The position numbers and the translations under genes were made by a program. This document shows, one piece after another, positions 1 to 64,000 of a DNA stretch of 64,000 nucleotides. Every line of letters begins with the position of its first letter. Positions within the stretch are counted from its first letter, which is position 1. A model generated the notes under the pieces. That model had not been told where the DNA came from. It saw nothing but the letters and a program-made list of their open reading frames with translations, and ran no database searches. Origin of the DNA: an uncultured Desulfovibrio sp. (GTDB lineage: Bacteria; Desulfobacterota; Desulfovibrionia; Desulfovibrionales; Desulfovibrionaceae); NCBI GenBank assembly GCA_900541395.1, contig UQJT01000003.1, forward strand, positions 1-64,000, written 5' to 3'.

Positions 1-16
1 GCAAAGTCGGCAGCCT

Positions 17-45
17 CCGGCCGGGCTGGAGGCCCGGCCGGTCTT
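17..45. terminator. GC-rich hairpin at left edge
   Basis: A perfect 10-bp stem (17-26 with 32-41, loop TGGAG) is followed by GTCTTT on the plus strand. It sits just past the stop of the leftward Suf-like operon and probably ends a rightward gene lying outside the window, or acts in both directions. The U-tract is short. Confidence 0.5.
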
Positions 46-70
46 TCCGATAACGCATCGTTGTCGGAAG

Positions 71-988
71 CTATTTCAAAAAGCCTTCGATAATTTTTTC
101 TTCCGCTTCCCGTTCGGTCAGGCCCAGGGACATAAGTTTGATCAATTGCTCGCCGGCAATCTTGCCGATGGCGGCTTCGTGGATGAGCGAAGCGTCGATG
201 TGGTTGGCGGTCAGTTCGGGCATGGCTCCCACCACGCCGTTTTCCATGATGATGGCGTCGCACTCCGAGTGGCCCGTACAACGCGTATTGCCGTTGATGC
301 GCGAACGGAACATCTGGCGGGAACGGCCTTTCGCCACCGAGCGCGACACCAGATCCACCCCCGCCCCTTCGCCATCCAGATCGACGGTGAAGTCGGTTTC
401 CGCGATCTGGACGCCGTGGGTCATGATCTTTTCCTTGATCACCAGTCGAGCATCGGCCGCCAGACGCGCATCGGTCTTGCGGCGGGTGGAATCGACGCCG
501 CGGATCTGTTCGGTGATCATTTCCATGGAAGCGCCGGCGGCCAGTTCGATATGGGTCTGGGGGTCGATGATGCGCCGCCCGTTGCCGTCGCCCAGGCCGA
601 TATGTTTTTCCAGATAGAGCACATGGGCCCCTTCTTCAAGGAAGAAGCGGTGGATGCCATTGTGTCGGGCATCTTCCTCGCCGTCGGCATGCACCCCGCA
701 TCCGGCCACAATGGTCACATCCGCGCCTTTAGCCACATAAAAATCGTTGTAGACCAAGTCGTCCACGGCGGAATGCGTGACGCAGGCCGGAATGGCGACT
801 CGTTCGCCACGCGCACCCGAGTCGATGTGGATATCTATGCCGGGCTTGTCTTTTTTGGAAAGGATGCGGACATGCTCTGAATCCTGCCGCCCGGCGCATT
901 GCGAATCCTCACGAATATTGAAAGCGCCGGGGAATGCCCCATTCCAATCGGCGATAAGGCCGAGCATTTTTTCCGTCAAACTGTTCAT
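71..988 (-). CDS. SufB/SufD-family Fe-S scaffold protein (SmsB-like)
   Basis: This 305-residue protein belongs to the SufB/SufD beta-helix scaffold family that assembles Fe-S clusters with a SufC ATPase. The C-terminal half carries the recognisable SufBD core, with NTRCTGHSECDAII followed by the conserved stretch HEAAIGKIAGEQ near residues 230-285. It is much shorter than E. coli SufB (about 495 aa) or SufD (about 420 aa). It starts at an ATG overlapping the sufC stop by 4 bases (ATGA), so the two genes are translationally coupled. No sufS, sufU, sufA or second SufB/D gene is adjacent. The gene order ATPase-then-scaffold and the small size fit the minimal two-gene SUF-like (SMS) systems known from archaea and anaerobic bacteria. 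Scaffold identity is secure; assignment to the SMS class is inference. Confidence 0.88.
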   Translation of the reverse strand: MNSLTEKMLGLIADWNGAFPGAFNIREDSQCAGRQDSEHVRILSKKDKPGIDIHIDSGARGERVAIPACVTHSAVDDLVYNDFYVAKGADVTIVAGCGVHADGEEDARHNGIHRFFLEEGAHVLYLEKHIGLGDGNGRRIIDPQTHIELAAGASMEMITEQIRGVDSTRRKTDARLAADARLVIKEKIMTHGVQIAETDFTVDLDGEGAGVDLVSRSVAKGRSRQMFRSRINGNTRCTGHSECDAIIMENGVVGAMPELTANHIDASLIHEAAIGKIAGEQLIKLMSLGLTEREAEEKIIEGFLK

Positions 989-1740
989 AGGCTGCACTGC
1001 CTCCGTATTTCTCCGTCCTCGGGATGCGGACAGAAGCGACAGCCCGCGCCATCGGCCAGCAGGCCGGGCAGAATATCCTTGCCAGGACCGCGCGACACAA
1101 TTTCCCCATCGGCCAGCACCGCGATTTCGTCGGCAATTTCCAGAATGCGCTCCTGGTGGGATATGACGACCACCGATCCGGCCAGGGTTCTCTTGAGGGT
1201 TTTGAACACTTCGATGAGGTTGCCGAAGCTCCACAAATCTATGCCGGCTTCCGGCTCGTCGAATATGGTCAACCTGGCGCCGCGCGCGATAACCGTGGCG
1301 ATTTCGATGCGCTTGATTTCTCCCCCGGACAGGCTGGAGCCGATTTCGCGGTCCACGTAGTCGCGGGCGCACAGCCCCACATCGCGCAGATAATCGTATA
1401 GCTTGTCTTCCGACACCTGCCCCCCTGCCGCCAGGGTCAGAACGTCGCGCACGGTGAGCCCCTTGAACCGTACCGGCTGTTGGAAGGCGAACCCAATGCC
1501 CATACGGGCGCGCTCGGTAATACCGCGCTCGGTGATGTCCTCGCCGTCCAGCAGAATACGGCCCGTGTCCGGACGCAGAATGCCCGCGATGGTTTTGGCC
1601 AGCGTGGACTTGCCTCCGCCGTTGGGGCCGGTCAGTACCAGCAGACGACCGTCATCCACCCGCAGGTTGACGTTTTTCAAAATATCCCGATGGACACCCT
1701 CGTTATCGGCGCCCACCGAGAGGTTCCGCAATTCCAGCAT
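985..1740 (-). CDS. sufC: SufC-type ABC ATPase for Fe-S cluster assembly
   Basis: The 251-residue product is a cytosolic, non-transport ABC ATPase of the SufC family, which drives conformational change in a SufB/D scaffold. Visible motifs are Walker A GPNGGGKST (about residue 35), signature LSGGE, Walker B LTIFDEPEAGID and the switch histidine in VVVISHQ. I chose the ATG at 1740 because the protein then begins MLELRNLSV, as SufC proteins do, with AAGGGG upstream; a start at 1773 would add 11 residues. The C-terminus has three cysteines (CRFC and a final RQCSL) beyond the usual ATPase fold, which is unusual and could bind metal. The gene overlaps the scaffold gene downstream by 4 bases. Confidence 0.92.
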   Translation of the reverse strand: MLELRNLSVGADNEGVHRDILKNVNLRVDDGRLLVLTGPNGGGKSTLAKTIAGILRPDTGRILLDGEDITERGITERARMGIGFAFQQPVRFKGLTVRDVLTLAAGGQVSEDKLYDYLRDVGLCARDYVDREIGSSLSGGEIKRIEIATVIARGARLTIFDEPEAGIDLWSFGNLIEVFKTLKRTLAGSVVVISHQERILEIADEIAVLADGEIVSRGPGKDILPGLLADGAGCRFCPHPEDGEIRRQCSL

Positions 1741-1914
1741 GGGATGTTCCCCTTCAGCCGGTTCAACCGGCATGGCGTTCTCAAAAGCTCCGCTGTGAAT
1801 ATAATGTTTCCCGGGCAAATGACAAATACTTCAAGAGACTGTCGCGCGTGTTTTTCTCTCAGAGGCGGCCATTCCGTCAAGCGCGCGGCAGCCGTTTTTT
1901 TTTGCCGTTTCGGC

Positions 1915-2391
1915 TTATTCGTGATGGTAAGGGGTGTTGCGTAATAGGGACTCCGCCCTGTATAGTTGCTCAAGCAACAGCACCCGAGCCAGTTCATGGG
2001 GCAGGGTCTGGGCTCCGAAAGCGACCATGTGGCGGGCCCGCGCCCGCACGGCGTCGTCCAGGCCGAAGGGGCCGCCCACCACGAAACAGGGGCGGCGCGT
2101 GGCGTCGGCGGACAGCTCGTCCAGCCAGCGCGCGAAATCGCGCGAAGTGCGGGTAACACCGCGCTCGTCCAGGCAAATGACAATATCGCCGGGAACGAGA
2201 ACGCGCAGGATATTTTTGCCCTCTTCCAGGGTCTTACGTGCCGGGGGCAGGGCCGGGTCGGCATCGCGGACGACGGTTTCCGTCACCGCGCGCCAACGGG
2301 CAAGGCGTTCCAGGTAGTGGGCCGCGGCATCGCGCCAGAATGCGGCTCGAGGACGGCCCACAACGATAAGACGTAACGGTTTGAGGCTCAT
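1915..2391 (-). CDS. rlmH: 23S rRNA pseudouridine-1915 N3-methyltransferase RlmH
   Basis: RlmH is a SPOUT-class enzyme that uses S-adenosylmethionine to methylate pseudouridine 1915 in helix 69 of 23S rRNA, acting on assembled 70S ribosomes. The 158-residue length matches the family. The family signature is clear: LDERG in the middle, then VVGGPFGLDD, which forms the SAM-binding knot, and the C-terminal HELARVLLLEQLYRA. It starts 44 bases from the divergent tsaC gene, so the two share a very short control region. Reading continues leftward toward sufC across 174 bases without a clear terminator. Confidence 0.95.
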   Translation of the reverse strand: MSLKPLRLIVVGRPRAAFWRDAAAHYLERLARWRAVTETVVRDADPALPPARKTLEEGKNILRVLVPGDIVICLDERGVTRTSRDFARWLDELSADATRRPCFVVGGPFGLDDAVRARARHMVAFGAQTLPHELARVLLLEQLYRAESLLRNTPYHHE

Positions 2392-2435
2392 GATGCGGAC
2401 AAGCTAACCCGCACGAGCCACGGAGGCAAGGCCAC

Positions 2436-3071
2436 ATGCGGCAGATATCGATGCAGGAAGCGGCGGCCCGCCTGAAAAGCGGGGGCCTTCTGCTCTACCC
2501 CACGGAAACGTTTTTCGGCATAGGTTGCCGCGTCAGTGACGACGACGCCATCGCCCGCGTGTTCCAGGTCAAACGTCGATTGTTCGCCATGCCTCTGCCC
2601 GTCATTCTGGCGGATGCGGGGCAATTGCCCCTGGTGGCGCAGGTGGCGCCCGCGCTGGCGGAGGATGTGGCCCGACTTGAACGCGCTTTCTGGCCCGGCC
2701 CGTTATCGCTTATTCTGCCCGCACGTATGCACATTTCCCCCTTGCTGACCGGGGGTACCGGCAACATAGCCGTACGCGTCAGCCCTCACCCGGTACCGTG
2801 TGAACTGGCCACTCTGGTCGGTGAGCCCATTGTAGCCAGCAGCGCCAATATCAGCGGCCATCCAGCGGTTACCCGGGCCGAAGCTCTGGACGCCGAACTG
2901 GTGCAAGCCGTGGGCGCTGTGCTGGATACGGGACCCGAACCGACCGGGGGCGAGCCTTCCACGCTGGTGGAGCCGTTGGGGAATGGTCGTCTGCATGTGC
3001 GCCGCTCAGGGGCCGTCCATAACGATCGCCTGAGAGCAGCCGGTTTCGAGCCGGAATCCGGTATCGCCTGA
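2436..3071 (+). CDS. tsaC: L-threonylcarbamoyladenylate synthase (TsaC/Sua5/YrdC)
   Basis: This enzyme makes threonylcarbamoyl-AMP from threonine, bicarbonate and ATP, the first step of t6A37 tRNA modification. The 211-residue protein shows the YrdC fold signatures: YPTETFFGIGC at the N-terminus, the basic KRR loop near residue 47, SSANISG and PSTLV. It lacks the C-terminal Sua5 domain, so it is the short TsaC type, with a modest tail after the core. A GGAGG ribosome site lies 9 bases before the ATG. The product of the pathway is later methylthiolated by the MtaB-type enzyme encoded at 13.6-15.0 kb in the same window. Confidence 0.94.
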   Translation: MRQISMQEAAARLKSGGLLLYPTETFFGIGCRVSDDDAIARVFQVKRRLFAMPLPVILADAGQLPLVAQVAPALAEDVARLERAFWPGPLSLILPARMHISPLLTGGTGNIAVRVSPHPVPCELATLVGEPIVASSANISGHPAVTRAEALDAELVQAVGAVLDTGPEPTGGEPSTLVEPLGNGRLHVRRSGAVHNDRLRAAGFEPESGIA

Positions 3072-3110
3072 GGGGCCATGCTTGTTTTTTCCTCCGGAGG
3101 AGCCAACCCT

Positions 3111-3611
3111 ATGAAAAAAAGCGTGCTCTGCCCCCAATGCGGGGCTGAAGTGAGCAAGTATCGCAATCCTTTTCCCACAGCCGACGTAATCATCTACCAT
3201 CCCGGGCGGGGCATCGTGCTGGTAAAGCGCGGCCACGCTCCCCTGGGGATGGCTCTGCCCGGCGGCTTTGTGGAGGAGGGCGAAACCGTGGAACAGGCCG
3301 CCGTACGCGAAATGCGCGAGGAAACGGGCCTTGACGTGGAACTTGCGGGTATTCTCGGCGTTTACTCTGCCCCAAACCGCGATCCTCGCTTCCATACCAT
3401 GACCGTCACCTTTGTGGGACAGGCGGCAGACCCCGACGCCTTAAACGCCGGCGATGACGCGGCGGAAGCCGCTTTTTATCCTCTGGACGCTCTGCCAGGC
3501 CCTCTCTGCTTCGATCACGCCCGGGCCGTGGACCACTTTCGTCAATACCTGACGGGCCGGCGACCGCTTCTGCCCTGTTCCGAACCCCTGCCCTATCGCA
3601 TACCTTCCTGA
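3111..3611 (+). CDS. Nudix hydrolase
   Basis: A 166-residue Nudix-family hydrolase that should cleave a nucleoside-diphosphate derivative. The Nudix box is intact: GGFVEEGETVEQAAVREMREE fits GX5EX7REUXEEXGU. The N-terminus carries CPQC and a nearby polar stretch resembling the half zinc site seen in NADH pyrophosphatase-like Nudix proteins, but a second CxxC is absent. The start at 3111 is chosen because GGAGG sits at 3096-3100, 10 bases upstream; the in-frame ATG at 3078 has no ribosome site. Substrate cannot be named from sequence; ADP-ribose or NADH-type substrates are possible. Confidence 0.88.
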   Translation: MKKSVLCPQCGAEVSKYRNPFPTADVIIYHPGRGIVLVKRGHAPLGMALPGGFVEEGETVEQAAVREMREETGLDVELAGILGVYSAPNRDPRFHTMTVTFVGQAADPDALNAGDDAAEAAFYPLDALPGPLCFDHARAVDHFRQYLTGRRPLLPCSEPLPYRIPS

Positions 3612-3655
3612 GCAGAAAGCGGAATTTATTACCCCCGCCAAGGGACTGACTCCGT

Positions 3656-3674
3656 CCCCCCCCCAAAAAAAAAA
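3656..3674 (+). repeat. Homopolymer tract C9 A10
   Basis: Nine C residues are followed directly by ten A residues in the 219-base gap between the Nudix gene and the next gene. A small GGGAC/GTCCC hairpin precedes it. Such tracts are prone to slippage, though here no coding frame is affected. Confidence 0.9.
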
Positions 3675-3830
3675 GCGAAAGTCGACGTCGCGCGGGGCCT
3701 GTCGGGACTTTTCGGAATCTCTCTTGAGAATATCTTGAGTTTTTGGCGAATTCCATGTACAGGAGAAGGGCATACGCCATCAGGACAGACACCTGGGCCA
3801 GGACCTTCGGGCACCAACAAGGAACGCCGC

Positions 3831-4253
3831 ATGCCACAAGTCGCCGCGCGCATAAACGATGAACAGGAAAAGTGGCTCAAGGACTATTTCCGCACCAAGA
3901 GCGCCGGCGCGGAATTCATCCTGCCCTGGGCCGTGGACACCTTCTTCCGGGCCATCAATTCATTGAAAGCCATGTTTACCGGCCCGGAGTTGAAGACCAT
4001 CGTCGAGGCCCACAAAGACATGCGCCTTATGCCGGATCACACCCGCCTTTCCTACCTCATGTTGCGAGTCATGGACGCGTGTGACACCAATAACCTGCAT
4101 GTGCGGCACGGCGCCAGCCGTTCCAGTCTGGAAGCCAAACTGAAACGGTTGGACGATACCCAGGCCACAGCCCTCATGGTATGGGCCTCGGCGTTCTGGG
4201 TCAGCCGCAATTGCTCGGCGGAAAATCTGGATGAATACATCAAGGCCTATTGA
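3831..4253 (+). CDS. Conserved hypothetical helical protein
   Basis: I do not recognise this 140-residue protein. It is predicted soluble and almost entirely alpha-helical, with no signal peptide, membrane segment or metal-binding cysteines (only isolated cysteines near the middle and the C-terminus). The ATG at 3831 is preceded by AAGGAA at a normal distance, and the gene is followed by its own strong terminator, so it is a single-gene transcription unit. A longer in-frame start at 3735 gives a proline/glycine-rich extension that looks non-coding. Coding base usage and the clean terminator argue that it is real. Confidence 0.75.
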   Translation: MPQVAARINDEQEKWLKDYFRTKSAGAEFILPWAVDTFFRAINSLKAMFTGPELKTIVEAHKDMRLMPDHTRLSYLMLRVMDACDTNNLHVRHGASRSSLEAKLKRLDDTQATALMVWASAFWVSRNCSAENLDEYIKAY

Positions 4254-4275
4254 GGGTCAAAACGCTGAAAACAGC

Positions 4276-4321
4276 AAAGGGGCGGCGGGCGTAAGGCTTG
4301 CGGCCCCTTTGTTCGTTTTTT
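4276..4321 (+). terminator. Rho-independent terminator
   Basis: Stem AAAGGGGC (4276-4283) pairs with GCCCCTTT (4303-4310) and is followed by GTTCGTTTTTT. It ends the hypothetical gene at 3831-4253, immediately before the ribosome site of the next gene. Confidence 0.85.
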
Positions 4322-4331
4322 GAGGTATCGC

Positions 4332-5531
4332 ATGGCGGGATATGTCCGCAACCGCATGTTTTTTTCCATCAGCACCCTGGCTATGCTGGGGGTCGGAGCC
4401 TATGTTTCATATCGCCTGGTCTTCGCTCTTAATCTGCCTTTGTGGCTGAGCGCCGCGCTGACCCTATTCATTTTGCTGATTTCCCAAACTATTTCCGTCA
4501 TGCGCCTGATTATTGTCGCGGCGCCGGGCGTATCGTTCAATTGGCTGCGGGTGGGGGGCTACATTTCCGCCCTGTTCATGACCCTGGTCAGCCTGGTCGT
4601 TATCCGCGATATTATCCTGTTCATCCTGTGGGTTGCGATGCGCGTGCTCCGTGTGACCGGAGCGGGCGCGCTTGCAACCTGGCTCAACGCGCCGCTCATG
4701 GATGCCATACTGTTGGGAGGCAGCGTATTTGCAGCCGCCTTTTTTATGTGGAGTGCCCTGCGGGTGCCGCGCATTCACGAGTTGGAAATTCCCATGAAGA
4801 CGCTGCCGCCGGAGCTTGACGGGCTGCGTATTGCCCAACTCAGCGATTTGCATGTGGGGTCCACATTCGATGCTTTGTGGCTGCGCGAGGTTGTGGAACG
4901 CACCAACGCTATGGCCCCGGACTTCGTGCTGATCACCGGCGATCTGGTGGACGGCAGGCCCGCCGTGATGGGCGAGGACATGAAACTGCTCAGCAAACTG
5001 AAGGCCAAATACGGCGTGTTGATTATCGTGGGCAATCACGAATATTATTCGGGCGTCATGCCCTGGGTGCGGACCTGGCGTCGACAGGGGCTGACCGTGC
5101 TGCTCAACGAGCATCGTGTATTTATGATCAACGGTGTGCCCTTGGTCATCGCCGGAGTGGCCGATCCCAATGCCGCGCGCTTTCCCGGGCTGGTGCCGCC
5201 TGATCCCGTGGCGGCTCGAGCCGGCGCTCCCCAGGCATTCAGCATCCTGATGGCCCATCAACCCAAAGATGCGGCCTTGCATGCCGCCCTGGGCTACAAC
5301 CTGCAATTGTCCGGCCACACCCACGGCGGTCAGTATTTTTTCATGTTTCCCCTGGTTTCCTGGTTGAACAAGGGGTACCGCTCCGGTCTCTACGACGTGC
5401 ACGGTATGAAGTTGTATGTCAGCCCCGGCACCGGCCTTTGGGGATACGTTCCCATGCGCGTGGGCTCCCCCTCGGAAATCACTATCCTGAACTTGACCCG
5501 TCCCCGGCCTGTTGGCGTTCGTCGCTCGTGA
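4332..5531 (+). CDS. Membrane-anchored metallophosphoesterase
   Basis: The 399-residue protein has an N-terminal part with about four hydrophobic segments (roughly residues 10-150) and a C-terminal calcineurin-like phosphoesterase domain facing one side of the inner membrane. The domain carries the dinuclear-metal motifs in order: AQLSDLHVG, ITGDLVDG, IVGNHEYYSG, MAHQP and LSGHTHGGQ. It resembles the YkuE/YaeI group, some of which act on lipid phosphates, but its substrate is unknown. The ATG at 4332 has GAGG seven bases upstream; that site partly overlaps the U-tract of the preceding terminator, which is unusually compact. Confidence 0.9.
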   Translation: MAGYVRNRMFFSISTLAMLGVGAYVSYRLVFALNLPLWLSAALTLFILLISQTISVMRLIIVAAPGVSFNWLRVGGYISALFMTLVSLVVIRDIILFILWVAMRVLRVTGAGALATWLNAPLMDAILLGGSVFAAAFFMWSALRVPRIHELEIPMKTLPPELDGLRIAQLSDLHVGSTFDALWLREVVERTNAMAPDFVLITGDLVDGRPAVMGEDMKLLSKLKAKYGVLIIVGNHEYYSGVMPWVRTWRRQGLTVLLNEHRVFMINGVPLVIAGVADPNAARFPGLVPPDPVAARAGAPQAFSILMAHQPKDAALHAALGYNLQLSGHTHGGQYFFMFPLVSWLNKGYRSGLYDVHGMKLYVSPGTGLWGYVPMRVGSPSEITILNLTRPRPVGVRRS

Positions 5532-5565
5532 GCATGCTCGGCATGTCCCCCCCTTTTGCGAGCAA

Positions 5566-5600
5566 GAGCCCACCCACACAATATGCACGCGGGTGGGCTC
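5566..5600. repeat. 10-bp inverted repeat between convergent genes
   Basis: GAGCCCACCC (5566-5575) pairs perfectly with GGGTGGGCTC (5591-5600) around a 15-base loop. There is no U-tract on either strand. It lies between the convergent metallophosphoesterase and ettA genes and may be a weak bidirectional terminator or mRNA end-stabiliser. Confidence 0.6.
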
Positions 5601-5696
5601 CATGAAGAATCAAAGCTATCGAGCCGGTCGCTCCGTCGTTCGGCAATTACGGCCGATAACGGATATATCGGCGGCGCAATATGTGACCGACACGGC

Positions 5697-7379
5697 TCAG
5701 CGGGTAAGCTTGCGGAACTTCATGCGGTGCGGCGTGTCGGCGTCTTTGCCAAGACGCTTGCGCCGGTCTTCCTCATATTCGCTGTAGTTGCCTTCGAAGA
5801 AGGCCACTTCCCCTTCATCCTCGAAGGCGAGAATATGGGTGGCAATACGGTCCAGAAACCAGCGATCATGGCTGACCACCAGCACGCAGCCCGCAAAATT
5901 TTCCAGGGCGTCTTCCAGTGCGCGCATGGTGTTGACGTCGATGTCGTTGGTAGGTTCGTCCAACAGCAACACGTTGGCCCCGGATTTGAGCATGCGGGCC
6001 AGGTGTACGCGATTACGTTCGCCGCCGGACAGGACGTCCACCTTCTTTTGCTGATCGGCTCCCATAAAATTGAAACGGGAGCAATAGGCGCGGGCGTTGA
6101 TTTCACGCCCGCCCAGCTTGATGACGTCGTACCCTTCACTCAGAATTTCGTATACCGTCTTGCCCGGGGTCAACGAATCGCGCCCCTGGTCCACGTAGGC
6201 GAAACGGACGGTTTCCCCCACTACCAGTTGCCCATCGTCGGGTTGCTCCCCGCCGGTCAACATCCGGAACAACGTGGTTTTACCCGCGCCGTTGGGACCT
6301 ATAATACCCACAATGGCGCCGGGTTGCACAATGAACTCGGCCTTATCCATGAGCACTTTGTCGCCCATGACTTTGGACAGTCCGTGGGCTTCGATGACGG
6401 TTTTACCCAGGCGCGGTCCGGGTGGAATATAAATTTCGAGATCAGGGGCCAAACGTTCGCTCTCATGGCTGAGCATGGCCTCGTAAGCGTTGATGCGGGC
6501 TTTGCCTTTGGCGTGCCGCCCCTTGGGCGACATTTTAATCCATTCCAGTTCGCGGGCCAGGGTCTTGCGGCGTTCGGCGTCGGCTTTTTCCTCCAGGGCC
6601 AAGCGTTTTTCTTTTTGCTCCAGCCAGGACGAATAGTTGCCCTTCCACGGAATACCGCGCCCGCGGTCCAGTTCCAGTATCCAGCCCGCCACATTGTCCA
6701 GAAAATAGCGGTCGTGAGTGACGGCGATGACCGTACCCAAAAAATTCTGAAGATAGCGTTCAAGCCAAGCCACGGACTCGGCGTCAAGATGGTTGGTGGG
6801 TTCGTCGAGCAGCAGAATATCGGGGTTCTGGAGCAAGAGGCGGCATAAAGCCACACGACGACGCTCGCCCCCGGAAATAACGGATACGGGGGTGTCGCCG
6901 GGGGGACAACGCAAAGCGTCCATGGCCATTTCGAGGCGGGCGTCCAAATCCCAGGCGTTGGCCGCGTCCATGCGCTCCTGCACTTTGCCCTGGCGCTCGA
7001 TAAGAGCGTCCATTTCATCCGCTTCCATGGGCTCGGCGAAGCGGGCGTTGATATCGTTGAATTCGCGGATCAGGTCCACGACATCCTGTACGCCTTCTTC
7101 CACCACCTCGCGCACAGTGCGGGTTTCATCCACCAGCGGCTCTTGCTCCAGATAACCGATGCTGTACCCCGGTGCCACCACGATGTCGCCGTCAAAAGCT
7201 TTGTCCACTCCGGCCATGATTTTGAGCAGAGAGGATTTACCCGCTCCGTTGAGCCCCAGGACGCCGATTTTCGCGCCGTAAAAATAACCGAGGGATATAT
7301 CCTTGAGGACTTCCCGCTGCCCGTGACGCTTGGTCACGCGATTCATGGAATAAATGACTTTATCCGGTTCGTTGCTCAT
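5697..7379 (-). CDS. ettA: Energy-dependent translational throttle protein EttA (ABC-F)
   Basis: EttA is an ABC-F ATPase that binds the ribosomal E site and gates entry into elongation according to the ATP/ADP ratio. The 560-residue protein has two ABC domains separated by the charged PtIM linker (around residues 240-310). Domain 1 shows GLNGAGKSS, SGGERRRVALCR and LLLDEPTNHLD; domain 2 shows GPNGAGKTT, LSGGERNRVHLAR and LLLDEPTNDID. There are no membrane segments. I chose the ATG at 7379 (MSNEPDKV), which matches the family start; upstream in-frame sequence is not conserved-looking. It is divergent from greA. Confidence 0.95.
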   Translation of the reverse strand: MSNEPDKVIYSMNRVTKRHGQREVLKDISLGYFYGAKIGVLGLNGAGKSSLLKIMAGVDKAFDGDIVVAPGYSIGYLEQEPLVDETRTVREVVEEGVQDVVDLIREFNDINARFAEPMEADEMDALIERQGKVQERMDAANAWDLDARLEMAMDALRCPPGDTPVSVISGGERRRVALCRLLLQNPDILLLDEPTNHLDAESVAWLERYLQNFLGTVIAVTHDRYFLDNVAGWILELDRGRGIPWKGNYSSWLEQKEKRLALEEKADAERRKTLARELEWIKMSPKGRHAKGKARINAYEAMLSHESERLAPDLEIYIPPGPRLGKTVIEAHGLSKVMGDKVLMDKAEFIVQPGAIVGIIGPNGAGKTTLFRMLTGGEQPDDGQLVVGETVRFAYVDQGRDSLTPGKTVYEILSEGYDVIKLGGREINARAYCSRFNFMGADQQKKVDVLSGGERNRVHLARMLKSGANVLLLDEPTNDIDVNTMRALEDALENFAGCVLVVSHDRWFLDRIATHILAFEDEGEVAFFEGNYSEYEEDRRKRLGKDADTPHRMKFRKLTR

Positions 7380-7690
7380 ATACGTTTCTTCAGGGTTGAG
7401 GGTGCGTATGCCTCGTCTTGCCCCACCGAAAAGCCGGGCAAGGTGGCGTATGGTATGGCAGATGCCTTTACTTTGTCCAGCCATAAAGCTCTGCGGCGTT
7501 TTCCAGAGCGGTCTGCCGGGCTCCGCCTGGTATTTTCACCAATCTCCTTGACCTCTGCGGATAAAAACGCTAGCCTGAATTTTCAGGAAATATCGACGCC
7601 CGCTTCTCGCAGCCCAAGGCACCGTCCCCGGAGGCTTTCCAGAGGTTGGGCATCTTTTTTTTTGTATTTCACTATGTCGAGGAACACGTC
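7380..7690. other. Divergent control region ettA/greA
   Basis: This 311-base gap separates ettA (leftward) from greA (rightward). Apart from the greA promoter candidate at 7548-7576 and a short CTGAATTTTCAG palindrome at its 3' side, I see no gene, repeat or structured RNA here. Confidence 0.6.
7548..7576 (+). promoter_or_regulatory. Candidate sigma-70 promoter for greA
   Basis: TTGACC (7548-7553) and TAGCCT (7571-7576) are separated by exactly 17 bases. The -35 box is near consensus, the -10 box is weak. The predicted leader before greA is about 108 bases. Confidence 0.4.
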
Positions 7691-8170
7691 ATGAGCACTC
7701 CCATTTCCGTCCAGGGCTACCAGAAGCTTGAGCAGGAACTTGATCGGTTGAAAAAGGAACGGCCCGCCGTTATCCAGGCCATCAAGGAAGCCCGCGAGGA
7801 AGGTGACCTCAAGGAAAATGCCGGATACGACGCCGCCCGCGAACGCCAGGGCTTTCTGGAGGCGCGCATCGCTTATATCGAAAGCCAGTTGCCGCAATAT
7901 AACGTTATCGATCTGGATACATTGCACAGCGACAAAGTCATTTTCGGAGCCACCGTCCATGTGGAGGATATCGACTCCGGCGAGGAAAAGCAGTTCACTC
8001 TGCTGGGGCCGGATGAGGCCGATTACGCCAACGGTTCGATTTCCATCAATTCGCCTGTGGGCAAAGCCCTTCTGGGCCACGCGGTCGGCGATGAGGTGAC
8101 CATCGACATCCCCAAAGGGCGAGTCACCTACGAAATCACCAACATAGAATTCCACGGCGTACGCGACTGA
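7691..8170 (+). CDS. greA: Transcription elongation factor GreA
   Basis: GreA enters the RNA polymerase secondary channel and stimulates cleavage of backtracked RNA. The 159-residue length is typical. The N-terminal coiled coil carries the tip motif with acidic residues (EEGDLKENAGYDAAR), followed by the C-terminal FKBP-like domain ending in GRVTYEITNIEF. The ATG at 7691 has GAGG nine bases upstream; an in-frame ATG at 7646 has no ribosome site. It is monocistronic, with a strong terminator 34 bases after the stop. Confidence 0.96.
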   Translation: MSTPISVQGYQKLEQELDRLKKERPAVIQAIKEAREEGDLKENAGYDAARERQGFLEARIAYIESQLPQYNVIDLDTLHSDKVIFGATVHVEDIDSGEEKQFTLLGPDEADYANGSISINSPVGKALLGHAVGDEVTIDIPKGRVTYEITNIEFHGVRD

Positions 8171-8203
8171 CGCAGACCGCAAGCTCGGCTTTTTGCCTGT
8201 TTA

Positions 8204-8239
8204 CCCGAGGGGCGGCCATTCCGGCCCTCGGGTTCTTTT
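8204..8239 (+). terminator. greA terminator
   Basis: CCCGAGGG (8204-8211) pairs with CCCTCGGG (8225-8232) and is followed by TTCTTTT. Confidence 0.85.
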
Positions 8240-8366
8240 GTGACGCGGCCTGTGCACCTGAACGATGTCAGCGCATGAAGCGCGGCAGGCCACACGCGGA
8301 AATCAACATCCAAGGCAGTACCGTACCTCGTGCCAAACGGTTTTGGCGGGCACGGAAAGCAGGCGG

Positions 8367-10076
8367 TCACAGCATTTCCATATCGCGGATTTTTACGTCC
8401 ACGCCGGCCACGCCGTTATACATATCGATGCTCGGGCTGTAAGCCAGGCGCAGACGCTTGCCCTCCAGCGAAGGCGGCAACGCGTCGGCCTGCCTCCATG
8501 CCTTGGCATGGAGGACGACGCCGCAACTTTCATCCTGTAATTCCAGATTGACATGATTGCGCTGAGGGCCGAACAGTTTGCGACGCCGCACCGTCAAAGG
8601 CGGCGAGGCAAAGACCGGTTCGGGATTGCCCACGCCAAAGGGCTGCAGCATTTCCAACTCTTTCAAAAACGTGAAATCGGACGCGGCGGCGAAGTCGAGT
8701 TCACCGTCGAGAGTGAGGACGGGCGGCAGGGGCTTGTCGCCCAGTTCCGCCCGCGCCACGCTCAGGAAAAGTTCGCGAAATTCGGTCAGACGCCCCGGCT
8801 CCACCCTGACGCCCGCCGCCATGCGGTGACCGCCGTAAGCGACCAGCACGTCGGCGCAACGGGTCAAGCCCCGGTGTAGGTCAAAGGATGCGATGGAACG
8901 TCCGGATCCCTTTAAAGTATCGCCGTCGGCGCACAAAACCAGAGCGGGCTTGTTATACAGTTCCACCATGCGTGAAGCCACGATGCCGATAACGCCCTGG
9001 TTCCAGTCCGCTCCGGCCAGAACCAGGGCCGGATCGGCCAGACACGCTTCCGCTTGGACGCGGGCTTCTTCCACGATGCGTTCTTCCTCGCGGCGCCGTT
9101 CCGCATTGTGGGCATCGAGCCGACGGGCCAGGTCGGCGGCTCGGTCGTGCTCGTCGCAGCACAGCAAATCCAGGGCCAAAGCCGCGTCGGCCATACGTCC
9201 CGCTGCATTGATGCGCGGAGCCAGGCTAAACACCACCTGCCCCGCTCCGAGGAAAGCCAAGGGCTGAAAACCGCTGACCACTTTCAACTCGGCCAGACCG
9301 GGACGGCGGGCCTCGGCGACCTTGAGCAGACCGTTTTTGACCAAAATACGATTCTGCCCTTCCAGGGCGACCATGTCGGCCAGGGTGCCAAGGGCCACCA
9401 GGTCCAGTGTCTGGCGCATATCGAGCTTGGGACGACCCAAGGCGGCCAGACGGGCGTTGACCTCAGCCATGATAAAAAATGCCACCCCCACTCCGGCCAG
9501 GGAGGCGCAGGGGCAATCCTCCAACCGTGGATTACACAGCACATCCGCCTCCGGCAGAGTTTCCGGAGGCAGATGGTGGTCGCTGACCACCACGCGCATG
9601 CCCAACTCGCGCGCGCGGGCCACGGCCGCCGTATCGGAAATACCGCAATCCACGGTAAGCAGCATATCCACACCCGCCGCGGCCAGCTGCTCCACATGCT
9701 CCACATTAAGGCCGTACCCCTCGGCCTGACGGTCCGGCAGATGCCATTCCACAGGAAAGCCGTGGTGGTGCAACACCTGCATGACCAGAGCCGTAGCCGT
9801 TACGCCGTCCACATCGTAGTCGCCCCACACGGCGAGGCGTTTGCCCGCCAGCAGGCCTTGCACCAGCAAATCCGCCGCCGCGCTCACCCCCGGCCAGGCC
9901 GCGGGGCGGGCCAGATGCCGCAACATGGGGCTGAGAAACAAGCCCATGTCGTCCGCATCATTCAGATCGCGTCGCCACAAAATTGAGGCCAGGCGAGGTG
10001 AAACTCCCAACGAATCAGCAAGGTTGAGCGGCTCGGGCGCACCGTCCCGGCGTTTGCGGAACTTCCAAATCTTCAT
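8367..10076 (-). CDS. recJ: Single-stranded-DNA-specific exonuclease RecJ
   Basis: RecJ is a 5'-3' exonuclease acting on single-stranded DNA in the RecF repair pathway and mismatch repair. The 569-residue protein shows the DHH phosphoesterase motifs: DYDVDGVTA near residue 87, TVDCGISD, VVSDHHLPPE and the C-terminal DHHA1 motif GGHRMAAG. The final region from about residue 455 forms the RecJ OB-fold domain. It begins with an ATG at 10076, 21 bases after the stop of the leftward TPR gene, and appears to be the last gene of that group. Confidence 0.95.
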   Translation of the reverse strand: MKIWKFRKRRDGAPEPLNLADSLGVSPRLASILWRRDLNDADDMGLFLSPMLRHLARPAAWPGVSAAADLLVQGLLAGKRLAVWGDYDVDGVTATALVMQVLHHHGFPVEWHLPDRQAEGYGLNVEHVEQLAAAGVDMLLTVDCGISDTAAVARARELGMRVVVSDHHLPPETLPEADVLCNPRLEDCPCASLAGVGVAFFIMAEVNARLAALGRPKLDMRQTLDLVALGTLADMVALEGQNRILVKNGLLKVAEARRPGLAELKVVSGFQPLAFLGAGQVVFSLAPRINAAGRMADAALALDLLCCDEHDRAADLARRLDAHNAERRREEERIVEEARVQAEACLADPALVLAGADWNQGVIGIVASRMVELYNKPALVLCADGDTLKGSGRSIASFDLHRGLTRCADVLVAYGGHRMAAGVRVEPGRLTEFRELFLSVARAELGDKPLPPVLTLDGELDFAAASDFTFLKELEMLQPFGVGNPEPVFASPPLTVRRRKLFGPQRNHVNLELQDESCGVVLHAKAWRQADALPPSLEGKRLRLAYSPSIDMYNGVAGVDVKIRDMEML

Positions 10077-10097
10077 GGATGTGTCGCGAGCGGCGCC

Positions 10098-10964
10098 TCA
10101 GGACGGAGTGACCGGAGAAAAAGTCGGCATATCTTGTTCTTCACCCGGAGATGCGGCCGCCTCGTCACCGGTTTCCCCGTTGGACAAAGACCCGGCCGAG
10201 CGCACGGCCAGCGCCTGTTCGGGAGTGAGCAGGCGTTTGGCTTCCAACCAATGCAAAAATTTCTGCGCGGTCTCGTTGGCGGGCGCAATTTCCAGGGCCT
10301 TGCCCAAAAATTCGGCGCAGTGAGGTATATCTTTGAGTTCCAGATATACTCTGGCGATGTTGATGTAGAGATTTTCATCCTTTTTGGTCAGATCAAGAGC
10401 CCGCAAGTAGTATTCCAACGACTGCGAAAACATTTTATTTTTACGCAGGCTGATGCCGAATTCGTTGAAAAGGTGCTTGTGTTCCTCCTCGTAGGCTCCG
10501 TCCAGTTTAATCAGGCGGGCAAAGATGTTTTCGGCCTTGTCGCTCTCCCCCCGCTCCAGATAGGTCAGACCTATGCCGAAATTGGCGCGCACATTGTCCA
10601 CGTCCACCTGCAGGGCGTTGTCGTATTCGAATTCCGCGCTGAAAGTTTCGCCCTTTTCGCGGGCGGCATCCGCCCGATCTATGGTTTCGGACAGTTCGCG
10701 CATCTTGGGATACACGGTCTGAATATAAAATTCGGGTTCCGGCGAAAATTTTTCAATCAGTTCGTCTTTGCTGATATATCGTTTGTTGCCCGTGGGCACG
10801 TAATTACTGTTGATGGGCTGGACGTAAAGACGGCCGTCCTCTTCCTCTTCGGCAAACCAGAAGGTCTTGGCCACAGTCTTGCGCGTCGTGGTGCCGGTGC
10901 CCACCTTACGCACTTCCTGGGAAGAAAAAACGCCCCGTAATCTGTCATGAGCAGCTTGCGTCAT
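10098..10964 (-). CDS. Tetratricopeptide-repeat protein
   Basis: A 288-residue cytosolic protein. Residues 1-85 form an unrecognised N-terminal region (including FWFAEEEEDGRLYVQPIN), followed by a series of tetratricopeptide repeats from about residue 100 to 245, recognisable by patterns such as ANFGIGLTYLERGESDKAE and YINIARVYLELKD. The C-terminal 40 residues are low-complexity and probably disordered. TPR arrays mediate protein-protein contacts; no enzymatic motif is present. The gene is 34 bases downstream of pyrF and 21 bases upstream of recJ, so likely co-transcribed. Specific role unknown. Confidence 0.8.
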   Translation of the reverse strand: MTQAAHDRLRGVFSSQEVRKVGTGTTTRKTVAKTFWFAEEEEDGRLYVQPINSNYVPTGNKRYISKDELIEKFSPEPEFYIQTVYPKMRELSETIDRADAAREKGETFSAEFEYDNALQVDVDNVRANFGIGLTYLERGESDKAENIFARLIKLDGAYEEEHKHLFNEFGISLRKNKMFSQSLEYYLRALDLTKKDENLYINIARVYLELKDIPHCAEFLGKALEIAPANETAQKFLHWLEAKRLLTPEQALAVRSAGSLSNGETGDEAAASPGEEQDMPTFSPVTPS

Positions 10965-10998
10965 AACCCGGCCTCCACTCTCAACAAGGTCAACAATA

Positions 10999-11682
10999 TC
11001 AGTCCCTATTCATATCCATGAGGATGGCGGCCGCGGCCGCGGCCGGATCGCTTGCGCGGGTTATGGGACGCCCCACCACCAAAAAGTCGGAACCGGCGGC
11101 CACGGCCTGGGCGGGCGTCATGACCCTCTTTTGATCGTCCGCCTCCCCCTGATCCAGACGTATGCCCGGAGTCAGGCAACGCAATTCAGGATGCCTGACC
11201 TTGATACCGGCGCATTCGCGCCCTGAACACACCACGCCGTCCAGCCCCCAGCAAGCCGCGTCGTCAGCCAGGGTTCGGGCAAAGTCGGACAACGGTTCGC
11301 GGCACCCCGGCAACTCGCCGTCGGCCAGGCTGGTCAACACCGTTACCCCGAACACCAGGGGACGATTCGGCAAGTTGCGCACGGCGTCGACCGCAGCCCG
11401 GCACATACGCTCGCCGCCTGTCAGGTGCAAAGTGACGAGATCCGCGCCCGCCCTCGCGCAGGCCAAGGTCGCCCGGCCCACCGTGTTGGGAATGTCGTGC
11501 AGCTTGAGATCAAGAAAAACTTTATAACCCAACCCTTTCAAGGCATACAGCACGCGCGGGCCTTCGACTGTAAAAAGTTCAAGTCCCACTTTAACCCATG
11601 GAGCCTGACCACGCAGGGAGGTAGCCATGTTCAATGCTTCAAGCGCATCATCAAAATCAAGGGCGACAACAAGTTCCGCCAT
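10999..11682 (-). CDS. pyrF: Orotidine 5'-phosphate decarboxylase
   Basis: PyrF converts OMP to UMP, the last step of de novo pyrimidine synthesis. The 227-residue TIM barrel begins ELVVALDF and carries the catalytic DxKxxD array in LDLKLHDIPNT, plus the phosphate-binding C-terminal motif FLVVGRPIT. Two ATGs are possible: 11688, which would overlap the gmk stop as ATGA, and 11682, which lies a better distance from GGAAGGGGA. I prefer 11682. It is the fourth gene of yicC-remA-gmk-pyrF, placing pyrimidine and guanylate nucleotide synthesis in one transcript. Confidence 0.94.
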   Translation of the reverse strand: MAELVVALDFDDALEALNMATSLRGQAPWVKVGLELFTVEGPRVLYALKGLGYKVFLDLKLHDIPNTVGRATLACARAGADLVTLHLTGGERMCRAAVDAVRNLPNRPLVFGVTVLTSLADGELPGCREPLSDFARTLADDAACWGLDGVVCSGRECAGIKVRHPELRCLTPGIRLDQGEADDQKRVMTPAQAVAAGSDFLVVGRPITRASDPAAAAAAILMDMNRD

Positions 11683-11684
11683 GT

Positions 11685-12311
11685 TCATTCCCCTTCCAGA
11701 ACAGACCGGGCCAGGCCGGGTTGAAGCGAGGGCCGCAACGCGGCCGCCAGGTAAAAAGCCCGCAATTCGGCATAGGCTTGTTTCAGATCGTCGTTGACGA
11801 TCCAGGCGTCGAACCAGTGGCAGCCTCCGATTTCCATTCGGGCGTTGGTCAGTCGGAGGGCTATGGCGTCTTCGCTGTCCGTGCCGCGATCGCGCAGACG
11901 TCGGGCCAGCACTTCCAAAGACGGAGGCAGGATGAAAACAAATCGGGCTTCGGGCAAAGACAGGGCCAACTGGGCCGCGCCCTGCACGTCGATATCGAAC
12001 AGCATGTCTTCGCCCCGGTTCAAGCGTTCAAGCAGAGGCTGCAAAGGCGTGCCGTAAAAATTGCCGTGCACTTCGGCCCACTCGGCAAAATAGCCCGTGC
12101 GTCTTTTTTCCAAAAATGCGGCCCGGTCCAGAAACACGTAATCCCGACCGTCCATTTCGCCCGGCCGTGGCGGCCGTGTGGTGCAGGATACGGAAAAATT
12201 GAGCGGAAATTCCTCTCGCAGTTTTTTGATCAGCGTGGTCTTGCCCGTGCCGGAGGGCGCACAAACCACCAGCGGCAATCCCCGGCGACGGCGCATCGCC
12301 TCAATCGTCAT
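11685..12311 (-). CDS. gmk: Guanylate kinase
   Basis: Guanylate kinase phosphorylates GMP to GDP with ATP. The 208-residue protein shows the P-loop [14 protein letters not shown], the GMP-binding [11 protein letters not shown] and DYVF, and the lid sequence near [12 protein letters not shown]. The ATG at 12311 is chosen because GGAG lies 7 bases upstream; it overlaps the 3' end of remA by 11 bases. An in-frame start at 12329 would sit deeper in remA. Its stop overlaps the possible alternative pyrF start. Confidence 0.95.
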
Positions 12312-12597
12312 GGCCGTTCTCCGTTTCATCGCCCGCGCCCGCGCCGGTCTGCTGTTGCTGCATGAAACGCTGGCCTATGGTATCCGCCGAAATGGCCGAC
12401 AGGATAACATGGTTGGAATCAGTCACCAGGATGGAACGCGTTTTACGCCCCTGCGAAGCGTCCACCAATCGGCCTTCGGCCTTGGCGTCCTCCCGCAGTC
12501 TGCGCATGGGCGACGACAGTGGATTGACGACGGCGATTACCCGCGAGGCCAGCACGTAGTTGCCGAACCCCACATTGACAAGCATTTGCCCCTGCAT
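12301..12597 (-). CDS. remA: RemA-family (DUF370) regulatory protein
   Basis: The 98-residue protein matches the RemA/DUF370 family: a beta-rich N-terminus with [18 protein letters not shown], then the diagnostic [18 protein letters not shown] and [17 protein letters not shown]. In Bacillus RemA is a DNA-binding activator of biofilm matrix genes and forms a ring-like oligomer. In anaerobes it is commonly found between yicC and gmk, as here. A GGAG site lies 7 bases before the ATG. The C-terminal 18 residues (Gln/Gly/Asp-rich) are a non-conserved tail. The regulatory target in this organism is unknown. Confidence 0.92.
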
Positions 12598-12600
12598 GTC

Positions 12601-13482
12601 TTACTCCAGATTCTGGACCTGTTCGCGGCATTTTTCGAGTTCGTTTTTGAAGTCTACCACCAACCGGGACAATTCGGCGTCCTGTATCTTATTGCCGCAG
12701 GTGTTGATTTCTCGAAAGCATTCCTGCAACGTAAAATCGAGCTTACGCCCCGCGTCCTCGCCGGAGTGCAGCAAATCCCGCAGGCGGCCGAGGTGGGAAC
12801 GCAGCCGGGTCAGCTCCTCGCTGACGTCCAGGCGGTCGGCCATTATCACCATTTCCTGCAGAAAGCGGGCTTCCTCCAACTCGCTTCCCAACGCGACCAA
12901 CGTTTCAGCCAGACGTTCGCGCACCTGTCGGAAACGTTCCTGCTTGATAGTCGGAGCCCGTTCTTCCACCTGCGCCACCCATTCTTCCATACGCCGAAAA
13001 CGGACGTCGAGATCGGAGGCCAGTTGCTCGCCTTCAGCCCGGCGCGCGGCGTTCCAATCCTCCAGAGCGGCACTCAAACCTTCCTCCAACGCGGCGGACA
13101 AGTCGGCGTCCGCATCATCCTCGGCGGAGGTCCATAAAAAGGGCGCGTTCAGCAGGGCCGCGTAATCCGGAGTGAAGGCGTCGCCCCGCCTCCGTGCGAA
13201 GCCCTCCACCGCGTCGAGCAAAGCAGCGGCCTGAGTCTCGTCGAACCGTACCGACGCCGCACCCGCGCTGTCCCGCAGAACCAGCGATACCTCCACCCTG
13301 CCCCGTCCCGCATGGCGACGCAGAACCTTTTCCAAGCGTCCTTCCAGGCCTCGCGCCTGTGCGGGGAGCCGCCACTTGGGATCAAGATAGCGGCTGTTGA
13401 CGCTGCGCACTTCCCAGGTCTGCACCCGAACGCCGTCATCGCGCTGAAAACGCCCGAACCCCGTCATGCTGCAAAGAGCCAT
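12601..13482 (-). CDS. yicC: YicC-family endoribonuclease
   Basis: A 293-residue member of the YicC/YloC family, recently shown to be RNases in E. coli and Bacillus. The N-terminal signature MTGFGR is followed by EVRSVNSRYLD, and the C-terminal DUF1732 part has DRLDVSEELTRLRSH, GRKLDFTLQE and REINTCGNK. Reading from the ATG at 13482 puts the protein start at MALCSMTGFGR with GAAGG upstream. It is the first gene of the yicC-remA-gmk-pyrF group, with only three bases between its stop and the remA start. Confidence 0.93.
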   Translation of the reverse strand: MALCSMTGFGRFQRDDGVRVQTWEVRSVNSRYLDPKWRLPAQARGLEGRLEKVLRRHAGRGRVEVSLVLRDSAGAASVRFDETQAAALLDAVEGFARRRGDAFTPDYAALLNAPFLWTSAEDDADADLSAALEEGLSAALEDWNAARRAEGEQLASDLDVRFRRMEEWVAQVEERAPTIKQERFRQVRERLAETLVALGSELEEARFLQEMVIMADRLDVSEELTRLRSHLGRLRDLLHSGEDAGRKLDFTLQECFREINTCGNKIQDAELSRLVVDFKNELEKCREQVQNLE

Positions 13483-13628
13483 AATACCGCCTTCAGGAGC
13501 GCGCAAACGGCCCCGTTCTTTCAAGCCCGCATCCGCAACCGGACGCAACTATCACATCACGCTACGACAAGTCCCGTGCCTTGGCAAGGCGGCGATCACC
13601 GCGGCCTTTTGCCCGTAAACAGGACGTA

Positions 13629-14975
13629 TCAATCCACAGCGCGGCATACCACTCGACCGTCCGCCACACCGACTGGCCGGACCGCCAGAAGTTCATGCCC
13701 TTCCGGCCCCGTCACGCCGTCTTCCAGCCGACAGGGAGCGTAATACTCGTTGATGCCGCCGCTGCCGCCGTCGCCGTCTCCCGCGAAGACAAAGCCGGGC
13801 AACGTGCTCTGTTCGCGCAGAAACGCCTCGTGCTTATTCGCCATCAGCGCCCGCACCCGGGCCGCGTGCTCCTGCCGTTCGGCCCTGGGCAAGGCATCCG
13901 GCATGGCTGCCGCCGCAGTGCCCGGTCGAGACGACCAGGGAAAGACATGAGCGTAAGTCAGGGGCAACCGCTCCACCATATCCAGCGTTTCCCGCGTTTC
14001 GGCCTCGCTTTCACCGGGAAATCCCATCAGAATATCGGCCCCCAGGCCGAACACGGGCCAGAAGGTTCGTAGTCGGCGCACGGCGTCGAGAATGCTGTCC
14101 GGACTGTAGTGCTCGCGGCCCATACGGCGCAAAACGGCAGGGCTGCCGCTTTGCAGCGAAAGATGCAAGTGCGGGCACAGCAGGCGGCAGGACTCCAGCG
14201 TTTCCAGCCCTTCGGCGTCAAGCTGGGCAGGTTCGAGCGAACTGAGACGCAGACGCGCCCTGCTCTCCCATTCCGGCATAAGTTCACGATTCAAGCGACG
14301 CAGCAATCCCCAAAAGTTGAAACCTTCGGCGTGGTACTGGCGCAGATTGATGCCCGATACCATGATTTCGCGGTGTCCGGCCTCCAGCAGGCGGCGCGCT
14401 TCGTCCACCGCCTGGGCGGGCGGACGACTGCGCGACGGCCCCCGTGTCAGAGGCACGATGCAATAGGAACAACGGTGGGAACACCCGTCCTGTACCTTGA
14501 GAACAGGGCGCGCTCGCCGAAAACCTTCAATGCGGAAAGGAGGAAACTCTCGCCCGGCGGGCTTCTGCCCCACCCCGGCCGACGCACGGGGCGGCGCGAA
14601 ATTTCGGCCTTTTTCTCCGGTCAGTTCCAGGGGATGCAGTTGCAACAAGTCCGCCTTACGAATCTGAGGCACCACGGCGACCACGCCCGGCAGAGAAAAA
14701 TCGCCTGGCGCGGCCGAAGCCGCGCAGCCCGTGACCACAATGCGGGCGGACGGAACTGCGCGCCCCCATTTACGCGCCGTCTGCCGGGCGTCGGCCACGG
14801 CTTCGGCCGTCACCGCGCAGGAGGCGATAAGCAGAACATCGGCCAAGGCCGCATCATCCGTTTCCCGCCCGCCCAGACGCGTCCAATGTTCGCGCAGAGC
14901 CTGGCTTTCGTATTGGCTGACCTTGCACCCGAAGGTGGCGATAAAAAATCGGAAGGAGAAAACAGCGTCAGTCAT
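13629..14975 (-). CDS. mtaB: tRNA t6A37 methylthiotransferase MtaB (radical SAM)
   Basis: This 448-residue MiaB-family enzyme adds a methylthio group to t6A37 of tRNA. The N-terminal UPF0004 domain supplies cysteines in TFGCKVSQYES, ASCAVT and VVTGCA for the auxiliary [4Fe-4S] cluster; the radical SAM motif is CSHRCSYC, completing CxxxCxxC; a TRAM-like C-terminal region begins near residue 385. The pattern FGCKVSQYE is typical of the MtaB rather than the MiaB or RimO subgroup. It overlaps the preceding lipoprotein gene by 8 bases. It uses the t6A made through TsaC, encoded earlier in the window. Confidence 0.9.
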   Translation of the reverse strand: MTDAVFSFRFFIATFGCKVSQYESQALREHWTRLGGRETDDAALADVLLIASCAVTAEAVADARQTARKWGRAVPSARIVVTGCAASAAPGDFSLPGVVAVVPQIRKADLLQLHPLELTGEKGRNFAPPRASAGVGQKPAGREFPPFRIEGFRRARPVLKVQDGCSHRCSYCIVPLTRGPSRSRPPAQAVDEARRLLEAGHREIMVSGINLRQYHAEGFNFWGLLRRLNRELMPEWESRARLRLSSLEPAQLDAEGLETLESCRLLCPHLHLSLQSGSPAVLRRMGREHYSPDSILDAVRRLRTFWPVFGLGADILMGFPGESEAETRETLDMVERLPLTYAHVFPWSSRPGTAAAAMPDALPRAERQEHAARVRALMANKHEAFLREQSTLPGFVFAGDGDGGSGGINEYYAPCRLEDGVTGPEGHELLAVRPVGVADGRVVCRAVD

Positions 14976-16335
14976 AGCTTACAAAAGTCATACCCTTCAT
15001 ACGGTTCAACAGCAGGGCGTTGTCCGGCACAGAGGGCAGTTCGCTCCCCGGCCGGGTGGACGTGATCACGGCGCGCCCCAGCACATGCCGTCCTTCCCGG
15101 CCGTTTTCGTCGCGCGTGCGCAACCCCCACAGATTGTGGAAAAAAGCGGCCTGCCCCTGATATTCGCCCACGTACAACCCTATGTGACCGGGCAGCCACA
15201 GCAGGGTGGCGAACGGCCGCCCTTCCGCAAGGATGCGGCTTTCACGGGCAGCAGGCGTCCCGCCCGTCAAGTCCACGAATCGGCCGCTCCTGGCCTGGGC
15301 GGCGGAATTGCGGGGCAGCCACACACCGAAAGGCGTGAATAAATCGCGCAACATGGCCGAGCAGTCGCGGTCGCCGTTCAATCCGCCCCAACCATAGGGC
15401 TGCCCCATGAGCGACGCGCCCACGTCGGCCACGCGGCGGGGCGTCAACGGCAGAGGCATGGCGGCGGCCGCGCTTTTATCCACCCGTGCCGAGACGAGTA
15501 CCGCCCGCCCTTCGGCGTCGCGGACGGGCGTCAGCACACGCAACGCCGAGCCCTCATCTCCGGCCAGAGGCAACACCGTGCCCAGGTTGGCCGCGGCCAG
15601 CCAATTGCCGGTTCGGTCATTGAGGGGCACGCCATCACGGGTGAACGCAGCCAAAGGTAAAGCGCGCCAGGCGTTCTGAAACGTCTCGTCCGCGAGCGCC
15701 ACATCCTCTGCCGCCACCCACCCGGAAGCCAGGGAGCTTTCGGCATAATACCACGCGCCGTCCAGCGTACGGTGCAGAAGCATGAGCGGAAAGCCCAAAG
15801 GCAGCGCCGTCTGCTGAAACATATCGAAGGGATAGCCCTCACCCGGATCGCTGGGGCGCTCAAAGCGGGGCAACGCGGTCGGCGCAAGACGCAACGAAGT
15901 CGCACGTACGGTAACGGCCGCCGCGCGCAGAGAGGGAAAGTTCGACCAGTCGGCATTCAACACCATGCGCTGCCAACGGTCGCCGTCCCAGGGCTGGAGA
16001 TTTTCGGCATAGCCGCGCGCGGCGCCGCTCCGGGCCAGTTCGGCCCCAAAAAAATCCGCGTTGCCCTTGCCGGGGCGACTGATATCCCATGCTGCGTAAA
16101 ACAGCTTGCGGAAGCGGGCGGCGTCTTCGGCAGCGCGACTCTCGTCGCGCAGGCGAACGTCGTTTCCGGCCCGCTCGGCGAACCAATCCAAATCTTGCGG
16201 AAAATGTTCCACATCACGCACAGCGACCGGGCGGTAGTCGTCCGGTACGTCCGGCACGAAAGGCTGCCGCCCGCATCCCGCGAGTAGAAGAACGGCCAAG
16301 GCCAGCCCGGCGGCACGCTGCCAAACGTGGTTCAT
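14968..16335 (-). CDS. NlpC/P60 lipoprotein with SH3 domains (DvLip16-like)
   Basis: A 455-residue secreted cell-wall hydrolase of the gamma-D-glutamyl-diamino-acid endopeptidase family. It has a lipoprotein signal peptide ending in LLLAGC, an N-terminal stabilising region, two bacterial SH3-like regions in the middle (about residues 130-300), and a C-terminal NlpC/P60 domain with the catalytic Cys in GDRDCSAMLRDLF and His in LPGHIGLYVGEY. This architecture matches the Desulfovibrio lipoprotein DvLip16. It starts inside the recD2 stop (ATGA overlap) and ends inside mtaB, so it belongs to the aroK-aroC-recD2 chain. It probably trims peptidoglycan stem peptides in the periplasm. Confidence 0.9.
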   Translation of the reverse strand: MNHVWQRAAGLALAVLLLAGCGRQPFVPDVPDDYRPVAVRDVEHFPQDLDWFAERAGNDVRLRDESRAAEDAARFRKLFYAAWDISRPGKGNADFFGAELARSGAARGYAENLQPWDGDRWQRMVLNADWSNFPSLRAAAVTVRATSLRLAPTALPRFERPSDPGEGYPFDMFQQTALPLGFPLMLLHRTLDGAWYYAESSLASGWVAAEDVALADETFQNAWRALPLAAFTRDGVPLNDRTGNWLAAANLGTVLPLAGDEGSALRVLTPVRDAEGRAVLVSARVDKSAAAAMPLPLTPRRVADVGASLMGQPYGWGGLNGDRDCSAMLRDLFTPFGVWLPRNSAAQARSGRFVDLTGGTPAARESRILAEGRPFATLLWLPGHIGLYVGEYQGQAAFFHNLWGLRTRDENGREGRHVLGRAVITSTRPGSELPSVPDNALLLNRMKGMTFVSYD

Positions 16336-18584
16336 TGTTCCTCCGGCCCGCCGAAGTCGGGCAGCATGTCCGGCCGCAGGATCGCTTCATCTTCGGTCAG
16401 GCGGTGAGCCAGCCAGGTATAGCGGTGACGGATGCGATTATTGTTTACAGCCATGGCCAACGCCTTGTATTCGCCCACCAGGACCACCAGTTTGCGTCCA
16501 CGGGTAACGGCCGTGTAAACCAGATTGCGCTGCAGCAACACATAATGCTGCATAAGCAGGGGAATGACCACCACCGGATATTCCCCTCCCTGGGACTTAT
16601 GGATGGAAATGGCGTAGGCAGGAACGATTTCGTCCATTTCCTCCCACAGGTAGGGCACGTTGCGGTCGTCATAGCGCACGGTCAGTTCGCGTTCCTCACG
16701 GTCGAGCAGGATGATGGTTCCCATATCGCCGTTGAACACGTCTTTGTCGTAATTGTTGCGAATCTGCATAACCTTGTCGCCCGGCCGAAACTGGCGCTCG
16801 CCCCGCTGGATGAAGTTGTCCTGAGGATTGAGGGCGTCCTGAAGCCGCCGGTTGAGGCTGTTGACCCCCACCGCGCCTTTGAGCATGGGCGAAAGCACTT
16901 GGATATCCTCGGGCCGGAAACCGAAACGGCGAGGGATACGTTCGCGTACCAGGTCCACCACCAGATCGGCGGCCAATTCCGGATCTTCCTGGCGGAAAAA
17001 ATAAAAATCGGTCTTTTCGTTGCGGCTCTGGCGGAGCGTGGGCATATCGCCCCGGTTGATCTGGTGGGCGTTGCAGATGATATCGCTTTCCGCCGCCTGG
17101 CGGAACACTTCGAACAACTCCACCACGGGCACCGCGCCCGAGGCGATGACGTCGCGCAGCACGTTGCCGGGCCCTACCGAAGGCAACTGATTGACGTCGC
17201 CCACCAGAATGAAGGTGGCCCCCAGAGGGGCGGCCTTCACCAGGTGGTACATAAGCATGGTGTCCATCATGGACGCCTCGTCCACCACCAACAGGCCGCA
17301 GGCCAGAGGGTTGTTCTCGTTGCGACCGAAGCCGTCTTCTTTGGGGCTGTATTCCAGCAGGCGGTGAATGGTCCGGGCCTCGCGTCCGCTGGTTTCGGCC
17401 ATACGTTTGGCCGCCCGACCGGTGGGCGCGGCCAGCAGAATTTTAGCCCTGGCCTCGGCGAACACCTGTATGATGGCGTTCAGAATGGTGGTCTTGCCGG
17501 TGCCGGGGCCGCCGGTCAGCACCATGACTTTGGCCGTGGCAGCCGTATAGACCGCCTCGCGCTGTTCGTCGGCCAACTGCATGGGGAGGCGCTCCAGCAC
17601 CTCGCGCACCGTCTTTTTGGCGTCGTCGAAACGCACCGCCTTGGGCGAACGCAATAGGCGCTGAAGATAGAAGGCTATTTTGGATTCGTATAAATGATTG
17701 CGCGACAGGTACACGCCCTCATGCTCGCCCAAGTCTTCGATGACTACGCGCTCTTCCAGTTCCAGTTTACCCAAAGCTTCATCAATGAGTTCAGGCGCGA
17801 TGTCCAGTTGCTGCGAAGCCGCTTCCACCAACTTGGCGCGCGGGTAGTAAATATGCCCTTCTTCGGTGATTTTAAGCAGAATATACAAAACTCCGGCTTC
17901 AGCTCTTAGCGGGCTGTCCGGTTCAAATCCGAGCTTGGCTGCCAGGGCGTCGGCCGTGGCGAAACCTATGCCGTGGATATCCATGGCAAGGCGGTAAGGA
18001 TTTTCCTGCACGACGGCCAGAGCCTGCGCGCCGTAGAAACGGTAAATGCGCACCGCGTACGACGGGCCGATGCCGTGAGGCTGGAGGAACATCATAAGCT
18101 CGCGCACGCCCTGGTGCTCGGCCCACGAGGATTTTACTTCCGCCAGACGCTTGCGGCCGAAGCGCGGCAATTCCAGCAGACGATCCGGGTCCTCGTCGAG
18201 CACACGCAGAGTTTCGGTGCCGAAGCGGGCCACGATGCGATCCGCCCACCGAGGCCCCACCCCTTTAATACAGCCCGAAGCCAAAAACAGGCGTATGCCC
18301 TCGGTGGTGGCGGGACGATGTTCCTCCCAGGAAATCATCTGCATCTGCCGCCCGAACTTGGGATGGCTGGTCCAATGCCCCCGCACGCGCAAATTCGAGC
18401 CGGGCTGGGGCGAAGACATGGCCCCCACCACGGTGGCCAAGTCCTCCTTGCCCTCGATCCTCATCCGAAATACGGTATAGCCGTTTTCAGGATTATGGAA
18501 GACCACCCGCTCCAACGTGCCTTCCAGTTCGTCGAGCTTTTCCTCTTCCGGGGCGAGCCCCGGCAGCGCGGCCTGGCGCCCCAT
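16332..18584 (-). CDS. recD2: ATP-dependent RecD2-type DNA helicase
   Basis: RecD2 is a 5'-3' superfamily 1B helicase found in bacteria irrespective of RecBC. The 750-residue protein has an N-terminal OB-like region starting with DELEGTLERVVFHNPENGY, helix-hairpin-helix motifs near residues 85-200 (GCIKGVGPRWADRIVARFG), then the helicase core: Walker A TGGPGTGKTT, VDEASMMDT, LVGDVNQLPSVGPG, and motif VI with YTAVTRGRKLVV. The ATG at 18584 lies 2 bases after the aroC stop and has AAGGAAGGG upstream. A longer upstream frame reads through aroC and is not coding. Its position between shikimate genes and a cell-wall lipoprotein is functionally unrelated. Confidence 0.93.
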   Translation of the reverse strand: MGRQAALPGLAPEEEKLDELEGTLERVVFHNPENGYTVFRMRIEGKEDLATVVGAMSSPQPGSNLRVRGHWTSHPKFGRQMQMISWEEHRPATTEGIRLFLASGCIKGVGPRWADRIVARFGTETLRVLDEDPDRLLELPRFGRKRLAEVKSSWAEHQGVRELMMFLQPHGIGPSYAVRIYRFYGAQALAVVQENPYRLAMDIHGIGFATADALAAKLGFEPDSPLRAEAGVLYILLKITEEGHIYYPRAKLVEAASQQLDIAPELIDEALGKLELEERVVIEDLGEHEGVYLSRNHLYESKIAFYLQRLLRSPKAVRFDDAKKTVREVLERLPMQLADEQREAVYTAATAKVMVLTGGPGTGKTTILNAIIQVFAEARAKILLAAPTGRAAKRMAETSGREARTIHRLLEYSPKEDGFGRNENNPLACGLLVVDEASMMDTMLMYHLVKAAPLGATFILVGDVNQLPSVGPGNVLRDVIASGAVPVVELFEVFRQAAESDIICNAHQINRGDMPTLRQSRNEKTDFYFFRQEDPELAADLVVDLVRERIPRRFGFRPEDIQVLSPMLKGAVGVNSLNRRLQDALNPQDNFIQRGERQFRPGDKVMQIRNNYDKDVFNGDMGTIILLDREERELTVRYDDRNVPYLWEEMDEIVPAYAISIHKSQGGEYPVVVIPLLMQHYVLLQRNLVYTAVTRGRKLVVLVGEYKALAMAVNNNRIRHRYTWLAHRLTEDEAILRPDMLPDFGGPEEQ

Positions 18585-18586
18585 GT

Positions 18587-19735
18587 TTACCGCCCTTCCT
18601 TTGACGAAGGTCCGCTTTCCGAGGCGGCCCGGAAAGGACGGGCCGCGTCCATACGGCATTGCCATAGCAACATATCGGCCAAAACCAGGGCGGTCATGGC
18701 TTTGAGCACGGGGATCACGCGAGGAATGGCGCAGATATCGTGACGGCCGCCGATGGACATTTCCAGGCTTTCCCCCCGGCGGGTCAGAACTCGCTGGGGC
18801 CTGGCCACGGAGGGAATGGGCTTGAGGGCGGCCCGCAGCACGATGGGCGCGCCGGTGGAAATGCCGCCCAAAATTCCCCCGGCGTGGTTCGATTCCCACA
18901 CCGGCGAAAAACCGTTTTCCAATGCCCCAGGCCGCATGGGATCGTTATTCTGGGAACCGAGCAGGCGCGCGGCGGCAAAGCCTTCCCCCACTTCCACGCC
19001 TTTGACCGCGCCCACGCTCATGAGCGCCTGCGCCAAGACCGCGTCCAGTTTGTGGAACACGGGTTCACCCAATCCGGCGGGCACGCCGAGGGCTTCCACC
19101 GTCACCACGCCGCCCAGCGTGTCGCCCTGAGCGCGGGTGGCGGACACAAGTTCATCCCAGAAGGGGACCACGGCGGCGGATGCCGCGCCATAAGGGCGAT
19201 CTTCCGCCCCGTCCAGATCGTCTTCCGTCCACTCGGCGGCAAGGCCGCCAATCTCGGTGGCGAATGCCCGCACCCGAATGCCGTGAACGGCCAACAAAGC
19301 CTGGGCCACTGCTCCGCCCGCCACTCTGGAGGCGGTCTCACGCCCTGAGGACCGGCCGCCGCCCCGATGATCACGCAAACCGTATTTGGCGTCGTACGTC
19401 ATATCCGCGTGGCCGGGCCGCCACACTTCGGCCAGGGGGCCGTAATCGGCCGAGCGTTTGTCTTCGTTGGCAATATGGAAGGCGATGGGGGCGCCGGTGG
19501 TGACGCCGTCGAACACACCGGACAAAAGCTGAACCCTATCGGGTTCCCTGCGGGCGGTACCCGCCTGCCCCGTTTCGGCGCGACGCCCAGGACGCCGCCG
19601 GTCCAGCTCGCGCTGTATGGCGGCCTCGCTCAGGGCTATGCCCGCCGGGCAACCGTCCACCACGCCGCCCAGGCCGGGGCCGTGGGATTCGCCGTAGGTG
19701 GTCAGGGTAAACACTCGGCCGAAGGTGCTGCTCAT
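18587..19735 (-). CDS. aroC: Chorismate synthase
   Basis: AroC converts EPSP to chorismate using reduced FMN, the last step of the shikimate pathway. The 382-residue length and signatures are standard: TYGESHGPGLGGVVDGCPAG at the N-terminus, YDAKYGLRDHRGGGRSSGRE, and NHAGGILGGISTG followed by GRHDICAIPR near the C-terminus. It starts at an ATG overlapping the aroK stop (ATGA), so shikimate kinase and chorismate synthase are translationally coupled. Confidence 0.97.
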   Translation of the reverse strand: MSSTFGRVFTLTTYGESHGPGLGGVVDGCPAGIALSEAAIQRELDRRRPGRRAETGQAGTARREPDRVQLLSGVFDGVTTGAPIAFHIANEDKRSADYGPLAEVWRPGHADMTYDAKYGLRDHRGGGRSSGRETASRVAGGAVAQALLAVHGIRVRAFATEIGGLAAEWTEDDLDGAEDRPYGAASAAVVPFWDELVSATRAQGDTLGGVVTVEALGVPAGLGEPVFHKLDAVLAQALMSVGAVKGVEVGEGFAAARLLGSQNNDPMRPGALENGFSPVWESNHAGGILGGISTGAPIVLRAALKPIPSVARPQRVLTRRGESLEMSIGGRHDICAIPRVIPVLKAMTALVLADMLLWQCRMDAARPFRAASESGPSSKEGR

Positions 19736-20328
19736 AAACTCCGCTCTCCGCTACGGGCGGGAAATTCCGCCAGACTGGACACCAGATCGACAAGGTCCGC
19801 CACACTCCGCTCCGCCGGAACCATGTGATGCGCAACCTCCCGGTACAGGGGCTCGCGCTCGCGCATCACGGTTTCCACGTCGTCGGCCGGGTGCAGACTC
19901 GCCGTGCCCGCGCCGCCGGGGGCGGACAGCGGAGGCCGCTGAGCCGGCGCGGGATCAAGGCGCAGGCGGTCGCGCAAAACGGAAACCGGCGCGGCCATGT
20001 ACACACATACCCCGGACCGTCGTAGAAAACGCCGATTGGAAAGGCTGAGCACCACGCCGCCGCCGGTGGCCACCACCGTAAACGGCGCGGCTGCCGCGCG
20101 CAAGGCCAGCGCTTCGCGGCCGCGAAAACCATCCCATCCCTCAACGCGCACAATATCGGCCACCTCAAGCCCCCCGGATTCCCGCCGAACAAGCTCGTCC
20201 GTATCGATGAAGGCGTAACCCAATCGCTCCGCCAGGGCACGTCCCAGCGACGTTTTGCCGCAGGCGCGCATCCCGAGCAGAAACAAAGTGGAAGGACAAA
20301 ATGAGGGTTCTGTGCAAGGCGGAGCCAT
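19732..20328 (-). CDS. aroK: Shikimate kinase
   Basis: Shikimate kinase phosphorylates the 3-hydroxyl of shikimate. The 198-residue protein has the P-loop GMRACGKTSLG, the shikimate-binding DTDELV and the glycine motif ATGGGVVLS; the RxPL lid is seen as QRPPLSAP. The N-terminal 14 residues with two cysteines precede the first beta-strand and may be shorter in reality. It is the first gene of the aroK-aroC-recD2 chain. The 225-base gap upstream holds a CCGTCGCT hairpin (20396-20414) on the side facing alaC. Confidence 0.92.
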   Translation of the reverse strand: MAPPCTEPSFCPSTLFLLGMRACGKTSLGRALAERLGYAFIDTDELVRRESGGLEVADIVRVEGWDGFRGREALALRAAAAPFTVVATGGGVVLSLSNRRFLRRSGVCVYMAAPVSVLRDRLRLDPAPAQRPPLSAPGGAGTASLHPADDVETVMREREPLYREVAHHMVPAERSVADLVDLVSSLAEFPARSGERSL

Positions 20329-20553
20329 AGAACTATCCGATTTCCAAAGGGCATCAAACGCAAAACCGCCGGCGTGAACGCCGCGGGTCGATAAACCGTC
20401 GCTATAAGCGACGGCAGGCGCTTTACAACATACCGTTACTCCTACTATAGAGAAGACGGATCATCAAGCCGGGCGGCCGTTCGTGAACAAGGCCGCTCTT
20501 CCTCTCCATCCGGCCCGCCTTCCGGCCGCGCCGCCCCTCCCGCCGAGGACGCC

Positions 20554-21726
20554 ATGAACGAATTTCCCCGTATGCTCCGCCTGCCGCCTTACGCGTTCAA
20601 CGTGGTCGGCGACATCAAAAAGGAATTGCGCCATCAGAACATCGACATCGTCGACCTGTCCATGGGCAATCCGGACCCGCCCACGCCCCGACATATCGTG
20701 GACAAAATGGTGGAGGCGGCGCAAAAACCGGTCAACCACCGGTATTCGGTGTCGCGGGGCATTCCCAACCTGCGCAAGGCTATCTGCGACTGGTATCGGC
20801 GACGTTTCGGCGTGGAGCTCAACCCCGATACCCAGGCCATCGCCACCATGGGCGCCAAGGAAGGCCTTTCCCATCTGTGTCTGGCCATGTTGGAACCCGG
20901 CGATGTGGTCTTCGCGCCCGATCCGACCTACCCGATCCATGTTTACGCTCCGGTCATCTGCGGCGCCGACGTGCGCCGGGTGCCCATCGGTGAGGGGCGT
21001 GACTTCTTCGACGATCTGCTGACCGCCACCAAACAGACCTGGCCCAAGCCCAAACTGCTTATTCTGAGCTTCCCGCACAATCCCACCACCCAGGTAACCA
21101 CCCTGGACTTTTTCCAAAAGGTGGTGGATTTCGCCAAAGAACACAAAATCTGGGTCATACATGATATGGCCTATGCCGATCTGGTGTTTGACGGCTACAA
21201 AGCGCCCAGTTTCCTGCAAGCCGAAGGCGCCCTCGACGTGGGCGTAGAGTTCTATTCCATGACCAAGGGCTACTCCATGGCCGGTTGGCGGGTGGGCTTC
21301 TGCGCGGGTAACGAAGAAATGATCCACGCCCTGACCCGCATCAAGAGCTACCTCGATTACGGCATCTTCCAGCCCATTCAGATCGCGGCCACCGTGGGCC
21401 TCAACGGCCCTGAGGAACCTGTGCGGGAAATCTGCGATATTTACCGCAAGCGCCGTGACTTCCTGTGCGAGGGGCTCAACCGTATCGGTTGGGAAATCGA
21501 GCCCCCCAAGGCCACCATGTTCTGCTGGGGTCATATTCCGGAACCTTACCGGGCTATGGGCTCCATGGAATTTTCCAAACTGCTGCTGACCGAGGGCCAC
21601 GTGGCCGTGCAACCGGGTATCGGCTTCGGCTCCTACGGCGATGAATACGTGCGCTTTGCGCTGATCGAGAACGAACAGCGAACTCGGCAGGCGCTCAAGG
21701 GCATTAAAAAAGTCATTTCCGGCTGA
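20554..21726 (+). CDS. alaC: Alanine aminotransferase AlaC-like
   Basis: A 390-residue class I/II PLP aminotransferase closely resembling E. coli AlaC (glutamate-pyruvate transaminase). Shared patterns include RLPPYAFNV at the start, [31 protein letters not shown] and the PLP-lysine motif [15 protein letters not shown], plus a C-terminal [19 protein letters not shown]. The neighbour downstream is homoserine dehydrogenase, an arrangement common in this family, which leaves open a role in aspartate-family transamination; LL-DAP aminotransferase is encoded separately at 51.6 kb. A terminator separates it from hom. Confidence 0.88.
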
Positions 21727-21749
21727 TCCGGCCGTGTTCGACCCCATGT

Positions 21750-21787
21750 GCCGCCCGACAGTCTCCGGATTGCCGGGCGGCTTTATT
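21750..21787 (+). terminator. Terminator between alaC and hom
   Basis: GCCGCCCG (21750-21757) pairs with CGGGCGGC (21774-21781), followed by TTTATT. It lies only 38 bases before hom, leaving little room for a new promoter, so it may set partial read-through into hom. Confidence 0.7.
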
Positions 21788-21824
21788 CAAGCCCCCTTTC
21801 TTCAACCTTCATCAGGAGACAATC

Positions 21825-23171
21825 ATGGCCCAACCTTTTGTCATCGGCCTGGCCGGTCTCGGCACGGTGGGCGGCGGTCTGGTGGAAATGCTGGTAAAAA
21901 ACAGGGAAGATATCCTGCGCCGTACCGGCCGCGAAATCGTGCTCAAAAGCGTGGCGGTGCGTGATACCTCCAAGCCCCGTGCTCTGCCGGCCGGGGTTGC
22001 GCTGCTGGATAACCCGCTGAGTTTGGCCGAAGACCCCGCCGTTCAGGTGGTAGTGGAGTTGATGGGAGGCAAAAACGCCGCCAAAGACCTGATCCGGGCC
22101 GCGCTGAACCGGGGCAAGTCCGTGGTGACGGCCAACAAAGCATTGCTGGCGGAGGACGGGGAGGAATTATTCCGCCTGGCCCGCGAACGGGGCGCGGCCT
22201 TGCGCTATGAAGCCAGCGTGGCCGGAGCCATCCCCATCGTCCAGACCTTGAAGGAAAGCCTGGCGGGCAATCACATCACGTCGATCATGGGGATTTTGAA
22301 CGGCACGGGCAACTACATCCTGTCCGAAATGACCAGTCACGGCCTGGACTTTCCCACCGCGCTGACCCAGGCCCAGGAGCAGGGGTTGGCGGAAGCCGAT
22401 CCCACGCTGGACATCGACGGCTTCGACGCCGCCCACAAGCTGGCTTTGCTCATCCGCCTCGCCTGGGGACGCCATTACCCCTATCCCTCTCTTTCCGTAC
22501 AGGGCATACGGGGATTGCGCCGTATGGACATCGATTTCGCCCGCGAATTCGGCTACCGCATCAAGCTGATCGGCCAAGCCCGCGAGGTGGACGGGCGCAT
22601 CGAGGCCGGGGTGTACCCCGCCCTTGTGCACCATACTTTGCTGCTGGCGCGGGTGGGCGGCGCGTATAACGCGATTCGGGTGGAAGGCAACGCTGTGGGG
22701 TCGCTTTTCCTGCACGGCCTCGGGGCCGGCAGTCGCCCCACGGCCAGCGCCGTACTGGGGGATCTGCTGACTCTGGTCCGCGAAGCGGATCAGGATGAAA
22801 CCCCGGACAACACGGGCTTTGTGGACGCGGACCTGCCCCCGGCCGCCGCGCTGCCCGTCGGGGAAGCCGTAAGCCCTTGGTACGTGCGGGTTATGGTACG
22901 CGACAGCTCGGGCGTGCTGCGTGATATCGCCGGAGCCATGGCCGCCGAAAACGTCAGTATGGCCCAGGTTATCCAGAAGGCCGAACGGCCGGACGGCGTG
23001 CCTTTGGTGTTCATGACCCACGCCACCACGGGCCGGGCCATGCTGTCCGCCGTGAAGCGTTTGGAAACATCGGGCCAGGTTCTGGAACCGGCCACCTGTT
23101 ACCGAGTGCTGCCGCGAGGGGGAACAGGCGAGGAAACCGCTCTGGATCAGGGATGCTCCGGCGGCTGTTGA
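21825..23171 (+). CDS. hom: Homoserine dehydrogenase
   Basis: This enzyme reduces aspartate semialdehyde to homoserine, the branch toward threonine and methionine. The 448-residue protein has an N-terminal Rossmann motif GLAGLGTVGGG, NKALLAEDG, the substrate loop GILNGTGNYILSEM with EADPTLDIDGFDAAHKL, and a C-terminal ACT domain from about residue 350 (WYVRVMVRDSSGVLRDIAG) for amino-acid feedback. The last residues, DQGCSGGC, form an unusual cysteine tail. AGGAGA lies 8 bases before the ATG. Confidence 0.96.
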   Translation: MAQPFVIGLAGLGTVGGGLVEMLVKNREDILRRTGREIVLKSVAVRDTSKPRALPAGVALLDNPLSLAEDPAVQVVVELMGGKNAAKDLIRAALNRGKSVVTANKALLAEDGEELFRLARERGAALRYEASVAGAIPIVQTLKESLAGNHITSIMGILNGTGNYILSEMTSHGLDFPTALTQAQEQGLAEADPTLDIDGFDAAHKLALLIRLAWGRHYPYPSLSVQGIRGLRRMDIDFAREFGYRIKLIGQAREVDGRIEAGVYPALVHHTLLLARVGGAYNAIRVEGNAVGSLFLHGLGAGSRPTASAVLGDLLTLVREADQDETPDNTGFVDADLPPAAALPVGEAVSPWYVRVMVRDSSGVLRDIAGAMAAENVSMAQVIQKAERPDGVPLVFMTHATTGRAMLSAVKRLETSGQVLEPATCYRVLPRGGTGEETALDQGCSGGC

Positions 23172-23176
23172 ACCTA

Positions 23177-23219
23177 AAATCGACGGGCCGCCCTTTCATC
23201 TCGGGCGGCCCGTCGATTT
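23177..23219. terminator. Bidirectional terminator hom/DUF805
   Basis: A perfect 17-bp stem (23177-23193 with 23203-23219) around a 9-base loop. The outer A/T-rich ends supply a short A-tract on one side and T-tract on the other, so it can serve both convergent genes. Confidence 0.85.
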
Positions 23220-23224
23220 ATATG

Positions 23225-23692
23225 TCAGACGTCGGCCGGAGTTTCCAGCGGATCGGCTCCATAACGGTTGGGCCCGACCGTCCCCTTACTGACCAGCAAA
23301 AACAGCATCCATAGCCCATAGACGATGGAAAGCACCCCCAAAATCATCATCAGGGCGGAACTGGCGCCCGCGCCCATCAACAACGCCCCGATCAGAATGA
23401 TAAACGCCGCAGCGGCGAGCACGCAACCGCCGGCCGCCCACCAACCGCTGTGATTCGTATCGTGCAGGCGGCGAACCAGAACGGCGAGCGAGGGCAGAAA
23501 CAGAGCCAGGCTGTAAATCCCCGACAGCACCGACCCCGCTCTTGCTCCCAGGATACCGCCCACCAGGGACACCACTATGGAACCGATGAGATACGCCAAA
23601 ATGTAGTACCAGTACTCCGAGCGTGAGGCCCGACCGGAAAAATCCAAGTATTTCCGGCGCAGGCAGGTATCAATAGCGGTTTTAAAACCCAT
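23225..23692 (-). CDS. DUF805 family inner-membrane protein
   Basis: A 155-residue protein of the DUF805 (YhaH-like) family. The N-terminus has the family pattern LDFSGRASRSEYWYY, followed by hydrophobic segments near residues 28-50, 52-75, 82-105 and 115-140, and the motif VRRLHDTNHSGWW between segments. No function is established for the family. The gene is monocistronic and converges on hom. Confidence 0.9.
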   Translation of the reverse strand: MGFKTAIDTCLRRKYLDFSGRASRSEYWYYILAYLIGSIVVSLVGGILGARAGSVLSGIYSLALFLPSLAVLVRRLHDTNHSGWWAAGGCVLAAAAFIILIGALLMGAGASSALMMILGVLSIVYGLWMLFLLVSKGTVGPNRYGADPLETPADV

Positions 23693-23829
23693 ACTCGTCC
23701 CTCCAGGAACAATGGTAAAAGGTGATCCCGGTTTTTGTCTCTCGTCTCTCCAGACTGGAGCAGTATACGTGTTTTAATTCGTCTGTCTATGGGGCGGCGG
23801 GGCTTAAACAGGGCAAAAGCATCTCGGAT

Positions 23830-23857
23830 TTAGAACATTTCGCCATTGAAATGCTCT
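23830..23857. repeat. Degenerate copy of the palindromic repeat end
   Basis: TTAGAACATTTC and GAAATGCTCT form a one-mismatch version of the palindrome at 23926-23952, about 94 bases away. It looks like the end of a second, truncated or decayed copy of the same element. Confidence 0.55.
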
Positions 23858-23923
23858 ACGGTGTCGAAAAGGCGAGACTTTCAGCGGCTGTTGAGCCTAG
23901 CGGGGGATGTGCCTGTTCCGGGC

Positions 23924-24076
23924 TTAGAGCATTTTCACATTGAAAATGCTCTGCCGACTGCGCGAGCAGGCGGCCGCCGCGAAGGCATAAGCGCAATTTA
24001 TTTGCGCTGTTACATGCCGAAGCGAGCGTGTCTTTCAGCTTTGACTTTGTAAAAAGTCAAAGCGAATCCGCTCTAA
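23924..24076. mobile_element. MITE-like palindromic element, 153 bp
   Basis: The stretch begins TTAGAGC and ends GCTCTAA, exact 7-base terminal inverted repeats. Inside are a 12-bp perfect palindrome beside the left end (23926-23952, AGAGCATTTTCA, loop CAT), a GCGCAA/TTGCGC hairpin near 23991-24008, and a 10-bp hairpin GCTTTGACTT/AAGTCAAAGC near the right end (24038-24063). It encodes no protein. The right terminal repeat contains the stop codon of the cardiolipin synthase gene. This is the architecture of a non-autonomous miniature element; whether it is multicopy in the genome cannot be seen here. Confidence 0.55.
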
Positions 24077-25533
24077 AGATAGGGAGAAAACAGCCAGAAG
24101 GCTGCGTCGAGCAAACGTCGGGGCAGATGACGACGGGCGTAATAATCGGGCGTGGCTTCCGCCGAACGGGAAAGGACTTCCGAAAAATAATCATACATAG
24201 CGGAGCAGAACGCCGGATCGAACACTTCCATGTTCAATTCAAAATTCAGAAACAAACTGCGCGGATCCAAGTTGGCCGAGCCAATCAGGGCGTAATAATC
24301 GTCCACAAGAAGAAGCTTGGTGTGAGCGAACGGCGGCGGCTGGAAGAAAATACGCACACCCTTGCGGATGAGGCCGGGCTGCATGTGGCGCGAAGCCCGG
24401 TGCACATAGGGCAGATTGTTGACCGCAGGCAGGATGAGACGCACGTCGACGCCGCGCAGCGCCGCGCTGACCAGAGCGCTGGAAAGTTCGCGGGGCGGCA
24501 GAAAGTACGGCGTCATGACGGCCACACGTTCCCTCGCCCCGCCGATAACGCCGCACAAAAGCTCGTGGATGTCGTCGCGTCCCCGACCCAAGCCGTCGAA
24601 TACCAAACGACAGTATGATTTTCCCTGAGGTACGGGCGTGACCATGGGCGGCACAGTCTGCCGCCGGGTTACAAAGGCCCAATCCATGAGAAAAGCTTCC
24701 TGTAAAAGTACGGCGACAGGCCCGGCGCACCTGAAATGGATGTCCTGCACCTGATGTTTGCCGGGCAGGCCCGCCAAATGATGATCCCCGATGTTCATGC
24801 CGCCGGTGAAGCCCACCAGTCCGTCACAGACCAGCACCTTGCGATGCGTGCGCAGATTGATGGAAAAGTCCGGCGGAAACAGGCTGGGGGGTAGAAAACG
24901 CCGCACCTGCACCCCCGCTTCACCCAACCGCCGCCAAGGTTTGTCCCACGAATAGAGCGAACCGCCCAGCCCATCCACCAGAAGACGTACGTCGACGCCG
25001 CGCCCGGCGGCCCGTTCCAACGCGTCGGCAAAGGCTTTGCCCGTCAGACCTCCCTTGAACATATAGGTGGATAAATAGACATGACTGGCGGCCTCGTTGA
25101 TGGCGGCCAACATGGCCGGATAGGCCTCCTCGCCGTTGCGCAACAGAACAAGCTCGTTGCCGCCCAGCGGATCGCGCCCCGTCAGCGCACGCCCCACACG
25201 GGCCACCGCCTGTTCCGGCGGAGCGGCCTCCCCCGGCGGGATGAGGGGTGCGGGCGGCGGCAGACGTCGATCCAAAAGCGTATCGGCCTGCTCCTGGGCT
25301 TCCGCCGCGCTGGACAGCAACTGGGCGGCGTGACTGTCCACCCGGCTGACCCCCACGAGCAGGTAGGCCACCGTGCCGACATAGGGCACCAGCACAATAA
25401 AGGCCACCCAGGCCAACGCAGCCTGGGAATCGCGCTTGTGGAGCAACGCGTGGCAGGCAGCGCCGAACGCCAGGGTGTATCCCGCGAGAGCCAGAAAGGC
25501 GATAAGAAGAGCGGTCATGCCACGCGCCGCCAT
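24073..25533 (-). CDS. cls: Cardiolipin synthase (phospholipase D family)
   Basis: Cardiolipin synthase transfers a phosphatidyl group between phosphatidylglycerol molecules. The 486-residue protein has two N-terminal transmembrane segments (about residues 5-28 and 38-62, a PLDc_N region) and two HKD-type motifs, HRKVLVCDG and HTKLLLVDD, each followed by the family asparagine/glycine pattern (GGMNIGD; GSANLDPRS). The C-terminus reads FWLFSPYL, close to the usual family ending. The stop codon lies within the terminal repeat of the adjacent MITE-like element. The start at 25533 lacks a strong ribosome site; an ATG five codons later (25518) is possible. Confidence 0.92.
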   Translation of the reverse strand: MAARGMTALLIAFLALAGYTLAFGAACHALLHKRDSQAALAWVAFIVLVPYVGTVAYLLVGVSRVDSHAAQLLSSAAEAQEQADTLLDRRLPPPAPLIPPGEAAPPEQAVARVGRALTGRDPLGGNELVLLRNGEEAYPAMLAAINEAASHVYLSTYMFKGGLTGKAFADALERAAGRGVDVRLLVDGLGGSLYSWDKPWRRLGEAGVQVRRFLPPSLFPPDFSINLRTHRKVLVCDGLVGFTGGMNIGDHHLAGLPGKHQVQDIHFRCAGPVAVLLQEAFLMDWAFVTRRQTVPPMVTPVPQGKSYCRLVFDGLGRGRDDIHELLCGVIGGARERVAVMTPYFLPPRELSSALVSAALRGVDVRLILPAVNNLPYVHRASRHMQPGLIRKGVRIFFQPPPFAHTKLLLVDDYYALIGSANLDPRSLFLNFELNMEVFDPAFCSAMYDYFSEVLSRSAEATPDYYARRHLPRRLLDAAFWLFSPYL

Positions 25534-25706
25534 CCGTTCGGCATAGCCTGAGGAATATTCATTCTTCGTCCTTACCGCCCCTGTTGGAACACTGTCAAGG
25601 ATAAGAGAGCTTACTCCACGTCTCCGGCGTAGACGCCGGGCCGAAGCGAAGCGGCTTGACCGAGCCCGCAGGGATCACGCATAACGGAAAAAAATCGAGG
25701 TTGAGT

Positions 25707-26489
25707 ATGCCTGTTATAAAGATTGACGCGACCCGCTGCTGCGGCGACGCATTGTGTGTACGTGTATGCCCGGCGGCCTGTCTGCGTATGCGGGGCGACA
25801 AGGCGGCGCCCGTGCCTCTCAGTGGAAACCGCTGCCTTGGATGCGGCCAATGTGTCGCCGTGTGCCCCAAGGCCGCCGTCAGTCTGGACGGCCGGAACCC
25901 CGACGAATTGGTGCAGGCACGGAACGCCGTCACACCCGAGGATTTTTCCATGCTGGCCCGAACGCGCCGTTCCATTCGTGTCTTTCGTCACGCCCCGGTG
26001 CCCCATGAAGCGCTGCTGGCGGCATTGGACTCGGCCCGCTACGCTCCCACGGGAAAGAATCGTCAGGACGTGGAATGGATTGCCGTAGAGGGTGAAGACA
26101 AACTGAAAGCGTTTGTGACACTGGTTATCGACGCCATGCGGGCCATCCCGGGTACGGAACGACTGGTGGCGGCCTTTGAGCAAGGGCAGGATCCCATCCT
26201 TCGCGAAGCGCCCTGCGTGGTGTTCGCCCATGCCTCGGCCGACTACGATCTCAGCGCGGCGGACTGCGCGCTGGCCGTGGGCTATTTTGAATTGGCTCTG
26301 CACAGTATGGGACTGGGCACCTGCTGGGCGGGCTATGCCTTGGGCGTGGCTCGGTGCAGTCCCGAAGTACGGGCGTTTCTTGGCGTGCCGGACGGACGTG
26401 AAGCTTACGGTGGGGTTATGGTGGGATACCCGGCCTTGCGTTATCACCGTATTCCGGACCGCAAACCCGCACGTCTTGCCTGGGTTTGA
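25707..26489 (+). CDS. Ferredoxin-nitroreductase fusion protein
   Basis: A 260-residue protein with a two-cluster ferredoxin domain (residues 1-60) fused to a nitroreductase-like FMN domain (about 80-260). Cluster I has CCGDALCVRVCP, where the usual second cysteine of CxxCxxC is aspartate; cluster II has an intact CLGCGQCVAVCP. The FMN domain shows RRSIRVFR, SARYAPTGKNRQDVEW and the C-terminal GLGTCWAGYA. Such proteins are common in anaerobes and probably reduce quinone-like or nitro compounds; substrate is unknown. The ATG at 25707 is preceded by GAGG at 6 bases. Confidence 0.9.
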   Translation: MPVIKIDATRCCGDALCVRVCPAACLRMRGDKAAPVPLSGNRCLGCGQCVAVCPKAAVSLDGRNPDELVQARNAVTPEDFSMLARTRRSIRVFRHAPVPHEALLAALDSARYAPTGKNRQDVEWIAVEGEDKLKAFVTLVIDAMRAIPGTERLVAAFEQGQDPILREAPCVVFAHASADYDLSAADCALAVGYFELALHSMGLGTCWAGYALGVARCSPEVRAFLGVPDGREAYGGVMVGYPALRYHRIPDRKPARLAWV

Positions 26490-26522
26490 ACCAGTCGGAT
26501 TTTGTCGGAAAGACCGTTTTTT

Positions 26523-26571
26523 CCCCTTTAAACAAAACCGCCCCGTGACGGGGCGGTTTTGTTTAAAGGGG
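26523..26571. terminator. 23-bp perfect bidirectional terminator
   Basis: Arms 26523-26545 and 26549-26571 are perfectly complementary with loop TGA. The GC core is flanked by AAAAC/GTTTTGTTT tracts on both strands, so it can end both the rightward nitroreductase and the leftward degP transcript. Confidence 0.9.
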
Positions 26572-26630
26572 GACGGGAAAACTCTTCCCTTATCGGAAAG
26601 GCGGGGAAGCTTCCCCTAAAGCAACCTTGC

Positions 26631-28043
26631 CTACTTGTTGTCCAAAGGCACGGTGACGAAGAAGCTTTCGCCGCGGCGGTTCACCTGGAGCATGACCGCG
26701 CCGCGTTCACGGCCGTCCTTGCGCACAATGGAGGCCAATTCGTCCACGCTGACAACCGGAGTCAGGTTGGCGGACTGGATCACGTCGCCGGGACGCAGGC
26801 CCGCTTCTTGCGCCGGGCTGCCGGGCTGAACGGACAGGATGACCAGTCCTTCGGTGTTGGCCGGCAACTGCAGGGAACGCGCGTCCTCCTTATTGAGCGG
26901 GCGTATGGTGAGGCCGAGCGAAGTGCCGCCCTCTTCCTGAGCCCCGCCCTGGCTCATACCCTGACTGGCGCGCTCGCCAAGCTTGACTGTGGTGCTGAAT
27001 TCCTTACCGTTGCGGAGCACGGTGATCTTGACGTCTGTGCCGGGCTTGAGATCGGCCACGCTGCGCAGCAGTTCAGTCGAGTTGCGAATATCGTCGCGGC
27101 CGACGCGCACAATAATATCTCCGGCCTTCAGGCCGGCCTTGGCCGCGGGTTCATCAGGCAGGACGGAACCGATGAGCGCCCCCTGTGCGTCCTTGAGTCC
27201 CAAAGCCTTGGCCGCGTTCTCATCGACATCCTGAATGGTCACGCCCAACCAGCCGCGACTGATCTTCTTGCCGCTCTTGAGTTCCTCTACGATGCGGGAA
27301 GCCAGGTTGCTGGGAATGGCGAAGCCGATGCCCTGACCGCTGGCCACGATGGCCGTGTTGATGCCGATGACCTCGCCCGCCATGTTGATCAGCGGACCGC
27401 CGCTGTTGCCGGGGTTGATGGAGGCGTCGGTCTGCAAAAAGTTGTCGAAGGGACCGGCATGGATGTCACGTCCCTTGGCGCTGAGAATGCCTGCCGTCAC
27501 CGAGTTGCTGAGGCCAAAGGGGTTGCCGATGGCCACCACCCATTCGCCTACCTCGGCGGTGTCGGAATTGCCGAAATTCAAAACGGGCAGGTCACGCTTG
27601 GCATCCACTTTGAGCAACGCAATATCGGTTTCGGCGTCGGTACCGACCACGGCGGCCTCAAGAGAATGGGCGCGATCGGAGTCGCCCTCCAGGTTCACGA
27701 ACACCTTGTCCGCGCCTTCAACCACATGATTGTTCGTGACGATATAGCCGTCGCTGGAAATAATAAAGCCCGAGCCCAGCGAACTTTGCTTGCGAGGGCC
27801 CTGGGGTTGCCCCCAGAAGGGGCCGAATTCCTCAAAAAAACGTTCCATACCCGGAGGCATGCCGGGGAAGCCCCCGCCCATGCGGGTCGACACTTCACGC
27901 TCGGTGCTGATGTTTACCACAGCCGGTCCGGCGCTTTTGGCCAGGGGTACGAAGTTGGGGAGAGCGGGCGCCGCTGCGGCTACGGAAACCGTGAGCGCCA
28001 GCGTGGCCATCGTAAACGCCGCTTGGCGAAGAGTTCGTTTCAT
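26631..28043 (-). CDS. degP: Periplasmic serine protease of the DegP/HtrA family
   Basis: A 470-residue Do-type protease and chaperone for misfolded envelope proteins. It has a Sec signal peptide ending near VSVAAAAPA, a trypsin-like domain with the catalytic His in TNNHVVEGAD, Asp in DAETDIALLKVD and Ser in NPGNSGGPL, then two PDZ domains (about residues 255-345 and 365-465, the latter with SVQPGSPAQEAGLRPGDVI). The ATG at 28043 has AGGAG 8 bases upstream; the in-frame extension to 28181 has no signal-like features. A CGTCGG/CCGACG inverted repeat lies upstream at 28081-28097. Confidence 0.94.
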   Translation of the reverse strand: MKRTLRQAAFTMATLALTVSVAAAAPALPNFVPLAKSAGPAVVNISTEREVSTRMGGGFPGMPPGMERFFEEFGPFWGQPQGPRKQSSLGSGFIISSDGYIVTNNHVVEGADKVFVNLEGDSDRAHSLEAAVVGTDAETDIALLKVDAKRDLPVLNFGNSDTAEVGEWVVAIGNPFGLSNSVTAGILSAKGRDIHAGPFDNFLQTDASINPGNSGGPLINMAGEVIGINTAIVASGQGIGFAIPSNLASRIVEELKSGKKISRGWLGVTIQDVDENAAKALGLKDAQGALIGSVLPDEPAAKAGLKAGDIIVRVGRDDIRNSTELLRSVADLKPGTDVKITVLRNGKEFSTTVKLGERASQGMSQGGAQEEGGTSLGLTIRPLNKEDARSLQLPANTEGLVILSVQPGSPAQEAGLRPGDVIQSANLTPVVSVDELASIVRKDGRERGAVMLQVNRRGESFFVTVPLDNK

Positions 28044-28201
28044 GAATGAGCTCCTGAAAATAAAGATAGTGGGGACGGAACGTCGGTCAGGCCGACGCCC
28101 TGCGCTGTGTACAGTTTTAGACCATGCGGCCCGGACGCGCCATTGTAAAAAAGCAGACGGCGCGGCCCGCGTGTGTACCACCCGCCGGGATCTGCGTCTC
28201 C

Positions 28202-28456
28202 TTATTGTCCCGAGCAGCCTTTACCGCCGCAGGCCGTTCCGGGGCATGAGCCGGAAGGGGCGGCCGAACGCGGGGGCATGGGCCGGACAGGCCCGGGTTT
28301 GAAGGGGAACGCGCCCGTTTTGAGGGGGCTGGGCGCGCTGACCTGACGCTCGGTATCGGATGAACCGCAATGAGGACAAACCGGCGTTTCCTCGCCGAAT
28401 ACCAGGTCCTCGAATTCCGTGCGGCAAGCCGGACAATAAAAATCATACATAGGCAT
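28202..28456 (-). CDS. FmdB-type zinc-ribbon protein
   Basis: An 84-residue protein with the FmdB N-terminal signature MYDFYCPACRTEFE and a second CPHCGSSDTER, together giving a CxxC...CxxC zinc ribbon, then a proline/glycine-rich tail with a further cysteine-rich end (SCPGTACGGKGCSGQ). FmdB proteins are putative regulators first linked to formamidase genes in Methylophilus; the role here is unknown. The ATG at 28456 has GGAG 9 bases upstream. Confidence 0.85.
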   Translation of the reverse strand: MPMYDFYCPACRTEFEDLVFGEETPVCPHCGSSDTERQVSAPSPLKTGAFPFKPGPVRPMPPRSAAPSGSCPGTACGGKGCSGQ

Positions 28457-28559
28457 GGGTGTTTCTCCGAGCCGCACAGGTCCCGCATCGGCACTGATGC
28501 GATAAAAAAGCGCGGCCTGGTGCTAGATTAATCACCTTGGATTAAATGGCAAGAGTGGC

Positions 28560-28589
28560 GCGGCTGAAAGGGGCTAGCCGCTTTTTTTT
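28560..28589 (+). terminator. Terminator-like hairpin with no upstream gene
   Basis: GCGGCT (28560-28565) pairs with AGCCGC (28576-28581) and is followed by eight T residues. On the plus strand the nearest upstream sequence is the divergent gap next to fmdB, so this could end a short RNA or attenuate the DUF4390-kinase transcript. The preceding TGCTAGATT (28521-28529) looks like an extended -10 box. Confidence 0.55.
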
Positions 28590-28689
28590 CGGAGTTTGCC
28601 CTGACTTTTCCGTGTCGAAAGCCTGCGGCGCCCTCACTCCCCGTGCCTTGTCAAGGCAGGCTGCTTGTGCCACAAAGAGTTCCGTGAAC

Positions 28690-29295
28690 ATGCTGCGTCG
28701 TATCTTTTTCTGGGCCGGACTCGCCGTCCTGCTTCTCCCCGTTCCGCTCCACGCCGGAGGCGACGCGGCTTTTCTCCTCAATTCCCTCAGCGTGGTGATT
28801 CAGAATGGAAGCGCCCGTCTGGAAGCAGCCGTTACAGTCAGCGACGCCGCGCCCATCCGGGCCAATCTGCGGGACGGCGCGGCTCTCAATCTGAGCCTGG
28901 ACGTGCTGGTGGAAATGCCGCGTCTGGTTCTGCCGTCCAAAACCGTGGCGGAATGCCATATTCTGTATCAAATTCGGTTCGACCCCCTTACACGGGAATA
29001 CGTGCTGCTGCGCGACGCCGCCCCCCCTCTGCGCCACCGCAGCCTGGAACTGCTGCTGAACGCCGTGCTGGGCGACGCGGTCATTCCTCTGTCCCCCACC
29101 ATCCCCCTGACGCCGGGTGAAAACTACCAGGTCGCGCTGACTCTATCCCTGCGCCACGCCCATGTCCCTCCCTGGCTGGAAAAAGCTTTGTTCTTCTGGT
29201 CTTGGGACGTGCTCGCCCCGGCCACCTTCACCCTGGATTTCCAGTATGAAACGATTCCGGCTTCCGATGCCGGGCAAAGGCAATCCCATGCCTGA
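28690..29295 (+). CDS. DUF4390 secreted protein
   Basis: A 201-residue protein with a clear signal peptide (MLRRIFFWAGLAVLLLPVP, cleavage after LHA). The mature part matches DUF4390: it is beta-rich, with the pattern WSWDVLAPATFTLDFQYE near the end. In delta-proteobacteria DUF4390 genes typically precede an NtrY-type kinase, as here. It probably acts in the periplasm, perhaps modulating the kinase sensor. The kinase start overlaps its 3' end by 8 bases, so the two are translationally linked. Confidence 0.82.
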   Translation: MLRRIFFWAGLAVLLLPVPLHAGGDAAFLLNSLSVVIQNGSARLEAAVTVSDAAPIRANLRDGAALNLSLDVLVEMPRLVLPSKTVAECHILYQIRFDPLTREYVLLRDAAPPLRHRSLELLLNAVLGDAVIPLSPTIPLTPGENYQVALTLSLRHAHVPPWLEKALFFWSWDVLAPATFTLDFQYETIPASDAGQRQSHA

Positions 29296-31561
29296 GTCTC
29301 CAGCCCGCGACGCCGCCGCTTCGAGTTACTCGGTCGATCCGGCCGCCGCCCGCCGCCGCGAGCGCAAACGCCGCCGCTGGGAGATGACGGCGGCTGTCGT
29401 GCTTATTCTGATGGTGGTGCTCGGCACTTGGGGCCAGTTGGCCTATTTCGGCACCGACTCCTGGATGTTCATCGGACTGCTCAACGTCAACGCCATCCTG
29501 ATGCTGGTGGTGTTGTTCCTGGTGGCGCGCAACGTGGTCAAGCTGCTGCTGGAACGACGGCGCAAGATATTCGGCGCGCGTCTGCGCACTCGGCTGGTGC
29601 TGGCCTTTATCTCCATCTCGCTGGTGCCGGTGCTTATCATGTTCCTGTCCGCCAACCGCGTGCTGACCACCAGCGTGGACTACTGGTTCACCAGCCAAGT
29701 GGAAAATTCCATGCAGGCGGCCTTGGAAGTGGGGCGAAGTTTCTACAATTCGGCAGCGGGCAGACTGCGCGCCAATGCGGCCCTGTTGTTGGAGGACATC
29801 CGGCAGCTTCCGCTGGACAGTCCGGATCTGGACGACCTGCTGGAACGTCACCGCCGCGAAAACGGATTGATGCTGGTGGGCTTTATCCAACGCCTTCCGA
29901 CGGACCCTCCGTCCTACACGGAAAAACTCTGGCATGCCCAACCGGATTTCGTCCCCATCTGGAGCAAGGTGCGCCAGGGGGTGAACTGGGACAACGTAAC
30001 CCGCACCGGTTTTGAATCCATGCTATGGGCCGACCCCAGCGGAGATTACGTGATCTGCGCCCTGCCGGTGCCCGACTCCAGCGGCGTTTATCTGGTCAGC
30101 GCCGAATCCATTGGACGCGGCCTTCTGGCGCAACTGGACCGCATCAGCCAAGGGTTTGAGGAGTACACGCAGCTTAAAAGCCTAAAGAAACCCTTGAAGG
30201 TTTCTTTTACCCTTATTCTCGGCCTGCTCAGTCTAATCGTGGTGTTTGGGGCGGTGTGGGTGGCTTTTCGTCTGTCGCGCGAACTCATCGAACCCATTCT
30301 GGCTCTGTCGCGCGGCACGGCCCAGGTGGCGAGGGGCGAACTGGACTTTCAGCTTCAGGACGCAGGTAAGGACGAACTGGGGCAGTTGGTGGATTCCTTC
30401 AACCGTATGGCGGCCGATGTGCGCGAAAGCCGCGAGCACCAAAACCGGCTCAACGCCTTGTTGGAAGAGCGTAGCCGGGTCTTGGAGGAACGCACCCGCT
30501 ATATTGAAACAGTGCTGGAAAACATCGCCACCGGCGTGGTCACGCTGGACGCCGAGGGGCGAATTCTGACCATGAACAAAGCGGCCTGCACCATTTTCGC
30601 CACCACGGCCCGCCAGTGGGAAGGCCGTAATCCCGCCGTTTTTCTCCAGCCCGAATACGCGGGCCTGTTGACCATGATGTACGAACATCTGCGCCGGCAC
30701 CCCGAACATCCCTGGCAGCAGGGGCTGGAATTCGTACGACGCGGACGCCACTGGAAATTGCTGGTGCATGCCGTGGCCCTGCCCGCCGGCGGCGAAGACG
30801 CCTCGGCCGACGATCTGGGCAGTGTAGTGGCTGTTATCGAGGACATTACCGAGCTGGCCCGCATGCAACGCTTCGCGGCATGGCGCGAGGTGGCCCGGCG
30901 CATCGCCCATGAAATCAAAAACCCGCTCACGCCCATCAAGCTTTCGGCCCAGCGGTTGGAACGCAAATTTTCCGAAGCGGTCAGCGATCCCGCCTTTTCC
31001 CAGTGTACGGGGCTTATCGTGCGCGAGGTGGAACGCATGCAAAATATGGTGACCGAATTTTCCTCCTTCGCGTCGTTGCCCGAGGTATCGCTTGTACCGG
31101 GCAACCCCGCTCCATTGCTGGAAGAACTGGCGACCATGTTTCGAGCCAGTCATTCCGGCATCCGGTGGGAAACGGATATCCGCCCTCCCCTGCCTGATAT
31201 CCGGCTCGACCCCGAAGCTCTGCATCGAGCGCTCCTGAATGTGCTCGGCAACGCTGCCGAGGCGTTGGAAGAAGCGCATCCTCCCAGGGGCGAAGGTGGC
31301 CGCGTGTTCGTCCGGGCCTGGTTGACCGCGCCGGGCGGCCCCTTGGTAATAGAGGTGGAGGACAACGGACCCGGCTTACCGGACGAAGACGCCTCGCGCC
31401 TGTTCGAACCGTATTATTCCCGCAAACGCGGAGGCACCGGCCTCGGGCTGGCCATTGTGCGCTCCATCATTCAGGATCATGGGGCCACGGTCTGCGCCGC
31501 CGGAGCCCCTGAGGGGGGCACCGTCATCCGTATGGAATTTCCCGTGCCGGAACACGGTTAA
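29288..31561 (+). CDS. NtrY-like sensor histidine kinase
   Basis: A 757-residue membrane kinase. After a basic N-terminal segment come two or three transmembrane helices (about residues 35-115), a third near 100-125, an extracytoplasmic region (about 130-290), another helix near 305-325, a HAMP linker, a PAS domain (about 400-510), then HisKA with the phospho-accepting histidine in RRIAHEIKNPLTPIK, and HATPase with NVLGNAAEAL, VEDNGPGLPDE and GGTGLGLAIV. This is the NtrY layout. No NtrX-type response regulator follows; the next gene is tilS on the other strand. The start at 29288 has AAAGG upstream. Stop codons of this gene and tilS overlap. Confidence 0.9.
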   Translation: MPESPARDAAASSYSVDPAAARRRERKRRRWEMTAAVVLILMVVLGTWGQLAYFGTDSWMFIGLLNVNAILMLVVLFLVARNVVKLLLERRRKIFGARLRTRLVLAFISISLVPVLIMFLSANRVLTTSVDYWFTSQVENSMQAALEVGRSFYNSAAGRLRANAALLLEDIRQLPLDSPDLDDLLERHRRENGLMLVGFIQRLPTDPPSYTEKLWHAQPDFVPIWSKVRQGVNWDNVTRTGFESMLWADPSGDYVICALPVPDSSGVYLVSAESIGRGLLAQLDRISQGFEEYTQLKSLKKPLKVSFTLILGLLSLIVVFGAVWVAFRLSRELIEPILALSRGTAQVARGELDFQLQDAGKDELGQLVDSFNRMAADVRESREHQNRLNALLEERSRVLEERTRYIETVLENIATGVVTLDAEGRILTMNKAACTIFATTARQWEGRNPAVFLQPEYAGLLTMMYEHLRRHPEHPWQQGLEFVRRGRHWKLLVHAVALPAGGEDASADDLGSVVAVIEDITELARMQRFAAWREVARRIAHEIKNPLTPIKLSAQRLERKFSEAVSDPAFSQCTGLIVREVERMQNMVTEFSSFASLPEVSLVPGNPAPLLEELATMFRASHSGIRWETDIRPPLPDIRLDPEALHRALLNVLGNAAEALEEAHPPRGEGGRVFVRAWLTAPGGPLVIEVEDNGPGLPDEDASRLFEPYYSRKRGGTGLGLAIVRSIIQDHGATVCAAGAPEGGTVIRMEFPVPEHG

Positions 31562-32700
31562 TCCGTCTTCCCCCGTTCCCCGAACCCCGCGCTTTGTTTC
31601 GCGCCGTTCCGACGTTTCAGCCCGCAACGAAGCGCCTTGTCCCTCGTATCGTCCGAACAAAACAGAACACCCCGTGCGTCCAATTCGGCGCGCACGCCGC
31701 CGGGGAATTGAAAAACCCGGCCGTGTCGGCGCTGTTCCCATGCGTCGTCCAGGGCGAACAGAGCGGATGAGCGGACCTGCCCCTTGCCCAGACGGCGCAC
31801 GGCCTCCACATAGGCCCTCAGCCGCCCTGGCCGCGGCAATGCGGCCAGGGCGGCACGGCGCAAAAAAACCCCCTCCGACCTGAACTCCGGAACGGAAAAG
31901 ACCATCTCTCGCCAATACTCCTCATCCATACGGGCGACGCGCCACAGAGATCGCGTTACATCATACAGATCAGGATTTTCCGCCAACAACAAGGGCAACA
32001 CGTCCAGACGCATGCGGTTGCGGCGGAAATCCCGTTCCTCATTGGATGCGTCTTCCCGCCAAGGCAGGCCCTGGCGTTCCAAAAGGGCCCGTAACCGCGC
32101 TTTTTCCACCAGTAAGAGAGGCCGCAACACCCGCCCTTTCCCGTCCGCCCCCAACAACCCGCAAGGTCCGCCCACACCGGGCATGCCGCCCAACCCCGGC
32201 CACGACGCGCCCCGCGTCAGACGCAGGAGCACATCCTCGGCCAAATCGCCCACATGGTGGGCGGTGACGATCCAATGGGCGCCCACATCCTGCCGAACTT
32301 CCTCCAGAAACGCATAGCGGGCCCGGCGCCCGGCATCCTCCAATCCCGTTCGGGCGCTTCGGACCGCCACTTCACAACGCCGAAGGCGGAACGGTACTTC
32401 CAGACGGCGACATAGCTCACGGGCGGCCTCGGCGTCTTGACCGCTTTCGGCCCGCAGGCCGTGATCAAGATGGGCGGCGGTCAAAGAAAAATTCAGGCGC
32501 TGACGCAGCGCGCTCAATATGAGCAACAGCGCCGTGGAATCCAAACCGGCCGACAGGGCGACCACCAAACCCGCGCCGCGCCAGTCCACACCTAGTTCAC
32601 GCGTGACAAAGCGATGGATGGACAGGGCCAAGCGAGCGTCGGCCGGAGCCAGGTCTTTAAGGGTCGTCGGAGACGAGCCAACTGAGTTTGCTTCGTTCAT
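31558..32700 (-). CDS. tilS: tRNA(Ile)-lysidine synthase TilS
   Basis: TilS modifies C34 of the CAU-anticodon tRNA-Ile to lysidine so that it reads AUA. The 380-residue protein has the PP-loop as LSAGLDSTALL (the canonical second glycine is alanine) and the family motif AHHVGDLAEDVLLRLTRG; NRMRLDVLPLL follows in the middle. The C-terminal domain is short compared with E. coli TilS (432 aa). It starts at an ATG overlapping the upstream glycosyltransferase stop. Its stop overlaps the stop of the convergent kinase gene within TTAA. Confidence 0.92.
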   Translation of the reverse strand: MNEANSVGSSPTTLKDLAPADARLALSIHRFVTRELGVDWRGAGLVVALSAGLDSTALLLILSALRQRLNFSLTAAHLDHGLRAESGQDAEAARELCRRLEVPFRLRRCEVAVRSARTGLEDAGRRARYAFLEEVRQDVGAHWIVTAHHVGDLAEDVLLRLTRGASWPGLGGMPGVGGPCGLLGADGKGRVLRPLLLVEKARLRALLERQGLPWREDASNEERDFRRNRMRLDVLPLLLAENPDLYDVTRSLWRVARMDEEYWREMVFSVPEFRSEGVFLRRAALAALPRPGRLRAYVEAVRRLGKGQVRSSALFALDDAWEQRRHGRVFQFPGGVRAELDARGVLFCSDDTRDKALRCGLKRRNGAKQSAGFGERGKTD

Positions 32701-34013
32701 GAGCCCGAGGAACCGTATTGCTTCCGCCATTCATCCAAAAACAACAAGCTGGTTTCCAGGCTGCCCAGTACTCCGCTTTCCTGCCGCAGGCGGGTTACCA
32801 CATCCGAGAAAGCGGCCTGGGGCGGCAGATCCAGACGTCGCAACAGAGCAGCCAGTTCGGTCCGCAGAGCTTCGGGAATATCCGGCGGCCAGTCGGCGGT
32901 CGGACGTGGAGCGGGCCACCCCGATCGCCGCGCTCGGATAAAGTCGAGCATGGCGGTCATGCGCCGGATGTAGGTATGGTCGGCCAACACCCGGGCCCGC
33001 GCCCGGCGGGCCATCGCCTCCCGTTCCTCGGGGTGAACCAGGTAGTGGGTCAATCCTCGTTCCAAACCTTCCCAATCGGAAAACACGGCCAGTTCCGCGG
33101 CGGGGTCCGGCGCGCCCGCCCCCGCGCACACGCTTTCGTCCACCCGGAACAGTTCTCCCAACAACGAGCGTCTGTCCACCAGTTGAAACGCCCCCATGGC
33201 GGCGATCTCGAAAGTTCGCGGATTGACGAAGTCTCCGCCGGACACGGCCTTGTCCGCACGCACGCTGGAATGTAAGTTAAGATTGACGCGGGTGGCGTTG
33301 TACACCCGCACCGAATCCTCGGGCGACACGCGGGCTCCGCCCCGCTGCACAAGCGGGGCCAGCACGGCGTCGCCGTCCCAGTCCGATCCCCATATTTTAA
33401 AATTACGCCCGGCCAGGGCGCGAAAGGCCGCCCGCCGGTTGGGATAGCCCGCCCCCAGGAAAGCCAGGTCCGCCCCGTAGCGGGCGCGCTCGGCCGCCGT
33501 CAGCTCCAAAGGTCGGTGGAAGGACGGCAAGGCCGCCAGGGGCAGATAGCACGCGTTTTCCACGCCCGTTTCGCGCAACAGGCTCAAAAACGGCTCTTTC
33601 TGAATGACAAAGAAAAAATCATAGAGAGGAGCAAAACTGCGCCAATAAGTAAACAGCGCGTAATCCTCCACAAACCACATGGCCGTGGGCACGCCGTCCG
33701 CCCGCAAGCGACGCAGAGTCTGGCGGCCGAGAGGAGCCTGCGCCAGGGCCAGCACCAGATCCGGGGCGAAACTTTCCGCCTTGGCGTATACGGCTTGCGA
33801 AAGCGTATTGAGAAAGGCGGTCTCCAACTGGGCCAGACGTTCCCCGCTTATGCGCAGTCCACGCAGGGCAACGTGGGCCTGATGAAAGGCCGGAGCGTCA
33901 AATTCCTCCACCAGATGCCCCAGATCGCGCAAAGCCTGGGCGCAGTAGCGACCTATGGGCAGGGAACCGCCATACAGCGGCAGGACGACGAGAATGCGAA
34001 GAGGGGTGTTCAT
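32697..34013 (-). CDS. CgeB-like glycosyltransferase
   Basis: A 438-residue GT-B-fold protein. The N-terminal half contains RILVVLPLYGGSLPIGRYCAQAL and FAPDLVLALAQAPL; the C-terminal half has DLAFLGAGYPNRRAAF, NLNLHSSVR and the nucleotide-sugar-binding-like stretch NPRTFEIAAMGAFQL, which together match the CgeB/DUF3880 glycosyltransferase group. Targets in Desulfovibrionaceae are unproven but such genes often sit with LPS or flagellin glycosylation genes. It follows a GT9 gene by four bases and overlaps tilS by four. Confidence 0.82.
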   Translation of the reverse strand: MNTPLRILVVLPLYGGSLPIGRYCAQALRDLGHLVEEFDAPAFHQAHVALRGLRISGERLAQLETAFLNTLSQAVYAKAESFAPDLVLALAQAPLGRQTLRRLRADGVPTAMWFVEDYALFTYWRSFAPLYDFFFVIQKEPFLSLLRETGVENACYLPLAALPSFHRPLELTAAERARYGADLAFLGAGYPNRRAAFRALAGRNFKIWGSDWDGDAVLAPLVQRGGARVSPEDSVRVYNATRVNLNLHSSVRADKAVSGGDFVNPRTFEIAAMGAFQLVDRRSLLGELFRVDESVCAGAGAPDPAAELAVFSDWEGLERGLTHYLVHPEEREAMARRARARVLADHTYIRRMTAMLDFIRARRSGWPAPRPTADWPPDIPEALRTELAALLRRLDLPPQAAFSDVVTRLRQESGVLGSLETSLLFLDEWRKQYGSSGS

Positions 34014-34017
34014 AGCG

Positions 34018-35235
34018 TCAGGGCAGGGCTTGAGGCAGCATCCAGTCCGCCTCGCGATAGATAATATCGGCGGCGTTCGAACCGCCGGGGGCCTCTCCCA
34101 GGCCCAAGTATTCGGCCAGTTGCTTCCGCAAGGCGGTGCGTCGATCGGCGAACGGGTCCGTTCCCCCAATCGGAGTCCAGGTTTCCCCCAATGCGTCAAA
34201 ACCGGAGCTAAGCGCCGCCAGCCCAGGTAAAGGACGGGCGGCGGCTCCGCCGGTCCGCCCCTGGAGCCGGGCCAGAAAGGCGGGGGCTGCGAACGCTTCG
34301 CGGCACGAGGCGGCGCGCGGACAGGGCGCGGATTCCACACAGGGCGCGCAGGTCGGAACAGTCTGCCATACCCGGTGACCATTTCCATAAGGGCCGGTTT
34401 CGTAGGCCCAGGCCGAAGAACAGAATAGTCCTTCTACCGGCACCCCCAGGTGCGCGGCCAGATGGGCCGTGCCCGTATCGGGAGAAAGCAGCGAGTCCAG
34501 ACCGGTCAAAGCCTCGACCAACCCGGCCCAATCGGTGCGCCCCGTCAAATCGACGGCGGAGGATGCCATCGAGGCGGGCAGCGCAGCCAACAAACGCCGT
34601 GCCGCCGGACGATCGGTCGGACCGCCCAGCAACACCACGCGCGGACCGCCCAGACGCTCGAACGCGGCGTGCGCTGCGGGGGCCAGGTATTCCGGCGGCA
34701 AAGAGCGGCGGGCGTTACGCCCGGCCAGGACCACGCCCAGCCCGGCGCCCCCCGGTCGAGCCGGAGGATTCACCCGCTCGCCGGGAATCATGACCGGGGC
34801 GAGAGCGGCCCAGAAATCCACAAGATTAAGCGGGGCGGAGGCCCGCTCGCCCATCCAGCGGAAAGCCAGGCGCATCCAGTTGGAGCGCAGGACCTGGCCG
34901 GAAGCCACGGGATAGCCTCGCACCACGGCCGGGTCGAACAACGTGGCCACGGCTCGGCACAGGCCGACATGGTTAAGGGCATACACGGTGTCGAAACGTT
35001 CGGCCCGCAATCTCTCCAACACGGCGCGCCCTACGCCCAGAACTTCGGCCTCGGTGCAACCGTGGGCGGGCAGCCCGTGCACCGTGACGTCCGGGTAAAC
35101 AAGCCGGGTCACCCCTTGCAGGGAACGATCCACGCACAAATGAACCTCGCCCGACGCCATCAGAGACAGAACAAGGCGCTTGGTCTGGACGATATCCCCA
35201 AAACGGGCGAGCTGGATCACAAGTTGCTTGGGCAT
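34018..35235 (-). CDS. Glycosyltransferase family 9 (heptosyltransferase-like)
   Basis: A 405-residue GT9 protein of the WaaC/WaaF type that normally adds heptose to LPS inner core. It begins QLVIQLARFGDIVQTKRLV, the family start, and carries LLGGPTDRPAARRLLAALP and LLSPDTGTAHLAAHLGVPV in the nucleotide-binding half. A cysteine-rich stretch, CAPCVESAPCPRAASC, follows. Together with the adjacent CgeB-like gene it forms a two-gene glycan unit ahead of tilS. The acceptor cannot be named. Confidence 0.88.
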   Translation of the reverse strand: MPKQLVIQLARFGDIVQTKRLVLSLMASGEVHLCVDRSLQGVTRLVYPDVTVHGLPAHGCTEAEVLGVGRAVLERLRAERFDTVYALNHVGLCRAVATLFDPAVVRGYPVASGQVLRSNWMRLAFRWMGERASAPLNLVDFWAALAPVMIPGERVNPPARPGGAGLGVVLAGRNARRSLPPEYLAPAAHAAFERLGGPRVVLLGGPTDRPAARRLLAALPASMASSAVDLTGRTDWAGLVEALTGLDSLLSPDTGTAHLAAHLGVPVEGLFCSSAWAYETGPYGNGHRVWQTVPTCAPCVESAPCPRAASCREAFAAPAFLARLQGRTGGAAARPLPGLAALSSGFDALGETWTPIGGTDPFADRRTALRKQLAEYLGLGEAPGGSNAADIIYREADWMLPQALP

Positions 35236-35278
35236 GATGTTTCGTAGCGCGAATTGCCCCTTCCCGCAACGAATGCTT

Positions 35279-35308
35279 TTGCCTCGCCGCAGCCAGGCGC
35301 GTTATAAG
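35279..35308 (+). promoter_or_regulatory. Candidate sigma-70 promoter for sirC operon
   Basis: TTGCCT (35279-35284) and TATAAG (35303-35308) are 18 bases apart. The -10 matches consensus at five of six positions. It points toward sirC with a leader of about 95 bases. Confidence 0.5.
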
Positions 35309-35408
35309 TCCCCTTTTCCGCACAAGACTGGAGCGCTCGCAAACATCGGCGGCGGCCCGCGCGCTTTAATGGTGGACGCAGAGTCCAGGCCGGGATAAGA
35401 AAGCGGAC

Positions 35409-36098
35409 ATGCGTTATTACCCTATTTTTCTTGACTTGCGAGGCAAACGCTGCCTGGTGGTGGGCGCGGGTCGGGTGGGGCGCCGCAAAATCGCCGGGTT
35501 GCTGGAATGTGATCCGGCGGAAGTGCTGGTGCTCGACCCCGGCGTACCCTCCGCCGAAGTCCGCTCTCTGTTTGAACATCCGGCAGTGCGTCATGAACGC
35601 CGAGCCTTTGCGGCGGACGACGCCGCCGGGCGTCAACTGGCGTTCGCCGCCACCCCCGAACGGACCGTCAACGCCTTTGTAGCGGCCTGCTGCCGGGATC
35701 GGGGTGTACCGTGCAATGTGGCCGATGCTCCGGACCAAAGCGATTTTCTGGTGCCCGCTCGGGTGGAGAGCGGCTCTCTGACGTTGGCTGTGTCCACCGG
35801 CGGAGCCAGCCCTGCCCTGGCCCGAGCGTTGCGCGAAGACCTTGAAAAATGGCTGGGACGACGCTATTCTCGTTTGGTTTGCTTGCTGGATAAGTTGCGG
35901 CCCGCCATATTGGCCCTGCGCCTGGGCAGCGATGCGAACGCCGAAATGTTTCGTGCGTTGTGCGCTCTGCCCTTGCGGGAAACTCTGGCCGAAGCGTTGA
36001 ACGAGTCCGATTTCGGCCGCGCCGAAGTCCTGCTGCGCGAAATTCTGCCTTCGGTCTTGCATCCCTTCCTTGCGGAGCTGCTGCATGAATTGGATTGA
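35409..36098 (+). CDS. sirC: Precorrin-2 dehydrogenase / sirohydrochlorin synthase
   Basis: This 229-residue NAD-dependent enzyme oxidises precorrin-2 to sirohydrochlorin; it corresponds to the N-terminal half of CysG or to Met8. The start YYPIFLDLRGKRCLVVGAGRVGRRK is the diagnostic Rossmann motif, and FLVPARVESGSLTLAVSTGGASPALAR the catalytic region. Sirohydrochlorin feeds siroheme for dissimilatory sulfite reductase and, in Desulfovibrio, the alternative haem pathway. It is followed by ccsA/hemX and hemA in one operon. Confidence 0.93.
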   Translation: MRYYPIFLDLRGKRCLVVGAGRVGRRKIAGLLECDPAEVLVLDPGVPSAEVRSLFEHPAVRHERRAFAADDAAGRQLAFAATPERTVNAFVAACCRDRGVPCNVADAPDQSDFLVPARVESGSLTLAVSTGGASPALARALREDLEKWLGRRYSRLVCLLDKLRPAILALRLGSDANAEMFRALCALPLRETLAEALNESDFGRAEVLLREILPSVLHPFLAELLHELD

Positions 36099-36909
36099 AT
36101 ATTGTTCTCTGAGCGCCCTGCTGGTCTATGCCGTGGCTTCCGTGGCCGTCGTGGCCGGACTTTTGGGCCGCTCCGCCCGTGTCAAGCGTTTGGCTTTCGG
36201 GTTGACCCTGGCCGGATTCGCCCTGCACACCGTCCTTGTAATCGGCACGGTGGCGGCTCATGCCGAAAACTCCCGCCTCGACTACCTGGTTCCCTTCGCC
36301 TGGTGCCTGGTAGCCGTGGGCCTGCTGGCGAGCCGGAAACCTCGCCTGGATATCGCCCTGCTGTTTGTGGCTCCCCTTGCTTTCGCTCTCTTGTTCGTCG
36401 CGCAGGTGCTGCACACCACCAACTCCCTGCTCCCCGAAACCCTGCGCGGCCCCATTTTTCTGCTCCATTTGGCGGGAGTGTTCATCGGCGTAGGGCTGAT
36501 GGCCGTGGCGGCGGGAGCCGCCGTGATCTTTCTATGGCAAGAGCGTTCCATCAAGTCCAAGACCCCGTTGTCAGGTTTTCGCAAAGATTTGCCCGCGCTG
36601 GGCGCTTTGGATCGAATCAATGCCCTGGCCACGGCAATCGGCTTCCCCTGTTATACTCTGGGCGTGCTGTGCGGCTTCGTCTGGGGGAGCATCGTATGGA
36701 AAACGCTATTGTCCGGCGACCCCAAGGAACTGGTATCCCTGTTCATCTGGGCCGTCTACGCTCTGCTCTTCCACCAACGTCAGGCTTTGGGCTGGCGCGG
36801 CCGCAAACCCGCCATCATGGCGCTGTGCATCTTCATCGCCTCGCTTTTTTCGTTGTTTGTGGTGAATACCTTCCTCCCCACCCATCACAGTTTTGACACC
36901 TACATCTGA
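36085..36909 (+). CDS. hemX: CcsA/HemX-type membrane protein
   Basis: A 274-residue integral membrane protein with about eight hydrophobic helices, matching the cytochrome c assembly CcsA/HemX family (Pfam Cytochrom_C_asm). The typical tail AVYALLFHQRQALGWRGRKPA is present near residue 230. Located between sirC and hemA, it resembles HemX, which in Bacillus controls HemA level, or a haem-handling CcsA. The ATG at 36085 has GGAG eight bases upstream and overlaps sirC by 14 bases. Confidence 0.85.
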   Translation: MNWIEYCSLSALLVYAVASVAVVAGLLGRSARVKRLAFGLTLAGFALHTVLVIGTVAAHAENSRLDYLVPFAWCLVAVGLLASRKPRLDIALLFVAPLAFALLFVAQVLHTTNSLLPETLRGPIFLLHLAGVFIGVGLMAVAAGAAVIFLWQERSIKSKTPLSGFRKDLPALGALDRINALATAIGFPCYTLGVLCGFVWGSIVWKTLLSGDPKELVSLFIWAVYALLFHQRQALGWRGRKPAIMALCIFIASLFSLFVVNTFLPTHHSFDTYI

Positions 36910-36910
36910 C

Positions 36911-38209
36911 ATGGACCATACCATCCACCTGATCGGCCTCAACCACCGCACCGCCGCCGTGGAAATCCGCGAACGTTTTGCCCTGACGGATTTCTGTTCG
37001 CCCGAAACCTGGGCCGTGCCCTGTGGCGACGGCATCGCCGAAGCGCTTATCCTGTCCACCTGCAACCGGGTGGAAGTGCTGGTGGTAGGCAAGGGCGACG
37101 CCCCCCGTCAACGGGCTCTGGACTGCTGGAGCCGGGCGCGCGGCAAGACCCCGGACGACCTGGCGCCCTATATCTATCAGTACCGCGACGACGACGCCGT
37201 GCGCCACCTGTTTTCCGTGGCATCCAGCCTGGATTCGCTGGTCTTGGGCGAACCGCAGATTCTGGGCCAGCTAAAAACGGCCTACCGCAAGGCCGTAGAC
37301 GCCGACACCGCCGGGCTTATCGTCAACAAGCTGCTGCACAAGTCCTTTTCCGTAGCCAAACGGGTGCGCACCGAAACAGCGGTGGCTTCCAGCGCGGTTT
37401 CCATCAGTTACGCCGCCGTGGAACTGGCCAAGCGCATTTTCGACGATATGGGCAGCCATGAAGCCCTGCTCATCGGCGCGGGCGAAATGGCCGAACTGGC
37501 CGCCATGCACCTCATGCAAGCAGGCATCCGTCGTATCAGGGTGGCCAACCGCACTATGAGCCGGGCACAGGAATTGGCCGATCGCATAGGCGGCGAAGCC
37601 GTTCCTTTTGACCGTCTGTTCGATTACCTGGTGGACGCCGACATCGTCATCAGCTCCACAGGAGCGCCGGACGCCATAATCCGCGCCGCGGACATGCGCG
37701 ACGTGCTGCGTCGCCGCAAACACAGACCCATGTTTCTTATCGATATCGCCATGCCTCGCGATATCGACCCCGATGTCAACAATCTTGACAATATCTACCT
37801 GTACGATATCGACGATCTTAAAGAGGTGGTGGAAGAAAACCTGGCCCAACGTCGGGGAGAAGCAGAAAAAGCCAAAGCCATCGTAAATGCGGAAGTCGAA
37901 GCCTTCTCCGCTTGGGTGCGCTCGCTGGCTCTCCAACCCACCATAGTGGACCTGGTGCGCAGGGGTGAAGACATCATGCGGGAAGAACTGGCCCTTACTT
38001 TCAAGCGATTAGGCCCCGTGGACGATTCCACGCGCAAGGCGTTGGAAGTTATGGCCGATTCGCTGGTGCGCCGATTCAACCACGCCCCGTTGACTTTTTT
38101 ACGCAACGGCTTCCACGAGGGCGAAGGAAGCGGCCACGCCATGCAGACCATTGATACCATTCGGCGCGTCTTCCAACTGGACGATGGAGGGCGTCGGCAT
38201 GAACACTGA
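36911..38209 (+). CDS. hemA: Glutamyl-tRNA reductase
   Basis: HemA reduces glutamyl-tRNA to glutamate-1-semialdehyde, starting tetrapyrrole synthesis by the C5 route. The 432-residue protein shows LIGLNHRTAAVEIRE at the start, the catalytic cysteine in LSTCNRVEVLVV, ASSLDSLVLGEPQILGQLK, a Rossmann part with IGAGEMAELAAMHL, and the C-terminal dimerisation helix. It is one base after the hemX stop, so translation is coupled. A terminator follows after 71 bases. Confidence 0.96.
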   Translation: MDHTIHLIGLNHRTAAVEIRERFALTDFCSPETWAVPCGDGIAEALILSTCNRVEVLVVGKGDAPRQRALDCWSRARGKTPDDLAPYIYQYRDDDAVRHLFSVASSLDSLVLGEPQILGQLKTAYRKAVDADTAGLIVNKLLHKSFSVAKRVRTETAVASSAVSISYAAVELAKRIFDDMGSHEALLIGAGEMAELAAMHLMQAGIRRIRVANRTMSRAQELADRIGGEAVPFDRLFDYLVDADIVISSTGAPDAIIRAADMRDVLRRRKHRPMFLIDIAMPRDIDPDVNNLDNIYLYDIDDLKEVVEENLAQRRGEAEKAKAIVNAEVEAFSAWVRSLALQPTIVDLVRRGEDIMREELALTFKRLGPVDDSTRKALEVMADSLVRRFNHAPLTFLRNGFHEGEGSGHAMQTIDTIRRVFQLDDGGRRHEH

Positions 38210-38280
38210 GTTTCAATCTGAAGTCCGCCGAGACACGATGCGCCCCCACGCACCCTATCTCTTCAGAATTTCATAATGCG

Positions 38281-38309
38281 AAAGGCCGCTTCTTTATAAG
38301 CGGCCTTTT
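38281..38309 (+). terminator. hemA operon terminator
   Basis: AAAGGCCGCTT (38281-38291) pairs with AAGCGGCCTTT (38298-38308) and is followed by TTTC. It may also act on the leftward gene at 38373. Confidence 0.85.
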
Positions 38310-38372
38310 CACTTGGGGATCATCCCGCGCGCGACGGGAGCATAATCGACAACGGCAAAGCCGACAGGGATG

Positions 38373-38690
38373 CTATTCGTCGTCCTCTTCCTGAAGAGCG
38401 TCGTGCACGGCGTCGGTAAAAATTTCAAACGCCACCCGCTCGATGGCCGTATCCGGCTCGTAGGCCAGGACCTCTTCGGGCAGTTCCTCGTACTCGTTGC
38501 AATATTCGTCGAAACGGTTGGTATATTCGCCAATCAACCGCGCCACTTCGGCCACCACGGGATCGGAAGGCGTCAGATCGGCGCCTTCGTCCTCCTCGCC
38601 TTCAAATTGGGCCTCATAGGCGTCCAGCGCTTTGACGATTTCCTCTTCCGACAGAGCCACAAACTCGGGGTTGGGTTTTACATTTTTCAT
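38373..38690 (-). CDS. Acidic hypothetical protein
   Basis: I do not recognise this 105-residue protein. It is strongly acidic, with EEE, EDE and EEDDE runs, contains no cysteines apart from one in the middle, and has no signal or membrane segment; it is predicted helical. A weak AGGG precedes the ATG at 38690. It lies downstream of dsbD on the same strand, separated by 67 bases that contain a GGGCCGC/GCGGCCC hairpin (38713-38733). Confidence 0.65.
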   Translation of the reverse strand: MKNVKPNPEFVALSEEEIVKALDAYEAQFEGEEDEGADLTPSDPVVAEVARLIGEYTNRFDEYCNEYEELPEEVLAYEPDTAIERVAFEIFTDAVHDALQEEDDE

Positions 38691-38757
38691 GGAAGAACCC
38701 TATCCGGCGACCGGGCCGCTGTCAATGCGGCCCATCGCCTTCACAAGACAGACACAT

Positions 38758-40689
38758 TCAGGGGCGAAGAGCCTGCCGCACAGCCTCTTCCATTTGACCA
38801 GCGGTGTAGATGTCGCGCAGCACTACCGGCTTTCCCCAGGCGTCGCCTTCCGGAAATACAGCCAGGAGGGGGATACTGGCGCTGTCCAGCGCGCGCAGCA
38901 AAGCCTGGGCCTGGGCATCGTTGCGGGTCAGGTCCACACGCACCAGAGTCACATCGTATCGCTCCACCAGAGATTTCAGGTTGTCCGCCGTAAGCGTAGT
39001 GCGTTCCAACACCTTGCAGGTGGGGCACCAATCCGCGGTAAATTCCACCAGCAACGGCTTTTTTCCCAGCATGGAGCGAAACGTATCCGGCCGGAAAGGC
39101 TGCCACGTCACGCCAGGCGCGGCCGGAGCAAAACTGAGGTACATGCTGAACCCTACGGCCGCCAATCCTCCCGCCCCGATCAGAAGGCGACGCAGCAAAG
39201 TGCCGCGCAGGCTGCCCCATCGCCCCCATACCCAGGCCGCCGCAGCCGCTACCAGAAGCACGGCCAAAGCGGGAACCTGCATGGACGCGGGCAGAATGGA
39301 CAACAGATAAAGCGCCGTTCCCATCAGGAAAAAGCCCAGAACGCGCTCGAAGGTCAGCATCCAGTTCCCGGGGCGGGGCAGTGCGTTGGCCAGCGAAGGT
39401 TTCCAGGCCATAAGCAAATACGGCAGGGCCATACCCAGGCCGGTGGCCAGAAAAACGGTCATCAACACCGGCAAGGACTGCATGAGACTCCAACCAAGAA
39501 CGCCCCCCAACAGAGGGCCGCTGCACGGCGTGGCCAGCAAGGTAGCCAAAAGGCCCGTTGAATAAGCATTGAGACGCGGATTGGCATGAGAGCCGCCCAC
39601 GCGCAGATCCAGCACCGGCAGATGAAACACGTCGAACATGGACAGACCGAGGGCGAACACCAGGAGCAGCATGACGAATACCACGGCGCTGTTCTGGAAT
39701 AATTGTCCCCAGGCCATGCCCGCCAGCCCGAACAACAGGGCCAGGGCCGCAAACCAAGTCAGAATGCCCGCCGAAAACAGAATATTATGTTCCCTGAACG
39801 CCCGCTTCCGTTCTTTCTCTTCGCCTTCCGCCGCGAGCAAGGTGGATATTTTGAGCGTCAGCACCGGCAGTACGCAGGGCATGACATTAAGAATAAGCCC
39901 GGCCAGCAGCCCGAACAGCAGGGCCTTGCCCAGTCCCTGCACCTCCAGTGAGGCCTGGAGGGGGCGCGGGTCAAAGTTCCAACTATCATCCGTTCCGACC
40001 GAAATAAGGGATTCGCCATCCGACATGGTCGCAATCGGCGCGAATGGCTGACCGGCATTCAAGTTTTCTTTCGCCGCCCCTGAAGAAAAAGCGACGGAAG
40101 ACGCCTTTTCAGTCGGGGTGGTCATGGCTCCCGCTTCATCGGAACGGGCGCGGAACAAATCGTTCAGCCATACCGGTCGCTCCGTTGAAGAGGCGGGCGC
40201 GGACTCCGGCGGAACGCCCAAGGGCACGGTCGTCGTTACGGGAAAGCAGTTCTGCGAGGAACAGGCCAGCATGGAAACCGAGGCTTCCACATTCGCCGGG
40301 GTCGGATCCTGCGCGAACACTAAAAACACGGGCGTCGGCCCGTCGTAAACCCGGACCGTCATATCCGGTTCGAATACGTCGGCCTGAGGAACGCCCGGCA
40401 GATAGCGGACATCCGCGCCGGGAGCCTCTATTCTGGTAGGCATGGCTCCATCGCCGGGGTCATGGGCATAAGTGTGGTATCCTTCTTTAGGAAGCAACCA
40501 CAACACTGCCACGGTAGCGGCGTCGACAGGCGGAGTCAGAGCCTTCCCCTCCTGGTCCGTCAAGCGCATCCACTCCACCCGAAACTCGTATGGAAGTTCC
40601 GCTGCGGAGGCGGTCTGAAAAGACATGCCGGCCAACGCACACCAAACGCTCAAAATAAAAAAAATATTCCAACGCATAAGATGTTTCAT
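38758..40689 (-). CDS. dsbD: Thiol:disulfide interchange protein DsbD
   Basis: DsbD carries electrons from cytosolic thioredoxin across the inner membrane to periplasmic substrates. The 643-residue protein has a signal peptide, an N-terminal domain with paired cysteines (ACSSQNCFPV), a central eight-helix CcdA-like domain with cysteines in MPCVLPVL and ATPCSGPL, and a C-terminal thioredoxin-like domain with WCPTCK. A charged 40-residue linker joins the first two domains. It starts just upstream of the tRNA-Lys region, leftward. The ribosome site is weak. Confidence 0.93.
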   Translation of the reverse strand: MKHLMRWNIFFILSVWCALAGMSFQTASAAELPYEFRVEWMRLTDQEGKALTPPVDAATVAVLWLLPKEGYHTYAHDPGDGAMPTRIEAPGADVRYLPGVPQADVFEPDMTVRVYDGPTPVFLVFAQDPTPANVEASVSMLACSSQNCFPVTTTVPLGVPPESAPASSTERPVWLNDLFRARSDEAGAMTTPTEKASSVAFSSGAAKENLNAGQPFAPIATMSDGESLISVGTDDSWNFDPRPLQASLEVQGLGKALLFGLLAGLILNVMPCVLPVLTLKISTLLAAEGEEKERKRAFREHNILFSAGILTWFAALALLFGLAGMAWGQLFQNSAVVFVMLLLVFALGLSMFDVFHLPVLDLRVGGSHANPRLNAYSTGLLATLLATPCSGPLLGGVLGWSLMQSLPVLMTVFLATGLGMALPYLLMAWKPSLANALPRPGNWMLTFERVLGFFLMGTALYLLSILPASMQVPALAVLLVAAAAAWVWGRWGSLRGTLLRRLLIGAGGLAAVGFSMYLSFAPAAPGVTWQPFRPDTFRSMLGKKPLLVEFTADWCPTCKVLERTTLTADNLKSLVERYDVTLVRVDLTRNDAQAQALLRALDSASIPLLAVFPEGDAWGKPVVLRDIYTAGQMEEAVRQALRP

Positions 40690-40732
40690 GAGAAAATTTT
40701 AGGCGTTTTTTCCGACAAAGGCAAAAAAAATC

Positions 40733-40761
40733 TTGACGGAGGCTGACGTCCGCGCTAAACA
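40733..40761 (+). promoter_or_regulatory. tRNA-Lys promoter candidate
   Basis: TTGACG (40733-40738) and TAAACA (40756-40761) are separated by 17 bases, with the expected start about 14 bases before the tRNA. Confidence 0.5.
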
Positions 40762-40781
40762 CATCTTCGCGCTGACGCACT

Positions 40782-40857
<76 letters not shown>

Positions 40858-40867
40858 GAAAGAAATC

Positions 40868-40900
40868 AAGGACTTGGATTTTACTCCAAGTCCTTTTTTC
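40868..40900 (+). terminator. tRNA-Lys terminator
   Basis: AAGGACTTGGA (40868-40878) pairs with TCCAAGTCCTT (40885-40895) followed by TTTTC. Confidence 0.88.
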
Positions 40901-41016
40901 TTTGAAAATCCGACTCCAAACCCTATTTTTCAATTAAATACCAAAAAGAGACCTCTTGCATCTATGCTACTCCTTTAGAGTGCGTCATTCGTGAGAATGT
41001 AGGATGGCGTGACGAG

Positions 41017-41223
41017 CTAGTAAGGTGATTTTCCTTCCTGAACATAACGCAACCCCATAGAAAATCTTTTTCTACAAAAGGGACACTCATTAGCGGCCAG
41101 GTTGCTGATATGTGGATACCCTCCTCTGCCTTGTTTGACGCAGGGGTCACAAAATCTTTTATGGCAATCGCGACATTCTTTTATTAATCCAGTCTTGCAA
41201 ATGGGACACTTATCATTTGCCAT
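41017..41223 (-). CDS. Small zinc-ribbon protein
   Basis: A 68-residue protein with four CxxC-type knuckles in order: CPIC, CRDC, CDPC and CPFC, spaced so as to bind two zinc ions. The rest is basic and ends RYVQEGKSPY. A near-perfect AAGGAGG lies 6 bases before the ATG, which makes translation likely despite the small size. The surrounding DNA is AT-rich compared with the flanking genes. Function unknown; similar small double-zinc proteins act in nucleic-acid or protein binding. It is separated from both neighbours by more than 150 bases. Confidence 0.78.
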   Translation of the reverse strand: MANDKCPICKTGLIKECRDCHKRFCDPCVKQGRGGYPHISNLAANECPFCRKRFSMGLRYVQEGKSPY

Positions 41224-41521
41224 TGAAACCTCCTTAAGGGGTCGCTCTTTACCGTATCACTGCCCCAAATATCCTAATAGATAGTTTTCTGTTGAGCATT
41301 ACCCCTTCCATCATCTGATGGAGGTCTTTCACCCTCTCCCCTCTGTCCTGTTTATAGTCGATGGGTAGGAGTGAAAGAAACGGCCCCCCCAAACATCAGC
41401 TGGCTTGGGTAAATTCATAATCAGAATATTCTTTTCCTGGGGGAAGCATCCCGGGCACATTGCCTCCCCCGGGCAAAACGCTTACCATGACGAGGCTTTC
41501 CCCACCAGCCCCGGCGGCCCC
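41224..41521. other. Non-coding gap before the NifA-like gene
   Basis: This gap holds the divergent starts of the zinc-ribbon gene and the regulator. I see a short CCATCA/TGATGG hairpin (41318-41331 region) and a CCCGGG repeat pair in the last 80 bases, but no promoter that I can defend. Confidence 0.5.
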
Positions 41522-43168
41522 ATGAAGATATCCTCTCCGCGCCGTCCCGCCGCATCCGGGACGGATCAGAACGATGCCCTGCCCAGCCTGCGCAATGGCG
41601 TACGCGACGATGTGCGCGAGCTGCGCCTGCTGTTCGAACTGAGCCAGCTTCTCGACGGTGCGGCCCATATCGGCGAAACCCTGGACGGCGCGCTGTGCCT
41701 CATGGCCCGGCATATGGCCATGATGCGGGGCTCCATCTCTCTGGTTTCCCCCGGGGACGGGAGCATCCATATTGAAAGCTCCTACGGACTCAATGCCGCG
41801 GAACAGGCGCGCGGACACTATGCGGCGGGAGAAGGCGTCACCGGCACGGTTATCCGTACCGGACGCCCCATGGTCATTTCCAACGTGTCGGACGAGCCGC
41901 TCTTCCTCAACCGCACTAGGTCCCGCAATCTGCGCAAGGATGCCGTTTCCTTCATCTGCGTGCCCATCCGGGCCGACGATCAGGCCATCGGCGCCCTGTC
42001 CGTGGATCGGCTTTTTGCCGACACCTCCACTCTGGAGGAAGACGCCCGCCTGCTGACCATCATCGCATCCATGCTGGCCCGCGCGGCCAGAGTCCGCCAG
42101 AGCTGTCTCCCGGAGCGGAATGTGAACCGAGCCGCCAGAGGGCATGACAGGGGCAGAGTAAGCCTCCGCTCTCCCTTTTTCGTGGGTTCATGCGAGGCCA
42201 TGCAGCAGGTCTACGCCCGCATCGATCAGGTGGCCCGCTCTTCCGCCACGGTGCTGCTGCGGGGGGAAAGCGGAACGGGCAAGGAGCTTGCCGCGCTGGC
42301 CATCCACGCGGCAAGCCCGCGTGCGAACAGACCCTTCATCACCCTGAACTGCGCGGCCCTGCCCGAAACGCTGGTGGAAAACGAGCTGTTCGGCCACGAG
42401 CGCGGCGCGTTCACGGGAGCGCAGGGCCTGTACCGGGGCCGCTTTGAACAGGCGGATGGCGGCACGCTGTTTCTGGATGAAGTGGGAGATCTGCCCCCGC
42501 TTACCCAGGCCAAACTGCTGCGCGTCATTCAGGAGCGCAGCTATGAACGGCTGGGCGGCGCGGAAACCCGCCGCGCCGACGTGCGCCTGATCACCGCCAC
42601 CAACCGGCCGCTGGAAGATATGGTACATCAGGGAACATTCCGGGGCGACCTCTACTATCGCCTGAACGTCTTTCCCATCGAACTGCCCCCGCTCCGCGAG
42701 CGCAGCGGGGACATCGCCCTGCTGGCGGCTCACTTCATGAAAAAGTTCGCGGCGGCGGGAGGGCGGACGGAAATGAACCTTTCCCTCAGCGCGGCAGACA
42801 TGCTCCAGCGCTACGAATGGCCCGGCAATATCCGCGAACTGGAAAACATTATGGAGCGGGCCGTGTTGCTGGCCGGAGAGGAAGGCGTCATTCTGCCCCA
42901 GCATCTGCCCCCGGAACTGCACAGCAAGGGCTGCCCGGTTTCCGCTCCCGGAGTGCGGCGGGCGCAGGGCCATGCCGTCGGTCCGCTTCAGCCCCGTCTG
43001 GATGAACTGGAAAAGGGCTGTATCCTTGAGGCGCTGCGCTGTCATGAGGGTAATATGGGCAGGGCCGCCCGCGAACTGGGGCTGACCGATCGCATCATGG
43101 CCCTGCGCATGAAGAAGTACGGCATTACCTACAAGGAATTCCGCCGGAAACGGACCCGGCCTGAATAA
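41522..43168 (+). CDS. NifA-like sigma-54-dependent activator
   Basis: A 548-residue enhancer-binding protein. Residues about 35-190 form a GAF domain; the AAA+ domain starts at [11 protein letters not shown] (about 220) with Walker A GESGTGKE, the sigma-54-contacting loop GAFTGA and Walker [15 protein letters not shown], plus the arginine finger in [11 protein letters not shown]; a Fis-type helix-turn-helix ends the protein. There is no response-regulator receiver domain, so activity is likely set by the GAF ligand rather than phosphorylation. It lies directly upstream of a -24/-12 promoter and glnN, its probable target. The ATG at 41522 has no clear ribosome site; the only upstream in-frame alternative is TTG. 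Confidence 0.88.
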
Positions 43169-43171
43169 AAT

Positions 43172-43185
43172 CAACTTTTTTGTAG
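43172..43185 (+). promoter_or_regulatory. Putative activator box 1
   Basis: CAAC-TTTTTT-GTAG, followed by AAA. It starts four bases after the regulator's stop codon. Confidence 0.45.
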
Positions 43186-43211
43186 AAAATGCTGTTACCT
43201 GACATCTTTTT

Positions 43212-43225
43212 CAACAAAAATGTAG
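43212..43225 (+). promoter_or_regulatory. Putative activator box 2
   Basis: CAAC-AAAAAT-GTAG, followed by ATT; exactly 40 bases downstream of box 1. Confidence 0.45.
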
Positions 43226-43284
43226 ATTGCTGACTTTCCCTTTTGTCTTGCCGAATCCCGGCCTCTCGGCATACTCCTTTTCCA

Positions 43285-43310
43285 TAGAATCTACACAAGT
43301 GTAGATTCTA
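43285..43310 (+). promoter_or_regulatory. Putative activator box 3, 12-bp perfect palindrome
   Basis: CTAC-ACAAGT-GTAG at 43291-43304 sits in a perfect 12-bp inverted repeat (43285-43296/43299-43310) with a 2-base centre. It is followed by TTTTTGTTT, so it could instead be a Rho-independent terminator for the regulator gene; both readings are possible. Confidence 0.5.
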
Positions 43311-43403
43311 TTTTTGTTTCACATCTGTGCCCCTCCGCAAAAAATAACTATACTCTCTTGAAATAAAATATTTTTTATTTTAACACAAACACTCTTGTCC
43401 GTC

Positions 43404-43421
43404 CTGGCATCCTTCTTGCTC
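43404..43421 (+). promoter_or_regulatory. Sigma-54 promoter of glnN
   Basis: CTGGCAT...TTGCT: GG at 43406-43407 and GC at 43418-43419 are separated by exactly 10 bases, the strict -24/-12 spacing. Transcription would start near 43431, 50 bases before the chosen glnN ATG. Confidence 0.8.
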
Positions 43422-43481
43422 AAGCAGCTCCATCATGCCCGTGAACAGCGCGGGCACATGCCATCACTTGAGGAGCAAGCC

Positions 43482-45725
43482 ATGAGTTCACCACGCCAGG
43501 AAGCCATTCGCGATATTCTTTCCGACGACACCCCCGAAGAGTCGTCCGGTCCGGCCCCTCTGCGGCCGACCGTTGACATGCAGAGTCTGTTCGGCCGTGA
43601 CGTGTTCAATCTGCACGCCATGCGCGAACGTCTGCCGCGCGACACATACAGGAAGATGGAAAAGACCATCCGCTGCCGCGCTCCCATGCCGGCGGACATC
43701 GCCGATATCGTGGCCGGCGCCATCCGCGACTGGGCGCTGGAGCGCGGGGCAACGCACTACACGCACTGGTTCCAGCCCATGACCGGCGTCACGGCGGAAA
43801 AGCACGATGCTTTCCTTGCCCCCACCGGAGACGGGCACGCCATTCAGGAGTTTTCCGGCAAGATGCTGGTATGCGGGGAGCCCGACGCCTCCTCCTTCCC
43901 TTCCGGCGGCATCCGTTCCACGTTCGAGGCGCGCGGCTATACCGCCTGGGACCCCACCGTGCCGGTCTTCATCCTGCCCGGCAGGGGCGGCAATACCCTG
44001 CATATTCCCACCATTTTCTATTCCTGGTCCGGCGAATCGCTGGATCGCAAGACGCCGCTGCTGCGCTCCATTGAGGCCGTTTCCCGGCAGGCTCTGCGCG
44101 TGCTGCGCCTGTTCGGCGACCATGATGCCACCCACGTCAGCCCCATGGTCGGCGCGGAGCAGGAATACTTTCTCGTGGATCGCCGTCTTGCCGCGCTGCG
44201 CCCTGATCTGCTCATGACCGGAACGACCCTGAGCGGCCTTCCCTCCCCAAAGGGGCAGGAAATGGAAGATCACTATTTCGGCGCGGTGCCCAGGCGCGTC
44301 ATGGCGTTCATGCAGGATGTGGAAAACCGGCTCATCGCTCTGGGCATTCCGGTGCGCACCCGCCACAACGAAGTGGCTCCGGGCCAGTTTGAAATGGCCC
44401 CCCTGCATGAGGAAGTCAACATCGCCACCGACCACAACATGCTCATAATGAACATGCTGCGCCATGTGGCCCCTGATCATGGCTTCGTCTGCCTGCTGCA
44501 CGAAAAGCCCTTTGCGGGCGTGAACGGCAGCGGCAAGCACAACAACTGGTCCCTGTGTTCCTCCGACGGCCGGAATCTGCTCGATCCCGGCGATACCCCG
44601 CGCACCAACGCCCGCTTTCTGGTCTTTCTCGCCGCCGTACTGCGCGCCGTACACAAACACGCCATGGCCCTGCGTCTCGGCACCATCGGAGCCGGCAACG
44701 ATCACCGCCTCGGCGCCAATGAAGCCCCGCCCGCGATTATTTCCGTGTATCTCGGCGATCTGCTGGAAGAAACCCTGCTGAGCATCATCGGGGAACAGCC
44801 CGCGCACGCCAGAACCGCGCCCATGGAGATCGGCGTTTCCACGCTGCCGCCCCTGCCGCGCGACTACTCGGATCGCAACCGTACCAGTCCCTTCGCCTTT
44901 ACCGGCAACAAGTTCGAGTTCCGGGCCGTAGGCTCCTCCCAGTCCATCGCTCCGGCCAATATCGCCCTGAACAGCGCCGTGGCCTGCGCCCTGGACGATA
45001 TCGCCACCGAGCTGGAAGCCGCCGTGGAAGGCGGAAAGGAACTGAACGACGCCCTGAAGGATCTGCTGCCCCGTCTGTTCCGCGAACACATGCCCGTGGT
45101 CTTCAACGGCAACGGCTATTCCGCCGAATGGCCGGAAGAGGCCGCCCGGCGCGGCCTGCCCAACCTGAAGGATACCGTGGCCGCGCTGGAGCATTACGAC
45201 GACCCGGAAGTCATGGAAGTCTTCCTGCGCAACAGGGTGCTTTCCGAACCGGAAATTCTGGCCCGTCAGGAAATTCTCCAGGAAAACTATGCGCTGACCG
45301 TCGGCATCGAAGCCTCGGTGCTGGAACGCATGCTGCGCGAAATCGTGCTTCCCGTGACGCTGCGGGCCCAGAGCGAAGCCGCCCGTCTGGTGGCGGAAAT
45401 CCGCGCGGCGGAAGGGACTCCGGCCAATGTCGGGGCAGACGTCGGGGCAGGCGCGGCAAACAGTCTGCCCACAAATCTGGAAGAAAGGCGCTATGCGGCC
45501 TTCCGCTCCCATAACGTCGCCTTGATGACCGCGCTGGATGAGCTGCACGCCGCCCGCGAACAGCTTGCGGGCATGGACGGCGCTCCGGCCCGCGCCCGCG
45601 CCGCCCGCGATGCGGTGCTGCCGCTCATGCTCCGCTGCCGCGAACAATGCGACGCGCTGGAAGGCATGACCGACGACGCGGCCTGGCCGCTGCCCAAGTA
45701 TGCGGAGCTGCTCTGGACGCATTGA
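43482..45725 (+). CDS. glnN: Glutamine synthetase type III
   Basis: A 747-residue GSIII enzyme, which forms glutamine from glutamate, ammonia and ATP. Family signatures are GAEQEYFLVD, NEVAPGQFEMAPLHEEVN, HEKPFAGVNGSGKHNNWS, GNDHRLGANEAPPAI and NRTSPFAFTGNKFEFRAVGSS. Length is in the usual 700-750 range. I chose the ATG at 43482 because GAGGAG lies 7 bases upstream and because the in-frame start at 43395 would lie upstream of the sigma-54 transcription start. It is the first gene of glnN-gltB-dapF-dapL and is probably induced under nitrogen limitation by the adjacent NifA-like protein. Confidence 0.95.
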   Translation: MSSPRQEAIRDILSDDTPEESSGPAPLRPTVDMQSLFGRDVFNLHAMRERLPRDTYRKMEKTIRCRAPMPADIADIVAGAIRDWALERGATHYTHWFQPMTGVTAEKHDAFLAPTGDGHAIQEFSGKMLVCGEPDASSFPSGGIRSTFEARGYTAWDPTVPVFILPGRGGNTLHIPTIFYSWSGESLDRKTPLLRSIEAVSRQALRVLRLFGDHDATHVSPMVGAEQEYFLVDRRLAALRPDLLMTGTTLSGLPSPKGQEMEDHYFGAVPRRVMAFMQDVENRLIALGIPVRTRHNEVAPGQFEMAPLHEEVNIATDHNMLIMNMLRHVAPDHGFVCLLHEKPFAGVNGSGKHNNWSLCSSDGRNLLDPGDTPRTNARFLVFLAAVLRAVHKHAMALRLGTIGAGNDHRLGANEAPPAIISVYLGDLLEETLLSIIGEQPAHARTAPMEIGVSTLPPLPRDYSDRNRTSPFAFTGNKFEFRAVGSSQSIAPANIALNSAVACALDDIATELEAAVEGGKELNDALKDLLPRLFREHMPVVFNGNGYSAEWPEEAARRGLPNLKDTVAALEHYDDPEVMEVFLRNRVLSEPEILARQEILQENYALTVGIEASVLERMLREIVLPVTLRAQSEAARLVAEIRAAEGTPANVGADVGAGAANSLPTNLEERRYAAFRSHNVALMTALDELHAAREQLAGMDGAPARARAARDAVLPLMLRCREQCDALEGMTDDAAWPLPKYAELLWTH

Positions 45726-45760
45726 TTCCGAATTCTGCTCCGTTCGTTTTTTCCTCTCCT

Positions 45761-45788
45761 GTCCGTCCGGCGCATGAGCCGGACGGAC
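45761..45788. repeat. Intercistronic hairpin glnN/gltB
   Basis: An 11-bp perfect stem (45761-45771 with 45778-45788), loop GCATGA, with no U-tract after it. It may stabilise or partially terminate the glnN message. Confidence 0.6.
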
Positions 45789-45847
45789 AGCCCCTTCCTC
45801 CCAATACGCGCCATCTTCATGGTCAGCAAACATGATCGGCGGTTTTC

Positions 45848-48800
45848 ATGACGACACGACAGCCTACCGACATCACCCATCCCAACCGCGAACACGACGC
45901 CTGCGGCGTCGGTTTTGTGGCCCGCCTGGACGGACGCCCCGCTCACAGAATCATCGAAGACGCCCTTTCCGCCATGACCAGCCTTGCCCACCGCGGCGGA
46001 CTTGCCTCCGGACGAGGCGAAGGCGACGGGGCAGGTCTGCTTCTCCCCCTTCCGCTTGATTTCCTGAGCCGTTTCTGGACCCTGCCTCCGGTCTTCGGGT
46101 TCGGACAGCTTTTTCTGCCCCGTGACGCGGCGGCTGGAAAAAGAGCCATGGCACTTGTGGAGGAAAGCCTTGCCGCGCAGGGTCTGGAACTGGCGGACGG
46201 GCGCGATGTTCCCGTCCGTCCCGACGCGCTCGGCCCGCACGCGCGCTCGCAGATGCCGCGCATGGCGCAGGTTCTCGTCCTGCCCCGCGCGGGAACATCC
46301 GGGACATTCCGGGATGCTTCCGCGCTTCCCGCCGTGGTTTCGCCGCTGGCCGAGCCGGGCGAGGAACTGGAGCGCCGCCTGTATCTCGCCCGCAAGGGCA
46401 TGGAACGGGCCGCGCGGAAACTGCCGGAACAGGAAGATTTTTACGTCGCCAGCCTGTCTTCCCGCAGCGTGGTGTACAAGGCCATGCTCACCGGAGCAAA
46501 ACTGGCGGACTTTTATCCCGATCTCGCTGATCCCCATTTCTCCGCCCCCTTTGCCGTCTTTCACGAGCGTTTCAGCACCAACACCATGCCGCGCTGGCGG
46601 CTGGCCCAGCCCTTCCGCATGCTGGCCCATAACGGCGAAATCAATACCCTGCAAAGCAATCTTACGCACATGAAGATCAGGGAAGCGGCCCTGTCCTCAC
46701 CGCTGTTCGGCGATCCGGACGGAGTCAGGCCGGTCATTGAAGAGGACGGAAGCGACTCCTCAGCTCTGGACAACGTGCTGGAACTGCTCACGCGCGGAGG
46801 CAGACCCCTGCCCCATTCCCTGATGATGCTCCTGCCGGAACCCTTTGGCCGGGCCTTTGTCATGGGCGACAACAAGCGCGCCTTCTATGACTGGCACGCG
46901 GCCATGATGGAAGCATGGGACGGCCCCTCCGCCCTGGTGTTCACCGACGGTTTCCGCCGCGTGGGAGCCATGCTCGACCGCAACGCGCTGCGGCCGGGCC
47001 GTTACAGCCTCAGCCGGGAGGGACTGCTGGTCTTTGCCTCGGAAAGCGGCGTGAGCCTCGCGCGGGAAGAAGCGGACTCCGTCCCCGGTGCGCAGCGCCG
47101 TCAACTGGGCGCGCGCCGCATGTTCATGGCCGACCTTGTCCAGCACCGCCTGCTCACCGACGCCGAACTGAAGGGGCAGGTAGTACGCGAACATCCCTAC
47201 CGCCGCTGGCAGGTGCGGACAAGCCTGGGCACCGCCGATCTTTTCCCTGCCGAACCGGATGGAGCGCACGCGGCGGCATGCGGCGATCTCCCCCGGCCAT
47301 GCGTTCGGCAACGCGCCCGACGCGATATGGACGCGCTGCGCCATATGGCGCTCAAGGGACAGGAGCCTGTTCTCTCTACCGGCAGTGACGAAGCGCTCGC
47401 CGCGCTGGACGACGCTCCCCGGCCCTTCTTCGACTATTTCCGCCAGCGTTTCGCGCAGGTGACCAATCCGCCCATTGACCCGCTGCGTGAAGAGCTTTCC
47501 ATGTCGCTCATGAGCTATGTGGGTCCGGAAGGCAATCTGCTCGCCCGTGAACCGGAAGCCCTGTTCCGCCTGCGTCTGCCCCATCCTTTCCTTCAGCGCG
47601 AAGACATGCGCCGCCTGCGTCTGGCAAGGCATGACAAACTGCGCCCTGTCCGGCTTGATGCGGTGTGGCGTCTGCCCGCCCGCAGTTCCGACGCGGGGGA
47701 AGCCCTGCGCGACGGACTGGAAGCGCTGTTCCGCGCGGCCGGGGAAGCTCTCGATCAGGGGGCGACGCTGCTGATCCTCAGCGATGCCGGGAGCGGCGGG
47801 GACAATCTGCTTCCCATCCCTTCCCTCCTTGCCGCCTCAGCCCTGCACAATCATCTTATCCGCGCGCGCAAGCGTCATCTGTGCGGACTCATTTCGGAAA
47901 ACGGCGATGCGTGGGAACCCATGCACATGGCCCAGCTCATCACCTGCGGCGCGGACGCCGTCTGCCCGTGGGGAGCGCTGGATGATGCCGAAAAACTGGG
48001 CGCGGAGGGCGGGCTCAGCGCCGAGGAAGCCCGTTCCGCTTACATCACCGCGTTGCGCAAGGGGCTGCTCAAGGCCATGGCCCGACTGGGCATTTCCACG
48101 CTGCGCAGCTTCCGGGGCGGGCATTTCTTTGAATGCGTCGGACTGAACAAGGAGTTTGCCGGGAGCTTCTTTGCCGACATGCCGGTACGCCTCGGCTCCG
48201 CCCTGCCGGGCATGGGACTCGGCCTGAACGAGTTTGCCGCCGAAGCCGCCGCCTTGCACGCCATGGAACAGGAAGGACGCGCGCCGTCCGAAACCCGCTT
48301 CTGGAACAGGGAAAGCGTCACCCTGCTGCAACGGGCCGTGGGATTTTCCCGCTCGGGCTCAGCGGAGGATGCAAGCGCCGATCCCGCCGCCTTTGCCAAA
48401 TTTGCCGCGCTGGCGGATGCGGCATCTCCCGCCTTCACCCCCCGCTCCTGTCTGCGTCTGATCGAGTCGGAACATCCCCTGCCGCTGAAAAGGGTAGAGA
48501 GCGCCGAAACCATCATGACCCGCTTTGTGGGCGCGGCCATGTCCCTTGGGGCGATCAGCGCCGAAGCGCATATCTGCGTGGCCCGCGCCTGCAACGCCGT
48601 TGGCGCGCGCTCCAACAGCGGTGAGGGAGGCGAGGACGAGACGCGCGGAGCGGATGAGGCGGGCGGCGACAGCCGTTCCCGCATCCGTCAGGTGGCATCG
48701 GGACGCTTCGGCGTGACCCTGGACTATCTGATCAATGCGGATGAAATCCAGATCAAGATCGCGCAGGGAGCCAAACCCGGCGAGGGAGGCCAGCTGCCCG

Positions 48801-50443
48801 CGGCCAAGGTCACGGAGGAAGTGGCCAGGCTGCGCCGCACCATGCCCGGCGTCACCCTTGTCTCCCCTCCGCCGCATCACGACATCTATTCCATTGAGGA
48901 TCTGGCCCAGCTCATCCACGATCTGCGCCGGGTCAGCCCCTCCTCGCGCATTTCGGTCAAGCTCGCCTCGGAAAGCGGTGTGGGTACCGTGGCCGTGGGT
49001 GTGGCAAAGGCAGGAGCCGACGGCATCCTCATTTCCGGCCACGACGGCGGCACCGGAGCCGCCCCGCTTTCCGCCATACGCCACTGCGGATCAGCGTGGG
49101 AATTCGGCCTGGCAGAGGCGCACCGCGCGCTCGTTGCCGGCGGTCTGCGCGACAGAATCCGGCTTCAGGCTGACGGCGGTCTGCGCAGCGGGCGCGACAT
49201 CGTCATCGCGGCGATTCTCGGCGCGGACGAATTCGGATTCGGCACGGCTCTGCTGGTGAGCTGCGGCTGCGTCATGTGCCGCAGATGCCATGAAGGCCGC
49301 TGCCCGGCAGGCATCGCCACGCAGGACGAAAAGCTCCGCCGCCGCTTCGCGGGCAGACCGGCGCATGTGGAAAACTTTCTGCGTCTTGTGGCGGAAGATG
49401 CGCGCCGCCATCTGGCCGCCCTCGGACTGCCCGCTCTGGAAGCGGCGCGGGATCGCCTCGATCTGCTGAAGCCTGCCCCCGCCGCGGGCAAGCGCGCCCT
49501 GCTGGACTGGACAGAACTGCTTGATGCCCCACTGCCCGCCGCGCCTGAAGAACGCGGCAATGACAGAGCCTTCGCTCCCACGCCGCTGGAACAGGCCATG
49601 CTCGATGCCGGTCGGGACGCGCTGGAAGGCGGCCCTTCCCGCCGGGTTTTCTCCGCCGGGATACGCAACTCGGATCGCGCCGTGGGAGCGCTGCTTTCCG
49701 GGGAGCTGGCCCGCCGCCACGGTATCCGCCGCCTGAAGGACGCGGCGGCGGACGGCCCCTTCTTCCGCGCGCTGCTGCGCGGCTCCGCGGGCCAGAGTCT
49801 CGGAGCCTTTCTTGCCCCCGGCGTGGAAATCACTGTGGAAGGCGATGCCAACGACTATGCCGGAAAAGGACTGTGCGGAGGCCGCCTGATCATACGGCCC
49901 GCCGATCCTGACGCCCCTTCCGGGCTGGAGCCCGGTCAGGCCATCACCGGCAACGTGGCTCTGTACGGAGCCACCGGCGGAGAAGCCTACTTCCGGGGCC
50001 GCGCGGGCGAACGCCTCGCGGTGCGCAACAGCGGCGCGCTGTGTGTGGCGGAAGGAGCGGGCGATCATGCCTGCGAATATATGACGGGAGGCGTCGTGGT
50101 GGTGCTGGGAAGCTGCGGCTACAACTTCGCGGCGGGCATGAGCGGCGGTGTGGCCTTTGTCTATGATCGGGATGAACGCTTTCAGAACCGCTGCAACACC
50201 GACAGCGTGGACCTGGAATCCGTCTGGACCGAAGCCGACAAACAGTTGCTGCGCGGGCTGCTGGAAAACCATGTCCGCCACACCGGAAGCCCCCGGGCCG
50301 AAGCCCTGCTTGCCAACTGGGATGCGGAACTCCCGCTTTTCGTCAAGGTCATGCCGCTGGAAGCTCGCGCCGCTCTCGCGCGCCGGCACGCCAGCCAGCG
50401 GCACGGCGGAGATGTGGCCCCGGCCACCGAAGACGTGCTTTAA
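45848..50443 (+). CDS. gltB: Glutamate synthase large subunit (GltB-type)
   Basis: Glutamate synthase makes two glutamates from glutamine and 2-oxoglutarate. The 1531-residue protein has a class II amidotransferase domain whose nucleophile is Cys19 (EHDACGVGFVARLDG), implying removal of an 18-residue propeptide; a central domain; an FMN domain with SNSGEGGED, GAKPGEGGQLPAAKV and GHDGGTGAAPLSAI; the [3Fe-4S] cysteines in CVMCRRCHEGRCPAGIATQ; and the C-terminal GXGXG beta-helix. No gltD small subunit is adjacent: dapF follows after 25 bases. The electron donor is thus unclear: either GltD encoded elsewhere or direct ferredoxin. The ribosome site is weak, suggesting coupling from the upstream message. 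Confidence 0.95.
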   Translation: MTTRQPTDITHPNREHDACGVGFVARLDGRPAHRIIEDALSAMTSLAHRGGLASGRGEGDGAGLLLPLPLDFLSRFWTLPPVFGFGQLFLPRDAAAGKRAMALVEESLAAQGLELADGRDVPVRPDALGPHARSQMPRMAQVLVLPRAGTSGTFRDASALPAVVSPLAEPGEELERRLYLARKGMERAARKLPEQEDFYVASLSSRSVVYKAMLTGAKLADFYPDLADPHFSAPFAVFHERFSTNTMPRWRLAQPFRMLAHNGEINTLQSNLTHMKIREAALSSPLFGDPDGVRPVIEEDGSDSSALDNVLELLTRGGRPLPHSLMMLLPEPFGRAFVMGDNKRAFYDWHAAMMEAWDGPSALVFTDGFRRVGAMLDRNALRPGRYSLSREGLLVFASESGVSLAREEADSVPGAQRRQLGARRMFMADLVQHRLLTDAELKGQVVREHPYRRWQVRTSLGTADLFPAEPDGAHAAACGDLPRPCVRQRARRDMDALRHMALKGQEPVLSTGSDEALAALDDAPRPFFDYFRQRFAQVTNPPIDPLREELSMSLMSYVGPEGNLLAREPEALFRLRLPHPFLQREDMRRLRLARHDKLRPVRLDAVWRLPARSSDAGEALRDGLEALFRAAGEALDQGATLLILSDAGSGGDNLLPIPSLLAASALHNHLIRARKRHLCGLISENGDAWEPMHMAQLITCGADAVCPWGALDDAEKLGAEGGLSAEEARSAYITALRKGLLKAMARLGISTLRSFRGGHFFECVGLNKEFAGSFFADMPVRLGSALPGMGLGLNEFAAEAAALHAMEQEGRAPSETRFWNRESVTLLQRAVGFSRSGSAEDASADPAAFAKFAALADAASPAFTPRSCLRLIESEHPLPLKRVESAETIMTRFVGAAMSLGAISAEAHICVARACNAVGARSNSGEGGEDETRGADEAGGDSRSRIRQVASGRFGVTLDYLINADEIQIKIAQGAKPGEGGQLPAAKVTEEVARLRRTMPGVTLVSPPPHHDIYSIEDLAQLIHDLRRVSPSSRISVKLASESGVGTVAVGVAKAGADGILISGHDGGTGAAPLSAIRHCGSAWEFGLAEAHRALVAGGLRDRIRLQADGGLRSGRDIVIAAILGADEFGFGTALLVSCGCVMCRRCHEGRCPAGIATQDEKLRRRFAGRPAHVENFLRLVAEDARRHLAALGLPALEAARDRLDLLKPAPAAGKRALLDWTELLDAPLPAAPEERGNDRAFAPTPLEQAMLDAGRDALEGGPSRRVFSAGIRNSDRAVGALLSGELARRHGIRRLKDAAADGPFFRALLRGSAGQSLGAFLAPGVEITVEGDANDYAGKGLCGGRLIIRPADPDAPSGLEPGQAITGNVALYGATGGEAYFRGRAGERLAVRNSGALCVAEGAGDHACEYMTGGVVVVLGSCGYNFAAGMSGGVAFVYDRDERFQNRCNTDSVDLESVWTEADKQLLRGLLENHVRHTGSPRAEALLANWDAELPLFVKVMPLEARAALARRHASQRHGGDVAPATEDVL

Positions 50444-50468
50444 CCCCCTCTCCAACGGAACGCGAACC

Positions 50469-51314
50469 ATGATGCACTTCGTCAAAATGCACGGCCTCGG
50501 CAACGACTATGTCTACATGGACGGCTTCTCCACCGCCCTGCCCGCCGGGGACGCCGCCCTGAAGCGGTTGGCAGTCGCGGTCAGCGACCGCCATCGCGGC
50601 ATCGGATCGGATGGTCTCATCCTCATTCTGCCCTCTTCCGTCGCGGACATCAGGATGCGCATGTTCAACAGCGACGGCAGCGAATCGGAAATGTGCGGCA
50701 ACGGCATACGCTGCGTGGGACGCTATGCCCTGACGCGCGGCCTGATCTCCCGGTCCGATCCGTCCGTGGAAACCGGAGCGGGCATACGGCGGCTTGAAAT
50801 TGCGGAAAACGCGGACAGGATCACGGTGGATATGGGCGAGCCGGAATGGCTCCCCGCGAAAATCCCCCTGAATCCCTGTCTCGCGGATGGAGAGGATTTC
50901 ATCCGCCGTCCCCTGCGCGTGGACGGCAGAAGCTGGGAAGTGACCTGCCTCTCCGTGGGCAACCCTCATGCCGTGCTTTTCCTGCCCGATATAGCCGGGC
51001 TTGACCTTGAACGCCTCGGCCCGCTTTTTGAGCATCACCCCCTGTTCCCGCACCGGGTCAATACCGAGTTCATTCATGTGCGTTCCCCGGAATCACTGGA
51101 CATGCGCGTATGGGAGCGGGGCGCGGGTGAAACCCGGGCCTGCGGCACGGGCGCCAGCGCGGCGGCGGTGGCCGCCATGCGTTGCGGCCTTGCCGCCCGC
51201 AAGGTGCGCATGAATCTGCCCGGCGGCCCGCTGGATATCGAATGGCGCGCCGACAATCACATCTTCATGACCGGCGAGGCTGTCACCGTCTTTGAAGGCG
51301 ACTGGCCGGATTAA
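50469..51314 (+). CDS. dapF: Diaminopimelate epimerase
   Basis: DapF interconverts LL- and meso-diaminopimelate, a precursor of lysine and peptidoglycan. The 281-residue protein begins FVKMHGLGNDYVY and has the two catalytic cysteines in MCGNGIRCVGRY and RACGTGASAAAV, the usual proton-abstracting pair. Two adjacent ATGs (50469 and 50472) could start it. It sits 25 bases after gltB and ahead of dapL, forming a lysine-branch unit. Confidence 0.95.
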   Translation: MMHFVKMHGLGNDYVYMDGFSTALPAGDAALKRLAVAVSDRHRGIGSDGLILILPSSVADIRMRMFNSDGSESEMCGNGIRCVGRYALTRGLISRSDPSVETGAGIRRLEIAENADRITVDMGEPEWLPAKIPLNPCLADGEDFIRRPLRVDGRSWEVTCLSVGNPHAVLFLPDIAGLDLERLGPLFEHHPLFPHRVNTEFIHVRSPESLDMRVWERGAGETRACGTGASAAAVAAMRCGLAARKVRMNLPGGPLDIEWRADNHIFMTGEAVTVFEGDWPD

Positions 51315-51376
51315 GAAACTGTGTTCAATGTCACACCGGGTTACGACAGGCGGCGGACAATCTGTTTCCGCAAGTT

Positions 51377-51560
51377 TTACGGCAACATTCGTTGCCGTAA
51401 GGCAGCCGCTCTTCCAGAGCGGCAAAAGACGCCCCTGACCACGGCTGGCTGCACTGCATCTTTGCAAGGCAACGCCTTGCAAAGACTGCGCTCCGCGAAA
51501 CATTGCTTCCGCTCCTCGCCCCCCTCCATGCCGCATTCCATGCGGCGGGGGGTCGTCGCT
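51377..51560. repeat. Cluster of hairpins between dapF and dapL
   Basis: Within this stretch lie four strong hairpins: TTACGGCAAC/GTTGCCGTAA (51377-51400), GCCGCTCT/AGAGCGGC (51405-51423), a 12-bp perfect stem TCTTTGCAAGGC/GCCTTGCAAAGA (51459-51485), and CCGCAT/ATGCGG inside a C6/G6 pair (51526-51552 region). None has a typical U-tract. It is either a structured mRNA leader for dapL or a remnant of a repeat element. Confidence 0.65.
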
Positions 51561-51646
51561 CCAGGCTCGCTAACGCTCGCGCCTCCGGCGGTTAAGGTGT
51601 CTCTCTGTCTCTTGAACAACCATTACTCCATGAAAAAGGATGATAC

Positions 51647-52873
51647 ATGCTGCGCACCAATCCTCACTATGCCCGTATGGGCAAGTCCTATCTGTTCGCG
51701 GAAATCGCCCACCGGGTTGAGGCGTTCCGCAAGGCTCACCCCGGCACAGGCGTCATCAGCATGGGTATCGGCGATGTGACCCAGCCGCTCGTTCCTTCCG
51801 TCATCCGGGCGCTGCACGCCGCCGTGGACGACATGGGCAGTCCGGACGCTTTCCACGGTTACGGCCCGGAACAGGGATACGCCTTTCTGCGCGAAGCGGT
51901 AGCGCTGGAATACGCCGCGCGCGGCGTCAGCATAAGCCCGGACGACATTTTCATCAGCGACGGCGCAAAGTGCGATCTCGGCAACTTTCAGGAGCTGTTC
52001 GCCCCGGACGTGAGCATAGCCGTCACCGACCCCGTCTATCCGGTCTATGTGGACTCCAACTGCATGGCGGGCCGTGGAGGAACATGGACGGAACACGGCT
52101 GGAGCGGCATCCGCTACCTGCCCTGCACGGCGGAAAACGGCTTTGCGCCCGTACCTCCAGAAAAAGCGCCGGACGTCATCTATCTCTGCTCGCCCAACAA
52201 CCCCACCGGAACCGCGCTGGATCGCGCAAGCCTGGGCGAATGGGTACGATACGCCCGGAGCAGCGGCATGCTGATCATGTTCGACTCCGCCTATGAATGC
52301 TTCATCGACGATACGGAAGGGGATATCCCGCACAGCATTTATGAAATCCCCGGCGCGGATGAGGTGGCCGTGGAATTCCGCAGCTTTTCCAAAAGCGCGG
52401 GCTTTACCGGGCTGCGCTGCGCCTATGCCGTGGTTCCCGCCAACCTGAAGGCGGGAGGAAAGGGGCGGCTCCATGACATGTGGGCGCGCCGCCAGACCAC
52501 AAAATACAACGGCTGCCCCTACATTGTGCAAAAGGCTGCGGAAGCGGCCTGTTCACCGGAAGGACGCGGGGAAACGGCGGCCGTGGTGAACATTTACAGG
52601 AACAACGCGGCGCTGATGCGCGGAACGCTGAACGCTCTGGGCCTGACGGTATACGGCGGCATCCATGCCCCTTACCTGTGGGTGCGCACGCCGCGCGGCA
52701 TGGACTCATGGGATTTCTTCCAGTTTCTGCTGGATCGCGCGGCTGTGGTGTGTACGCCCGGCTCGGGCTTTGGCCCGTCCGGCGAAGGCTATGCCCGTCT
52801 GACTGCCTTCTCTTCTCCCGCCGATACACGCGAGGCCATGACGCGTCTGACCGACGCGCTGAAACAGGCCTGA
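51647..52873 (+). CDS. dapL: LL-diaminopimelate aminotransferase
   Basis: DapL converts tetrahydrodipicolinate directly to LL-diaminopimelate with glutamate as amino donor, bypassing the succinylase and acetylase routes. The 408-residue PLP enzyme begins [20 protein letters not shown] and has [30 protein letters not shown], the PLP lysine in [15 protein letters not shown] and a C-terminal [23 protein letters not shown] lies 6 bases before the ATG. Its need for glutamate links it to the upstream glnN-gltB genes. Confidence 0.94.
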
Positions 52874-52939
52874 TCCCTGCCCGCTCCTGACGGCCAAAGG
52901 TCGGTGAGGAAATGGTCGACAGATGGAACCTGGCCAAAA

Positions 52940-54073
52940 TCATTCAGGTTTCGGCGACGAACCGTCCCCCGCGTTCTCCGGATGCCGGACTTCGGGTGGA
53001 AAACTTTCCGTGACAACTGGGCTTTCCTGCTCACGTTCGTCCATAAATATCTGCCACACGGTGACAAAAAGCACCGCCAGCGTGGGGCCGGTGACGAACC
53101 CGTCCATGCCGAACATGATAAAACCGCCCAGCGTGGATAAAAGAACCATGAAGTCCGGCAGCTTGGTGTCGCGTCCCACCAGCAGGGGGCGCAACAGGTT
53201 GTCCGCCAGTCCGATAACGCCCGCGCCGTAGACGATCAGGATGGCTCCCTGCCAGGGGTGACCGGCAGCCAGCAGAAACAGAGCGGTGGGTCCCCAGACC
53301 AGAGCCGCGCCAACCACCGGGATAAGAGAAAGCAAGGTCATCGCCACGCCCCACAGCACCGGAGCGCGAATATCCAGCAGCCAAAAAATCAGGCCGCCCA
53401 ACGCCCCCTGGACCATGGCCACCAACAGACTGCCCTTGACCGTGGCCCGCATCACTCCGGCAAATTTGCGGAACAACAACTCCTCGCGCTGATCGCCGAA
53501 AGGCAAAGCCCGGATCAATACCCTTTTAAGCCATTCACCGTCACGTACCAAAAAGAACGCGATATACAACACCAAGGCAAGATTGGTCAGAAAATGAGCC
53601 GCGCCGCCCCCGAAGGCCACCGTATTGGAAGCGATGAACTTTCCGACCGTCAGCGCCGCTTGCGACAGTTGGGCCTTGATGCGGGCGGCGTCATATCCAT
53701 ATTTGGCCAACCACTCCTGCACAGCGGGAAAAGCCTCCCGCAATGTATCCACGGCCTCGGCCAGACTGCTTGAACCGGCCGCCAGCCGCTCATACAGGGC
53801 GGCCGCTTCCTGCAGGCAGGAATACAGGAGCCAGGCCAGAGGGAGGATGATGACCAGCAGGCAGAGCAAGACTGTCAACCCCGAGGCAAGGTTTGGATGC
53901 AGCCCCCGACGATCGCGCAAAAAGCCGTTGACCGGGCCGAACAGCACGGCGATGACCGCGGCCCAGAATACAACATCAAAAAAAGGAAACAACAGCCAGC
54001 CGAACAAGATCGTAGCCGCCGCCAACAGGAGCAGAAAGGCGCGTGCCTCAAAACGCCGGGGATCGTCATACAT
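52940..54073 (-). CDS. AI-2E family transporter (PerM/YdiK-like)
   Basis: A 377-residue membrane protein with about eight hydrophobic helices, matching the AI-2E/PerM family. The conserved block LLSLIPVVGAALVWGPTALFLL followed by GVIGLADNLLRPLLVGRDTKLPDFMVLLSTLGG is diagnostic. Despite the family name, members are proposed exporters or Na+/H+ antiporters of uncertain substrate. The start at 54073 (MYDDPRRFEAR) has AAGGAG about 10 bases upstream; the longer upstream frame is unlikely to be coding. Confidence 0.88.
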   Translation of the reverse strand: MYDDPRRFEARAFLLLLAAATILFGWLLFPFFDVVFWAAVIAVLFGPVNGFLRDRRGLHPNLASGLTVLLCLLVIILPLAWLLYSCLQEAAALYERLAAGSSSLAEAVDTLREAFPAVQEWLAKYGYDAARIKAQLSQAALTVGKFIASNTVAFGGGAAHFLTNLALVLYIAFFLVRDGEWLKRVLIRALPFGDQREELLFRKFAGVMRATVKGSLLVAMVQGALGGLIFWLLDIRAPVLWGVAMTLLSLIPVVGAALVWGPTALFLLAAGHPWQGAILIVYGAGVIGLADNLLRPLLVGRDTKLPDFMVLLSTLGGFIMFGMDGFVTGPTLAVLFVTVWQIFMDEREQESPVVTESFPPEVRHPENAGDGSSPKPE

Positions 54074-54346
54074 GGGGCATAACTCCTTGCGTTGCATGCC
54101 TTCCATGTTAACGGCACTCAGCTTCCCGTGCAAGAGAAAGGCTCGACGGCCGTAGCGGCCGCGAGTCGAAAAGGACATATACGAACAAAGCCGGCCCCGA
54201 CAATCGCCTTGCGCAAAAAAAGATACCAATATAAGGATATTCAGCTTGTTCCTTTCGTCATCACAGATGACCATGAAATGGTCCGTTCTCCGGCAGCGAA
54301 AAGAGAGAGTTCCTTTTTTGTAGGAAACTGAACAAAGGGCGTGCCC

Positions 54347-54622
54347 ATGTCAAAACGTCATCCCCTGCTGAGCCTACGTTCCGTGGGTCCGGCCACACTT
54401 CAGGATCTCCTGTTGCTGGGCATTGATACGCCCGGCAAGCTGGCCGCCGCCGATCCCCGGATTTTATATGATGAGCTGTGCCTTCGTACCGGGCAGAACG
54501 TGGATATCTGTCAATACGACGTCTTTTGCTGTGCCGTGGCCCAGGCCCGCGACCCGGATCTACCGGAAGAGCAAAAAGACTGGGCCTGGTGGTCCCGCCG
54601 TCGCAAAACCTCCGAGGGCTGA
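54347..54622 (+). CDS. Helix-hairpin-helix protein (Cdd1/pathogenicity-locus family)
   Basis: A 91-residue protein with an N-terminal helix-hairpin-helix motif (SLRSVGPATLQDLLLLGIDTPGKLAAADP) followed by the CQYDVFCCAVAQARDP stretch and a tryptophan-rich end DWAWWSRRRK, the pattern of the small HHH proteins annotated as Cdd1. Such motifs bind DNA non-specifically. A GTG two codons earlier could be the start. Role unknown. Confidence 0.85.
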   Translation: MSKRHPLLSLRSVGPATLQDLLLLGIDTPGKLAAADPRILYDELCLRTGQNVDICQYDVFCCAVAQARDPDLPEEQKDWAWWSRRRKTSEG

Positions 54623-54779
54623 GACCAAAGGCGTGCCTCCGGTGCTGCGGAAATTCATCCGCGCGCCGGGTCGGAACCGCCTTTGACAAAAGCCGGATCC
54701 GGCGCGAACGCGGATAATCACCGCCCTGCGCTTGACTCTCGGCTTCAGCAGACAGACTTCCTCAGAAAAGGAGGTTTTC

Positions 54780-55637
54780 ATGGCTCAGCGCAGTGTCGAA
54801 AAAATTGTGACAGGCCGCCCTTCCGTGGACGGCGCGGGCGTCCGCCTGGTGAGAGTGCTCGGCGCCCCCACAGTATACGATTTCGATCCCTTTCTCATGT
54901 TGGACGCTTTCGATTCCTACAATCCCGATGACTATGTACGCGGCTTCCCCATGCATCCGCACCGGGGCATAGAAACCTTTACCTATCTTATGGAAGGCGA
55001 AATCGATCATCAGGACAGCCTGGGCCATCAGGGCCGCATTCTGGATGGATGCTGCCAATGGATGACGGCGGGCAACGGCATTCTGCATCAGGAAATGCCC
55101 AAGCCCACGGAACGCCTGCTTGGTCTGCAATTGTGGATAAACCTGCCCCGGGCCCATAAGATGACCGAGCCCAAATATCGGGACATTACCCCGGCCAAGG
55201 TGCCCGTACTGGATGAGGACGGCGCACGGGTGGCGATTGTCGCCGGCGCCTACGCCACCGCGCAGGGCAACGTGGACGGAGCCACCAAAGGCGATTACGT
55301 CCCGGTTCGCTTCCTTGACGTATGGCTTGGCCCGAGTAAAAACTGGTCGGTGGAAACCCAGCCCGCCGACACAGTATTCGCCTATCTGGTGGAAGGCTCA
55401 TGCTTTCAGGAGGAACTCGAAATTCCGGCGCGTCGAGCCGTTCTGTTCGGTCCGGGCGATAACCTCCGCCTGACCGGCGGCCCCAAAGGGGCGCGCTTTG
55501 TGCTGGTATCGGGCCGACCGTTGCGCGAACCCGTGGCTTGGGGCGGCCCCATAGTCATGAATACCGAATCCGAAGTACGGCAGGCTTTTCAGGAGCTGGA
55601 AGACGGCGTCTTCCTCCGGCACGCCCGACGGCGTTGA
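54780..55637 (+). CDS. Pirin family protein
   Basis: A 285-residue bicupin of the pirin family. The metal-binding N-terminal cupin has FPMHPHRGIETFTYLMEGEIDHQDSLGH, then GILHQEMP, which supply the three histidines and a glutamate for one Fe or Ni. Some bacterial pirins are quercetin dioxygenases; others regulate metabolism, so function cannot be assigned. AGGAGG lies 6-9 bases before the ATG at 54780. Confidence 0.92.
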   Translation: MAQRSVEKIVTGRPSVDGAGVRLVRVLGAPTVYDFDPFLMLDAFDSYNPDDYVRGFPMHPHRGIETFTYLMEGEIDHQDSLGHQGRILDGCCQWMTAGNGILHQEMPKPTERLLGLQLWINLPRAHKMTEPKYRDITPAKVPVLDEDGARVAIVAGAYATAQGNVDGATKGDYVPVRFLDVWLGPSKNWSVETQPADTVFAYLVEGSCFQEELEIPARRAVLFGPGDNLRLTGGPKGARFVLVSGRPLREPVAWGGPIVMNTESEVRQAFQELEDGVFLRHARRR

Positions 55638-55655
55638 ACTCTCGCCGGGGAGTCC

Positions 55656-56258
55656 TCACCCCAAAAACGACTGAATACCGGTAAAGATAACCTGGGCGGC
55701 TATGGCGGCCAGCAGCAACCCTGTCAACTTGGACAACACGGCGATGCCGGTCCGATGCAGCACCTTTTCCACGCTTTCAGCCATAAGCAGCAGAAGAAGC
55801 ACCCCGCCCGAGGCCACCAGCAAAGCCGCCGCGCCGATAAGCCTTTCCTGCGGAGTGGAAGCCGAAGCCCCCATAACCATGACCGTGCCGATGGAGGCCG
55901 GTCCCATGCATAGAGGAATAGCCAACGGCACCACGCTGATATCCGCATCGACGGGCATGGAGGGGTGGTCTGTGGTTTCGTTCATCAACGACACGGCCGT
56001 CAGAAACAGCAACACCCCCGAGCCGATACGAAAAGCATCGAGCGTAAAGCCGAATACCCCGAAGATACTTTCTCCGAAAAAGTACAGGACCACCCCGATC
56101 ACGAACACCGCCACCCCCGTATGAATGGCGGTGGCTCGCTTGCGCGCGGTCGGATAGGATTTAGTGCCGCTCAAAAACGCGCTTAACACGGCGGGCGGCG
56201 TCATCAAAGCGAACAGTTTAAGGGCCGTGCCGAAAAATTCGCTGAAAACGCTGTCCAT
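55656..56258 (-). CDS. MarC family inner-membrane protein
   Basis: A 200-residue protein with six predicted transmembrane helices, matching MarC/YhgN. The conserved PLAIPLCMGPASIGTVMVMGA lies in the centre. Function is unknown; the family was once linked to multiple antibiotic resistance but that role is not supported. It converges on the pirin gene, whose stop is only 18 bases away, without a terminator between them. Confidence 0.9.
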   Translation of the reverse strand: MDSVFSEFFGTALKLFALMTPPAVLSAFLSGTKSYPTARKRATAIHTGVAVFVIGVVLYFFGESIFGVFGFTLDAFRIGSGVLLFLTAVSLMNETTDHPSMPVDADISVVPLAIPLCMGPASIGTVMVMGASASTPQERLIGAAALLVASGGVLLLLLMAESVEKVLHRTGIAVLSKLTGLLLAAIAAQVIFTGIQSFLG

Positions 56259-56394
56259 GTCGCCTTTTCCCCACTACGGGTAAGAGTTCCCGGTGTTCCC
56301 GGCCCTGATGGCCGACGGGGCCGAGGGGCGGCCCCGTTTGTCCGCGAACGCCGACGCCGTTTTCATAAGGAACGACGCCGAATTGCGCAAGAAC

Positions 56395-56418
56395 AAAAAA
56401 GGCGGCACGACAGCCGCC
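56395..56418 (-). terminator. hypC terminator (minus strand)
   Basis: On the minus strand GGCGGC-TGTCGT-GCCGCC is followed by TTTTTT (A-run at 56395-56400 on plus). A second GC hairpin, ACGGGGCC/GGCCCCGT, lies at 56315-56337. Confidence 0.8.
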
Positions 56419-56533
56419 CGCAGTGTGTCGATATCCGCCGGAAAAACGGAATAGCCTTGTAAAAAACGGTGCCGACACCGAATATTGCCGCCCCATGCGG
56501 ACGGAAAACATTCGTCCCGCGTCCGCAACGCTC

Positions 56534-56782
56534 TCAGAAGGTGGAAGGCATACCGCCCATTTCGGCAATTTGACGAAACAAAACCAGCGATTCCTGAGCC
56601 TCCGTCGGGTCAAGCACGCGAAGCGCAAACCCGGCGTGCACGATGACATAATCTCCCGGCTTGACGGGTTCGGGCAGAAGCAGCGTCGAAATATCCATAA
56701 AAGTTTCACCACTGCCCACACGAACGCGGGCCTTGCCCTCCTCCGGGCATTCGGTCACACAAACGGGAACGGCAAGACACAT
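56534..56782 (-). CDS. hypC: Hydrogenase maturation chaperone HypC/HupF
   Basis: An 82-residue HypC protein. It begins MCLAVPV; the N-terminal cysteine at position 2 binds the Fe(CN)2CO unit with HypD. The rest is the OB-fold with VSGETFMDIS-like and PGDYVIVHAGFALRVLD patterns. AGGAG lies 6-9 bases before the ATG at 56782. No other hyp or hydrogenase gene is in the window; it ends in its own terminator, so it is transcribed alone. Confidence 0.94.
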   Translation of the reverse strand: MCLAVPVCVTECPEEGKARVRVGSGETFMDISTLLLPEPVKPGDYVIVHAGFALRVLDPTEAQESLVLFRQIAEMGGMPSTF

Positions 56783-57005
56783 GGCAATCTCCTGGTTGCT
56801 TTTCCTCTTTCTCATATAGCTCAGGCAAAGGTTTCCCGCAAGGGGAGCGCCCGGCAAACACAGGACGCGGCGGGACGAAAACCGCAACACCGTTCGCCGC
56901 CACGCCGCGGCTTGCTGCAAAGCTCATACGCCATGTCATAACGCCCGTCATCCCATCAGGGCACATACTCATTTCGGCGCCGCCCGTGCGGGCGGCCCGA
57001 GCCGA

Positions 57006-57034
57006 TTGCCAAGCGCAGGTCGATGCGATACAAT
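57006..57034 (+). promoter_or_regulatory. Sigma-70 promoter of the mla operon
   Basis: TTGCCA (57006-57011) and TACAAT (57029-57034) have the ideal 17-base spacing. The start site near 57041 leaves only a 12-base leader before the ATG at 57053. Confidence 0.65.
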
Positions 57035-57052
57035 GCATGTTGGTCAATTATT

Positions 57053-57847
57053 ATGCATACCGACACCACTTCCTCTTTCGCTCCACTGGCGCCTGTCCTG
57101 GCTCTCCTGCATCGACTGGGAGACATGGCGCTGTTTCTGGTCGACGCCGTATGGCAGACCTTCCGGACGCATCGGCTGTTCGGCAAGGTGTTCCAACAGC
57201 TCTACACCGTCGGCGCTCAGTCCATGCTGGTTATTTTGCTGTTCAGCGTGTTCACGGGGCTGGTCCTCGGGCTCCAGGCCTTTTACGCCATGTCCATGTT
57301 CGGAGCCCAGGGCATGTTGGGTTCGCTCATCTCTCTGACGCTCATTCGTGAACTGGGCCCGGTGCTCACCGCCGTCATGATCACGGCCCGCGCCGGTTCG
57401 GCCATGACCGCCGAAATCGGGGTCATGCGCATTACCGATCAAATCGACGCGCTGGAAGTGATGGATATCCACCCCGTGGGCTACCTGGTCACCCCGCGGC
57501 TCCTCGCCTCGTTGATTGCATTCCCTCTGCTCACCGCCGTATTCGACGTTATCGGCATCTTCGGAGGCTATTTGTCGGCTTGCGTTCTGCTCGGCCTGAA
57601 CGAGGGCCGCTATTTTTCCGGCGTCGAATCCAGCGTTACCATGACCGACGTCTCGGGGGGCTTTCTCAAGGCTTTCGTGTTCGCCGCCATTGTGGTGACC
57701 GTCTGTTGCTATCAGGGGTATGCCGCTCACCAGCGCAAGGACGGCAAGGGAGCGGAAGCCGTGGGCAACGCCACTACTTCCGCCGTGGTCATGAGTTGCG
57801 TGCTCATCCTGATGAGCGACTATGTGCTTACCTCCTTTCTGCTCTGA
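57053..57847 (+). CDS. mlaE: MlaE-type phospholipid ABC permease
   Basis: A 264-residue permease of the MCE-associated ABC transporter that moves phospholipids across the periplasm. About five to six helices are visible; SLTLIRELGPVLTAVMITARAGSAMTAEIGVMRITDQIDALEVM is the conserved cytosolic coupling region. The start at 57053 is chosen because the promoter just upstream would exclude the earlier ATG at 57023. First gene of mlaE-F-D-C-A; no STAS-domain mlaB gene is present. Confidence 0.93.
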   Translation: MHTDTTSSFAPLAPVLALLHRLGDMALFLVDAVWQTFRTHRLFGKVFQQLYTVGAQSMLVILLFSVFTGLVLGLQAFYAMSMFGAQGMLGSLISLTLIRELGPVLTAVMITARAGSAMTAEIGVMRITDQIDALEVMDIHPVGYLVTPRLLASLIAFPLLTAVFDVIGIFGGYLSACVLLGLNEGRYFSGVESSVTMTDVSGGFLKAFVFAAIVVTVCCYQGYAAHQRKDGKGAEAVGNATTSAVVMSCVLILMSDYVLTSFLL

Positions 57848-57855
57848 GGCCCGGC

Positions 57856-58686
57856 ATGACACCTATTACCGACAATGCCTGGGATATATGCATCGAGCAT
57901 CTTGACGGCGGCTACGGCGAGCGTCTGGTTCTCCGCGATCTGTCCGCCTGTCTGCCCGGAGGGGCGATAACCGCCATTTTGGGCGAATCGGGATGCGGCA
58001 AAACCACACTTCTGCGCATCATCCTGGGACTGACCCCACCCCGCTCGGGCCGCATTTTGCTGGGCGGTCGCGACATCTTTTCCCTGTCGGCCCGCCAGTT
58101 CCACAAAGTGCGACGGCGCTTCGGCGTCTTGTTTCAGGACGGCGCCCTGCTCGGCGCGCTCACCCTGGCCGAAAACGTGGCGCTTCCCCTTCGGGAACAC
58201 ACCACCCTGCCGCATAAGATTTTGCGCGAGGCTGCTCTGCGCACCCTCCAACTGGTGGGGCTGGAAAATTTTGCCGATTTTTACCCAAGCGAACTTTCCG
58301 GCGGCATGCGCAAGCGCGCCGGTCTGGCGCGGGCCATCGTCACCGAACCTCCTGTACTGTTCTGCGATGAACCCACGTCGGGACTCGATCCCATTACCGC
58401 CGCTCAGATGGATCAATTGTTGCTGGACATGAAGCAACATTATCCACACATGACCACAGTGGTGATTACCCACGATTTGGGCAGCGTAGCCCATATTGCG
58501 GAGCATGTGCTGGTGATAAAAAAGGGACAGGCCGTTTTTTCCGGTTCGCGTCAGGAGCTGGAGTCCAGCGAAGACCCGTACCTACGCCAGTTTTTGGACC
58601 GCAAACCCGAGGAATCCCGCCGCATGGCCGCGCCGCCGCTGGACAAGGCCGTCCGTTCGGCCCTTGCCGAGTGGCTGGACGATTGA
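57856..58686 (+). CDS. mlaF: MlaF-type ABC ATPase
   Basis: A 276-residue ATPase that powers the Mla transporter. It shows Walker A GESGCGKTT, the Q-loop LFQDGALLGALT characteristic of MlaF, signature LSGGMRKRAGLARAI, Walker B VLFCDEPTSGLD and the switch histidine in VVITHDLGS. A C-terminal tail of about 30 residues extends beyond the fold. GAGG precedes the ATG at 57856, eight bases after the mlaE stop. Confidence 0.94.
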   Translation: MTPITDNAWDICIEHLDGGYGERLVLRDLSACLPGGAITAILGESGCGKTTLLRIILGLTPPRSGRILLGGRDIFSLSARQFHKVRRRFGVLFQDGALLGALTLAENVALPLREHTTLPHKILREAALRTLQLVGLENFADFYPSELSGGMRKRAGLARAIVTEPPVLFCDEPTSGLDPITAAQMDQLLLDMKQHYPHMTTVVITHDLGSVAHIAEHVLVIKKGQAVFSGSRQELESSEDPYLRQFLDRKPEESRRMAAPPLDKAVRSALAEWLDD

Positions 58687-58700
58687 TAAGGAAGACCGTC

Positions 58701-59144
58701 ATGACATTCGCCAAAGAATCCATAGTAGGCGTTTTTGTGGTCCTGGGACTTGTCTGCGTTTCATACCTCACCATCAAGCTGGGTCGCATGGAAGTATTCG
58801 ACTCCAGCGGCTATACCGTAACCGCGCGGTTTTCGTCCGTGACGGGGTTGCGCACGGGCGCCAACGTGGAGATCGCGGGCGTGCCCGTGGGCCGGGTCAC
58901 CTCTATCCGGCTTGATCCTCAAACCTTTATGGCGGATGTGGACTTGCGCATCAACGACGGCGTCAATCTGAGCGACGACGTCATGGCTTCAGTCAAAACA
59001 AGCGGCCTCATCGGCGACAAATACATTTCCCTGGCGCCGGGAGGCTCGGATACCCCGTTGAAAAACGGCGATACCATTACCGATACCGAACCGACTCTGG
59101 ACCTTGAAGCCCTGATCGGCAAGGTTGTCTTCGGAGGCGTATAA
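58701..59144 (+). CDS. mlaD: MlaD-type MCE protein
   Basis: A 147-residue protein with an N-terminal membrane anchor (about residues 10-30) and a single MCE domain that forms the periplasmic hexameric ring. The MCE motif includes FSSVTGLRTGANVEIAGVPVGRVTSI and SGLIGDKYISLAPGG. AAGGAAG precedes the ATG. Its stop overlaps the mlaC start as TAATG. Confidence 0.93.
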   Translation: MTFAKESIVGVFVVLGLVCVSYLTIKLGRMEVFDSSGYTVTARFSSVTGLRTGANVEIAGVPVGRVTSIRLDPQTFMADVDLRINDGVNLSDDVMASVKTSGLIGDKYISLAPGGSDTPLKNGDTITDTEPTLDLEALIGKVVFGGV

Positions 59145-59773
59145 TGTTGCACTGTTATAAATGGATACTCCCGACGCTTTTCGTCTGCCTGCTGGCGGCG
59201 ACTCCTGCCAAGGCGGACCCCGGCACGGCCCGAGCCGCGGCCGAACAGGGAGCGCAGACCATTTTGGGACTGCTCAACGACCCGGCTTTCAAAAACCCGA
59301 CCACCCATGCCGCGCAACGGCAAAAAATTGAGGATGCCATTCTCGAACTGTTCGATTTCGAGGAATTCTCCACCCGTACCGTGGGACCTCAATGGCGGCA
59401 GTTCACCCCGGATCAGAAAAAAAGATTCCAGACGGCATTTACCGATCTTTTGCGCAATACCTATATCGATACGCTGGACTCTTACAACGGCGAGCAAATC
59501 CAGTTCACCGGCGAGGTGAGTTCCAACAACGGAACGCGCGTCGAAATCCAGATGAATTTCCTGGGGCAGAACAAGACCTATCCCGTGGCCTTCCGCATGT
59601 TGGTCAAAAATGATCGTTGGGTGGTGTACGATGTTATCATTGAAGGCATCAGCATGATCAAGAACTATCGGGATCAGTTCCGTGATATCCTGGGCAAGGG
59701 CAACCCAGAAGAACTTATCAAACGCGTGCAGGCCAAGGCTCAGGAACAAATGGCCAAACCCAAGGCCCGCTGA
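59144..59773 (+). CDS. mlaC: MlaC-type periplasmic phospholipid carrier
   Basis: A 209-residue periplasmic protein with a signal peptide (cleavage near AKA) of the Ttg2D/MlaC family, which ferries phospholipids between the outer-membrane MlaA and the inner-membrane MlaFED. Recognisable stretches are TVGPQWRQFTPDQKKRF and VYDVIIEGISMIKNYRDQF, near the C-terminus. It begins one base inside mlaD. Confidence 0.93.
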   Translation: MLHCYKWILPTLFVCLLAATPAKADPGTARAAAEQGAQTILGLLNDPAFKNPTTHAAQRQKIEDAILELFDFEEFSTRTVGPQWRQFTPDQKKRFQTAFTDLLRNTYIDTLDSYNGEQIQFTGEVSSNNGTRVEIQMNFLGQNKTYPVAFRMLVKNDRWVVYDVIIEGISMIKNYRDQFRDILGKGNPEELIKRVQAKAQEQMAKPKAR

Positions 59774-59780
59774 TATTCGG

Positions 59781-59805
59781 AGCGGAAGCGGCTTGCACTT
59801 CCGCT
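59781..59805 (+). repeat. Intercistronic hairpin mlaC/mlaA
   Basis: AGCGGAAG (59781-59788) pairs with CTTCCGCT (59798-59805); a short TATAAAG follows, no U-tract. It may attenuate read-through into mlaA. Confidence 0.5.
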
Positions 59806-59897
59806 TATAAAGTCCGCCCCTTGTCGGCGGCCGGGGCGGCGCACGGAGCGCCGTTCCCATTTATGGCCCCGCCCCTTCCGTTATTGAGGTGACAGTC

Positions 59898-60764
59898 ATG
59901 ATGCGTTCCTGTGCCCTGGTGCTCACCGTCCTGCTGATGTGCGGCTGCGCCGCCAAACACTCCACCCCCGAGACGGGGCAGCCGATTTCGGTTCAGTCGG
60001 TCCAACAAACCGTGGAAGAGCCTGTCCCGAATGATTTTTCCCTCGCGGACTCGGGCGGAACGGCGCCCGCAGCGGCCTCCATCTCCGATGGCGGAGCAGC
60101 CCTGGACGACTATGACGACTACAGTCTGGACGATTATGACGATGACGCCTCATCCGTGGCTGTGTTCGATCCTCTGGAACCCTGGAACCGTTTCTGGTTC
60201 CGTTTCAACGACGTGCTGCTGCTCAAGGTGGTCAAACCCGTTCATACGGGATACGCCAAGGTGGTTCCCGGCCCCATCCGCAGCGGCATATCCAATTTTG
60301 CCCATAATCTGGGCGCGCCGGTCCGTTTTTTGAACAGCCTGTTACAGGGCAAATTCACTCAGGCGGGCGTGGAGTTCGGCCGTTTTTGCATCAACACCAT
60401 GACCAGTTTCGGACTGGCCGACGTGGCCAGCCAGAGCAAACCCCTTTATCCTTATCATCCTGAAACCGAAAATTTCGGCCACACGCTGGCCGTATGGGGT
60501 GTTCCCGAGGGGCCTTATCTGGTTTGGCCCTTCTTCGGTCCCAGCACCGCCCGGGGCACCGTGGGCATGGTAGGCGATGTGTTTGCCGCGCCCCAGAACT
60601 ACGCCCTGAACTGGCAGGCCAGCCTGGCCGCCTCGTCGGGATTCACTTTTAATGATATGGACAAGGTCTATAAACCCTACGAGCAGGTGGTCGGCGCCTC
60701 TCTGGAACCGTATATCGCCGTACGCAACGGCTATCTTACCCTGTTGCGCCGTATCCCGCGCTGA
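59898..60764 (+). CDS. mlaA: MlaA/VacJ outer-membrane lipoprotein
   Basis: A 288-residue lipoprotein with a signal peptide ending in LLMCGC, an acidic linker rich in Asp/Tyr near residues 60-90, and the VacJ domain with DPLEPWNRFWFRFND, VRFLNSLLQGKF, GLADVASQ and ENFGHTLAVWGVPEGPYLVWPFFGPSTARGT. MlaA removes mislocalised phospholipids from the outer leaflet of the outer membrane and passes them to MlaC. Start at 59898 has GAGGT seven bases upstream. Confidence 0.94.
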   Translation: MMRSCALVLTVLLMCGCAAKHSTPETGQPISVQSVQQTVEEPVPNDFSLADSGGTAPAAASISDGGAALDDYDDYSLDDYDDDASSVAVFDPLEPWNRFWFRFNDVLLLKVVKPVHTGYAKVVPGPIRSGISNFAHNLGAPVRFLNSLLQGKFTQAGVEFGRFCINTMTSFGLADVASQSKPLYPYHPETENFGHTLAVWGVPEGPYLVWPFFGPSTARGTVGMVGDVFAAPQNYALNWQASLAASSGFTFNDMDKVYKPYEQVVGASLEPYIAVRNGYLTLLRRIPR

Positions 60765-60960
60765 CCATCCGCCATGCCCGAACAGCTTGAGGGAGCGCCT
60801 CTCAAAGCTTTTCTCAGGCTGTCGCACAAAACCATGAGGGAACTTTTTTCCTCAATCTCCCCTTTCGGCGGCCCGAAAAATAAATACGCGGCAATTTTAA
60901 AGGTTGCTCCTGCGACGGCAAGTCCTTATTTTAGGCGCCAAGTCATTTTCGGAGGAAACC

Positions 60961-61449
60961 GTGGGCAACGCCGAACGCTATCGCAAAACATTTCCCGTCA
61001 CCTGGGATCAACTGCACCGCGACGCCAAGGCTTTGGCCTGGCGGTTGCTGGAATACCGCAACTTTAAAAGTATCGTCGCCATTACCCGGGGCGGCCTGGT
61101 GCCGGCCGCCATTATCGCGCGGGAACTCAACATCCGCATGATCGATACGGTTTGCATCGTTACCTACCAGTGGCAGGAACAGGGCCCCGGTGAAACTGTT
61201 CTTAAGGGCGTCGAAGGCGACGGCGCGGAAATGCTGGTCGTCGACGACTTGGTGGATACCGGGCGCACGGCTAAAATCGTGCGCGCCATGCTGCCCCGGG
61301 CCCATTTCGCCACCCTATACGCCAAACCCGCCGGACGTCCTCTGGTAGACAGCTTCGTTACCGAAGTCAGCCAAGATACCTGGATTCTGTTCCCCTGGGA
61401 CTCTGAAGTCCAGTATACCAAACCTATTGTGGATCTGCAGGCGGAATAA
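60961..61449 (+). CDS. gpt: Xanthine/guanine phosphoribosyltransferase
   Basis: A 162-residue Gpt-type enzyme that salvages guanine or xanthine with PRPP. Close matches to E. coli Gpt are [37 protein letters not shown], the PRPP motif [13 protein letters not shown] and [17 protein letters not shown] start is chosen: GGAGG lies 6 bases before it at 60951-60955, and no upstream ATG has a ribosome site. The 196-base gap before it holds only a TGAGG/CCTCA hairpin around a T6 run (60835-60856 region). Confidence 0.94.
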
Positions 61450-61482
61450 ACTCTCGTAGGGCATTTCAAAGTTGCCACATAA

Positions 61483-61525
61483 AAACACCGCGCCGCGCGT
61501 CCCTTGCGGGAGACACGCGGCGCGG
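61483..61525 (-). terminator. lon terminator (minus strand)
   Basis: A GC-rich stem of about 13 bp (61488-61500 with 61513-61525, one or two mismatches) is followed on the minus strand by GTGTTTTTATG. It lies between convergent gpt and lon. Confidence 0.75.
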
Positions 61526-61542
61526 ACAGGCGGAGCGCAGAA

Positions 61543-64000
61543 TCAGCGCGCGGCGGCGGCTCTGCCCGGCCGTTTCGCGCCCGGTTTGGCGGGCTGCTCC
61601 TTGACGGAGGAAGTCCGGCCTTTTTTCGCGGGCGCAGGGCGTTTGCAGGTGTCGTCGACTTCGGGAGTCAGGACCAGGGGCAACAGTTGGTCAATGCTGT
61701 CTACCGACTTGATGTCGATCTTACGCCGCAGATCGGCGGGGATGTCTTCCAGATCCTTGACGTTCTGACTCGGGATCACGGCATGTTCCAGACCGCGCGC
61801 CACAGCGCCCAGTATCTTCTCCTTGATGCCGCCCACGGGCAACACTCGACCGCGCAGAGTTATTTCTCCGGTCATACAGGTATCGTTGCGGGCCGGGCGA
61901 CAGGTCAACGCCGACACCAAAGCCGTAACCAGAGTCACCCCGGCGGAAGGTCCGTCTTTGGGCGTAGCGCCGGCGGGCACGTGAACATGGATATCCACCT
62001 TGTCCGTAAAATCCGGGTCAAGGCCCAGTTCCCCGGCGTGAGAACGAGCATAGCTCATGGCGGCCTGCGCGCTTTCCTTCATGACGTCGCCAAGTTGGCC
62101 GGTCAGGGTCAGGTGCCCCTTGCCCTTCATGGTGGTCACTTCCACATGCAGCACTTCGCCGCCGGCCTGAGTCCAGGCCAGGCCCAGGGCCACGCCGGGC
62201 ATAAGCGCGTTTTCGCGTTCCTCGTCCAGAAAGCGCGGTGCGCCCAGCAGCTTGGGCACCTGAGCGGCCGCCACCACAAAGGGGCCTTTTTCGCCCTCGG
62301 CTTTACGGCGGGCCAACTTTCGGCACACCGTCCCCAACTGTCGTTCCAGGTTACGCAAACCGGCTTCACGCGTATACTCACGCACGATTCGGGCGATGGC
62401 CCCGTCGCGCATCGTAATATCGCCGTCCTTGAGGCCGTTGGCTTCAAGCTGCCTCGGGATTAGGTATTTTTTGGCGATGGCCAGCTTTTCCTGTTCGGTG
62501 TAACCGGGCAGCGAGATGACCTCCATACGGTCCAGAAGCGCCGAGGGAATGGTATCCAGTTGATTGGCCGTACAAAGGAAGAGCACTTTGGACAGGTCAA
62601 ATTCCAGATTCAGGTAATGATCGCTGAAATGGGAATTTTGCTCGGGGTCCAGCACTTCCAGCAGGGCCGAAGACGGATCGCCCCGAAAATCGCTGCCCAG
62701 TTTGTCGATTTCATCGAGGACGATAACCGGGTTGCGCGTTCCCGCCTGCTTGACGGCCTGAATGATGCGGCCGGGCATGGCCCCGATGTAGGTGCGTCGA
62801 TGTCCGCGTATTTCCGCCTCATCCCGCATGCCGCCCAGCGAAATACGCTGGAACTTGCGCCCCATGGCCCGGGCGATGGAACGCCCCAGCGAGGTTTTGC
62901 CCACGCCCGGAGGGCCCACAAAGCACAGGATGGGGCCCTTGGAATCGGGGTTGAGTTTGCGCACGCTGAGATATTCGAGAATACGGTCTTTGACGCGACC
63001 GAGGCCAAAGTGATCCGCGTCCAGAATTTCCTTGGCTTTCACAATGTCCAGACGATCCCGCGACAATTTTTTCCAGGGCAGCTCCGCCAGCCAGTCAAGA
63101 TAGGTACGAATGACGGTGGCTTCGGCCGAATCGCCGTGCATGGAAGACAGACGGCGTAACTGTTTGTCCGCTTCTTTGCGGGCGTCGGAAGGCAGACCGG
63201 CCTTGTCCAAGGATTTGGTCAGTTCCTCCAATTCTTCTTCCTGATCCGCGTTGTCGCCCAATTCACGACGGATGGCCTTCATCTGCTCACGCAGAAAATA
63301 GTCCTTCTGGGCCTTGTCCATGCCCTCACGGGCCATATTCTGGATACGGGCCTGCATATCGGCCACTTCCACCTCGCGTGAAAGGTGGTCGTTGACCATC
63401 TGCAGGCGCTCCACCGGGTCCAGGCTTTCCAGCAGGGCCTGGGCGTCGGTTACGCGCAGGCGCATGTTGGCCGCAATAAGATCGGCCAGACGACCGGGGT
63501 CGTCCACGGCCATCAGCACCCCCATGATGTCGCCCGTGGGAATGCCGCGCAGATTCAAAATTTTTTCGCTCTGCTCGCGGGCCGAACGGATCAGAGCCTC
63601 CTGGCGCACATCGCGCGGACCGGCCTCTTTTTCCTGCAAAAGCTCCATGCGGGCCGCCAAAAACGGTTCGGTGGCGACAAAGCTTTTGATCTGCGCCCGC
63701 GCCAGTCCCTGAACCAGGATTTTCACTTGGCCGTCGGGCATCTTGAGCATACGCAGAATCATGACCACCGACCCCACTTCGTACAGATCGCCGGGGCCCG
63801 GATCATCCACTGAAGCGTCCTTCTGCGTGCATAAAAGCAGAAAACGATTGCTGCCGAGCGCCGTATCCACGGCCAAAATGGATTTTTCGCGGCCTTCGTA
63901 CAGCGGGACAATCATAGAATTGAACACCACGCTGTCCCGAAGCGGCACAACCGGCAAAGTGGACGGAATTTCGGCCAAAATCTGTTGCGTGTTGTCCGCG
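61543..64000 (-). CDS. lon: ATP-dependent protease Lon (5' end outside window)
   Basis: Lon is a cytosolic AAA+ serine protease degrading misfolded and regulatory proteins. The visible part (about 818 residues) has the N-terminal substrate-binding domain starting at LPVVPLRDSVVFN, the ATPase with GPPGVGKTSLG and VIVLDEIDKLG, and the protease domain with the catalytic serine in PKDGPSAGVTLV and lysine in GGIKEKILGA. The C-terminus is a Lys/Arg/Ala-rich tail of about 35 residues. The frame stays open to the right edge: the first Met-like position inside the window is a TTG, and reading continues upstream with ADNTQQILAEIPS, so the true start lies beyond 64000. Confidence 0.96.
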   Translation of the reverse strand, partial: ADNTQQILAEIPSTLPVVPLRDSVVFNSMIVPLYEGREKSILAVDTALGSNRFLLLCTQKDASVDDPGPGDLYEVGSVVMILRMLKMPDGQVKILVQGLARAQIKSFVATEPFLAARMELLQEKEAGPRDVRQEALIRSAREQSEKILNLRGIPTGDIMGVLMAVDDPGRLADLIAANMRLRVTDAQALLESLDPVERLQMVNDHLSREVEVADMQARIQNMAREGMDKAQKDYFLREQMKAIRRELGDNADQEEELEELTKSLDKAGLPSDARKEADKQLRRLSSMHGDSAEATVIRTYLDWLAELPWKKLSRDRLDIVKAKEILDADHFGLGRVKDRILEYLSVRKLNPDSKGPILCFVGPPGVGKTSLGRSIARAMGRKFQRISLGGMRDEAEIRGHRRTYIGAMPGRIIQAVKQAGTRNPVIVLDEIDKLGSDFRGDPSSALLEVLDPEQNSHFSDHYLNLEFDLSKVLFLCTANQLDTIPSALLDRMEVISLPGYTEQEKLAIAKKYLIPRQLEANGLKDGDITMRDGAIARIVREYTREAGLRNLERQLGTVCRKLARRKAEGEKGPFVVAAAQVPKLLGAPRFLDEERENALMPGVALGLAWTQAGGEVLHVEVTTMKGKGHLTLTGQLGDVMKESAQAAMSYARSHAGELGLDPDFTDKVDIHVHVPAGATPKDGPSAGVTLVTALVSALTCRPARNDTCMTGEITLRGRVLPVGGIKEKILGAVARGLEHAVIPSQNVKDLEDIPADLRRKIDIKSVDSIDQLLPLVLTPEVDDTCKRPAPAKKGRTSSVKEQPAKPGAKRPGRAAAAR

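Follow-up and report, generated by a model that had tools for sequence, protein, structure and literature searches.

Conserved CTAC-N6-GTAG boxes upstream of glnN, a likely enhancer of a neighbouring GAF-containing sigma-54 activator in Desulfovibrionaceae

The gap upstream of glnN in this uncultured Desulfovibrio sp. contains three palindromic boxes that are conserved in related genomes and, as judged from comparative sequence evidence, are likely the enhancer through which the neighbouring GAF-AAA+-HTH activator would switch on glnN, and probably gltB, from a sigma-54 promoter. The features of the window, that is, the whole stretch of 64,000 nucleotides analysed, are the following:

41405..43168, plus strand: activator gene, which starts at either TTG 41405 or ATG 41522
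43171..43186, plus strand: box 1, TCAACTTTTTTGTAGA, 9/10 to TCTAC-N6-GTAGA, aligned in five orthologous gaps
43211..43226, plus strand: box 2, TCAACAAAAATGTAGA, 9/10, reads TCTAC in G022 and G007, in the gap alignment
43284..43311, plus strand: extended 28-bp palindrome with 13-bp arms and a 2-bp centre, TTTTTG next to it, possible terminator of the activator gene
43290..43305, plus strand: box 3, TCTACACAAGTGTAGA, 10/10, forming the core of the 28-bp palindrome, in the gap alignment
43405..43420, plus strand: -24/-12 sigma-54 promoter element, TGGCATCCTTCTTGCT (GG 43406-43407, GC 43418-43419), aligned in five gaps
43482..45725, plus strand: glnN, type III glutamine synthetase (Pfam PF12437, PF18318, PF00120)
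45848..50443, plus strand: gltB-like glutamate synthase large subunit (NCBIfam NF008730, above cut-off)

Sites were scored by the number of letters, out of 10, matching the palindrome TCTAC-N6-GTAGA. The gap between the activator gene and glnN, scored as 43169-43493, contains three sites of at least 9/10, and one more is found elsewhere in the window, at 21233. In 5000 dinucleotide shuffles of the gap the mean was 0.0028 sites, and three were never reached. A pattern search placed all three boxes and the 40-base step where the first-pass annotation had claimed them: CAAC-N6-GTAG lies at 43172-43185 and again 40 bp further on, at 43212-43225, and CTAC-N6-GTAG occupies 43291-43304, with the longer palindrome TCWAC-N6-GTAGA fitting all of them (43171-43186, 43211-43226 and 43290-43305). 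The distances claimed from the predicted start (about -253, -213 and -133) were recomputed for the box centres as about -253, -213 and -134, relative to a start at about 43431. With palindromic matches scored on both strands, CWAC-N6-GTAG shows five matches across the window (0.91 expected, and fewer than five in each of 100 shuffles), and the single one outside the gap, at 35669, lies within a long ORF.

The GG-N10-GC element is located exactly at the annotated 43406-43419, and TGGCATCCTTCTTGCT fits the sigma-54 consensus tGGcacg / tTGCt, as quoted in the accessible part of PMC4641369. A sigma-54 gene was found in all six relatives searched. The glnN ATG, at 43482, is preceded by GAGGAG, and 122 bp separate glnN from the gltB-like gene, which we infer to be probably part of the same transcript.

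The activator contains GAF (PF01590), sigma-54 AAA+ (PF00158), PF25601 and Fis-type HTH (PF02954) domains. It is a sigma-54 enhancer-binding protein by its PF00158 match (2.5e-69) with GAFTGA and its C-terminal HTH (PF02954, 1e-8), from which a recognition helix of 15 residues was read in the translation; no receiver domain was matched in Pfam. The protein is 99% identical in G001, the closest genome compared, and in Candidatus Mailhella excrementigallinarum (Desulfovibrionaceae), and matches at E <= 1e-135, by score and not by tree, were found in 94 of 288 Desulfovibrionaceae genomes. Upstream of the activator gene, a small reading frame on the minus strand (41040-41222 of the window) shows cysteine pairs and is zinc-ribbon-like by eye. 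The possibility that the activator also controls its own gene through these boxes was discarded, since no site of at least 8/10 starts within 40651-41560.

The description of this activator as NifA-like stands for its architecture and falls for NifA membership. Both proteins share the GAF-AAA+-Fis HTH order, and the NifA equivalog TIGR01817 is the best NCBIfam match of the window activator; however, its 479.5 bits are below the cut-off of 528.85, the neighbouring target is glnN and not nif, and the gap shows no match to TGT-N10-ACA, the NifA upstream activator consensus, so that NifA membership was rejected on score and site and the box motif is distinct from the classic one, as annotated. TGT-N10-ACA has three matches elsewhere in the window, and in the upstream regions of the wider survey described below it is present in 12 of 69, against 9.4 in mononucleotide shuffles. 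NtrC and glnA of enteric bacteria combine upstream enhancer sites and a sigma-54 promoter with a glutamine synthetase as target, and the working principle of the window would be alike. In contrast to NtrC, the window activator combines a GAF domain with the lack of any receiver-domain match, it reaches 330 bits with the NtrC equivalog TIGR01818 (cut-off 558.6), and its neighbouring synthetase is type III, whereas that of the NtrC system is type I. Sigma-54 enhancer control of nitrogen assimilation is an already known kind of regulation, of which the activator/box pair is best read as a variant.

Conservation in orthologous loci, which the first-pass annotation had made decisive for the boxes, was found in five aligned gaps (window, G001, G022, G153 and G007). 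These show the three boxes and the promoter in register, box spacings of 40-41 and 79-80 bp and a constant distance from promoter to start codon; box 1 of G022 retains only 8 of the 10 letters. In G007 three perfect boxes precede glnN, with 491 bp of upstream sequence covered, and the sole close activator gene of this genome lies on a different contig, where the genes behind it do not include glnN as the next one. The activator on the 5.3-kb contig G022:C167 (L002) is 91% identical to that of the window and its genome is placed in another genus; this contig may be mis-binned. Three boxes are also present in G018, G019 and G016, of the same genus as the window, spaced 72 and 115 bp apart. The promoter element was seen in 20 of the 23 regions inspected, with the start of the nearest box 100-155 bp upstream in these 20. 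In the 3.7 Mb of G001, TCWACN6GTAGA occurs at three places, every one before glnN. A search of G001 with one mismatch gave 32 places, fewer than the 105 of a reversed control pattern, and three together in the glnN gap only, and a wider regulon in this genome was therefore rejected. Among those places, G001:C2:143515 and 143604 form a pair of one-mismatch boxes 89 bp apart with GC-rich middles.

Box 3 is the centre of a palindrome, as had been noted; its size, given as 12 bp, was measured as 28 bp (43284-43311). As RNA, the palindrome is predicted to form a hairpin of -13.6 kcal/mol (z -5.4), with a 12-bp stem and a 4-base loop, ahead of TTTTTG, and it is matched by a terminator scan which gave 6 such matches in the scanned region against 5.4 expected. 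Furthermore, two arm positions co-vary between the window and G022, where one further pair is broken. These features would suit a palindrome that is mainly an intrinsic terminator of the activator gene, with boxes 1 and 2 as the only operators, but we consider this quite improbable: the TCTAC/GTAGA core stays at the spacing of the boxes in each of the five gaps, with a single letter changed in G022, it is kept in G007 although the activator gene lies elsewhere in that genome, and the boxes before amtB in G008 and G010 also include one nearest the promoter. The terminator alternative, raised by the first-pass annotation itself, has in its favour the hairpin and TTTTTG of the window, and against it the T run missing in G153 and G007. 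Because these two genomes keep the box letters without that run, the operator role is placed first for the third palindrome, which may also end the activator transcript.

In a tree of 77 activators, the window activator belongs to clade A, a group of 15 rows, and the DVU1949-like activators fall in clade B, which has 33; both clades have support of 100/100, and the tree carries long-branch warnings, which include L016 and L013 of clade A. A third activator clade was set aside as a candidate; metK adjoins the one locus checked. Related activator-bearing genomes were scanned for the boxes, as the first-pass annotation had proposed, in 69 upstream regions, a subset of the clade-A genomes, which number 94 at the strict threshold, with G017, G025, G068 and G125 in addition carrying partial genes. 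At least one site of 9/10 or better is found in 41 of the 69 regions, with a total of 78 sites; shuffles gave 0.25 regions. The spacing is specific as well: N6 gave the 78 sites, and other spacings between N0 and N15 gave 0-4. By genus label, regions with a site are 11/11 in g1, 2/2 in g48, 24/47 in g41, 1/2 in each of g7 and g9, 1/1 in each of g2 and g4, and 0/3 in g42; all 11 same-genus clade-A genomes have a site. Second glnN copies in ten same-genus genomes, eight of them with clade A, show no site of at least 8/10. That the boxes are chance words has in its favour AT-rich flanks which also contain weak -35/-10-like words, but the dinucleotide shuffles, the alternative spacings, the second glnN copies and the five orthologous gaps contradict it, and an origin by chance or composition can be dismissed with near certainty.

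An unbiased count of palindromic dyads in the 52 clade-A regions outside the genus of the window ranks CTAC-N6-GTAG second (15 against 0.03 expected), after GGCA-N7-TGCC, which fits the promoter element; the strict promoter pattern TGGC[AG]N6[TC]TGC is found in 31 of the 69 regions, against 0.28 in mononucleotide shuffles. Comparison across relatives gives good support to the proposal that the boxes are an operator of distinct binding specificity. No site of at least 9/10 is present in 28 of the 69 regions. In 27 regions without such a site, CGAC-N6-GTCG occurs in 5 and GACA-N4-TGTC in 6, against 0.05 each; these sequences may be a drifted form of the box word, not the same word.

In some relatives the gene order is activator, boxes, amtB, glnB, glnN, genes whose products serve ammonium uptake and assimilation. 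G010 shows the boxes, the promoter TGGCACGCTTCTTGCT, amtB (PF00909), glnB (PF00543), glnN and gltB in this order, and in G008 the boxes also precede amtB. Among 80 further pieces, 25 have the order activator-amtB-glnB, 14 of them with a 9/10 box between activator and amtB. Neighbouring genes in relatives were taken from ORF picking, which may give wrong strands in GC-rich genes, and some were checked with Pfam. In genus g42, four clade-A relatives directly upstream of glnN (L399, L402, L403 and L404) match from about residue 243-254 and show no GAF match; these four loci have no 9/10 box upstream, and one 8/10 word in L403 lies inside the reading frame. In the 1.4 Mb genomes G168 and G139 (L396 and L395), only a remnant of the window-type activator lies upstream of glnN, followed in G168 by a glnB tail, with no amtB match in that piece. 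No box of 8/10 was found, and the remnants fit the loss of the switch in reduced genomes.

At least four genomes (G015, G301, G014 and G120, with completeness of 96, 91, 69 and 92%) have boxes and no detected clade-A gene, absence being judged from matches at 1e-90 or stronger. The group lacking clade A shows a site in 2 of 11 regions (G015 and G301), against 41 of 69 in the group with clade A, a modest contrast (Fisher p 0.02) that ignores kinship. The count covers clade-A genomes from which a piece was retrieved. Left out of it were regions that are short or at a contig edge (G103, G124, G174, G005), clade-A relatives without GAF (G175, G177, G180, G183, G185) and clade-A genomes without a glnN or amtB start in the piece (G155, G308, G306, G100, G160, G102); six genomes lacking clade A (G014, G091, G120, G171, G281, G299) were placed in neither group. 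In G015 and G301 an activator of a second kind lies near glnN and may recognise this box in these two genomes. In G120, where no clade-A gene was found, perfect TCTAC-N6-GTAGA words at 2566, 2700 and 2811, together with TGGCACGCTTTTCGCT, lie upstream of a gene that is dapF-like by eye (L389, G120:C288). Because of the boxes in at least four genomes with no clade-A gene detected and of the 28 regions without a 9/10 site, the clade-A activator is, from sequence comparison, the likely and not the proven partner of the boxes.

DVU1949 of Desulfovibrio vulgaris Hildenborough, in the same order of bacteria, is described in the accessible part of Kazakov et al. 2015 (PMC4641369) as a one-component sigma-54 activator of nitrogen metabolism and transport genes, co-located with iorAB, with a regulon that takes in DVU1258 and other nitrogen operons. 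Clade B fits a DVU1949-like group by its iorAB-type gene context, not by DVU1949 sequence: genes for TPP/POR-type oxidoreductases adjoin the activator in four of the five clade-B loci scanned. The window activator was rejected as an orthologue of this DVU1949-like group, as it falls outside the iorAB-associated clade in the tree; moreover, it adjoins glnN and its boxes read CTAC-N6-GTAG, whereas glnN regions at order/family level mostly show TTACA-N4-TGTAA.

The boxes could be true enhancer sites whose partner is instead clade B, which lies beside amtB-glnB in G001, acting alone or together with clade A. The DVU1949 regulon would agree with this; furthermore, clade B is found near glnN in same-genus genomes and, in G017, beside split glutamate synthase genes (Pfam), and G015 and G301 combine boxes and a clade-B-like gene near glnN with no detected clade-A gene, although the G301 gene is outside the tree. 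We nevertheless regard a clade-B partner as unlikely. The CTAC site is in none of the 11 order/family-level regions, nine of which come from genomes with a clade-B tree row, and six of those nine have TTACA-N4-TGTAA at 9/10. In addition, the clade-B locus of G001 has TTACAGAATTGTAC before amtB, and clade A occurs together with boxes before amtB in G008 (100% complete) and in G010, with no clade-B match among those listed; G010 also has a full-length relative from a further clade (L175). TTACA-N4-TGTAA is perhaps the word of the DVU1949-like activator. At 9/10 it is found in 8 of the 11 order/family-level glnN regions (L151-L162), and since these include G024 and G028, which have no clade-B row, it is not proof of clade B; it is also present in 10 of the 69 clade-A regions. 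In G001 the second activator (L169, G001:C27) adjoins amtB-glnB, and amtB is preceded by TTACAGAATTGTAC and TGGCACGTTCCATGCT.

The accessible part of the D. vulgaris regulome study (PMC4641369) reports few orthologues of the D. vulgaris sigma-54 activators, on which the study is based, in D. desulfuricans and D. piger, and activators without such an orthologue should then lie outside its regulons. No title describing the window activator or its box was found in the open-licence literature, and the activator/operator pair for ammonium assimilation is apparently undescribed.

With the clade-A activator as the likely partner, the neighbouring GAF-AAA+-HTH protein would bind the TCTAC-N6-GTAGA boxes as an enhancer and, by DNA looping, contact the sigma-54 form of RNA polymerase on the predicted -24/-12 element, and glnN, and probably gltB, would be switched on when nitrogen is short; we infer that it activates rather than represses. 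By analogy with NifA, the GAF domain might respond to a nitrogen signal, possibly 2-oxoglutarate or a PII protein. It is a tentative idea, to which we lean less than halfway, that clade A reads CTACA-N4-TGTAG and serves glnN-gltB, that clade B reads TTACA-N4-TGTAA and serves amtB-glnB, and that in many relatives clade A alone serves amtB-glnB-glnN.

If this is true, two related activators in one cell would split ammonium assimilation by a symmetric change of the DNA word, and the clade A/B pair would be a natural experiment in how the DNA code of a regulator can shift without cross-talk. With the paired CTAC/TTAC words, it would become possible to test directly how DNA specificity has diverged between related activators. 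Likewise, the operator offers a testable regulon for an activator matched in 94 of 288 Desulfovibrionaceae genomes and predicts control of ammonium uptake and glutamine synthesis in these bacteria, which, if true, would have a dedicated and apparently undescribed nitrogen switch in about a third of the family.
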